A stretch of 35,289 bases of DNA from Nitrospirota bacterium (lineage in GTDB: Bacteria > Nitrospirota > Thermodesulfovibrionia > Thermodesulfovibrionales > UBA1546), in NCBI GenBank assembly GCA_021824065.1, contig JAKALU010000012.1, forward strand, positions 1 to 35,289. The letters run 5' to 3'. Positions 1 through 35,289 of this stretch are shown here, in pieces. The translations under genes were made by a program, and so were the position numbers. Position 1 is the first letter of the stretch. Every line of letters starts with the position of its first letter. The notes beneath the pieces were generated by a model. That model was not told where the DNA came from. It saw only the letters and a program-made list of their open reading frames with translations, and ran no database searches.

Positions 1-35
1 ACTGTTAAAACAACCGAGATGATTTTCAGGATCAT
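1..35 (-). CDS. 5' end of a probable T2SS secretin (partial)
   Basis: An ATG (bases 35-33 on the minus strand) follows a GAGG Shine-Dalgarno-like stretch and opens the peptide MILKIISVVLT, which looks like the start of a signal peptide. It begins 9 bases after the stop codon of gspC, and the rest lies outside the window. The outer-membrane secretin gspD is the expected neighbour of gspC, so a secretin is the best guess. That identity rests on synteny only; 11 residues cannot show it. Confidence 0.4.
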   Translation of the reverse strand, partial: MILKIISVVLT

Positions 36-44
36 TTATCTACC

Positions 45-527
45 TCATTTTTTTATTGTCTTTATTTTACTGATACTCAAAGAGATAGTCTCTTCATTCC
101 ATTTCAGATCAACGCTCTTCTCTTTAATATCAATAACTTCAACATCATCGAGCTTGTCGCCTTTCCTTACAGGCACGGCCTTAGCTTTGTCTTTTTCTAT
201 ATAGGCAATGTAGTCCCCGGATTGGTCAAGCACAATTCCTTTGAGATGCATCTCAGGTTTTTTAGGGGGTTCTACCCCCTTCATTTGAATCTGAGATTTG
301 GGTTGTACAGGGCTTCTCGAGGGGCTGAATAAATTATTTTCTGCTATCTCTTTGCCCCACCCTGATTCGAAAACAGGCAGTACCTTTCCGCTATTATTTA
401 TAGCTTCTTGAACCTTAGCCTCAATACCCCGGAGCGGATTATACACTATTGCCTCTCTATATAAATCCTTTAACAAGATTAATATAATAAGACACAAAAA
501 AACTAATATAAACCACCGCCTTATCAT
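45..527 (-). CDS. gspC: T2SS protein GspC-like, short, HR domain only
   Basis: This is a 160-residue inner-membrane protein with one N-terminal membrane segment (about residues 5-20), a linker, and a C-terminal beta-rich domain from about residue 70. The pattern NLFSP followed by MHLKGIVL and VPVRKGDKL resembles the homology-region (HR) domain of GspC, which links the inner-membrane platform to the secretin. Classical GspC is longer, around 270-300 residues, and ends in a PDZ or coiled-coil region; here the protein stops after the HR domain. It overlaps gspM by 4 bases and is followed by another start codon 9 bases downstream. The position after gspM, instead of at the head of the operon, is unlike the textbook C-to-M order. 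A PilP-like protein of a type IV pilus is the main alternative, but the gspK neighbour favours T2SS. Confidence 0.72.
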   Translation of the reverse strand: MIRRWFILVFLCLIILILLKDLYREAIVYNPLRGIEAKVQEAINNSGKVLPVFESGWGKEIAENNLFSPSRSPVQPKSQIQMKGVEPPKKPEMHLKGIVLDQSGDYIAYIEKDKAKAVPVRKGDKLDDVEVIDIKEKSVDLKWNEETISLSISKIKTIKK

Positions 528-1054
528 ACCTTCATAAGTCCGGAGACCTGCATCCTTATTCTCAAATCTCCGGGCATCTGTATATTAAGCACGTTTACGT
601 TTAATCTGTCTATCCTTATAAGTTGCTTGCTTGCGTCTATCTGTCTCATAAATTCACTCAGTTGACTTATCCCTCCATTACCTTCGATCTGGATTGGAAG
701 GCCCGCATAGTGCTTATACTTTACCACAGATAAAGGCTTAATTGAGATTATTTTGATGCCTGACTTTTCAGCAAAATCCTGTATGTGCCCCTGCAGCCTT
801 GCAAAGGCAAGAGACTCATTCGTATCCTGCAAGATATTAGCCTCCATCCCTTCAATGGCTTTTTCTGCGGTGTCGATCTCGGTCTCTGTCATCCCTGCGC
901 TTTTCAGAAATATCTCGTATTTATTGAGGGTGGCGTATTTTGCTTCGAGCGATTCCCTCATTACACTTCTTTTTTCAGAGAGTGGCATTATAAGAAATAT
1001 ATAGGCTGCAATTATTGCCATAATAATTGCCACTATAGGGATTGTCCTTCTCAC
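524..1054 (-). CDS. gspM: T2SS assembly-platform protein GspM (PilO-like)
   Basis: This 176-residue protein has a short cytoplasmic N-terminus, one membrane helix (about residues 6-24), a helical stretch (about 30-90), and a C-terminal ferredoxin-like domain with the motif GGISQLSEFMRQID. This is the bitopic layout of GspM/PilO proteins, which pair with GspL in the inner membrane and help anchor the secretion ATPase and pseudopilus. It overlaps gspL by 4 bases and gspC by 4 bases, so translational coupling is likely. GspM is poorly conserved in sequence, so the call rests on architecture and on its place between gspL and gspC. Confidence 0.75.
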   Translation of the reverse strand: MRRTIPIVAIIMAIIAAYIFLIMPLSEKRSVMRESLEAKYATLNKYEIFLKSAGMTETEIDTAEKAIEGMEANILQDTNESLAFARLQGHIQDFAEKSGIKIISIKPLSVVKYKHYAGLPIQIEGNGGISQLSEFMRQIDASKQLIRIDRLNVNVLNIQMPGDLRIRMQVSGLMKV

Positions 1055-2310
1055 GCCGCAATCTCCATTCTTATTGAAAATCTTTCTTTGCCATCCTGTG
1101 ATACAATCGGCGCTGCAAACTCAACCTTTTTGAAGAGTTTTGACTTATTGAGAGGCTCTATGATATTTGCTGCCCTATTTGCAAATCCTTCTATCTCTAC
1201 TCGGCCTTTTTCATCAACAGACATGCCTGTAAGCCATGCGTCTTTTGGCATAATCCTGCTCAATTCGGTCAGCACCTTTATATTAAGATTCCTTTTCCCC
1301 TGGAAGTCATGTAGAAACTTTCTTTTCTCATGAATGGATTCTAATTTTTTTCTTGCATCAAGAAGTCCCGAAGCCCTCTCCTTTATCTGCGCTATCTTTT
1401 TTTCCACGGAACTCAGCGCACTGTAATCTTTATAATACGAATATAATCCGGTAAAAAAGAATAATATTACGGCAAGAGATGTAAGCGCACCTATGGCATA
1501 AGGATAATAGTCTTTCTTTTCCGGCAAAAAATCTGCAGGCAAAAAATTAAATTTAAATCTTTGTTTCCTTAAAACAGAGAGCGCAATTGCATTTGGCAGA
1601 GACAAAGGAAAGGTCTTTGCGTTTATCTTATCTAACAGGACAGGTTCGGAAGCACCTGAAATGTATATGCCGCCGCTGAAAGACTCAGTGAGTTTCTCAA
1701 TCTCAGATATAATGTCCTTGCCTTTTAAAATTGTCCTGAACAGAGCAGGCATCTGGCCTTTCAATCCTGCAATGTGGTAATTATCTTCTGTTGCAAATAC
1801 AAAAATGGCGTCTCTTATCTTACCTGTTGTGATAAATTCATTAATAGCCTCTATGAAGGAACATCTTATAGCAGCAAGATTCAATCCTGAATCCCTGACC
1901 GCATTTAATATTCCGTCCACCAGATCCTTTCTTATTGAGAAGACGAGGATTCTTGTTCTGCGGGAGACCTTTTCAATGATAAAAAAATCATATATATATT
2001 CTTCAGGAGGCATCGGCAGATATCTTTCCAGTTCATATAATAGGGCATTCCTCATATCGGCCCTTGCTAATGATGGCATGTCAATAACATGATGCGAAAA
2101 ATTGTTGAGATTCAGTCCTATAACTACGTTGTCAGTCTTATGTTTTTCCTTTAATTTTTGAAATGTCTCTTTAATGACTGACAATCTCTCCTGTTCAGAC
2201 AGAGGAAGTTTTATTTCTTCTGATTTAACAGGTTTTATGAAGCCAAATTTTTTATCGACTATAGATATCTTTAAAAACGAATCCTCTAAACTAACTCCGG
2301 CGACTCTCAA
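1051..2310 (-). CDS. gspL: T2SS protein GspL (actin-like domain plus PilN-like domain)
   Basis: This inner-membrane platform protein recruits the secretion ATPase GspE. The N-terminal ~270 residues form a PilM/GspL-type actin-like fold, with a PilM-like stretch ALLYELERYLPMPPEEYIYDF. One membrane helix follows (roughly residues 270-290), then a PilN-like periplasmic part with a coiled coil and the pattern LTELSRIMPKDAWLTG. The ORF track starts at 2343 with a TTG that overlaps gspK by 53 bases. I prefer the TTG at 2310, which gives MRVAGVSLEDSF; it has a GGAG Shine-Dalgarno six bases upstream and matches where the actin-like domain should begin. A PilM-PilN fusion of a pilus system is the alternative name; gspK next door supports GspL. 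Confidence 0.78.
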   Translation of the reverse strand: MRVAGVSLEDSFLKISIVDKKFGFIKPVKSEEIKLPLSEQERLSVIKETFQKLKEKHKTDNVVIGLNLNNFSHHVIDMPSLARADMRNALLYELERYLPMPPEEYIYDFFIIEKVSRRTRILVFSIRKDLVDGILNAVRDSGLNLAAIRCSFIEAINEFITTGKIRDAIFVFATEDNYHIAGLKGQMPALFRTILKGKDIISEIEKLTESFSGGIYISGASEPVLLDKINAKTFPLSLPNAIALSVLRKQRFKFNFLPADFLPEKKDYYPYAIGALTSLAVILFFFTGLYSYYKDYSALSSVEKKIAQIKERASGLLDARKKLESIHEKRKFLHDFQGKRNLNIKVLTELSRIMPKDAWLTGMSVDEKGRVEIEGFANRAANIIEPLNKSKLFKKVEFAAPIVSQDGKERFSIRMEIAA

Positions 2311-3244
2311 TGCTCTCTCTCCAGTAAATAGTCTGCAAATCAAATCCTTTAGTCGTTGGTAACCTTTTTACTATAGATGTTATCTTCACTGCCTGGGTGC
2401 TGCCCGTCATGCCTGCTGTGACCTCTATCCTGAAGTTATACGATGCAGTCCGATTGAAACCTACCGATGCAAAATTTGTGGATATCTGTTTAACACCGCC
2501 GAACTCCTTTGACCGTTGCTTAAACACTGCGTCAATGTCTATCTGACTCATGCCCAGCATCGCCATAATCTCTTTAGAGGCTGTATTTATATTCATACCG
2601 CCATCACCAAAAATTGTAATCAAATTATACAGTGGTTTTATCTCTTCGGAGCCGTGGAGATATTCTGGCTTAAACCCTTTCACTAACAAAAGCTCCTCTA
2701 CAGTATTAAGACTCCGGTTTTTAGCTTTGTATGGAGGATCAAGAGATTCGTAATATTCATTCTCAGCGCCTGAGAGACGATGTTCTTTGTCAGGGTCTAT
2801 CCAGTCCAGCGTGGAGTCTATGACTTCCTGTTCTGAATCAGGAGGCATCTCGATATAATCAAAAAGTTTCTTAAGCCGTTCGCCGCCAGCAGTGTTTATG
2901 TTTATTTTTGATTCCTCGTCAGTCATCTTTATTTCGAGTTCCGATTCATCTGTAACCCGTTTGCCCGTTATAGGCTTTGCCTCTTTATCAACATATAGAT
3001 TACCATCTTCATCAATAAAGTCAACCGTCTTATCCTTGTCAGACAAAAGATAGCCCAGCGCTTCCTGATAACCTGACATGGCAAGATAATATGCCTTTGT
3101 TTCTTCTTTGAAGTTCCTCGTGCTCGCCCTGCCCCACCGTGTTGAGAATGAAAAACTCATTGCAATAATGCTCAACAGCACGAGCACCCACAAGGTCATC
3201 AGCAAGGCAATGCCCGAGTTAGAAGTTAGGCCTTTATTACTCAC
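2291..3244 (-). CDS. gspK: T2SS minor pseudopilin GspK
   Basis: This 317-residue protein begins with a class III prepilin signal: NSG followed by IALLMTLWVLVLL, with cleavage expected after Gly11. Position +5 of the mature protein is Met instead of the Glu seen in most pseudopilins, which is typical of GspK, the tip pseudopilin. After the hydrophobic helix come the GspK-type motifs SKININTAGGERL, DSTLDWIDPDKEHR and INTASKEIMAMLG. These belong to the large alpha-helical insert and the calcium-binding region known in the family. In T2SS, GspK caps the GspI-J-K tip complex. The genes for the other pseudopilins are not in this window. It is the first gsp gene of this operon, 56 bases after ilvN, and overlaps gspL. 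Confidence 0.85.
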   Translation of the reverse strand: MSNKGLTSNSGIALLMTLWVLVLLSIIAMSFSFSTRWGRASTRNFKEETKAYYLAMSGYQEALGYLLSDKDKTVDFIDEDGNLYVDKEAKPITGKRVTDESELEIKMTDEESKININTAGGERLKKLFDYIEMPPDSEQEVIDSTLDWIDPDKEHRLSGAENEYYESLDPPYKAKNRSLNTVEELLLVKGFKPEYLHGSEEIKPLYNLITIFGDGGMNINTASKEIMAMLGMSQIDIDAVFKQRSKEFGGVKQISTNFASVGFNRTASYNFRIEVTAGMTGSTQAVKITSIVKRLPTTKGFDLQTIYWRESIESRRS

Positions 3245-3300
3245 TTAACTTCCTCTCTATTTGGAATCTTGTTCGCAGATGAGATAGTGAAGGAGTTGTT

Positions 3301-3789
3301 CTATTTCTTTTTAACGCCTTCTCTTGTGATAGCAACCTTACCGGTCCTTACAAATTCTTTTATCCCCATGGGCCTCATAAGTTCCACAAATGCCGCTATC
3401 TTTTTTTCATCTCCTGTGATCTCAATGGTATATGTCTTCTGGCTCGAATCAACAATCCTGCCTCTGAATATTTCTGTAAGATTTAGCACCTCTGCCTTAT
3501 TTTCCTGTTTAGGTGCAACTTTCACCAGGACCATTTCGCGTTCGACATGGTCGAGTTCTGTCATGTCAGTGACCTTAATGATATCTATAAGCTTATTAAG
3601 TTGTTTTGTGATCTGTTCAATGACCCAGTCATCTCCTGTTGTAACTATTGTCATGATAGATATCTGCGGGTCTGTCGTCTCTCCTACCGAGAGGCTTTCG
3701 ATGTTATACCCTCTCCCGCTGAAGAGGCCTGATATCCTTGACAATACTCCGAATTTGTTTTCAACCAGAACAGAGATAGTGTGTCTCAT
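3301..3789 (-). CDS. ilvN: Acetolactate synthase small (regulatory) subunit
   Basis: This 162-residue protein has an N-terminal ACT domain (about residues 3-75), opening HTISVLVENKFGVLSRISGLFSGRGYNI, and a C-terminal ALS small-subunit domain. It activates the catalytic subunit IlvB and confers feedback inhibition by valine in the family. The length is typical (about 160). It lies 16 bases downstream of ilvB on the same strand, so the two are surely cotranscribed. gspK begins 56 bases further on, and I see no terminator between them, so read-through into the T2SS genes is possible. Confidence 0.95.
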   Translation of the reverse strand: MRHTISVLVENKFGVLSRISGLFSGRGYNIESLSVGETTDPQISIMTIVTTGDDWVIEQITKQLNKLIDIIKVTDMTELDHVEREMVLVKVAPKQENKAEVLNLTEIFRGRIVDSSQKTYTIEITGDEKKIAAFVELMRPMGIKEFVRTGKVAITREGVKKK

Positions 3790-3805
3790 GCTGTCACCTC
3801 AGCCT

Positions 3806-5545
3806 TTATTTCACTGCCTTTAATTTCTTTTCAGGTTTCTTTTCTACCTGTTCAAAAAGCATCTGGTCTATCGGTGCGCCAGCAGGCACCATTGGATAGA
3901 CCTTTTCCTTCCAGTCAACAACAAAATCCATAAACACTGTCCTCTTTATCCTAAATGCCTCTTTAAGAACAGGCTCGACCTCACTCGGTTTTGTTGCCCT
4001 GAGCCCGACAGCCCCGTATGCCTCGGCAATCTTGACGAAGTCAGGCACGGTCTCATTGAGCTTTGTATGAGAGTATCTCTCTTCGAAAAACAGTTCCTGC
4101 CACTGCCTCACCATGCCGAGGTATCTGTTATTAAGAATAGCCACCTTAACAGGCAGTTTATTGATTACTGCTGTAGCAAGCTCCTGTATATTCATCTGTA
4201 TGCTTCCGTCGCCTGCTATATCAATCACGAGTTTCTCAGGGTGTGCAAACTGTGCACCGATTGCAGCAGGAAAGCCATAGCCCATTGTTCCAAGCCCCCC
4301 TGATGTCAGCAATGTCCTCGGTTTATCGAATTTATAGAACTGTGCTGTCCACATCTGGTTCTGACCCACCTCTGTTGTAATAATTGCGTCACCTTTTGTC
4401 AGCTCGTATATCCTCTCAACAACAAACTGAGGTTTTATCACCTCGTCACTGTAAGTATATGTAAGCGGTCTTTCTGCCTGCCATGCATCTATCTGTTTTA
4501 ACCATGCCTTCCTGACCTCATCCCACTGTTCTTTTACCTCTTCCTTCAACACCTTATTCATAACCGTTAAAACTCTTTTAACATCGCCAACGATAGGCAC
4601 GTCAACTCTTACATTCTTCTTAATTGATGTCGGGTCAATATCTATATGGATAATCTTTGCATGCGGTGCAAATGCATCAACCTTGCCTGTCACCCTGTCA
4701 TCAAAACGCATCCCTATAGCAATAATAAGGTCTGAGTCCTGCACTGCTTTATTAGCATAATAAGTTCCGTGCATACCAAGCATGCCGAGAGAAAGTTTAT
4801 GCGAGCCCGGGAAACCGCCAAGCCCCATTAATGTCATAGTTACCGGGATATCAGTATATTCTGCAAGCTCTTTCAGTTCTTTTGAGGCGCCAGAGATAAT
4901 CACCCCTCCACCGGCAATTATTACCGGTTTTTTTGATTTTGCCATGAGATGGGCCGCCTGTGTAATCATCCACCTGTTGCCCTCGTATGTAGGCTTATAG
5001 CTCCTCATGTCTATTTCAGGCCATGTAAATTCAGCTTTGCCTGCAGTTACATCCTTTGGAAGGTCTATAAGCACCGGACCCGGCCTGCCTGAAGATGCTA
5101 TATAAAATGCCTCTTTTACAGTCCTTGAAAGGTCATTTACATCTTTCACAAGAAAATTATATTTTGTGCACGGTCTTGTTATTCCAACGATATCAGCCTC
5201 CTGAAATGCATCATTGCCAATGAGCAAGGTCGGTACCTGCCCTGAGAAAACCACCAATGGAATGGAATCCATTGACGCAGTTGCAATGCCGGTGACTGTA
5301 TTTGTTGCACCAGGACCAGAGGTTACAAGTGCTACACCAACTTTTCCTGATGCCCTTGCATAGCCGTCTGCTGCATGGACAGCGCCTTGTTCATGTCTTG
5401 TAAGAATCAATCGTAGATCTTTATCCGCATAAAGGACATCAAATATATTAAGGACAACACCTCCTGGATAGCCGAATATGTATTTCACGCCTTCTTTTTT
5501 AAGAGATTCAATCAATATCTCTGCACCTGAAATCTTTGTATGCAT
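3806..5545 (-). CDS. ilvB: Acetolactate synthase large (catalytic) subunit
   Basis: This thiamine-diphosphate enzyme condenses two pyruvates to 2-acetolactate, or pyruvate with 2-oxobutyrate, as the first common step of valine, leucine and isoleucine synthesis. The 579 residues show the TPP pyrimidine domain with catalytic Glu52 in [15 protein letters not shown], a central FAD-binding domain, and the TPP pyrophosphate domain with the [14 protein letters not shown] motif near residue 440 followed by [12 protein letters not shown]. Length and all three domains match full-size biosynthetic AHAS. The charged Lys/Glu-rich tail ([12 protein letters not shown]) is extra. The regulatory subunit ilvN follows directly. 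A candidate promoter lies about 35-65 bases upstream of the start. Confidence 0.96.
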
Positions 5546-5577
5546 ATGCCTCTTTTACTCCTTTAAAAATTTAGATA

Positions 5578-5608
5578 ATTTTAACATAAAAGGTTATGAA
5601 AATGTCTA
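5578..5608 (-). promoter_or_regulatory. Candidate promoter of ilvBN
   Basis: On the minus strand, TAGACA (5608-5603) and TTAAAAT (5584-5578) are separated by 18 bases, about 33 bases upstream of the ilvB start. The match to the sigma-70 consensus is only fair and the region is AT-rich, so this is a weak call. I see no leader peptide or attenuator between it and ilvB. Confidence 0.3.
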
Positions 5609-5680
5609 TAACTATCTAAAATTGCAGGATAATTTAAAAAATGTTTTGTTATTTTGTTATAATGATGAAGCCGATTTCAT

Positions 5681-5735
5681 GTCATTCCGACTTGTTTGGA
5701 ATCGTAAAAAAGGATTGCGGACAAGCCGCAATGAC
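5681..5735. repeat. Imperfect inverted-repeat element (23-bp arms)
   Basis: GTCATTCCGACTTGTTTGGA on the left pairs imperfectly with the reverse complement of the right arm GATTGCGGACAAGCCGCAATGAC, with a 9-base loop. It lies in the 217-base gap between hepT and ilvB. The sequence resembles dispersed palindromic repeats that begin with GTCATTC or GTCATTG in many bacterial genomes. A related element sits at 12499-12570. It could also act as a transcription terminator for the upstream HepT/MntA pair, but no T-tract follows. Confidence 0.6.
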
Positions 5736-5762
5736 AAAAATACCGAAGGCAGTTTTACCGCA

Positions 5763-6197
5763 TCACTGCCCGCTGCCTGCAAGATAGTCCTCTATCTCTT
5801 TTACATACTCAGGGTAAAGTTCTTCCGCCATCCTTACTGCTTCAAGCACCAATGAATGTTCAAGGAGATCATATTCATGAACAAGTCTATTTCTGAGGCC
5901 AGCCGATGGAGCAAGTTTCACTGCAAGGTCTGTAGAAATTATCTTCAATTCTCCTGCTTTTATAAAACTCTCATAGTAATCATCAGGGACTACGTTGCCT
6001 GTCTCTACGATAATATGGGTGTTTATATCAATGGCTGCCTCAATCAATTCCTGCAAAAGCCTCTCTGCTGCTTTTCTTTTATATACATCCTCAATGTATT
6101 CTTCTTTAGTCATGTCTTTTATCGGCTCAAGGGATTTAAGATTTTCTATGATAACTGTGAGCTTCCTCCTGACAATCCCTTTTTCTACAGGGCTCAT
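5763..6197 (-). CDS. hepT: HEPN-family toxin HepT-like (DUF86)
   Basis: This 144-residue all-helical protein carries the HEPN ribonuclease signature Rx4HxY as RNRLVHEY near residue 110, and the DUF86 pattern AAERLLQELIEAAIDI. In type VII toxin-antitoxin systems HepT is an RNase toxin that is inactivated when its partner MntA AMPylates the Tyr of this motif. Here the Arg, His and Tyr are all present, so the toxin looks intact. Its start overlaps the mntA stop by 4 bases (ATGA), the usual layout for the pair. The pair sits between ilvD and ilvB, all on the same strand. Length is normal for the family (130-150). Confidence 0.88.
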   Translation of the reverse strand: MSPVEKGIVRRKLTVIIENLKSLEPIKDMTKEEYIEDVYKRKAAERLLQELIEAAIDINTHIIVETGNVVPDDYYESFIKAGELKIISTDLAVKLAPSAGLRNRLVHEYDLLEHSLVLEAVRMAEELYPEYVKEIEDYLAGSGQ

Positions 6198-6616
6198 GAC
6201 AACCCCCTTGCTTCAAGAAAATATTTAATTGCCTTTGACTGTGCATCGCGCAATTTTTTTGTATCAACATACATCCTGAAAGCAAGGGAACAAAACTCGT
6301 TGAAGGTACCGGGTGATTTTTCATAAAGCACTTTTGCGGTTTTTGCAATAGAAAATTTCAGCAGGGAAGATGCGCGCCGCAAATCAACCACATCAATATT
6401 GTCTGTATGGAGAAGCCTGATAACCCTGTTAGTGAGTTCAAGGACATTTGCCGGCCTGTCAAAGAGAAAGGCAAGGTCAATATCGCTTTGCTTATGCGCT
6501 TTTCCTGACGGAAGAGATCCGAAAAGCAAAACAAGCTGCAACCCCTCATCTTTAAAAATTGTAGCCAGCCTCTCAGCGATTTCCTTCATAGTGACATGCC
6601 CTCTTGCCTTTGACAT
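6194..6616 (-). CDS. mntA: Minimal nucleotidyltransferase antitoxin MntA-like
   Basis: This protein carries the nucleotidyltransferase signature GSx10DxD as GSLPSGKAHKQSDID. In the HepT/MntA system it transfers AMP from ATP to the HepT active-site Tyr and neutralises it. The ORF track extends the frame upstream to 6856, but those extra 80 residues look non-coding and the family is about 100-140 residues. I start at the Met of MSKARG (6616), giving 140 residues; the Met at 6589 (MKEIAERL) is a good alternative. Neither start has a clear Shine-Dalgarno. The 3' end overlaps hepT by 4 bases. Confidence 0.85.
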   Translation of the reverse strand: MSKARGHVTMKEIAERLATIFKDEGLQLVLLFGSLPSGKAHKQSDIDLAFLFDRPANVLELTNRVIRLLHTDNIDVVDLRRASSLLKFSIAKTAKVLYEKSPGTFNEFCSLAFRMYVDTKKLRDAQSKAIKYFLEARGLS

Positions 6617-7040
6617 GCTTCTATTATTTAATACTCTTTTAATAAATGCAATAAATTCTGACATAAAGAGGGATTGCCATTGACAGTTTTTGAGGGTTTT
6701 TATAGAATCTGGCATGGTGTTGCAGAGGGATGATATCCGCATTGCATCTATCCCTCCATTTTGGCGGTGTATACGCAATAGTTGTTGATATGAAGTAGTT
6801 AGACGAAATAGAACCGCCTTTACTCTCTGGGAATATCGAGATAGAGCAGGAATCAATAACAGGGAAAAGAAAATATCATTGGTTTTTTATACTGCCTGTT
6901 TTATTGCCTTGATTGGATTAGTATCATTTATAACTTTTACATTTTTATCAGGCGTTTAAAAGGAAGGTTATTTTGTTAAAAAATGTGGTCAGCGACCGTT
7001 TAAATTTCCCCTGATAAACAGATAACGAAAGAGCAGCCTC
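6617..7040. other. 424-bp gap between ilvD and mntA
   Basis: No convincing gene is visible. The minus strand carries an upstream open extension of the mntA frame (to 6856) that resembles no family I know. The plus strand holds a start-less open frame ending at about 6959 that would encode a hydrophobic tail (ALIGLVSFITFTFLSGV), possibly a decayed membrane-protein end. AT-rich sequence at 6870-7000 may hold the promoter of the mntA-hepT pair, but I cannot point to a clear box pair. Confidence 0.4.
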
Positions 7041-8693
7041 TTACTTCATCACAGCGCCTTCGCCCGCAGAGCTAACCATCCTTGCATATCTTGAAAGATA
7101 GCCAGTTGTTATCTTTGGCTTTGGAGGTTTCCATTTGCTGAGCCTGTTTTTTATCTCTTTATCTGATAGAAGAACATCTATCTTTCTGTTCGGGATATCA
7201 ATCTTTATTCTGTCTCCATCCTTGAGAATTGCGATTACACCGCCTTCCATTGCCTCTGGTGATATATGTCCTATGCAGGGTCCTCTTGTTCCTCCTGAGA
7301 ATCTTCCATCAGTCAGCAATGCGACTGATTCGCTTAATCCCATCCCTGCAATGGTTGCTGTCGGAGAAAGCATCTCCCTCATACCAGGGCCTCCTTTTGG
7401 CCCTTCATATCTGATAACAACAACATCTCCTGGCTTTATCTTTCCATTTAATATCGCCTTCATTCCTTCTTCTTCTGAATTGAATATCTTTGCTTTGCCT
7501 TCAAATTTCATCATGTTCTTGCTTACAGCAGACTGTTTGACAACTGCGCCGTCTGGTGCAAGGTTACCTCTGAGAATTGCGATCCCGCCTTCTTTGTGAT
7601 ATGCCTTATCCAGAGGTTTTATTACGTTCTCATCAATCACCTCAGCAGAGTCTGCAATCTCGAAGATTCTTTTACCGCTTACTGTAATATTGTCGTTCAG
7701 GAGCTTTCTTAACCTTTTCATTAACGCAGGGATTCCTCCTGCCCAGTCAAGGTCTTCAAGATAATGCTCACCACCAGGTAACATGTTTGCGAGATGGGGA
7801 GTTTTTTTGCTTAATATATCAAACGTCTCAAGCGGAAGCCCCACTCCTGCATCATGTGCTATCGCTGGTATATGCAAAACAGTATTTGTAGAACCGCCCA
7901 ATGCAAGGTCAACCATTATTGCATTTTCAAACGCCTTCCCTGTCATTATCTTCCTCGGCGTAATATTTTTCTTTATCAACTCAACAATGCGTTCTCCGCT
8001 TGCAAAGGCAATCCTTCTCTTGTCAGCAGATACTGCAAGCGCAGTTGCACATCTCGGAAGACTCATGCCCAGCGCTTCTGTAACGCATGCCATTGTATTT
8101 GCAGTGTACATGCCCTGACATGAACCAGCACCCGGGCATGCGCACATCTCAAGGGATTCAAGTTCCTCATCTTTTATCAAGCCCTTTTTATATTTTCCAA
8201 TAGCCTCAAAGGTATCGTTAACCAATGACAATCTTTTGCCCCTCAGATGGCCTGAAAGCATAGGGCCTGCAGTAACAACTATTGAGGGTATATTTATCCT
8301 TGCAGCAGCCATAAGCATACCAGGGGTAATCTTGTCACAGTTTGTAAGCAGCACAAGTCCGTCAAGCTGGTGAGCCTGTGTAATTGTCTCAACCATGTCT
8401 GCAATCAACTCTCTTGACGGGAGTGAATAATGCATGCCTGTGTGTCCCATTGCAATTCCATCACAGATGCCCGGGATTCCAAAGAAAAAAGGATAACCTC
8501 CAGCAGTATGTATTCCTTTTTCTATAAATCTCTCAAGGTCTCTCATGCCTATGTGGCCGGGGATAATATCAGTAAAACTTGTTGCAACGCCTATAAACGG
8601 TTTTTTCATCTCGGTTTTGGGAATGCCTGTTGCGTAAAGGAGCGCCCTGTGCGGGACACGCTCCAATCCTTGTTTTATACGTTTGCTTCTCAT
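7041..8693 (-). CDS. ilvD: Dihydroxy-acid dehydratase
   Basis: This iron-sulfur enzyme dehydrates 2,3-dihydroxy-3-methylbutanoate and its ethyl homologue to the 2-oxo acids, the third step of valine and isoleucine synthesis. The 550 residues show [13 protein letters not shown] (Asp78), [10 protein letters not shown] (Cys119), [18 protein letters not shown] (Cys192), [12 protein letters not shown], and the C-terminal [14 protein letters not shown]. In many homologues the first cluster cysteine lies in a PCN motif near residue 45; here it reads IIPGHIG, with Gly, as I recall for archaeal homologues such as that of Methanocaldococcus. Thus only two of the three usual cluster cysteines are present. 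It is separated from ilvBN by the HepT/MntA pair but shares their strand. Confidence 0.96.
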
Positions 8694-8735
8694 AGAAATA
8701 AATCTCCCTTCCTTATTAGTGCCTAAGTTCCATAG

Positions 8736-8790
8736 TGCAAAAGTTCAAAAGTTTCAGACTTCTGCTCTTTTGTTCTTCTGCACTTCTGCT
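8736..8790. repeat. Degenerate 7-8-base repeat stretch upstream of ilvD
   Basis: The run reads as variants of AACTTCTG/TTCAAAAG: an AAGTTCAAAAGTTTCAG part followed by three copies close to ACTTCTGC. It lies between the DUF465 stop codon and the ilvD start. It resembles in style the heptamer repeats found inside hemH, a GT4 gene and the kinase gene in this window. No clear hairpin with a T-tract, so I do not call it a terminator. Confidence 0.5.
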
Positions 8791-9021
8791 CTAATTCGCT
8801 GACTGGTTCTTTTTATATTCCCTTATAAGTTCTGCCATCCTGTCTTTTTTGCTTAGTTTTAACTTCTGGATTCTTTTCCTCTCGATCTCTTCTTCAGGTG
8901 TGAGATAAATTTTTTTGTCCATCTCTGCAAGTATTTCCTCAAGGCTTTTGTGCTCTTCTCCCAATTTCCTGTACTCCTCATTCCCTTTTAAGAGAATCTC
9001 TGCTATTTCCTGCTCTTTCAA
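8791..9021 (-). CDS. DUF465 (YdcH-like) small coiled-coil protein
   Basis: This is a short, highly charged, all-helical protein. The C-terminal half LTPEEEIERKRIQKLKLSKKDRMAELIREYKK fits DUF465, whose members are about 65-80 residues and have no firmly known function. The ORF track starts at the TTG at 9042; I prefer the TTG at 9021, which gives MKEQEIAEILLKG and has a near-perfect GGAGG five bases upstream. This start also removes the 20-base overlap with the oxidase gene and leaves a 1-base gap. Cotranscription with hemG and hemH is likely. Confidence 0.75.
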   Translation of the reverse strand: MKEQEIAEILLKGNEEYRKLGEEHKSLEEILAEMDKKIYLTPEEEIERKRIQKLKLSKKDRMAELIREYKKNQSAN

Positions 9022-9022
9022 A

Positions 9023-10393
9023 TTAACCTCCCTCCTTTCCAAATATCCTCTCAGCCAATTTATACGAATTCTCTATACAGTCGTTAACCCCAATGCCCTT
9101 GTATGCATTGCCTGTTAAATATATGTCCTTATGTTTTAAAAGCAGTTCATCGATTGTCTTGAGTTTACTACTATGTCCTGTATTATACTGGGGAATTGCC
9201 TTTTCATGCCTGTACACACGCACAAAATCAGGCTGCACCCTTATATCCATAATATTCTTTAGCTCTTCTGCAACAGTGTCTACCAGCCTGGCGTCATCCT
9301 GCATTGCAATCTCTGATGCCCGCGCACCACCGACCATGCTTCTTAAAAGCACATAGCCTTCTGGCGCCCTGTTCGGAAATATGCTCGAATCCCATAAAGT
9401 ACCGAGAATTCTTCTGTGTTCCCTGTAAGGAATGAGGAAACCAAATCCATTTAGATTATGAGCAATTCTCTCTTTCTTATACCCAAAGCATACAACCGAG
9501 ACAGAAGGGTATGGTATCTCAGCTACAATTGAAGAAAGACCCTTATCAAGATTCTTTAACATCTCAGATGCAGCATACGCAGGAGATGCAATGATAAGAA
9601 TCTCTGACTCAACAATTGAACCATCAGAAAGGTGAACGGCATAGCCTTTACTTTTTTTCTCCACAGAAACTACCTTGTTTCCAACCCTTAGTCTCTCTCC
9701 GAGAAAACTTTTCAGGGAATCTATAATCATCCCCATCCCGTTATAGAAAGAGGTAAGCACACCACCGGGCCCGGCGCTGACCTCTGGCTTTCCAGTCTTC
9801 TTAGCCTCCTTATTTAGTTTTATCATCCCTTTTATGAGGCTCCCGTATTTTTTCTCAAGCTCATATATCCTGGGGAAACAACTCCTCAGGCTTAATGCCT
9901 CTGGATTTCCTGCATAAATGCCTGATGCCAAAGGATCAATAAGTTTTTCATAGGCCTCTTTGCCAAGCCTCCTTTTTGCAAAGTCAGCAAGGGTTTCTTC
10001 GTTGTCTGCGCCTTTCGGAGCAAGAATCTCGTATAAAATCCTCAGACGTCCATAAAGACTCAGGAGATTTGAAGAAAAAAACGAAACAGGAGATTCAGGC
10101 AGAAGGTGCAGACTTTTGTCCGAAAAGATATATCTCTTTCGGGCTGCATCACTGCTTTTTAAAGGATTAAGCAAGAGCTTCAGGCTGAGTTCTATGGTCT
10201 TTGGCTTATTGTCAAGAAAACCGTTGACTCCACTTTCGCAGAGGAAACCATTTGCCTTTTCAGTCCATATCTTGCCGCCAGGCCTTTTTTCAGATTCAAA
10301 TATGATTACCTCTACTGACGGCTCTCGCTCCAGAATTGCATATGCAAGTGAAAGCCCTGAGATTCCTCCGCCAACAATAACTATTCTGCCCAA
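9023..10393 (-). CDS. hemG: Protoporphyrinogen oxidase (HemY/oxygen-type FAD enzyme)
   Basis: This FAD enzyme oxidises protoporphyrinogen IX to protoporphyrin IX, or coproporphyrinogen to coproporphyrin in the variant pathway. The 456 residues open with the dinucleotide motif VGGGISGLSLAYAI and the second motif FESEKRPGGKIWTE. They include the HemY-type stretches LIDPLASGIYAGNPEALSLRSCFPRIYELEKKYGSLIKG and the FAD-contacting C-terminus YLTGNAYKGIGVNDCIENSYKLAERI. It overlaps hemH by 13 bases, so the two last steps of haem synthesis are translationally coupled. Length is normal. It is the HemY-type oxidase, not the small flavodoxin-like HemG of Escherichia coli, although the symbol hemG is used for both. 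Confidence 0.93.
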   Translation of the reverse strand: MGRIVIVGGGISGLSLAYAILEREPSVEVIIFESEKRPGGKIWTEKANGFLCESGVNGFLDNKPKTIELSLKLLLNPLKSSDAARKRYIFSDKSLHLLPESPVSFFSSNLLSLYGRLRILYEILAPKGADNEETLADFAKRRLGKEAYEKLIDPLASGIYAGNPEALSLRSCFPRIYELEKKYGSLIKGMIKLNKEAKKTGKPEVSAGPGGVLTSFYNGMGMIIDSLKSFLGERLRVGNKVVSVEKKSKGYAVHLSDGSIVESEILIIASPAYAASEMLKNLDKGLSSIVAEIPYPSVSVVCFGYKKERIAHNLNGFGFLIPYREHRRILGTLWDSSIFPNRAPEGYVLLRSMVGGARASEIAMQDDARLVDTVAEELKNIMDIRVQPDFVRVYRHEKAIPQYNTGHSSKLKTIDELLLKHKDIYLTGNAYKGIGVNDCIENSYKLAERIFGKEGG

Positions 10394-11457
10394 CCAAGCT
10401 CCTTTATATTCCTTATTACTATATCTTTCAAAGCATCAATGAAAATTGGATGAGTATTTAAAGATTCTGTCCGTCTGAGATTAATACCAAGCCCCTCTGC
10501 CATTTGCTTATATAATATATCAATTTCGTAAAGTGTCTCAATATGGTCTGACACAAAACTTATCGGAACCACGAGAATATTCCTGACACCCTCATTGGCA
10601 AGTTCCCTGAGTTTTTTATCTGTTGACGGTCCAAGCCATTGGACAGGACCGCTCTTTGACTGATAACTGAGATGCCATTTTATTGCTATTCGCTTTGTAA
10701 CCTCCTCAATCGTCCCCATAATCTGATGCACGTATGGGTCGCCTTCGTCAATGAATTTTTGCGGAAGGCTATGGGCGCTGAAAAGCACGTGGACATCAAG
10801 ATTTGAGATTTGAGATTTGAGATTTGAGATAGTTATAAAAGATTCGAGCCCTTTTTTTATCACATCAACAAGCGCCTCAATATATAGTGGATGATTAAAC
10901 CATGAGGATATACAGAAGACTTCTATTGGATACTTTGATACAATTTCGCTGAGCTTGGAAAAAGACGAGCCTGATGTTGCAATAGAATACTGAGGATAAA
11001 GGCTCAGGGCAATAAGTTTCTTAATTCCTGCTTTATGTATTTCAGGAATTACTTCTCCTATTAAAGGATGCCAGTAGCGCATACCGACGCAGACCCTGAA
11101 AGACAGTTGGGAGTTGGGAGTTGGGTCTCCTTCGGCGACTCGCCGAGGAGAGAGTTCGGAATCTTTCGCTGAACGGTTAAGCGCTTTCTCCAGTGCTTTT
11201 GCCTGTGCAACTGTAATCTCAAATATCGGGGATTTGCCGCCTATGAGGCTGTAAAACTTTTTTGTTTTTTTAGCCCTTATTGTTGAAATTAACCATGCCA
11301 GAGGTTTCTGCAAAAATGAAGGGCCGAGCTGAATAATCTGCCTGTCTGAAAACAGGTTGAAAAGAAACGGTTTTACGGCCTGAAGCGAATCAGGTCCGCC
11401 GAGATTAAGAAGGATAACACTTATGGTCTCTTTGTCATTTTTATCTGCCAATATCAA
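10381..11457 (-). CDS. hemH: Ferrochelatase with two repeat-derived insertions
   Basis: This enzyme inserts Fe2+ into protoporphyrin (or coproporphyrin). Family hallmarks: VILLNLGGPDSLQAVKPFLFNLFSD at the start, VGMRYWHPLIGEVIPEI, the catalytic-His motif FSAHSLPQKFIDEGDPY, LGPSTDKKLRELA, and the C-terminal FVSDHIETLYEID with the catalytic Glu. At 358 residues it is longer than common ~310-320-residue bacterial enzymes. The excess falls in two low-complexity stretches absent from the family pattern: DSELSPRRVAEGDPTPNSQLSF (around residue 100) and ISNLKSQISNLD (around residue 215). Both coincide with short DNA repeats (see repeats at 10801 and 11105). The catalytic motifs are intact, so I expect it to be active. 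Confidence 0.94.
   Translation of the reverse strand: MILADKNDKETISVILLNLGGPDSLQAVKPFLFNLFSDRQIIQLGPSFLQKPLAWLISTIRAKKTKKFYSLIGGKSPIFEITVAQAKALEKALNRSAKDSELSPRRVAEGDPTPNSQLSFRVCVGMRYWHPLIGEVIPEIHKAGIKKLIALSLYPQYSIATSGSSFSKLSEIVSKYPIEVFCISSWFNHPLYIEALVDVIKKGLESFITISNLKSQISNLDVHVLFSAHSLPQKFIDEGDPYVHQIMGTIEEVTKRIAIKWHLSYQSKSGPVQWLGPSTDKKLRELANEGVRNILVVPISFVSDHIETLYEIDILYKQMAEGLGINLRRTESLNTHPIFIDALKDIVIRNIKELGWAE
10801..10830. repeat. 7-bp tandem repeat inside hemH
   Basis: ATTTGAG is repeated four times plus two bases (30 bases). On the coding strand it encodes ISNLKSQISNL, an insertion in ferrochelatase just before the VHVLFSAHSLP active-site strand. A 7-base unit shifts frame each copy, but the whole insert keeps the gene open because none of the three frames of the unit contains a stop. 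Confidence 0.8.
11105..11150. repeat. 7-bp tandem repeat plus palindrome inside hemH
   Basis: AGTTGGG is repeated three times (11105-11125) and is followed by a near-palindrome, CTCCTTCGGCG ACT CGCCGAGGAG. The coding strand reads SPRRVAEGDPTPNSQL. The stretch interrupts the ferrochelatase sequence before FRVCVGMRYWHP, while the gene stays in frame. Confidence 0.75.
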
Positions 11458-11554
11458 TCCTTATGGTTTTCTTATATCTCCTCAGATTGCTTATGTGCAT
11501 CTTTTAATGTTTCTAAAAGCTTATATTATTTTCTTGTGCAATTCAATATAGGAT

Positions 11555-12472
11555 TCAAACAGTGATTTTTAATAATACCTCATCAACACTTATATTTGAA
11601 ATATCCTTCCCTTTTCCGATGAGCGGGATATGTATAATCCCTTTGTTAGGCGAAGGAACTGACTGTTTCATTATCCCCTGATTGGCATCGCCCCAGAGGG
11701 AGATAACTGTTATAGGAAAAAATACATCAAGGTAATATGTTATTGATAGCACCCCCCCGTCTGGCGCAATGAGGATATTGCATCGGTTTTTAATCATGGA
11801 AAGCATTTCCAAAAGATTCGTTTCTCCTCTCAGGTCTAAGATTGATGGCAAATTGAAAGAGTCTGTTTTACCAAGGCCAAACAGTATAATTTTCGTATCT
11901 AATTTTTCAGAAAGTTTTTCAAAGAGTTTTTTCCAGTTATCTATTGGCCAGTCTTTTTTGTAGCCATAGAACTGCCGGGTCTCTGTGTTTATGTGAGCTC
12001 CTATATAAAATAACTGCTTGTCCAGATTAAAGCGCTTCCACAAATCATCATATTCATTTTTCCATCTCAGTTTTGGGGTAAGTTTTCCTATCTGCCATGA
12101 CAGCCACTTTGTTGGATTAATTTTTTCAAATAAGATGTCATAGTCAGTCCCTTTGATATTTAATCTTTTTAGTGAATCTTTAACATCTACAGGGGTTCCC
12201 CTCTGCCACCACGGCACACTAATAACATCGGCGTCCCCGAGTAAATGAAATGCATCTTCCAGTTCTTTCCTTGTGATAAAGGTTATCTGTGCATCGGGTA
12301 TAAAGTTTTTAATTCTCTGCACTAAGGCATAAAGTCCAAGGGCTATGTCCCCGAGACCCCTATTCCAGACAACAAGGAATTTTCTCTTGTCATCCTTTAC
12401 TGCTTTTTTCAGTAAGCGGTCAAATTCATTTCCTCTAAGCTTTTTAAGGAGATTAGTTATCATTTGCTCCAT
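11555..12472 (-). CDS. GT9 (heptosyltransferase-like) protein, divergent
   Basis: This 305-residue protein has a GT-B-like layout. The N-terminal domain begins with FLVVWNRGLGDIALGLYALVQRIKNFIPDAQITFITR, matching the GT9 pattern of a loop GxGD followed by a helix. The C-terminal half has ILDLRGETNLLEMLSMIKNRCNILIAPDGGVLSITYYL, matching the GT9 donor-site region, in which most family members have a D(S/T)GP(M)H motif. Here that motif is changed to DGGVLSI, so the donor specificity may differ or the enzyme may be impaired. It ends the minus-strand LPS cluster. A second Met (residue 4) is an alternative start. Confidence 0.6.
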   Translation of the reverse strand: MEQMITNLLKKLRGNEFDRLLKKAVKDDKRKFLVVWNRGLGDIALGLYALVQRIKNFIPDAQITFITRKELEDAFHLLGDADVISVPWWQRGTPVDVKDSLKRLNIKGTDYDILFEKINPTKWLSWQIGKLTPKLRWKNEYDDLWKRFNLDKQLFYIGAHINTETRQFYGYKKDWPIDNWKKLFEKLSEKLDTKIILFGLGKTDSFNLPSILDLRGETNLLEMLSMIKNRCNILIAPDGGVLSITYYLDVFFPITVISLWGDANQGIMKQSVPSPNKGIIHIPLIGKGKDISNISVDEVLLKITV

Positions 12473-12498
12473 TATTTTTCACTGGAGATGTCCTAAAC

Positions 12499-12570
12499 TG
12501 TCATGCTGAACTTGTTTCAGCATCTCCTTTCTTTTAAAAAACAGACCCTGAAATAAATTCAGGGTGACAT
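12499..12570. repeat. Dispersed palindromic repeat (TGTCATGCTGAA type)
   Basis: TGTCATGCTGAACTTGTTTC at the left faces the inverse of GACCCTGAAATAAATTCAGG at the right. Each arm is itself nearly self-complementary (CTGAAxxxxTTTCAG), giving a cruciform-like structure with TGTCA at both outer ends. It fills the 146-base gap between the O-antigen ligase and the GT9-like gene. Similar palindromes are common dispersed repeats in bacteria with abundant MITE-like elements. Confidence 0.65.
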
Positions 12571-12618
12571 TTTTATAACCCTTCGTAGGCTGATGGCTCA
12601 CGTGTTTCATTGCACAAC

Positions 12619-13761
12619 TTACCTTTTGGAAGCAAGCCCAATCATCAGACCTGTTAAAAGAGCGAATACGATTGCATGTTCATGGTGGAGGGTAGTATCA
12701 AAAATTCCCACAACAAAAGTGACTAAAAACCCTCCCAATGCACTGTATTTTACTCCCTTCTCGAATCCAGATGCTGTTTTAGTCTTTGCGAACTTATAAA
12801 GAAAACCTGATATTATCAGGAAGAGTGAAATAAGTCCGAACATCCCCATCTGCGATGCTGTCTGGAAATAAACGCTATGTGCGTCAAAATAGGTTGCTCC
12901 AGGCTCTGCAGTGTAACTAAGAGGGAAGGTATACTTGAAATGATTCAGTCCTATCCCGATAACGGGATTATCTTTCAATAGATCGAGGGCATACTGCCAT
13001 ATGTAAAATCGGCTAATAAGTGATTGGGTAGCCATGAGTTTCGTCCACATCGGTTTATATAAATAGACAGCTAAAAAACTGAGGGCGACAATGCCCGCAA
13101 AAATTAAAAGAGAGATTCTTGGCCTCTTTGGGGCAAATAGCAAAATACCGATAAAGATAAAAAATCCCAGAAAAGAGGCTCTCATTGCGGTCATGATAGC
13201 TGCAATCATAGTTAAAGACAAAAAGATACCAATAATACTTTTCTGAAATTTAGTTTCCCTGTCAGAAAATACAATAATACTGACCATGGAGATTATCACA
13301 ATAATAAGATACATGGCAGTATAATTCTGGTTCCCGAGTGTATGTATCTCAAGTTGTCTGTGCATTCCGATCGAATGGGGTATCGCAAGGATTGCAGCCA
13401 GTGTCGTTGAAAGATAAAGACCCCAGAGTATAATCCTGCTATGTTTAGCATTAGCTATACTGCAGGCAACAAAGAAAGATATCGTATAGAAAAAAATATC
13501 TTTAACACCGCTGAGGCTTTTAACTGGATTATAAGCGAATATACTGCTTATCAAACCCGCCAGGAGAAGAGATATAAAACCATAATGGATTATAGATAAC
13601 TTTAATGTTACCTCTTTTCTGTATAACTGGATGAGTAAAATGAATAAAAGGAGAAGAAGGCTTATGGTTTTCAATGACTCGGAAAAAGGCAGGAATATAA
13701 CCACTAAAAGTGTTACAACGAGCTTTATTTTATCAAGGCTTGAAACAGATGATTTCAACAT
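12619..13761 (-). CDS. O-antigen ligase / Wzy-type membrane polymerase
   Basis: This 380-residue protein consists mostly of hydrophobic segments (I count about 10-12 possible membrane helices). It carries the Wzy_C/WaaL large-loop pattern, with ALDLLKDNPVIGIGLNHFKYTFP followed by DAHSVYFQTASQMGMFGLISLFLI; the DAHS-type His is conserved in O-antigen ligases. Such proteins transfer polymerised O-antigen from undecaprenyl diphosphate to lipid A-core in the periplasm. Within an LPS-core cluster a ligase role (WaaL) is more likely than a polymerase, but sequence alone does not separate the two. It lies 10 bases downstream of the CgeB-like gene. Confidence 0.8.
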   Translation of the reverse strand: MLKSSVSSLDKIKLVVTLLVVIFLPFSESLKTISLLLLLFILLIQLYRKEVTLKLSIIHYGFISLLLAGLISSIFAYNPVKSLSGVKDIFFYTISFFVACSIANAKHSRIILWGLYLSTTLAAILAIPHSIGMHRQLEIHTLGNQNYTAMYLIIVIISMVSIIVFSDRETKFQKSIIGIFLSLTMIAAIMTAMRASFLGFFIFIGILLFAPKRPRISLLIFAGIVALSFLAVYLYKPMWTKLMATQSLISRFYIWQYALDLLKDNPVIGIGLNHFKYTFPLSYTAEPGATYFDAHSVYFQTASQMGMFGLISLFLIISGFLYKFAKTKTASGFEKGVKYSALGGFLVTFVVGIFDTTLHHEHAIVFALLTGLMIGLASKR

Positions 13762-13771
13762 TCCACCCTTA

Positions 13772-14704
13772 TCATGCCTTTAAACTTTGAATTGCACTTA
13801 TTAGTTTTTTTGCACGATGCGTATATGTGTGTTCGGACAATATTTTTTTGTATGCGTTCTCTGCAATCTTTCGCCTCTCGTCAGAATTATTTATATGATA
13901 TTTTATTTTTTCCATACAATCATTAATATCTTTAAACATAATGATTTCCTCTCCTTCAATAAAATCATCCTTAGCATGGACCCTTTCATCAGATAACAGA
14001 AAACCTCCGCATGCAGGAATGCCGAAGCACCTTTCAGGAAGCCCCCAGCTTTTTATTTCGTACCTGTCAGCAGCACACCCATAGTTTATGTTTATCTTAC
14101 TCTTTTGTATTAATTCTACCTGGGCAGCAAAATCTAAATTTTTACTATCAACGAAATTGTAAGTAATATTATCTTTTTTGAGTAATTCACCCAGGGATTG
14201 AAGAAATTCAACTCTCTTTTTATGTTCGGGGCATTTTACAGCATCAATATTCCCGATAAATGAAACGTCTGTTTCATACATGTCAGGATTTCTTAAAGAT
14301 TCCAGAGTAGTGTTACGTAAATTATATCTGCTCGTCCATGCCGCATTAGGAAGATAAAGGATTTTGACTCTTGAGCTTGATAGGCCTTGAATAGAGTGTG
14401 TGGCAAAAATATCAATAAGTCCTAACTTTAATATAGCTGACAGTTTCCATTTCCTTGCACCAATATTTGGCATATCGAGGCACCATGTAACCCTTGGGAT
14501 GCCGGTCTTCCTGAGTTTAAACGATAAATTTAAAAACTTTAATTCTTCTTTAATGATCTGCTTGAATTCAAAAATAACTGCGTCTACCTTGTTAGACTGA
14601 ATGTCATTTATATCCCATAAATTGTAGACGACATTATGTTCCAGTTCCTGCAATGCTTCCTCAAGTCTCTCATTCTTATGTCTGTAATTTAATAGTATTT
14701 TCAT
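13772..14704 (-). CDS. CgeB-like glycosyltransferase
   Basis: This 310-residue protein shows the CgeB/YkvP-type GT-B pattern (glycosyl transferase family 1_2). The N-terminal domain has VTWCLDMPNIGARKWKL and IDIFATHSIQGLSS. The C-terminal domain has ININYGCAADRYEIKSWGLPERCFGIPACGGFLLSDE and the tail LSEHTYTHRAKKLISAI, both typical of this group. Substrate unknown; the position between the ligase and a GT9 gene places it in LPS or polysaccharide assembly. 13 bases separate it from the upstream GT9 gene. Confidence 0.75.
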   Translation of the reverse strand: MKILLNYRHKNERLEEALQELEHNVVYNLWDINDIQSNKVDAVIFEFKQIIKEELKFLNLSFKLRKTGIPRVTWCLDMPNIGARKWKLSAILKLGLIDIFATHSIQGLSSSRVKILYLPNAAWTSRYNLRNTTLESLRNPDMYETDVSFIGNIDAVKCPEHKKRVEFLQSLGELLKKDNITYNFVDSKNLDFAAQVELIQKSKININYGCAADRYEIKSWGLPERCFGIPACGGFLLSDERVHAKDDFIEGEEIIMFKDINDCMEKIKYHINNSDERRKIAENAYKKILSEHTYTHRAKKLISAIQSLKA

Positions 14705-14717
14705 GAGTATTTTTACC

Positions 14718-15830
14718 TTAATCTTTTAGTATATGTTCTACTTCAGCGATCGCCTCTTTGATTGTTATCTGTTCCATACACTTAGGATTATCGCAGTTTT
14801 TCCCGATGCATGGGTTGCATACCATTGATTTAGCAATCACCTTAAATTTTCCAAGAGCTTTATACGGTCCACAGAGGTCGGGATCTGTGGGAGAAAACAG
14901 GGCTATGGTCGGGGTCTCAAGGGCGAATGCTATGTGCATCGGGCCTGTATCATTGGTGATAAAAATATTCATTTTTTCTATTATGGCAGCAGTCTCTCTA
15001 ATAGTTAGCTTTCCAGCAAGGCTGATAGCACTATCTATCTTTGAAGCAACCTTATCAGCCAATTCTGCCTCATTACCATTGCCTGTCAGTAAGACTGTAC
15101 ATTTAAATCTCTTAACCATTTCATTGCCCAGATTAATGAAATTATCTGCAGGCCAGCACTTGTAAGGTTTTTGTGCACCGGGGTGTAAGCCTACTATGAG
15201 AGAGCCTTCAATAATGCCTTTATCTTTAATTAATTGTTTTGCCCATTCTCTGTCCTTCTTGGTCAGAAACATCTCAATTGCTTTTTGTTTTGCAACCGCA
15301 CCGATCTGTTTAACAAGGGCTAATCTTGCTTCAACTCCATGTAAGTTCTCAGGCAGCATAACAGGATTTGTGAGGATAAAGTCAAGTCCTTTGCACTTGC
15401 CGTTTACACCGATAATCTTACTTGCCCCTGTAAAAAACGCTAATGGCCATATAATACGGTCAGATGCATGAAATACAAAAGCGACCTCGAACTTTTTCTG
15501 CCTGAGTGCCTTTAACAGAGTTGTCAATGAAGATATCCCCCTTAATCCCCGTCTGAAAATAAATAGTTCATCTATATTTGGATTCTCTTTTAAAAGTTCG
15601 AACCCGATAGGGTTTGTCAGAACACCAATATAACATCCTTGATATGTTTCCTTTAGCGCCCTGATTGCAGGTGTTCCCCATAAGGTATCGCCAATGCCTG
15701 TTGTGCTTATTATTAAAAACTTTAAAGGAGATGTATGGAAAAGATTTTTCCTCACGAGATTAAACTTTTTAGATATAAAAATAACAGTTTTAATCGCCCC
15801 GATCTTTACTCTGTTAATTATTCTTTTCAT
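14718..15830 (-). CDS. GT9 heptosyltransferase-like protein
   Basis: This 370-residue GT-B enzyme transfers a sugar, usually L-glycero-D-manno-heptose, onto the LPS inner core on the cytoplasmic face of the inner membrane. Signatures: FLIISTTGIGDTLWGTPAIRALKETYQGCYIGVLTN, VGLHPGAQKPYKCWPADNF, FITNDTGPMHIAFALETPTIALFSPTDPDLCGP, and a Cys-rich end MVCNPCIGKNCDNPKCME. The DTGPMH motif is the GT9 nucleotide-sugar site. Its place next to two more GT9 genes suggests successive heptose additions, but family similarity alone does not fix the substrate. Confidence 0.88.
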   Translation of the reverse strand: MKRIINRVKIGAIKTVIFISKKFNLVRKNLFHTSPLKFLIISTTGIGDTLWGTPAIRALKETYQGCYIGVLTNPIGFELLKENPNIDELFIFRRGLRGISSLTTLLKALRQKKFEVAFVFHASDRIIWPLAFFTGASKIIGVNGKCKGLDFILTNPVMLPENLHGVEARLALVKQIGAVAKQKAIEMFLTKKDREWAKQLIKDKGIIEGSLIVGLHPGAQKPYKCWPADNFINLGNEMVKRFKCTVLLTGNGNEAELADKVASKIDSAISLAGKLTIRETAAIIEKMNIFITNDTGPMHIAFALETPTIALFSPTDPDLCGPYKALGKFKVIAKSMVCNPCIGKNCDNPKCMEQITIKEAIAEVEHILKD

Positions 15831-15844
15831 TTTGAATTTCTGGG

Positions 15845-16897
15845 CTATAAAATGCCATTGCTTTCTATTAGTTCCAGAATATCTTCAGGGGATATTGCAT
15901 CCACACTTTTACCTTTGTCTAAAGCAAACTGCTTTTCTCCTATGGGCATCCACCTGTCCAATATCTGTTGCTGACCCCAGAGCGATATGGTTTGAGTCTG
16001 CACCGCTGCACCCACATGCATTGCCCCTCCTTCTCCACATACTAATAGAGCGGCATCTTTCACAAGAGCTGCAAAGTCCATAACTTTTGGAGTAGGAAAA
16101 TAAAAAGATCTGCCGTTAATTTGTTTAGAAAGATTTATGGCCTTGTCCATATCTGAGGAGGTTGAAGAAATCAAACACACTGCGCCATACTTCTTTGATA
16201 AACCATCTCCAAGTTTTTTGAATCTCTGCAAAGACCATGTACATTCCGGTCTATTATTACTGATGTTGAATACCACTATCTTGTCATGAGGGGAAATGTT
16301 ATTTTCTTTGAAGAAATCCTTCACTTTTTTTCTCGACTCCTGTATTGGTTCAATACTTATGTCCCTTACAGGGTTACTAATATCAAGCGCCTTCGCAAAC
16401 TCAAGCAATGAATCTACGATATGCATAGAATTCCAATTTTCTGGCATCTTAACGGGAAAATTATAGCACGACTGCAAAGGATGCCATTTTTCTGGCTTGC
16501 ATCCCATCCGGAATTTTGCACCACTTATGGATGTTATATAAGCCAGCAGAGATGAAAATCCAGGCTTAGCAGCTATAGCAAGATCAAAACTTCTTTTATT
16601 CTGGTTTAATAACCGCCGGTATCCAATGTATTTATTTTTAGAGAAGCCTTGTTTTTTGTAAACAATCACTTCATTTATAAAACTTGTCCCTTCTAAGATT
16701 TCACTGTTTGACTCATCTGCAAGTACTGTTATATACGCATTGGGAAACTCACGGCGCAAGGTCTTCAGCAACGGAATAGCGCATATCATATCGCCTATGT
16801 TTTTCCTTCGGATTACAAGGATATCTTTAATACCTTCCTTCGAAAAATCCGCAGGTTTATTAAGGCGATATAATTTTTCCCAGAGTAATTTTTTCAA
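15845..16897 (-). CDS. GT9 heptosyltransferase-like protein
   Basis: This 350-residue protein has the GT9 N-terminal pattern ILVIRRKNIGDMICAIPLLKTLRREFPNAYITVLAD and the C-terminal donor-site region LLVCGEGGAMHVGAAVQTQTISLWG. The usual DTGPMH is changed to EGGAMH. The start is TTG with a GGAG Shine-Dalgarno six bases upstream. It ends in TAG, relevant to the amber question in the island. The gene lies 12 bases from the next GT9 gene; all three GT9 genes are spaced 12-14 bases apart, so they form one transcript. Confidence 0.85.
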   Translation of the reverse strand: MKKLLWEKLYRLNKPADFSKEGIKDILVIRRKNIGDMICAIPLLKTLRREFPNAYITVLADESNSEILEGTSFINEVIVYKKQGFSKNKYIGYRRLLNQNKRSFDLAIAAKPGFSSLLAYITSISGAKFRMGCKPEKWHPLQSCYNFPVKMPENWNSMHIVDSLLEFAKALDISNPVRDISIEPIQESRKKVKDFFKENNISPHDKIVVFNISNNRPECTWSLQRFKKLGDGLSKKYGAVCLISSTSSDMDKAINLSKQINGRSFYFPTPKVMDFAALVKDAALLVCGEGGAMHVGAAVQTQTISLWGQQQILDRWMPIGEKQFALDKGKSVDAISPEDILELIESNGIL

Positions 16898-16909
16898 AAG
16901 ATCTCCACT

Positions 16910-18058
16910 TTAATTTTTATGACTCTCAAGTCCGAGTGCTGAGGATAATGCATCAATAACCTCTTCTTTTGTTATCATTTCTAAACATCTTCTGAGATCA
17001 AACTCATCGCATACACCGGATTTGCATGGTTTACATTCCATGTCCTTTGCAAAAACTTTATGATTTTTACCCCACGGCCCCCACTGAACCTCGCCTGTGG
17101 GCCCAAAGAGCGCAATAACTGGCGTTCCAACTGCAGCAGCTATGTGCATGGGAGCAGAATCAACACCTAAAAACAAATCGGATGCCTCTGAGATTGCAGC
17201 TAATTGTTTTATTGTGGTCATGCCGCAGAGGTCTATCACCCCCCCTATTCCCCCCATCAGGGGCGGACGAGCCGTAGAATCAGGACTGTCCCCTATCAAA
17301 GACAAAATCTTCTTTGCCTTATCCATCTCCTTTTTATCAGGTGAAGACGTCACTATTACCTTTATACCATTATTAATAAGCCAGCTTATCACCTCTGCCA
17401 TATATTCGTCTTTCCAACATTTGAAAAGCCATCTTGATACAGGATGGACGTGGACAACCTTACCTACCCATGTCCCCCCCTTGCCAAGGTGGGGATGGGG
17501 GGGTATACCATCCTCTTCTAATATCTTTTTTACAAATTGTCTTGCATCCTCAGGAATAAATAAATTCACTGTGAGATTATCTGTGCTAATGCCAAATTGC
17601 TTCACAACATCGAGATTCTGCAGTACCATGTGCTGGCTGCCATCTTTTTTAGCAAGATGCGTATACAGGTGTCTCTTGCCTAAGAAACCATCCCTGCCCA
17701 AATCGTAGGCTAACTTGTATTTCGCGCCTGATATAAAAGATATTATTGCAGCCCTGTCACCGCTTGTAAGGTCAACAGCCATGTCAAAGCCTTTTGCCCG
17801 TATATTTTTCAGAAAGGAAAATTCTCTCATATATCTTTGCACAGGGTTCATCTTCTTGATGCTCCTGTCAAAGACTATTATCTCATTGATGAGGGGATTC
17901 CCTGTCAGTACTTCCTCTGTGCCTGAATTTACAAGAGCAGCTATATGTGCTTGTGGAAAATTTTCTCTCAATGCCCTGAAAACAGGAACAGAGAGAAGGA
18001 CGTCGCCGATGTGGCGTAGTTTTATGACAAGAATTTTTTTTATGTCTTTAAAATCCAT
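16910..18058 (-). CDS. GT9 heptosyltransferase (WaaQ/RfaQ-like) with two palindromic inserts
   Basis: This 382-residue protein opens with ILVIKLRHIGDVLLSVPVFRALRENFPQAHIAALVN and carries VDLTSGDRAAIISFISGAKYKLAYD, a pattern seen in WaaQ-type heptosyltransferase III. The donor site reads FLGVDSAPMHIAAAVGTPVIALFGPTGEVQWGPWG, followed by the Cys cluster CKPCKSGVCDEFDLRRCLE. Two proline/glycine-rich stretches, GIPPHPHLGKGGTWVGK and STARPPLMGGIGGVIDL, break the normal fold pattern and are encoded by C/G-run palindromes (see repeats). The gene remains open and the motifs are intact. Confidence 0.87.
   Translation of the reverse strand: MDFKDIKKILVIKLRHIGDVLLSVPVFRALRENFPQAHIAALVNSGTEEVLTGNPLINEIIVFDRSIKKMNPVQRYMREFSFLKNIRAKGFDMAVDLTSGDRAAIISFISGAKYKLAYDLGRDGFLGKRHLYTHLAKKDGSQHMVLQNLDVVKQFGISTDNLTVNLFIPEDARQFVKKILEEDGIPPHPHLGKGGTWVGKVVHVHPVSRWLFKCWKDEYMAEVISWLINNGIKVIVTSSPDKKEMDKAKKILSLIGDSPDSTARPPLMGGIGGVIDLCGMTTIKQLAAISEASDLFLGVDSAPMHIAAAVGTPVIALFGPTGEVQWGPWGKNHKVFAKDMECKPCKSGVCDEFDLRRCLEMITKEEVIDALSSALGLESHKN
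17235..17275. repeat. C/G-run palindromic insert in GT9 gene (copy 1)
   Basis: ACCCCCCCTATTCCCCCCAT followed by CAGGGGCGGACGAGCCG. The coding strand gives TARPPLMGGIGGVID, a proline/glycine-rich peptide of the kind produced by dispersed palindromes that enter coding sequence. It interrupts the GT9 sequence before LCGMTTIKQLAAIS. Confidence 0.65.
17473..17504. repeat. C/G-run palindromic insert in GT9 gene (copy 2)
   Basis: CCCCCCCTTGCCAAGG followed by TGGGGATGGGGGGG, an imperfect palindrome with C7 and G7 ends. The coding strand gives PPHPHLGKGGTWVG. It falls just before VVHVHPVSRWLFKCW, where GT9 enzymes have the HPG or HP loop. Same type as the copies at 17235 and 18629. Confidence 0.7.
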
Positions 18059-18066
18059 GTCTTTTA

Positions 18067-19251
18067 TCAGATTCTATTCCTATTCAAAAGCCTTTCATAT
18101 AATGATTCAACCTTGTCGAGCATTGCCTCCATGGAATAATTCTTTTCAACGAGCCTTCTGCCTGCCTTTCCGAATTTAACCCTGAGTTCAGGGTTTCTAT
18201 AGAGTTCGATAACCTTTTCCGAAAGCTGTCCGGGATTCTTAGGTTCAATGAGAAATCCTGTTTCTTTATCAATGACTATCTCTTTTATTGCTCCTGCATC
18301 AGAGGCTACAACAGGTCTTTCCATTGCCATTGCCTGGAGTATGGATTGAGGCACACCCTCATTTGCATATGAAGGATGGACAATAACATCAAGGGAAGCT
18401 AATATTTCAGGAATGTCATCTCTATGCCCGAGCATAAAAACTTTGCTTTCAAGAGAGAATTCTTTAACCATATCTTTTATGTTCTGAAATTGTGGCCCAT
18501 CACCCACTATATAGAAAACTGAATCAGGGATCGCATTCGATATTGCCGGGACCGCCTCTATAAAATACCTGTGTCCCTTCCAGCTCCTGAGAACAGAGAC
18601 CATCCCTATTGAAAAATATTTTTTTAATCCCTCCTCCCCCTCCGACAAATCCCCCCACCCCCCCTTTACTAAAGGGGGGTAAGGGGGGATTACTTTATTA
18701 ACGGTGTGATTTTTTAATTGAAAAACTGGTTTAACTTTTGCTGGATTAAAGCGCTCCATGTCCACACCTGTTGGTATAGAAGAAATTTTCTCCCCGTTAA
18801 ACTTGTTGTGCTCAATCATCCTCTGTCCTATTTCCTCGCCGGTGGTAATTACAGCATCAGGCAGTATGTTATATATTAATCTGCTTAATGGATTCCTGCC
18901 GATGGGTGTTGAGAGATGTCTTGTCCTCAGGATTAGTGGTTTTAATCCAGAAAGCTTCGCAGCAATTGTAGCTACCCAGCTATCAGAGGAGCTATGTGTA
19001 TTCACAATATCTATTCTTCTTTCCTTAATCAATGTGGCAAGCCTCATAACATTCAATGGGTTTTTTTTGTTGAAAGACATGGGAAATACAACAATATCGT
19101 TGCTCTTTGCTTTGCTGAATATCATGCTATCTTCAGGCGCTGCAATATAAACCTTATGCCCCCTCTTAATCATACCGAGGGATTCCTGTATTATCCTGAT
19201 CTCCTGACCTCCCCAGCCTTTTGACGATTCTGTATGCAGTATTGTAAGCAT
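18067..19251 (-). CDS. GT4 glycosyltransferase with a palindromic insert
   Basis: This 394-residue GT-B retaining transferase has the N-terminal motif HTESSKGWGGQEIRIIQE, ISSIPTGVDMERFNP in the linker, IGMVSVLRSWKGHRYFIEA at the start of the C-terminal domain, and the donor-site region VHPSYANEGVPQSILQAMAMERPVVASD with the E(x7)E pair. The stretch VIPPYPPLVKGGWGDLSEGEEG, about 25 residues before the C-terminal domain, does not belong to the family and comes from a palindromic insert (18629-18691). The ORF track starts at a TTG (19254); the next codon is ATG (19251), which overlaps the upstream stop as TGATG and is the better start. Substrate unknown; part of the LPS cluster. Confidence 0.85.
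   Translation of the reverse strand: MLTILHTESSKGWGGQEIRIIQESLGMIKRGHKVYIAAPEDSMIFSKAKSNDIVVFPMSFNKKNPLNVMRLATLIKERRIDIVNTHSSSDSWVATIAAKLSGLKPLILRTRHLSTPIGRNPLSRLIYNILPDAVITTGEEIGQRMIEHNKFNGEKISSIPTGVDMERFNPAKVKPVFQLKNHTVNKVIPPYPPLVKGGWGDLSEGEEGLKKYFSIGMVSVLRSWKGHRYFIEAVPAISNAIPDSVFYIVGDGPQFQNIKDMVKEFSLESKVFMLGHRDDIPEILASLDVIVHPSYANEGVPQSILQAMAMERPVVASDAGAIKEIVIDKETGFLIEPKNPGQLSEKVIELYRNPELRVKFGKAGRRLVEKNYSMEAMLDKVESLYERLLNRNRI
18629..18691. repeat. C/G-run palindromic insert in GT4 gene
   Basis: AATCCCCCCACCCCCCCTTTA on one side faces TAAAGGGGGGTAAGGGGGGA on the other. On the coding strand it reads IPPYPPLVKGGWGDLSEGEE, a peptide I know as a recurring artefact of dispersed repeats in several bacterial groups. 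It is in frame and sits in the linker between the two GT-B domains. Confidence 0.78.
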
Positions 19252-20387
19252 CAACTTTCTGCCAGACCAGCAAGCTTTATTGCTTCTGTAAATTCACGCA
19301 CTGCCCTTTCGATAGGAAAATTTTCAGCCTTCTCTCTTGCCTTTTCCCCCATGACTTTTAGATTCTTCAGGGTAAGATTTATCTTATCAGCCAATTCTCC
19401 TGAATCAGAAAGTTTATCCAGAACAAAGCCCTCATTCCCATTTTCTATAAGTTCGGCTACACCATTATTTTTTGTCGTGATTACAGGAAGCCCTGATGCC
19501 ATTGCCTCCAAAGTGGCATTGCTGAAAGGGTCGTATAACGTTGGCAATACAAATATGTCTGCTGCTGCATAGAATCTTTCTATCCCTCTCTGAGGTTCAA
19601 GAAAAACAACCCTGTCAGAAATTCTATGCCTTTCTGCCAACTCTTTATATTTGCCTGTGTTACTCTTACCAATAACCAAAACCTTTATGTCCTCGCTTTT
19701 TATTAAAGCAACAGAATCTATAAGGGTCCTCAGCCCTTTTCTCTCAAAGCCAGACCCAACAAAAAGTATTATCTTTAAATCTTCGGATAAGCTAAAGTCT
19801 TTTCTCACATCCTTACGCAATATGTTTTTATTTTCCGGGGTAAATCTATTTAAATCAACCCCATTATATATTGTAATTATCCTTTCCTCTGGAACAGCAT
19901 AATGTTTTATTATCTGGTTTTTCACCATTTTTGAGTTTGCAACTATAAGCTTTGTATCTGAAAAAAGCCTTTTTTCAAGACTGAGAAGCGAGATATGAAG
20001 GGGATCTATCTTGAATGAAAGGTTTTTGTAAAATGGCTCAATTTTTGACCGTATCTCCAACCACTCTGCGTGACATCCCTCTCCAGCCCTGTATATATCC
20101 TGACAGGTCGTGCGCTCAAAACTTATGACACAGTCAAATTTTTTGAGTTTTGAGCTTTGAGTTCTTAGTTTTGAGTTTATGCTGACGTTAAATGTCACTG
20201 TACTGAGGAATGAGGTAAGAGGCAGAAGATTCACCTTGTGGAAAGTTACGCCTTTCTCCTCCGGCCATTCATTCGCAAATATCTGTATCTCATGTCCTGC
20301 CCTTTTAAGATGTTCAATAAGGGTCTGAAGATACCTTTCCGCCCCTCCTTCGATAGAAAATTTCTTTTTTATAAATGCAAGTCTCAT
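19251..20387 (-). CDS. GT4 glycosyltransferase with a heptamer-repeat insert
   Basis: This 378-residue enzyme has the GT4 N-terminus LAFIKKKFSIEGGAERYLQTLIEHLKRAGHEIQIFA, the linker ITIYNGVDLNRFTPEN, the domain start IILFVGSGFERKGLRTLIDSV, and the donor-site region VLPTLYDPFSNATLEAMASGLPVITTKNNG. The opening resembles WaaG-type LPS glucosyltransferases. The stretch SKLRTQSSKLKK (near residue 75) is encoded by five copies of a 7-base unit (20141-20175). It is the first gene of the long minus-strand LPS operon; its promoter must lie in 20388-20458, shared with the tRNA promoter on the other strand. Confidence 0.87.
   Translation of the reverse strand: MRLAFIKKKFSIEGGAERYLQTLIEHLKRAGHEIQIFANEWPEEKGVTFHKVNLLPLTSFLSTVTFNVSINSKLRTQSSKLKKFDCVISFERTTCQDIYRAGEGCHAEWLEIRSKIEPFYKNLSFKIDPLHISLLSLEKRLFSDTKLIVANSKMVKNQIIKHYAVPEERIITIYNGVDLNRFTPENKNILRKDVRKDFSLSEDLKIILFVGSGFERKGLRTLIDSVALIKSEDIKVLVIGKSNTGKYKELAERHRISDRVVFLEPQRGIERFYAAADIFVLPTLYDPFSNATLEAMASGLPVITTKNNGVAELIENGNEGFVLDKLSDSGELADKINLTLKNLKVMGEKAREKAENFPIERAVREFTEAIKLAGLAES
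20141..20175. repeat. 7-bp tandem repeat inside GT4 gene
   Basis: TTTTGAG is repeated five times, with one copy degenerate (TTCTTAG) and one CTTTGAG. The coding strand reads NSKLRTQSSKLK. It lies in a loop of the N-terminal GT-B domain and keeps the frame. Confidence 0.8.
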
Positions 20388-20420
20388 TAGAGAATTATAT
20401 TACTACATATAGCCAGTTGA

Positions 20421-20450
20421 TTGACAATATTGGTATTCATAGGTTACGAT
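20421..20450 (+). promoter_or_regulatory. Promoter of tRNA-fMet
   Basis: TTGACA (20421-20426), an 18-base spacer and TACGAT (20445-20450) end 8 bases before the mature tRNA. The perfect -35 box and correct distance make this a credible sigma-70-type promoter. Confidence 0.65.
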
Positions 20451-20458
20451 AAAAACAT

Positions 20459-20536
<78 letters not shown>

Positions 20537-20565
20537 ATAAAAATGCTTAATCTCCAATAGATTAG

Positions 20566-20602
20566 AGGCTGTCATAGCAAAATGTTATGACAGCCTTTTT
20601 TT
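20566..20602 (+). terminator. Rho-independent terminator after tRNA-fMet
   Basis: An 11-bp perfect stem AGGCTGTCATA / TATGACAGCCT with a 9-base loop is followed by a run of seven T. It lies 30 bases after the tRNA and inside the island, so it came with the element or was recreated at integration. Confidence 0.9.
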
Positions 20603-20656
20603 ACCAGCAGGACAGTTACAGGACAGTAAATTTAAATCTATTTTTATCACTCAAAT

Positions 20657-20959
20657 ATGTCAAAAGACAAAGACAATAAGAGTCATCCCATAGTCTCCAT
20701 GGACAAAGAAGAAAGAGAAGAAATCTGGGACGAGGCTTATCTGAAAGAAGAAGGCATTGTTCTTGAATTCAATCCTGATACAAACACAGGCAAAATAAAA
20801 TCTCTCAGCGATAACGGCATCTATAATATTGACAGTCGTGAACTTATAAGAACGAATATTGAATTAAGACCTGGCGATAAAGTTTTATTTGCCCCCCTTG
20901 AAGACCCCGATGGCAATGATTATGCAAGGATAGTCAGGATAATTGAGCTAAACACTTAA
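20657..20959 (+). CDS. Cold-shock-domain-like protein
   Basis: This 100-residue protein has an acidic/charged N-terminus (about 30 residues) and then an OB-fold-like stretch, EEGIVLEFNPDTNTGKIKSLSDNGIYNIDSRELI...LRPGDKVLFAPLEDPDGNDYARIVRI. This resembles the cold-shock domain layout (G-I-V...G-x-I...V-x-F), with the RNA-binding aromatic motifs weakly kept. It might bind RNA or DNA. No Shine-Dalgarno precedes the ATG. It is the first island gene, next to the terminator and pointing away from the tRNA, where an integrase gene would often be found. Confidence 0.6.
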   Translation: MSKDKDNKSHPIVSMDKEEREEIWDEAYLKEEGIVLEFNPDTNTGKIKSLSDNGIYNIDSRELIRTNIELRPGDKVLFAPLEDPDGNDYARIVRIIELNT

Positions 20960-21033
20960 ATTTTAAACCTTCAATAAATTCAGACACCAATTCCGCTAGA
21001 ATTTTGCAGCGTTAAGTTGTAACGCAGAGGAAT

Positions 21034-21660
21034 CTATTCATCCATAGAATATTTGCTTATGTCCTTTATCCTATCCATTATATATTGGCCAATATTCTCG
21101 TAATCGTTACCTGCTTCGCTTACATCTATCGGCATTCCAAATGTCACCCGTATTTTTGCGGGTCGGGGCAGTAGTGCGCCTTGAGGGAGGAGTTTATCAG
21201 TCCCCTCAATTAACGCAGGCACAATCTTCACTTTGCATATGGAAGCGATCATCCCTATGCCGTTTTTGGGCTGTAGGCGACTGGCGCTTATGTTTCTACT
21301 TCCCTCTGGGAATATAACAACAATCATCCCTTCCGCAAGCTCCCGAATGGCTCTTTTTATTGAGGAGGCACCGGGATTTTGCCTCTTAACAGGAAATGCG
21401 TAATAACTCACTATATGCTTTAGCACTGGAATGTCGAAGAGTTCATGCCTTGCCATGAAGCGACAGCCTCCGGTGATCACGGTTGCTAAGAGAGGGGGAT
21501 CTACATAACTCAGATGGTTAGGTGCAATAATAATACCGCCTTTTCTGGGAATATTTTTAATACCCTTTACTTCCAATCCGCCGAATATTTTAAAAAAGGG
21601 CTGTGAAAAACAGAGGGGTATAAATCTGTATATGATTCTACCGCAGAGCTTTTTTATCAC
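21034..21660 (-). CDS. 1-acylglycerol-3-phosphate acyltransferase-like (PlsC family)
   Basis: This 208-residue member of the LPLAT family has block I NHLSYVDPP (NHx4D, His49 and Asp54), block II around FMARHELFDIPVLKHIVSYYAFPVKR, block III FPEGSRN, and a proline-bearing block IV (VKIVPALIEGTDKLLP). It would transfer an acyl chain to a glycerolipid or to another lipid in the inner membrane. The start codon is GTG with GGAG upstream. It follows the GT2 gene by 2 bases, with a CrtI-like gene and an MMPL stump before that, so it may acylate a glycosylated envelope lipid or pigment; this role is inference. Confidence 0.85.
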   Translation of the reverse strand: MIKKLCGRIIYRFIPLCFSQPFFKIFGGLEVKGIKNIPRKGGIIIAPNHLSYVDPPLLATVITGGCRFMARHELFDIPVLKHIVSYYAFPVKRQNPGASSIKRAIRELAEGMIVVIFPEGSRNISASRLQPKNGIGMIASICKVKIVPALIEGTDKLLPQGALLPRPAKIRVTFGMPIDVSEAGNDYENIGQYIMDRIKDISKYSMDE

Positions 21661-21662
21661 AA

Positions 21663-22691
21663 CTATACTCTCCAGATGTGCGGATAAAATTTCTCCATGA
21701 ATCCATCTACCATGTTGATTTCAAGTTTAAATTGATTCAATATTTTTTCAAGTATAGTTACAATTAGTAATATAGGCAACATAAGTGATGCAATGGTAAT
21801 TTTAAAAAATCCGCAGTTGAGTTTTCTGATTGCTGGGTAGTTATTAATGACTCCATGCAGCACTGTATATTCAATCAAAAACAGCACACTTGCAGGCAGC
21901 GCACTAAAAACAGTTATTACCTGAAAGATGCGATCAATTATTTTGGGTTTTCTTATTAAATCATGAATATTATTTTTTGAATATGTAAAGGGTTTATTTG
22001 AGACCAGTCCTTCTTTTAGCCATTTAATGTGGAGATAAGAAATTACATACGCCGTTATTGCTACAATATCCATTATCGGTCTGAAATGGCTGCCATTGTC
22101 TCCATATATGGTTTTGACTTTAACAAACCGAATTGTTCCCCCCATATCTCCTGCCTTCATTAATATTTCTGTTTCCGTAACATATTTCTCAGTTGTCAGA
22201 CATATTTTTTTTATCAATGAAAGGGGATAAAGTCTGAATCCGCACTGGGTATCCTCTACGAATTGATTTGCAGCGAGGGAAATATAGAATCGAGCAATAT
22301 GCATAGAATTATACCTTGCCCTTGGAATCCTCTCCTTCTCATGCATTCTTGTGCCGACAATTATATCTTCTGGATACATGTTATGATCATTTAAAAAAAA
22401 GGGTATATCATCCGGGTCATGCTGGCCGTCCGCGTCTAAGCTGATTACAGATTTATATCCATATTCCTCGGCTTTTTTAAAAAGAATTTTTAATGCATTG
22501 CCTTTCCCCCTGTTTCGGTCTATCTTGATTACATCTGCACCGGCAAGAGATGCAGCAATTGCAGTATCATCGGCAGAGCCATCATCGGCAACAAGAACCC
22601 TATCTACATACTTTAATGCGCCTTTGACGACACTCTTTATGGTTTTAGATGCATTATATGCAGGAATTATGACACAGAGATTAGATGTCAA
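21663..22691 (-). CDS. GT2 glycosyltransferase with C-terminal membrane segments
   Basis: The N-terminal GT-A domain (residues 4-230) shows VIIPAYNASKTIKSVV, VADDGSADDT, the RGKGNALK motif and DADGQHDPDD, with the DxD metal site at Asp86 and Asp88. This matches polyprenyl-phosphate mannosyl/glucosyltransferases (DPM1-like). The C-terminal 100 residues contain two likely membrane helices (about 265-285 and 295-315). It ends in TAG, showing that UAG is an ordinary stop inside the island too. It overlaps the CrtI-like gene by 11 bases. Confidence 0.86.
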   Translation of the reverse strand: MTSNLCVIIPAYNASKTIKSVVKGALKYVDRVLVADDGSADDTAIAASLAGADVIKIDRNRGKGNALKILFKKAEEYGYKSVISLDADGQHDPDDIPFFLNDHNMYPEDIIVGTRMHEKERIPRARYNSMHIARFYISLAANQFVEDTQCGFRLYPLSLIKKICLTTEKYVTETEILMKAGDMGGTIRFVKVKTIYGDNGSHFRPIMDIVAITAYVISYLHIKWLKEGLVSNKPFTYSKNNIHDLIRKPKIIDRIFQVITVFSALPASVLFLIEYTVLHGVINNYPAIRKLNCGFFKITIASLMLPILLIVTILEKILNQFKLEINMVDGFMEKFYPHIWRV

Positions 22692-24135
22692 CCTTCATAC
22701 CCTCCCTTTCGAGAATCTCACTCGCTGCCCTAGCACCTGAATATGCAGCAGCCAGAACCCCACCCCCCATATCACCCCAGTGGCCAGCTATATATAGATT
22801 CTTTATCCCGTGCCTTCTTGTTCCTCGAAAGCCGGGGGCTTGTTTCCAGCCGAATGCCGCGCCGTTGAAGTTCATAGTATACCTGTTAAGAGTTTTGGGT
22901 GTCGCACAATCGAGAGTCACAATCCTCTCTCTTATGCCGGGGATTATCTTTTCCGCTTTTTTAATAATTTTTTCCGTGCAAAGCGCTTTGTCTATTGCCC
23001 TGCCTGTAGTCTCTACCATCTCATGCAGAACCACTGTGCCGAAACCTTCAGGAGCACGCGATTTATCTTCGAGGCTTGCCGCGGTCATACCGATGGTCGA
23101 ATCCTCTCCGAACTCCATCTCCCGAGAGAAAAAACTTTCAATATCATAAGAAGGGAAATAACCTATGCTTGAGTGTCTGCCAGTATCTCCTTTGATGCCA
23201 GCATATAAAATAAAGAAAGATGTCGAAACACCCGGATTGCGCATTAGTTCGTCAGTAAAGGATGAATATTTTCCTCCCAAGAGTGAATTAAAGGTATGAC
23301 AAAAATCCGCGTTTGAGATTATATATCGCGCTGCATATTCTTCTCCGTTTTCGCATATAACGCCTACGCATCTCTCCCGATTATCCATAAGAATCCGCCT
23401 TGCTCCATTGCCAAGGATTGCTTGTCCGCCAATGTCTATTATACCGGTAAGCATAGCATCGGCAAGTTTCTGAAAGCCCCCGACTGTTCTGCACGCGCCG
23501 AGGCTGAAATAGCTCATTATCATATTAATCATTGTAAAGGCTGAAACCCTTGAAGGGGGGAGGCCTATAAAAGGGCATCTGTCGGACAATACAGCTTTAA
23601 GCCTATTGTCGCCTATATATTCATTCAGATAATCTTCATATGAACTGTTCATCGTCTTTAAAATATCAGAATTTATTTCATAGAGCTCTTGCCTTCCGGA
23701 AATGGAAGCATTAATCGCGGATTGCGCGTCTGAATATATCCTATCGGCTTTTTCAAAGAGCTTTTTTATTGAATCGGCAGAAGACGGAAATATGACCGAG
23801 AGCCTGTCTATATATGCGTCTATGTCTTTATCGACCACAATCTCAAAGTCCGGAAATTTGCTTACTCTTATAGGATCCAGTATGTTAAAACTTATGTTCT
23901 TCTCGATTTTAAGGACTTCCATCGTCTTATATATCAGTCCTCCTGAATTAACTCCTGATATTGAATCCAACGCAGAATCGAAAATAAAACCGTTTCTTTT
24001 AAAAGAAGAAAGATAACCGCCTGGCGTGATATGTCTTTCGATAATCAGAGTCTTTAACCCCTTTGATGAAAGCATACCGGCGCTTACGAGGCCTCCTATC
24101 CCGCTGCCTATGACTATGGCGTCAAAATTTTTCAT
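22681..24135 (-). CDS. CrtI-like FAD-dependent oxidoreductase
   Basis: This 484-residue protein has the N-terminal FAD motif AIVIGSGIGGLVSAGMLSSKG, the second motif IIERHITPGGYLSSFKRNGFIFD, and the C-terminal FAD-binding pattern GIKNLYIAGHWGDMGGGVLAAAYSGARAA. It belongs to the phytoene desaturase/CrtISO/retinol-saturase group. Length and both ends look complete. With a PlsC-like acyltransferase, a GT2 enzyme and an MMPL exporter fragment next to it, modification and export of a long-chain or polyene envelope lipid is a reasonable guess. The substrate is not knowable from sequence alone. Confidence 0.85.
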   Translation of the reverse strand: MKNFDAIVIGSGIGGLVSAGMLSSKGLKTLIIERHITPGGYLSSFKRNGFIFDSALDSISGVNSGGLIYKTMEVLKIEKNISFNILDPIRVSKFPDFEIVVDKDIDAYIDRLSVIFPSSADSIKKLFEKADRIYSDAQSAINASISGRQELYEINSDILKTMNSSYEDYLNEYIGDNRLKAVLSDRCPFIGLPPSRVSAFTMINMIMSYFSLGACRTVGGFQKLADAMLTGIIDIGGQAILGNGARRILMDNRERCVGVICENGEEYAARYIISNADFCHTFNSLLGGKYSSFTDELMRNPGVSTSFFILYAGIKGDTGRHSSIGYFPSYDIESFFSREMEFGEDSTIGMTAASLEDKSRAPEGFGTVVLHEMVETTGRAIDKALCTEKIIKKAEKIIPGIRERIVTLDCATPKTLNRYTMNFNGAAFGWKQAPGFRGTRRHGIKNLYIAGHWGDMGGGVLAAAYSGARAASEILEREGMKVDI

Positions 24136-24136
24136 A

Positions 24137-24649
24137 TTACAGCTTATCTCCGAAAAGATATAGCAATGCCGGAAGCGTAAGCAGCGCGGCAGCTGCGCAG
24201 AATACAGCCCCTATCGTAAGAACAAGGCCTACGGACGCAATCCCTGCAAACTTAGCTGTTATAAGGCTTCCGCACCCAGCCACTGTCGTTGCTGCGCACA
24301 TCATAACATTTTTACCAGACAGCCGGAGAGCACTACCGGCATCTCTTCTTTCTTCCATCAGAAAAGCATTCATAACATAAATCCCGTAATCCACGCCGAG
24401 ACCGAAAAGCAAGGCAAGAGTGCCGATATTGATAAAGTTAAAGGGCGCGTTTATATAGCCCATAATGCCGGGCACAAACAAAAATCCGAGTGTCACCGGA
24501 AGCATAACCAACAATGTATATTTCGCCTTTTTAAAGAAAAGGTGAATAATAATAATATTTAGAAAAAGTGTTGCCGCAACTGCAAGGCTGCTCCCGCGTA
24601 TTATTGATGCCTTTATTTCCCCGAATAAAACAGGCATTCCGGTCAGTAT
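24137..24649 (-). pseudogene. C-terminal stump of an MMPL/RND-family lipid exporter
   Basis: About 170 residues remain of a family that usually has 750-1000. The remnant has four to five membrane helices with the MMPL signature NFINIGTLALLFGLGVDYGIYVMNAFLMEE, ATTVAGCGSLITAKFAGIASVG and the end LPALLYLFGDKL. No Shine-Dalgarno precedes the track's Met (24637). The frame runs upstream through ILTG to a TGA at 24650-24652, where it meets the end of the recombinase-like ORF. With the N-terminal half and the periplasmic loop missing it should not transport. The tail of the recombinase-like ORF (IVSYITLLRAAIE) would read naturally into ILTGMPVLFGEI after a -1 shift, so part of that tail may be MMPL-derived. 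Confidence 0.85.
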
Positions 24650-26670
24650 TCAATCGCCGCTCTTAGCAGCGTAATATATGAAACTATATTTTCCTTTAGA
24701 GGAACGAATCTTGAGCCGTATCCTAAATCAGATGGACTGTTGCTATCTGCCTTCAGATTTTCAGATTTCATACCTGATGAACCCAATAAGCATTTATTCT
24801 CCGCTTCAGGCACCAGATATTTTCTTACGATCTTCCTATGGGCCATTTTGGTTTCTTCTATGTTCAGCAATATCTTTTTATGGACAATTTCAGAAACGCT
24901 CAAATATTTTTCTTCAAGATGCTGAGCCGGTACATGTATATAATGCAGGGTGGATACATAGAGCCTGTAGTCCTGTCCGCTTACGTAGCAGGCAAGTATC
25001 GGATCTAGTCCATAGCGCGAGGAATACGTAGAAAAAAAAGAAAATGCAAGCGATGAAATTGTGATTGGCAATGCTGTTTTGTTTAGGCCCTGATTGACCT
25101 GTTTGAGAAAGGAGGAAACCATATCAAGGTTAATTGATGCTTTGTTATAGGGTGATCTTAAGGAAAAGAAAAATCCGTCGTTTTCCTTATCGACTGGGGA
25201 CTCATCTATCAATTTGCAAATGACATGAGGCAGCGGCACCATCACTGACTCGGAGACCTTTCTACAGAGATTGTTTCCTTCAATTTTTGATTTCAAAAAA
25301 ACCAGAGGTGGTTTATATAAAACGTATCGGCCATTTGACCTGGAGATGTAAATATGCTGTTCCTTGAAATTTAGCCTATTCCTTGGATCATTGATATTCC
25401 AGAGGCTGAAAAGCAGCCTCGGTTCAGTACCGGTATGCATTACAAGTATTATGAAAATAACTATACTTTTTTCTATGTCCTAAAACTTGTTCCACGATTC
25501 CGCGATATACGAATAAATCAAAGAGTAATGGTGCAATTTATCGTAATTTTTTTCCCAAAAAAACATGTGTGAGCGAAGATTAAGCGTATCTACCCATCTG
25601 TGCTTTAAACTTGGCGGCCGGGGAACGGCTTTTTCAATGGCATCCTGCTTCGAATCGTTCGTGTCACTTTGACTATGATCATAAAGCAAGTCAAAATGGA
25701 TTAATTCCTCATGGTCTATGAATTCATCATCCAAATCCTCGTGAGTTAGCTGATTCATAAAAATAGACGCTGCCGTTACGCGAGTCGTTGAAAATTTATC
25801 ATCGTCATTGTCACTGTCAGTCCTGGTTCCGCTTATTGTGGTATCAGTTAATCCCGGCCTTCTTATGTAGGGATAAGCCGTTGTTGTATCAGGTGAGCCA
25901 TGGGCATGAGAATGAATGTCTTCGTTCTCGATTAAGATCCTGATGAGCTTTTTCTCGTATTCTGTAGCGGCATGCCCTGCCTTGTCGCTTACATTCCCCC
26001 ATTCAATCTTATCGTAATTTCTGAACGCGTCCTTGATGAGTTCAAGTAAAAAATCATCATCCTCGTGTTGTTTTTCAAGTAGCTCTTCGTCATATTTTTT
26101 CTGTTCATTTGCATAGACGAAAAAATATCTGAATGCCCTTAGATAATCGCACTCAGTACCATCAACAAGATTGGACGACATTACTTTTTTAATCCCATTA
26201 AAAAATCTAATGCAGTAAAATCTAAAAAGAGGAGATACGTCATTTTTTATAAAGGTTATAGGGGGACTTTTTTTATTCACATAATGACCCGAAGCAACCA
26301 CATAAAAAATAAACACTGGATGCTCCGTCATATTTACTTTCCTGTTGTATTTTAGAGCCGGAGATTTTTCAATAAAGCCAAACCATTTGGTTAAAAGATC
26401 TGTGAGGAAAATCTCTTCCGCTGCTTCCATATCTTTGTGCAAGCATAGTTGCCTCAGCAACTCCAGCAAGGCTCTTTTGCCCTGCAGTATGCCGTGCAGA
26501 TCCGTAGGCGGACAAATTAATGCCAGTACGCTGTTCAGCAACATCTTAATTTCATCCGCACTAAGAGAAAATTCTTGTGAAAGAGCTAAAATGTAGTCCT
26601 CGTCATGGTCAAATGTCTGCTCTACAGTCACCAGTTTCTTAACCTTATCAACAATTTTTTTAATGTCCAC
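24643..26670 (-). pseudogene. Large tyrosine-recombinase-like protein split by an in-frame TAG
   Basis: The track's two ORFs (396 aa at 25480-26670 and 265 aa at 24643-25440) are one frame: the first ends in TAG at 25482-25480, then 13 sense codons (DIEKSIVIFIILV) run into the second. Read through, it is about 675 residues. The join rebuilds a recombinase helix, SIVIFIILVMHTGTEPRLLFSL, like the ATGLRxxELL box. Further on come VMVPLPHVICKLI, then ITISSLAFSFFSTYSSRYGLD where HxLRHTFAT is expected, and LHYIHVPAQHLEEKY with the terminal Tyr. The catalytic positions read Glu for Arg I, Ser and Ala for HxxR, and Gln for the GH His; only the Tyr remains. The start is GTG with GGAGG, coupled to the zinc-ribbon gene by an 11-base overlap. 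The second ORF's ATG has no ribosome site, so it is not an independent gene. The N-terminal ~370 residues match no domain I recognise and include an acidic Asp/Ser/Thr-rich linker. Confidence 0.7.
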
Positions 26671-27394
26671 AATCTTTCACCTCCTCACGATACTTACAGG
26701 TTTTACCTCCCCTAAAATTACCCGCGCAACCCAAAAAACTTTTATTGCCACGCGTGCGGATAAAAAGGCTCTCACTGCCGCATTTTTCGCATGTTTTGGA
26801 AGTTTTTCGTAGCCATGACTTAGTAGGATATTTATTCGCCCAGAAGAGTTGTGCTTCGTCTACCGACAAATAAGCCCTGAAATCACAGGGGCTTTTCTTG
26901 TTTTGTTTGCCGAAGCAGGTTACCTTGTAAAACCCCTTTTTAGCGCCCTCTTCTTCCGGTTTTCTGTATTTTGGCCTCTGCAAAATTTTTCCGCATAATG
27001 GACACAGCATCATGGCAGCTTTTCGCCTTCGCCTGGATAACATCGCAGGCGTCACATTACCTTTAGCTCCCTTAGCTCGTGATCCCGAGCATAAAACCTC
27101 CAAGTCCACCGTTTCCATCGATAGGACTTTTTCATATTCGTCAGGATCGGCTATAAGTGCGGGGATTTTCGTGTGCTTTCCATTGCCGTGCATTAGGACA
27201 TCGTATGCATAGTGTCTGGCAATTAGAACATATCCGCCGTTCTGCGATAAAAAGATGGGCGGTTTTGACCGGCAGTAAATCGGCAATGCCTCGCCGTAAG
27301 TTTTATGCAGTAATCTGATAAGGGCTTCGTTGTCCGGATTTTTCCCGGAAAATCTTATCTCCGACCGTGAAAGGTCAAGTTCTACTATTTTCAT
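26660..27394 (-). CDS. Double zinc-ribbon protein (topoisomerase-type C4 fingers)
   Basis: This 244-residue protein has an unrecognised N-terminal part (1-125), a basic stretch SRRRRKAAM, and two C4 zinc ribbons. The first uses Cys131, Cys134, Cys160 and Cys170 (CPLC...C...C). The second uses Cys202, Cys205, Cys223 and Cys233 (CEKCGSESLFIRTRGNKSFLGC), very like the C-terminal fingers of type IA topoisomerases. No topoisomerase catalytic domain is present. Binding of single-stranded or nicked DNA is the family expectation. The start has a strong AAGGAGG. Its last 11 bases overlap the start of the recombinase-like gene, so the two were built as one operon and may act together on DNA. Confidence 0.65.
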   Translation of the reverse strand: MKIVELDLSRSEIRFSGKNPDNEALIRLLHKTYGEALPIYCRSKPPIFLSQNGGYVLIARHYAYDVLMHGNGKHTKIPALIADPDEYEKVLSMETVDLEVLCSGSRAKGAKGNVTPAMLSRRRRKAAMMLCPLCGKILQRPKYRKPEEEGAKKGFYKVTCFGKQNKKSPCDFRAYLSVDEAQLFWANKYPTKSWLRKTSKTCEKCGSESLFIRTRGNKSFLGCAGNFRGGKTCKYREEVKDCGH

Positions 27395-27431
27395 GATTCC
27401 TCCTTAAAGTTAGTCTCTTTCTTATACTTCA

Positions 27432-27472
27432 AGGGGAATAGCGCTCTGGCTGTCAGCCACAACACTTCCCCT
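27432..27472. promoter_or_regulatory. Nested inverted repeat upstream of the zinc-ribbon gene
   Basis: AGGGGAA (27432-27438) pairs with TTCCCCT (27466-27472) around an inner palindrome TGGCTGTCAGCCA. It lies 38-78 bases upstream of the zinc-ribbon start in the divergent region shared with abiEi. It could be an operator or a leader hairpin; which one cannot be told here. Confidence 0.45.
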
Positions 27473-27534
27473 AGTATATATATTACTTACCATTAGTGAC
27501 ACTTCAGGCCGATCTGGCATAGAAGGCGATATTT

Positions 27535-27557
27535 GATTCCATTTCTCTTATGGAATC
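27535..27557. promoter_or_regulatory. Candidate AbiEi operator (8-bp perfect inverted repeat)
   Basis: GATTCCAT, seven bases, ATGGAATC, 62 bases upstream of the abiEi start. AbiEi antitoxins are known to bind inverted repeats in their own promoter and repress it, so this is a natural candidate. Binding itself is inference. Confidence 0.45.
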
Positions 27558-27618
27558 GGTCATTTTTAGGTGAAAATTCTTATTGATTTTTTAGGGGCAG
27601 TTCCTGTAATGTTATATC

Positions 27619-28455
27619 ATGAGCGTCATAACCGGTCATAACAAGCCCGTGAAAGGCATACAAAATATAACACGTGGTTCGCTGGGGAGGTCTGAGGCCA
27701 GATTTTTGGCTAAGGTCAGCGCCAAGGCCACATTCACGACAAGCGAATCGCAGAAAATACTTGGTTACAAGGGTGAAGATTCGACACAGAAGTTCCTTAA
27801 ACGTCTTCAAGCTAAAGGATGGATCAGGCGTATCAGACGGGGAAGATTTGCCGTAATCCCGCTTTCATCAGGAGAAAACCGTACTCCGCAACTCCACGAA
27901 TTCATTATTGCCATGGAGCTTGTGTCGCCGGCGGCTATTGCGTACTGGTCTGCACTTAATCATCACGGCATGACCGAACAATTGCCCAGAACCGTGTTTA
28001 TTGCAACAAACCATCCTGTGAGGCGACGGCCTGGCGAGGTGTTCGGCGTTAGGTACAATATCATCTCTTTGCGGCCTGAAAAGTTCTTTGGCAATATGAG
28101 GGACTGGATTGATGAAATGCCTTTTATGGTTACAGACCGCGAAAAGACTATCATTGATGGGCTGGATCTTCCGCAATATGTAGGCGGCGTAGAGGAAATC
28201 GCCAAGGCACTTTCAAACGCATGGGATCAGCTTGACGAAGCCAAACTTAGGAAATATGCTGCTAAGATCGGAAATACCGCCGCTGCAAAGCGACTAGGCT
28301 TTCTCATGGAAACATTCGGATTAGGGAATATTGAAGCCCTCCGTAAAGAGGTCTCCCTTGCGTCTGGTTTCTCGCCGCTTGACCCTACACTGCCGCGACA
28401 TGGGAAATACAACCGCCGATGGGGGCTCCTTGTTAACGCGGAGATTAAGGCATGA
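27619..28455 (+). CDS. abiEi: Type IV antitoxin AbiEi-like
   Basis: This 278-residue protein has an N-terminal winged helix (about residues 35-85: FTTSESQKILGY, FLKRLQAKGWIRRIRRGRFAVIPL) and the AbiEi body with AIAYWSALNHHGMTEQLPRTVFIAT, and ITDREKTIIDGLDLPQYVGGVEEI-like helices (seen as VTDREKTIIDGLDLPQYVGG). In type IV toxin-antitoxin pairs it autoregulates the operon and counteracts the AbiEii nucleotidyltransferase without stable contact. It overlaps abiEii by 4 bases (ATGA). The start lacks a clear Shine-Dalgarno. Confidence 0.87.
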   Translation: MSVITGHNKPVKGIQNITRGSLGRSEARFLAKVSAKATFTTSESQKILGYKGEDSTQKFLKRLQAKGWIRRIRRGRFAVIPLSSGENRTPQLHEFIIAMELVSPAAIAYWSALNHHGMTEQLPRTVFIATNHPVRRRPGEVFGVRYNIISLRPEKFFGNMRDWIDEMPFMVTDREKTIIDGLDLPQYVGGVEEIAKALSNAWDQLDEAKLRKYAAKIGNTAAAKRLGFLMETFGLGNIEALRKEVSLASGFSPLDPTLPRHGKYNRRWGLLVNAEIKA

Positions 28456-29279
28456 TTACAACTGCTGAACTGCACCGCACAGCAGAGGATGACGGCCTCC
28501 GATTCGATCAGGCTGAAAAGGATTATGTTATCCTTTGGATGCTTTATGGACTATCTCGGTCAAGCGCATCAAGGCACGGCTGGGTATTTAAAGGCGGAAC
28601 CTGCCTGAGACATTGCTATTACGCGGGGTACCGATTCTCAGAGGACATAGATTTCAGCTGCAAGCCGGGCGGGGATAATCTCGAAGCATCATTAAGATTA
28701 TTGCAAGGAGTTGCTGACCGAATCCAGAGCGAATCAGGAATCAGAATTACGATAAAAAAACCGCTCACGATTCCGGGTGACTTTCAGATAGAAATTCCAA
28801 TTGAGTACAGCAGGGGCGGTACCCGCAGGCAGGGACTTCCTCAAGTCAAGATTCATCTAACATTTGATGAGCCGGTGCTTGAAACCCCAGTTGCCTGCTC
28901 AATCAAGCCGCGATATTCAGACATTTCTACATTTAAAGTTCTCTCCTATACAAAACAGGAGATTGTTGCGGAGAAATTGCGCTCTCTTCTTCAGCAGCAG
29001 AAGAAATGGCCACGTCCCAGAGATTTATATGACCTCTGGTATATGCTGTGTCGTTCTGGCGAACATTTCGCATGGAACAAATTGCTGCCAATGTTTCAGG
29101 AAAAGTGCAGTGTCAGGGACATAAAGCCCGACCTTGCTGGATTGATATCGAATAACCTAAGGGATTGGAATAAAAATGCCTGGCAGGACCGCTTAGGCCC
29201 AATGCTAAACGACGTTCCGGATTTTGATAGTGTATGGAAGGAATGGACAGAGACATTTCGCAAGCTTGCCAGATTATAA
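28452..29279 (+). CDS. abiEii: Type IV toxin AbiEii-like nucleotidyltransferase
   Basis: This 275-residue protein has the polymerase-beta-type motif KGGTCLRHCYYAGYRFSEDIDF (Lys47-Gly-Gly-Thr50; Asp65 and Asp67), and downstream KQEIVAEKLRSLL and PRPRDLYDLWYML, the other conserved blocks of AbiEii. The toxin family (for example MenT) blocks translation by adding nucleotides to tRNA, but the target of this member is unknown. All metal and substrate residues I can check are present, so it looks active. A GGAG precedes the start. Confidence 0.88.
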   Translation: MITTAELHRTAEDDGLRFDQAEKDYVILWMLYGLSRSSASRHGWVFKGGTCLRHCYYAGYRFSEDIDFSCKPGGDNLEASLRLLQGVADRIQSESGIRITIKKPLTIPGDFQIEIPIEYSRGGTRRQGLPQVKIHLTFDEPVLETPVACSIKPRYSDISTFKVLSYTKQEIVAEKLRSLLQQQKKWPRPRDLYDLWYMLCRSGEHFAWNKLLPMFQEKCSVRDIKPDLAGLISNNLRDWNKNAWQDRLGPMLNDVPDFDSVWKEWTETFRKLARL

Positions 29280-29372
29280 CTTCGCTTTTGAAAAATTTAC
29301 ATTCATGGAAACATGAGGTAGTTCATAGGGAGTTGAATTTGACTGTTAGCTTAAAATCATAAATAAACATAT

Positions 29373-29636
29373 ATGGAAAAGAAAGAACTTATAAAAAGAT
29401 ACACTGAGATGCACGGCAATCTTTTAGGGCAAAGAGATGATCTATATATTAAAGTTGCCTCTTTGATAAAAGAAATGGATCATATCGGAATTACAGACAG
29501 GTACGAAAGGGAAGTAAAAAAGCTCTCTCTTTTAGAAAAAGAGATTGGAAGCAACAAAGACTTGGATACGCTAAAATCTTTAGCCACTTCTTTATTTCAA
29601 CCAAAAGCAATGCAGGCTGACGGGGAAGTGGCATAA
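29373..29636 (+). CDS. Small helical protein, unrecognised
   Basis: An 87-residue, highly charged and probably all-helical protein (RDDLYIKVASLIKEMDHIG and VKKLSLLEKEIGSNKDLDTLK) with heptad-like spacing. I do not recognise the family. No Shine-Dalgarno; a TAAAAT box is 16 bases upstream of the ATG. First of a run of plus-strand small ORFs that fills the right end of the island. Confidence 0.5.
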   Translation: MEKKELIKRYTEMHGNLLGQRDDLYIKVASLIKEMDHIGITDRYEREVKKLSLLEKEIGSNKDLDTLKSLATSLFQPKAMQADGEVA

Positions 29637-29741
29637 TAAAAAAACACGCCGTTTCTGTTATATTTGATCATTCCCGTGGCAAGACTTTATCTAAGCTCAA
29701 AGATGGCTATCCATTGTCGAAGTTTGTTAAAATAATTTCGT

Positions 29742-30092
29742 ATGGGATTAAAAAACTATACAAAGGCTACCCCTCCAAAATGTAAATTCTGCAGCCACAT
29801 AGAAGAAAATGACCCCCAAAGGATCTTAACCCGCTTTATAGATGAATTCGATCAGGACGTGGTGATGGTTTCATGTCCTACCCTTCGCTGTGGGTGGGGC
29901 TGGCTTGTTGAGTATGCTTATAAGCATGTAGTTATAGAAGATGAATCATCCATCAGCAAGGGGCTGCTAAAGCTATTAGGGTGTAAGGAAAAAGACCTGA
30001 TAAAAGGGACCCCTGAGAAAGACACTAAACCAACAGGGCTTGAACTCCTTACAAGACTCTTTGGACCTCTCATTATCATAGACAAAAAATGA
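29742..30092 (+). CDS. Small protein with four cysteines, unrecognised
   Basis: 116 residues with CKFC near residue 14 and CPTLRC near residue 45, a spacing that could hold zinc, followed by GWGWLVEYAYKHVVIEDE and a Lys-rich middle. No known family comes to mind. The ATG has no Shine-Dalgarno but a TAAAAT box ends 8 bases before it, which would suit a leaderless transcript. It overlaps the next ORF by 4 bases (ATGA). Confidence 0.5.
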   Translation: MGLKNYTKATPPKCKFCSHIEENDPQRILTRFIDEFDQDVVMVSCPTLRCGWGWLVEYAYKHVVIEDESSISKGLLKLLGCKEKDLIKGTPEKDTKPTGLELLTRLFGPLIIIDKK

Positions 30093-30454
30093 CCGACATG
30101 GATACCTATATCGACATATCAAACAAAAAGTGTAATAAGGACAGGGTGATAATAGGAAGAAAAGTAAACGACCTTATCCACTCAAAAGAAGGCCTTTGGG
30201 TTAAAATCGCGGAGCTTGCAAGGACAATTGACTATTGCCTTATTGAGTCCTTCAACGAACGCACTGCGCTCAATGAGGCCGGAGGATGCTCAGGCGCAGT
30301 TGTAACTACAACCGAAGATATGACTCCCGAGGAAGAGGAGATGGAGCTTTTTGCAGGATTTCTCAAAGAAGGATACCCTGAAGATATAGCGGCAAAGAAG
30401 GCTAAGCAATGGCTGGCTTTTATGAAAGAAGCGTTTGACAAAGATAAAAAATAA
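30089..30454 (+). CDS. Small helical protein, unrecognised
   Basis: 121 residues; a Lys-rich N-terminus, helix LWVKIAELARTIDYCLIESFNER, a low-complexity acidic stretch MTPEEEEMELFAGFL, and a basic C-terminus. The second half (FLKEGYPEDIAAKKAKQWLAFM) looks like an amphipathic helix pair. Overlap by ATGA with the cysteine-bearing ORF before it suggests the two are cotranslated. Function unknown. Confidence 0.5.
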   Translation: MTDMDTYIDISNKKCNKDRVIIGRKVNDLIHSKEGLWVKIAELARTIDYCLIESFNERTALNEAGGCSGAVVTTTEDMTPEEEEMELFAGFLKEGYPEDIAAKKAKQWLAFMKEAFDKDKK

Positions 30455-30484
30455 AATCTTATTACATCCTATACCAAGAATCTC

Positions 30485-30673
30485 ATGAACACTGACGATA
30501 AACATTCTCTTTCTTCCGCATTACGCCAAAGGCTTAAAGAAGAGCTTTCTAATCCTGAATTCATCAAGCTGCTTGAAATAAGCGCTAAGATTGGGGAACT
30601 CGTCTTTAAACTAGAGGAGAAATACAACCTCCCTGATACTGACAAGGCAATGATGCCCTCTGGAGATGGGTGA
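30485..30673 (+). CDS. Small protein, unrecognised
   Basis: 62 residues with one or two helices (LRQRLKEELSNPEFIKLLEISAKIGELVFKLEEKY) and a short Pro/Gly tail. No Shine-Dalgarno. Supported only by its place in the same-strand run and by a normal residue mix. Confidence 0.4.
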   Translation: MNTDDKHSLSSALRQRLKEELSNPEFIKLLEISAKIGELVFKLEEKYNLPDTDKAMMPSGDG

Positions 30674-30679
30674 TCATTA

Positions 30680-30814
30680 ATGCTGCTGGACTTTATTCAG
30701 CGTCTCATTCCGGATGCCGTGGAACTACCGGAACTGGAATCCCTGATCAAAGAGGAAATACTTCAAAGGCAGAAATATAAAAAATCAAAGGGCATGCCGA
30801 CAGTTATCAATTAA
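30680..30814 (+). CDS. Possible 44-residue peptide gene
   Basis: Too short for the ORF track. ATG at 30680, 6 bases after the previous stop, runs to TAA at 30812-30814: MLLDFIQRLIPDAVELPELE... then a basic end KKSKGMPTVIN. A GGTGAT just upstream is a weak ribosome site. The amphipathic start and tight spacing support it; nothing identifies a function. Confidence 0.35.
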   Translation: MLLDFIQRLIPDAVELPELESLIKEEILQRQKYKKSKGMPTVIN

Positions 30815-30860
30815 ATCCAAAGCAACAGATCACTTCGATGATAAAAATTAAAGCATTCTA

Positions 30861-30880
30861 AAAGTATAAAAAAGTATAAA
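30861..30880. repeat. 10-bp perfect tandem repeat near attR
   Basis: AAAGTATAAA twice in direct tandem, 94 bases inside the right tRNA repeat. Integrase arm-type sites are short direct repeats at about this distance from the core, but AT-rich sequence can give such repeats by chance. Confidence 0.5.
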
Positions 30881-30973
30881 AAAACGGCACAAAAAAAATA
30901 AAGATAATCTTAAGTGGTATTAAATGGGGCTTATGAATCGTAACTCATTGTTTTTAAAGAATTTTACATAGAA

Positions 30974-31019
30974 CTCATAACCCGAAGGTCAGAGGTTCAA
31001 ATCCTCTCCCCGCCACCAA
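30974..31019 (+). repeat. Right attachment repeat (attR), 3' part of tRNA-fMet
   Basis: 46 bases identical to 20491-20536, from the anticodon loop CTCATAA through CCA plus one base. Before it the sequence is ACATAGAA, not the tRNA 5' half, so no functional tRNA is encoded here. Confidence 0.9.
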
Positions 31020-31139
31020 TAAATTCAAAAAGATACAAAACGCCTAACTGAAAGCCGAAGTCCACCTTTCTGCCCGATGGAGATGCAGAAACAGTTTATT
31101 GAAAGACGAAAGAAGGCAGCAGAAATTGCTTTTGTTTGA

Positions 31140-31174
31140 GGGATTGTAAAGGTGCAATGCAGCTTTACAATCCC
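31140..31174 (-). terminator. Hairpin downstream of the DUF5684 gene
   Basis: GGGATTGTAAAG and CTTTACAATCCC form a perfect 12-bp stem with an 11-base loop, 21 bases beyond the DUF5684 stop on the minus strand. The T-tract that should follow is poor, so termination is likely but not certain. Confidence 0.5.
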
Positions 31175-31194
31175 TTCTATATCCCTTAGATTTC

Positions 31195-31536
31195 CTATGC
31201 TGTGTATTGGGCGTCGCCGAATCCAAGAATCGGATAGAATATAAATGGCAAGAGGATTAACCCTACAACAAAGCCTGTTCCTTTACCAAATTTTTTTGCA
31301 AGACTCGCAAGCGCAATGATACCTGCTACGATGTTGATTAGGGGGATGAATAGAAGAACAAGCCACCAGCCTGGTTTGCCTGCAATTTGCAGGAATACAT
31401 AAGCATTGTAGATTGGGATTAAAACAGCCCAGCCCGGCTTCCCTGCTTTAACAAATACTTTCCACAGTGCCGCAATCATAACCACCATGACTGCAAGCCA
31501 GACAATAATAATGATGCCGCCTCCGCTATTCCCCAT
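31195..31536 (-). CDS. DUF5684 small membrane protein
   Basis: 113 residues with about three or four hydrophobic segments and the family pattern AGKPGWAVLIPIYNAYVFLQIAGKPGWWLVLLFIPLINIVAGIIALASLAKKFGK. Function unknown; related proteins occur widely in bacteria as stand-alone membrane proteins. The start has GGAG seven bases upstream. It is the first host gene outside the island's right repeat and faces it. Confidence 0.8.
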   Translation of the reverse strand: MGNSGGGIIIIVWLAVMVVMIAALWKVFVKAGKPGWAVLIPIYNAYVFLQIAGKPGWWLVLLFIPLINIVAGIIALASLAKKFGKGTGFVVGLILLPFIFYPILGFGDAQYTA

Positions 31537-31665
31537 ATTCTTTCTCCTTTCCTTTTTATGTTTTTAAGATAGGTTCTTTGTATAAGAATACATACAGTTA
31601 AAGGTGTTGTCAATTTTTTTCATCAGGTGCCTGTTGCATAGGGTTCCTTGTAAATTCAGAGGTCT

Positions 31666-33189
31666 TTAACCCTTAAGTCTTTCGTATATCTCCTCAAATT
31701 GCGAGGAAGTTTCCTTAAATGCTTTAAGTACATAGGGGTCGAAATGGCGGGGCATTGTCCTTCCGTCACCTTCTGTAATTATCTTATAAGTTGTTCCATG
31801 GTCAAAGGCAGGTTTATATACACGTGGATTTCTCAGGGCATCATATTGATCTGCGATGTTCAATATCCTTCCCTCAACAGGTATCTGTTCCTCTTTCAGC
31901 CCATAAGGATAACCGCTACCATCCCATCTTTCATGATGTGAAATCGCAATGTCTTTTGCCATATTCAGCCTCAGATGTTCGCCGATTATTTTTGCGCCAT
32001 AGATGGTATGCCTTTTCATCTCTTCAAATTCCTCAGGTGAGAGCTTCCCAGGCTTTCTGAGAATATCCGGGTGAGTATGAATCTTACCCACATCATGCAA
32101 TGTTGCCTGAAGACGGATACTATTTGTAAATTTTTCGGACATTCCGAGTTCTTTTGCTATTACTGAAGAATACTCGCCGACTCTCAAAATGTGGTTGCCT
32201 GTATCCTCGTCATTTGCCTCCGATGCCCTTGCAAGGGCATAGACTGTGTATTCAAAGGCATGCTCGGTTTCTCTTACCTGTGACGCAAGAGATTTTAAAA
32301 ATAGACTCTGTGCCACCACGCTGTCTAAGACTGCTGCATCGTAACTGGAAACGGTTTTACCATAATTAAGGGCTAAGATGCAGAAGACATCGCTCAGGTA
32401 ACAAACTATATTTGACACTACTATTGATATGGAATCGAGTCTTTTAGTTAATGACGTAAGACCCGACGCACCGATAGCAGCTTCACTGGAAAAGACTGTT
32501 TTTGAATTGCCCTTTGCAGGCAGATCAATGCTCTGATGAATATCAATTGCAAGCAGTGTCCTGACCACACCTTCAAATGTTGATTCATAACGATACCATT
32601 GCCAGTTATTGGTTTCATCAGCTAATCCGACAATAACTGTCTGCGGCTTGTCTGATGTTTCGTATGTCTTTCCTGTAATTTGATCGACTATGCTGTCAAT
32701 GCTATATAAAAAATTAAAATTCAACGGGTTAAAGGACATAATGATCTCTTTCCCGAAGTTTATCAAGCTTGTAATCTTGTTGTATGCAGAATTGAGTCTG
32801 TCATTGAGGTCTTTTATCTCCATGAGCATCTTTATCCTTGCCAGCACCTCTCCTTTGTCAAATGGCTTTGATATAAAGTCTTCTGCACCGGACTCAATCC
32901 CTTTAATCCTGTCTTCCTTCTCTGTCAGGGCTGTAATCATAACAACAGGGATATGCCTGAACATTTCATTCCCTTTTATCATCTTGCACACGTCAAAACC
33001 GTTAATCTTGGGCATCATCACATCCAGGAGTATGAGGTCAATTCTCTGTTCCTTAATCTTTTCGAGCGCCTCTATGCCGTTTTCTGCCATGACAACTTCA
33101 TAGCCCCTTGGCGCAAGCATGGCCTCAAGGAGCTTTAGGTTAGCCAGTTCATCATCAACGCATAAAATTACTGGTTTTGATGTAAGCAT
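31666..33189 (-). CDS. Response regulator with HD-GYP phosphodiesterase domain
   Basis: This 507-residue protein has an N-terminal receiver domain (residues 7-120; Asp56 phosphorylation site in LILLDVMMP, conserved Lys in ISKPFD), a short coiled coil, an unrecognised middle domain (about 150-310) and an HD-GYP domain (about 325-500). The HD pair is His365-Asp366 (TLHDVGKIH) and the GYP motif is at about 426-428 (DGSGYPYGL). HD-GYP proteins hydrolyse cyclic di-GMP; the metal residues I see (HD, HH in [22 protein letters not shown]) are present. It is the last gene of the kinase-receiver operon, 22 bases after the receiver gene, so it is a likely output of that kinase. Confidence 0.92.
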
Positions 33190-33211
33190 AAATTTATCTG
33201 TTTATCGGTTG

Positions 33212-33580
33212 TTATTCATTTAAAGTTTTTTTCACTAATTTGGGCAACTGCCTTGTATTTATAGGCTTTGGCAAATAATCATCGAACCCTGCGGTGAGAA
33301 TTTCTTCCTTGTCGCCTTTCATTACAAACGATGTGAGCGCAATGATTTTTATCCCTTTTGTCCCTGGGTCATTTTTGAGTATCTTTCCTGCAGTAATGCC
33401 GTCCATAACAGGCATCTGTATATCCATGAGTATTAAATCCGGCATGTGTTCAGTGGCCATCTTTACCCCTTCAGCTCCATCAGTTGCTTCTAAAACTTTA
33501 TACCCGTAATACTCCAGAATATCCCGCACCAATACCCTGTTTTTTTCGTTATCTTCCACGATGAGTATTTTCTTAGGCAT
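33212..33580 (-). CDS. Stand-alone CheY-like receiver
   Basis: 122 residues making up one receiver domain: acidic pair in IVEDNEKN, phosphorylation site Asp53 in LMDIQMPVMDG, and Lys in DDYLPKPI. No output domain. It overlaps the kinase by 8 bases and is followed by the HD-GYP regulator. Such a gene often serves as a phosphate shuttle or sink between a hybrid kinase and its output. Confidence 0.92.
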   Translation of the reverse strand: MPKKILIVEDNEKNRVLVRDILEYYGYKVLEATDGAEGVKMATEHMPDLILMDIQMPVMDGITAGKILKNDPGTKGIKIIALTSFVMKGDKEEILTAGFDDYLPKPINTRQLPKLVKKTLNE

Positions 33581-35289
33581 TCTGAACCTCCTGCCTCACC
33601 GGTATCAAAAATGTAAACTTGCTGCCCTTGCCGTATTCGCTCTCAGCCCAGATCCTTCCGCCATGCAACTCGACCAGTCTTTTTGTCAATGCCAGTCCAA
33701 GGCCGGTGCCCTCATACTTCTTTATATACGCTGATTCAAGCTGTGTAAATTCCTTAAAGAGTTTCGGGATATCTTCCTGCTTTATACCTATGCCTGTGTC
33801 GGCCACGGAAATTTCAACAAAATTTCCGTGGAGTTGTGAGTTGTGAGTTGCGAGTTGCGAGTTATCTGTTCCTGATTTTTCTGAACTCGAAACTCCGAAC
33901 TCGAAACCCGAAACCCTCCGTGCGCTTACCCGCACGCTGCCCCCGTCAGGCGTAAACTTCACAGCGTTGCTCAGGAGGTTGAACATTATCTGTTTGAACT
34001 TCCGCTCATCAGCCTCTATTACTATGTCTGCAGAGGGTTCGATATCGAGACTTAGAGTTATACGATGCTTCATTGCCTTTTCTTTAAACAGTGTCAGCGA
34101 TGAATTGAGAATATCTCTTAAAACAAAACTGCCGGGTTCAAGCACCATCTTGCCTGATTCCACCTTGGAGAGGTCGAGTATGTCATTGATGAGGTCCAGC
34201 AGGTGCCTGCCGCTGACGAGGATGTTATCTACATACTCACGCTGCTTCTCATTGAGTTCCCCGAATAATTCGTCCTGCAGAACCTCTGAAAAACCGATTA
34301 CTGCATTCAATGGCGTCCTCAATTCATGGCTCATATTAGCAAGGAAGTCTGACTTCGCCTTACTCGCTGCTTCTGCCTGAAGTCTTGCAATCTCGGCTTC
34401 CTCTGCCTTTTTGCGTTCTGTGACGTCCCTGCACAGGTAAATGAATTGAACGACCTCTCCTTTTTCATTCTTGATTGGATAGGCAGTGACATCAACAAAA
34501 AACTCATTTTTATGTTTATCAAGATGTCTCTGGGATATGATTACAGGACTGCCGGTCTCTTGAAGCACGCGGACAGGACATGTTTCAGCCGGAGGCTCAC
34601 AGGGAGATTTAAGGTGATGGGTAACCGTATAACAATAGCTTCCCAGAATTTCCCCCATTTCATAGCCGCTTTTTCTCGTTGCTGCCTTATTCGCCCAGAG
34701 AATTTTATAATCCGGAGATAAAAGGAAAATGGTCTCTTCAATCCCGTTTGTTATATCCTCAAGCATTTGTGTTGATTCTCTTAATCTCTGCTCAGCCTGC
34801 CTGTGTTCATCGATTTCTTTTACAAGTCGGGCCGTCCTCTCTTCCACCCTTTCCTCAAGCTGCTCATTCAGTGTCTTTAATTCATCCTGTGCTTTGAGCA
34901 ACTCATGGTTTTTATGGATAGCGGTTTCATAAGTGGAGATAAGGAGATTCAGGATCTGCTGACGTTCTGAGGTTATAAAGTATTTTTGACCGGCAAAGAC
35001 TATCTCAATCCCCATCAGTATCCTTGTCTCCTCTTGCAACTTCAAGTTCGCAAGCAGGTAATCAATGCGGGAGCAGAGATATTTTTCATCGTATGGCTTC
35101 GTAACAAAGTTGTCTGCTCCACACTCCAGTCCTCTCAGGACATCTCTCGGGTCAGAGAGGGCGGTTAAAAGAATGACAGGGATGTCTTTCAGGTTTTCAT
35201 CAGTCTTAATCCGCCGGCAGAGTTCATACCCGTCCATCTCGGGCATGATAATGTCGGAGATTACTATTGTCGGCCTGTGATTGCCTAAC
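33573..35289 (-). CDS. Hybrid sensor histidine kinase (receiver-PAS-HisKA-HATPase), 5' end outside window
   Basis: The frame is open to the window edge. The track's Met (35246) is internal: codons before it read VISDII, completing the receiver motif around the phosphorylated Asp. Order from the edge: receiver (ending about residue 75 of the track's protein), helical linker and long coiled coil (ELKTLNEQLEERVEERTARL), a PAS domain (ITNGIEETIFLLSPDYKILWANKAA to FIYLCRDVTERKKAEEAE), HisKA with the H-box NMSHELRTPLNAVIGF, and HATPase_c with NLLSNAVKFTPDGG, VADTGIGIKQED and GTGLGLAL. All catalytic boxes are intact. A 30-residue stretch rich in Ser/Asn/Gln/Leu (GTDNSQLATHNSQLHGN) breaks the ATPase domain between VRVSARR and FVEISVADTG and is encoded by heptamer repeats. 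Confidence 0.93.
   Translation of the reverse strand, partial: LGNHRPTIVISDIIMPEMDGYELCRRIKTDENLKDIPVILLTALSDPRDVLRGLECGADNFVTKPYDEKYLCSRIDYLLANLKLQEETRILMGIEIVFAGQKYFITSERQQILNLLISTYETAIHKNHELLKAQDELKTLNEQLEERVEERTARLVKEIDEHRQAEQRLRESTQMLEDITNGIEETIFLLSPDYKILWANKAATRKSGYEMGEILGSYCYTVTHHLKSPCEPPAETCPVRVLQETGSPVIISQRHLDKHKNEFFVDVTAYPIKNEKGEVVQFIYLCRDVTERKKAEEAEIARLQAEAASKAKSDFLANMSHELRTPLNAVIGFSEVLQDELFGELNEKQREYVDNILVSGRHLLDLINDILDLSKVESGKMVLEPGSFVLRDILNSSLTLFKEKAMKHRITLSLDIEPSADIVIEADERKFKQIMFNLLSNAVKFTPDGGSVRVSARRVSGFEFGVSSSEKSGTDNSQLATHNSQLHGNFVEISVADTGIGIKQEDIPKLFKEFTQLESAYIKKYEGTGLGLALTKRLVELHGGRIWAESEYGKGSKFTFLIPVRQEVQNA
33831..33917. repeat. Two heptamer-repeat tracts inside the kinase ATPase domain
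   Basis: GAGTTGT/GAGTTGC repeated nearly five times (33831-33863) and GAACTCG/AAACTCC/AAACCCG variants repeated about five times (33883-33917), joined by a 19-base spacer. The two tracts are roughly inverse in sense (GAGTT versus AACTC). They encode the extra peptide FEFGVSSSEKSGTDNSQLATHNSQL in a loop of the ATPase domain. Confidence 0.8.

Follow-up and report, generated by a model that had tools for sequence, protein, structure and literature searches.

The window, by which we mean the whole 35,289-nucleotide stretch of Nitrospirota DNA analysed here, holds a 10.5 kb island (window 20459-31019) that lies between a tRNA-Met gene and a repeat of that gene's 3' half. The two attachment repeats are identical at 46 of 47 positions, and a search of the genome with the 46-base core, allowing up to 3 mismatches, returned only these two copies. 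The features of the island are given below, along with their counterparts in a near-identical contig (L002) and in a genome of the same family and another genus (G008).

20459-20535 (+): tRNA-Met gene (anticodon CAT; ARAGORN), the integration target
20490-20536 (+): attachment repeat inside tRNA-Met, from the anticodon loop to the CCA end
21034-24135 (-): lipid-type operon inside the island
21034-21660 (-): acyltransferase of the lipid-type operon
21663-22691 (-): GT2 of the lipid-type operon
22681-24135 (-): CrtI-like amine oxidase of the lipid-type operon
24137-24637 (-): MMPL/HpnN-like transporter gene lacking its N-terminal part; of about 830-875 aa, 166 remain
24644-24656 (-): junction at which recombinase A homology ends and MMPL homology begins (about 24649)
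24643-25479 (-): same-frame continuation of recombinase A with its first recombinase-like domain (HTGxxPR ... HY) and a TGA just past the junction; 71.5% identical to G008
25482-25480 (-): in-frame TAG, codon 397; Ser in relatives (TCG in L002, TCT in G008)
25480-26670 (-): recombinase A gene, 5' part, with 396 codons before the TAG; identity to the G008 homologue 67.7%
26660-27394 (-): Zn-ribbon protein, 244 aa, overlapping the recombinase A start (Pfam Zn_ribbon_recom, E 1e-5)
27619-29279 (+): AbiEi/AbiEii toxin-antitoxin pair carried as cargo of the island; the G008 element has an AbiEi of 92% identity
29373-29636 (+): element ORF of 87 aa, with an 87% identical counterpart in G008
30973-31019 (+): second attachment repeat, with 1 mismatch, at the right end of the island

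The island resembles those that form at the 3' ends of tRNA genes via tyrosine recombinases, both in its tRNA-Met gene with a 47-bp direct repeat of the 3' end standing 10.5 kb off at the far boundary, and in what the repeats enclose, namely remnants of recombinases together with an AbiE pair and a lipid operon as cargo. It differs from them in having no intact integrase, with recombinase A truncated and recombinase B absent. The island of the window appears immobile, and a degraded tRNA island is hereby shown in an uncultivated Nitrospirota lineage. Part of its cargo has counterparts elsewhere, as the gene order MMPL-oxidase-GT2 is kept in three other genomes (G002, G353, G400). Just to the right of the island's right repeat, at window 31139-31175, lies a 37-bp near-perfect palindrome that is terminator-like.

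The interrupted frame and its TAG codon

Translating the minus strand at 24643-26670 gave 676 positions, with a GTG start preceded by GGAGG, one internal TAG and a terminal TGA (24645-24643), in agreement with the original prediction that two adjacent ORFs form one frame with a single TAG. Its further claim of an ATG at 25440, in frame, 14 codons past the TAG and without a ribosome site, was confirmed, no Shine-Dalgarno site being found in the sequence upstream. One stop at most in 675 codons has a chance probability of about 2e-19 (composition of its own strand), a stop count so far below chance that 24643-26670 is therefore a coding sequence. Between the window and the G008 recombinase A, dN/dS was 0.29, rising to about 1 across the last 76 codons, which would be as expected of a recombinase A that was constrained until recently and is variable near the inter-domain linker. 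Apart from the TAG and a truncation at its 3' end the frame is without frameshifts and looks constrained, and a shortened recombinase A product may keep some role. The frame drew no match in Pfam, and single-sequence structure prediction of the uninterrupted L002 protein gave no usable fold (pLDDT 33).

The L002 locus, the one locus returned by the genome-contig search, is contig JAKAKQ010000295.1, metagenome-derived and from a Nitrospirae MAG. Aligned with window 19204-31440, it runs for 12,237 bp without gaps and with one mismatch only, at base 25481, where the TAG of the window is TCG (Ser) in L002. Across the shared contig of about 22 kb, two bases differ in all besides an N-run, and the second of them lies 9 bases from the end of the window's contig. 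The G008 homologue, 71% identical over the frame, is uninterrupted and has TCT at the TAG codon, and no in-frame stop inside the match was found in the other homologues from 396 genomes of the phylum. That the two ORFs are one broken gene was thereby upheld, with homologues uninterrupted at the TAG, the near-identical contig differing only there, and both parts kept in one frame in homologues, where separate genes throughout would have spoken against it. The sense codon had been anticipated as Gln or Trp and turned out to be Ser (TCG, TCT) in both near relatives found, and therefore the TAG is recent or an error. On these sequence comparisons, we take it that the TAG either arose by mutation very recently or is an error of one assembly, in both cases ordinary decay or error and not a new decoding trick.

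The TAG could also be purely an assembly or base-call error, in which case the organism would have Ser and the gene would still be a truncated remnant, and to this we give close to, though somewhat under, an even chance. Both near relatives have a Ser codon, and of the two differing bases in about 22 kb the one that is not at the contig end is the TAG itself. The difference is a G to T on the plus strand, which is a common oxidative artefact. Against this, one base in 22 kb is equally expected from population variation.

The L002 contig is binned in G311 (as C165), a MAG of another family than the window's. At its acetolactate synthase the window shares 91-93% identity with most members of its own family and 85% with G311, and the L002 contig is probably misbinned in this JAKAKQ MAG. 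Sampling 474 kb and 369 kb for the difference rate between the two bins gave no match above 98% other than the contig they share (C32 and C11 versus C165).

Truncation of recombinase A at the junction with the MMPL gene

As a single frame the 675 codons held up; as a complete gene they did not, for homologues extend about 200 codons beyond them, and the G008 homologue has 875 codons, open throughout. The window copy is without the last ~210 codons, which hold the Arg-Lys-RHxxR-GH catalytic motifs, and the rest of the frame, previously described as intact, is missing its 3' end and fused to a truncated transporter gene. Window and G008 sequences match to about 24649 and then diverge. Beyond this point the 166-aa MMPL ORF aligns to the end of the HpnN model (residues 700-856 of 862), without the first ~660 codons of the gene. 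Its nearest intact homologues have 875 aa (G353) and 828 aa (G002), and after them, too, come the oxidase and GT2 genes. Read from these alignments, two genes (recombinase A and MMPL) are cut at one junction.

What is left of the frame falls short of the complete catalytic set of a tyrosine recombinase (Phage_integrase, PF00589; R-K-HxxR-H-Y), as it keeps the first domain only, with Tyr present, no HxxR and a non-conserved Arg. The TGxR box that had been singled out in the original prediction belongs to this degenerate first recombinase-like domain, and the motif-bearing domain is gone. Recombinase B (828 codons) is likewise gone from its place after recombinase A in the island.

With good confidence, we interpret the frame as what remains, as a pseudogene, of recombinase A, the second of three genes in a module of an integrative element, with a subsequent TAG or error. 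Such an element would have entered the 3' end of tRNA-Met, after which a deletion or similar rearrangement may have fused recombinase A to MMPL and stripped the island of its recombinases, so that selection would no longer have acted on recombinase A. The TAG would then be either a nonsense mutation that arose afterwards in part of the population or a mistake of base calling or assembly, and the gene, if expressed, would yield a 396-aa product without either recombinase-like domain. A decayed recombinase in a tRNA-integrated island is, as a phenomenon, ordinary.

We regard it as improbable that the junction at 24649 is instead an assembly chimera and that the living gene is full length. Both neighbour genes are cut at the same point, and a chimera common to both assemblies is conceivable if both come from the same reads, but the junction is identical base for base in two separately binned assemblies, and the missing 3' part does not turn up elsewhere: in the window's genome (96% complete), the C-terminal 212 aa of recombinase A were absent and recombinase B gave one weak 26% match only.

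Decoding of the TAG codon

Amber suppression or stop reassignment would be marked by TAG inside several genes, by TAG unused as a stop and by loss of release factor 1 (RF1). RF1 is present, TAG ends 6 of the 33 window genes, and an internal stop occurs in no gene but the recombinase frame, in line with the earlier judgement that genome-wide amber suppression is unlikely. Programmed readthrough would be marked by a stop conserved in homologues, and the stop is conserved neither in the near-identical contig nor in G008 nor in the other matched homologues.

A functional 675-aa protein made by reading through or suppressing the TAG is thus very improbable. Downstream of the TAG, 278 codons stay open and show constraint against G008, but this constraint is accounted for by the history before the break, and the RF1 gene, the six window genes ending in TAG and the ordinary Ser codon of the near-identical contig all weigh the other way, as does the catalytic motif domain that would still be missing from the product. 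Given the Ser codon of the near-identical copy, and with the motif-bearing domain lacking from what lies downstream, readthrough is without need or support, and it would be predicted to restore no enzyme. Of the origins first proposed for the stop (recent, error, or read through), the Ser of L002 favours the first two, whereas RF1, the Ser copy and the lack of a catalytic domain speak strongly against the third, and a candidate case of stop-codon readthrough is removed. Scarcely credible is a reading as two genes in which translation of the 265-aa ORF begins at ATG 25440. This ATG does stand in frame 14 codons after the stop but has no Shine-Dalgarno site, and the two parts share one frame in homologues.

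The three-gene module and related elements

In related Nitrospirota the intact module consists of three overlapping genes, for a Zn-ribbon protein, recombinase A and recombinase B (L007:4088-9902, L113-L123). An overlapping recombinase B follows A in ten further Nitrospirota loci, and a Zn-ribbon-like gene precedes A in most of the closer loci. In intact relatives, recombinase B matches Phage_integrase and carries every residue of the Arg-Lys-HxxR-H-Tyr set. Recombinase A has two recombinase-like domains that are mutually related by profile comparison (probability 80%, E 1.5e-5), while the same comparison of its domain 1 with the catalytic domain of B gave nothing. Domain 1, kept in the window, has an invariant Tyr and no HxxR, and the Arg of its HTGxxPR is non-conserved (R, K, Y, H, S or Q in relatives); domain 2, which the window lacks, carries Arg, Lys, RHxxR and GH, with Tyr absent in most members. 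As a tentative and rather doubtful proposal, recombinase A might have a composite active site in which the Tyr of domain 1 is donated to domain 2, with B as the complete partner, or else A might be a catalytically dead partner of B. This module is the sole part of the locus that is of wider interest, and the way in which catalytic residues are distributed in A merits attention.

Among Pfam and NCBIfam models, none reached its cut-off for recombinase A, the Zn protein had a Zn-ribbon domain match only, and recombinase B had general integrase matches only. GInts (ginABCD) comprise three integrases and a small HLH protein, with 10-17-nt repeats at protein genes (Bardaji 2017, PMC5385486). The present module is like them in having several tyrosine recombinases in one operon at one island end with variable cargo, and differs in having one Zn-ribbon protein and two ~850-aa proteins with a 47-bp tRNA repeat, its conserved set being Zn-ribbon, A and B in place of the three integrases ginABC plus ginD. 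With the Gamma-mobile-trio (GmtY and partners) it shares a three-gene make-up that includes a tyrosine recombinase, but recombinase B scored 14.4 bits with the NCBIfam model of GmtY, whose cut-off is 340, and neither recombinase A nor the Zn protein was matched, placing the module outside that group.

Searches of viral contigs and of plasmids returned no relative. In G008, the element has in common with the window the tRNA-Met repeat, AbiEi, the Zn-ribbon and recombinase A genes and the ORF of 87 aa; it further contains recombinase B (828 aa) and an integrase of 391 aa, and its tRNA end did not turn up in C9:1-90000. G011 (L005) holds a third copy, in which the tRNA repeat lies directly upstream of the Zn-ribbon gene and the recombinase A start, where the contig ends. 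The Zn-ribbon gene of G008 (L007:9178-9902) carries a seeming frameshift near its end, giving 208 aa against 244 in the window, and the G008 element may be damaged too.
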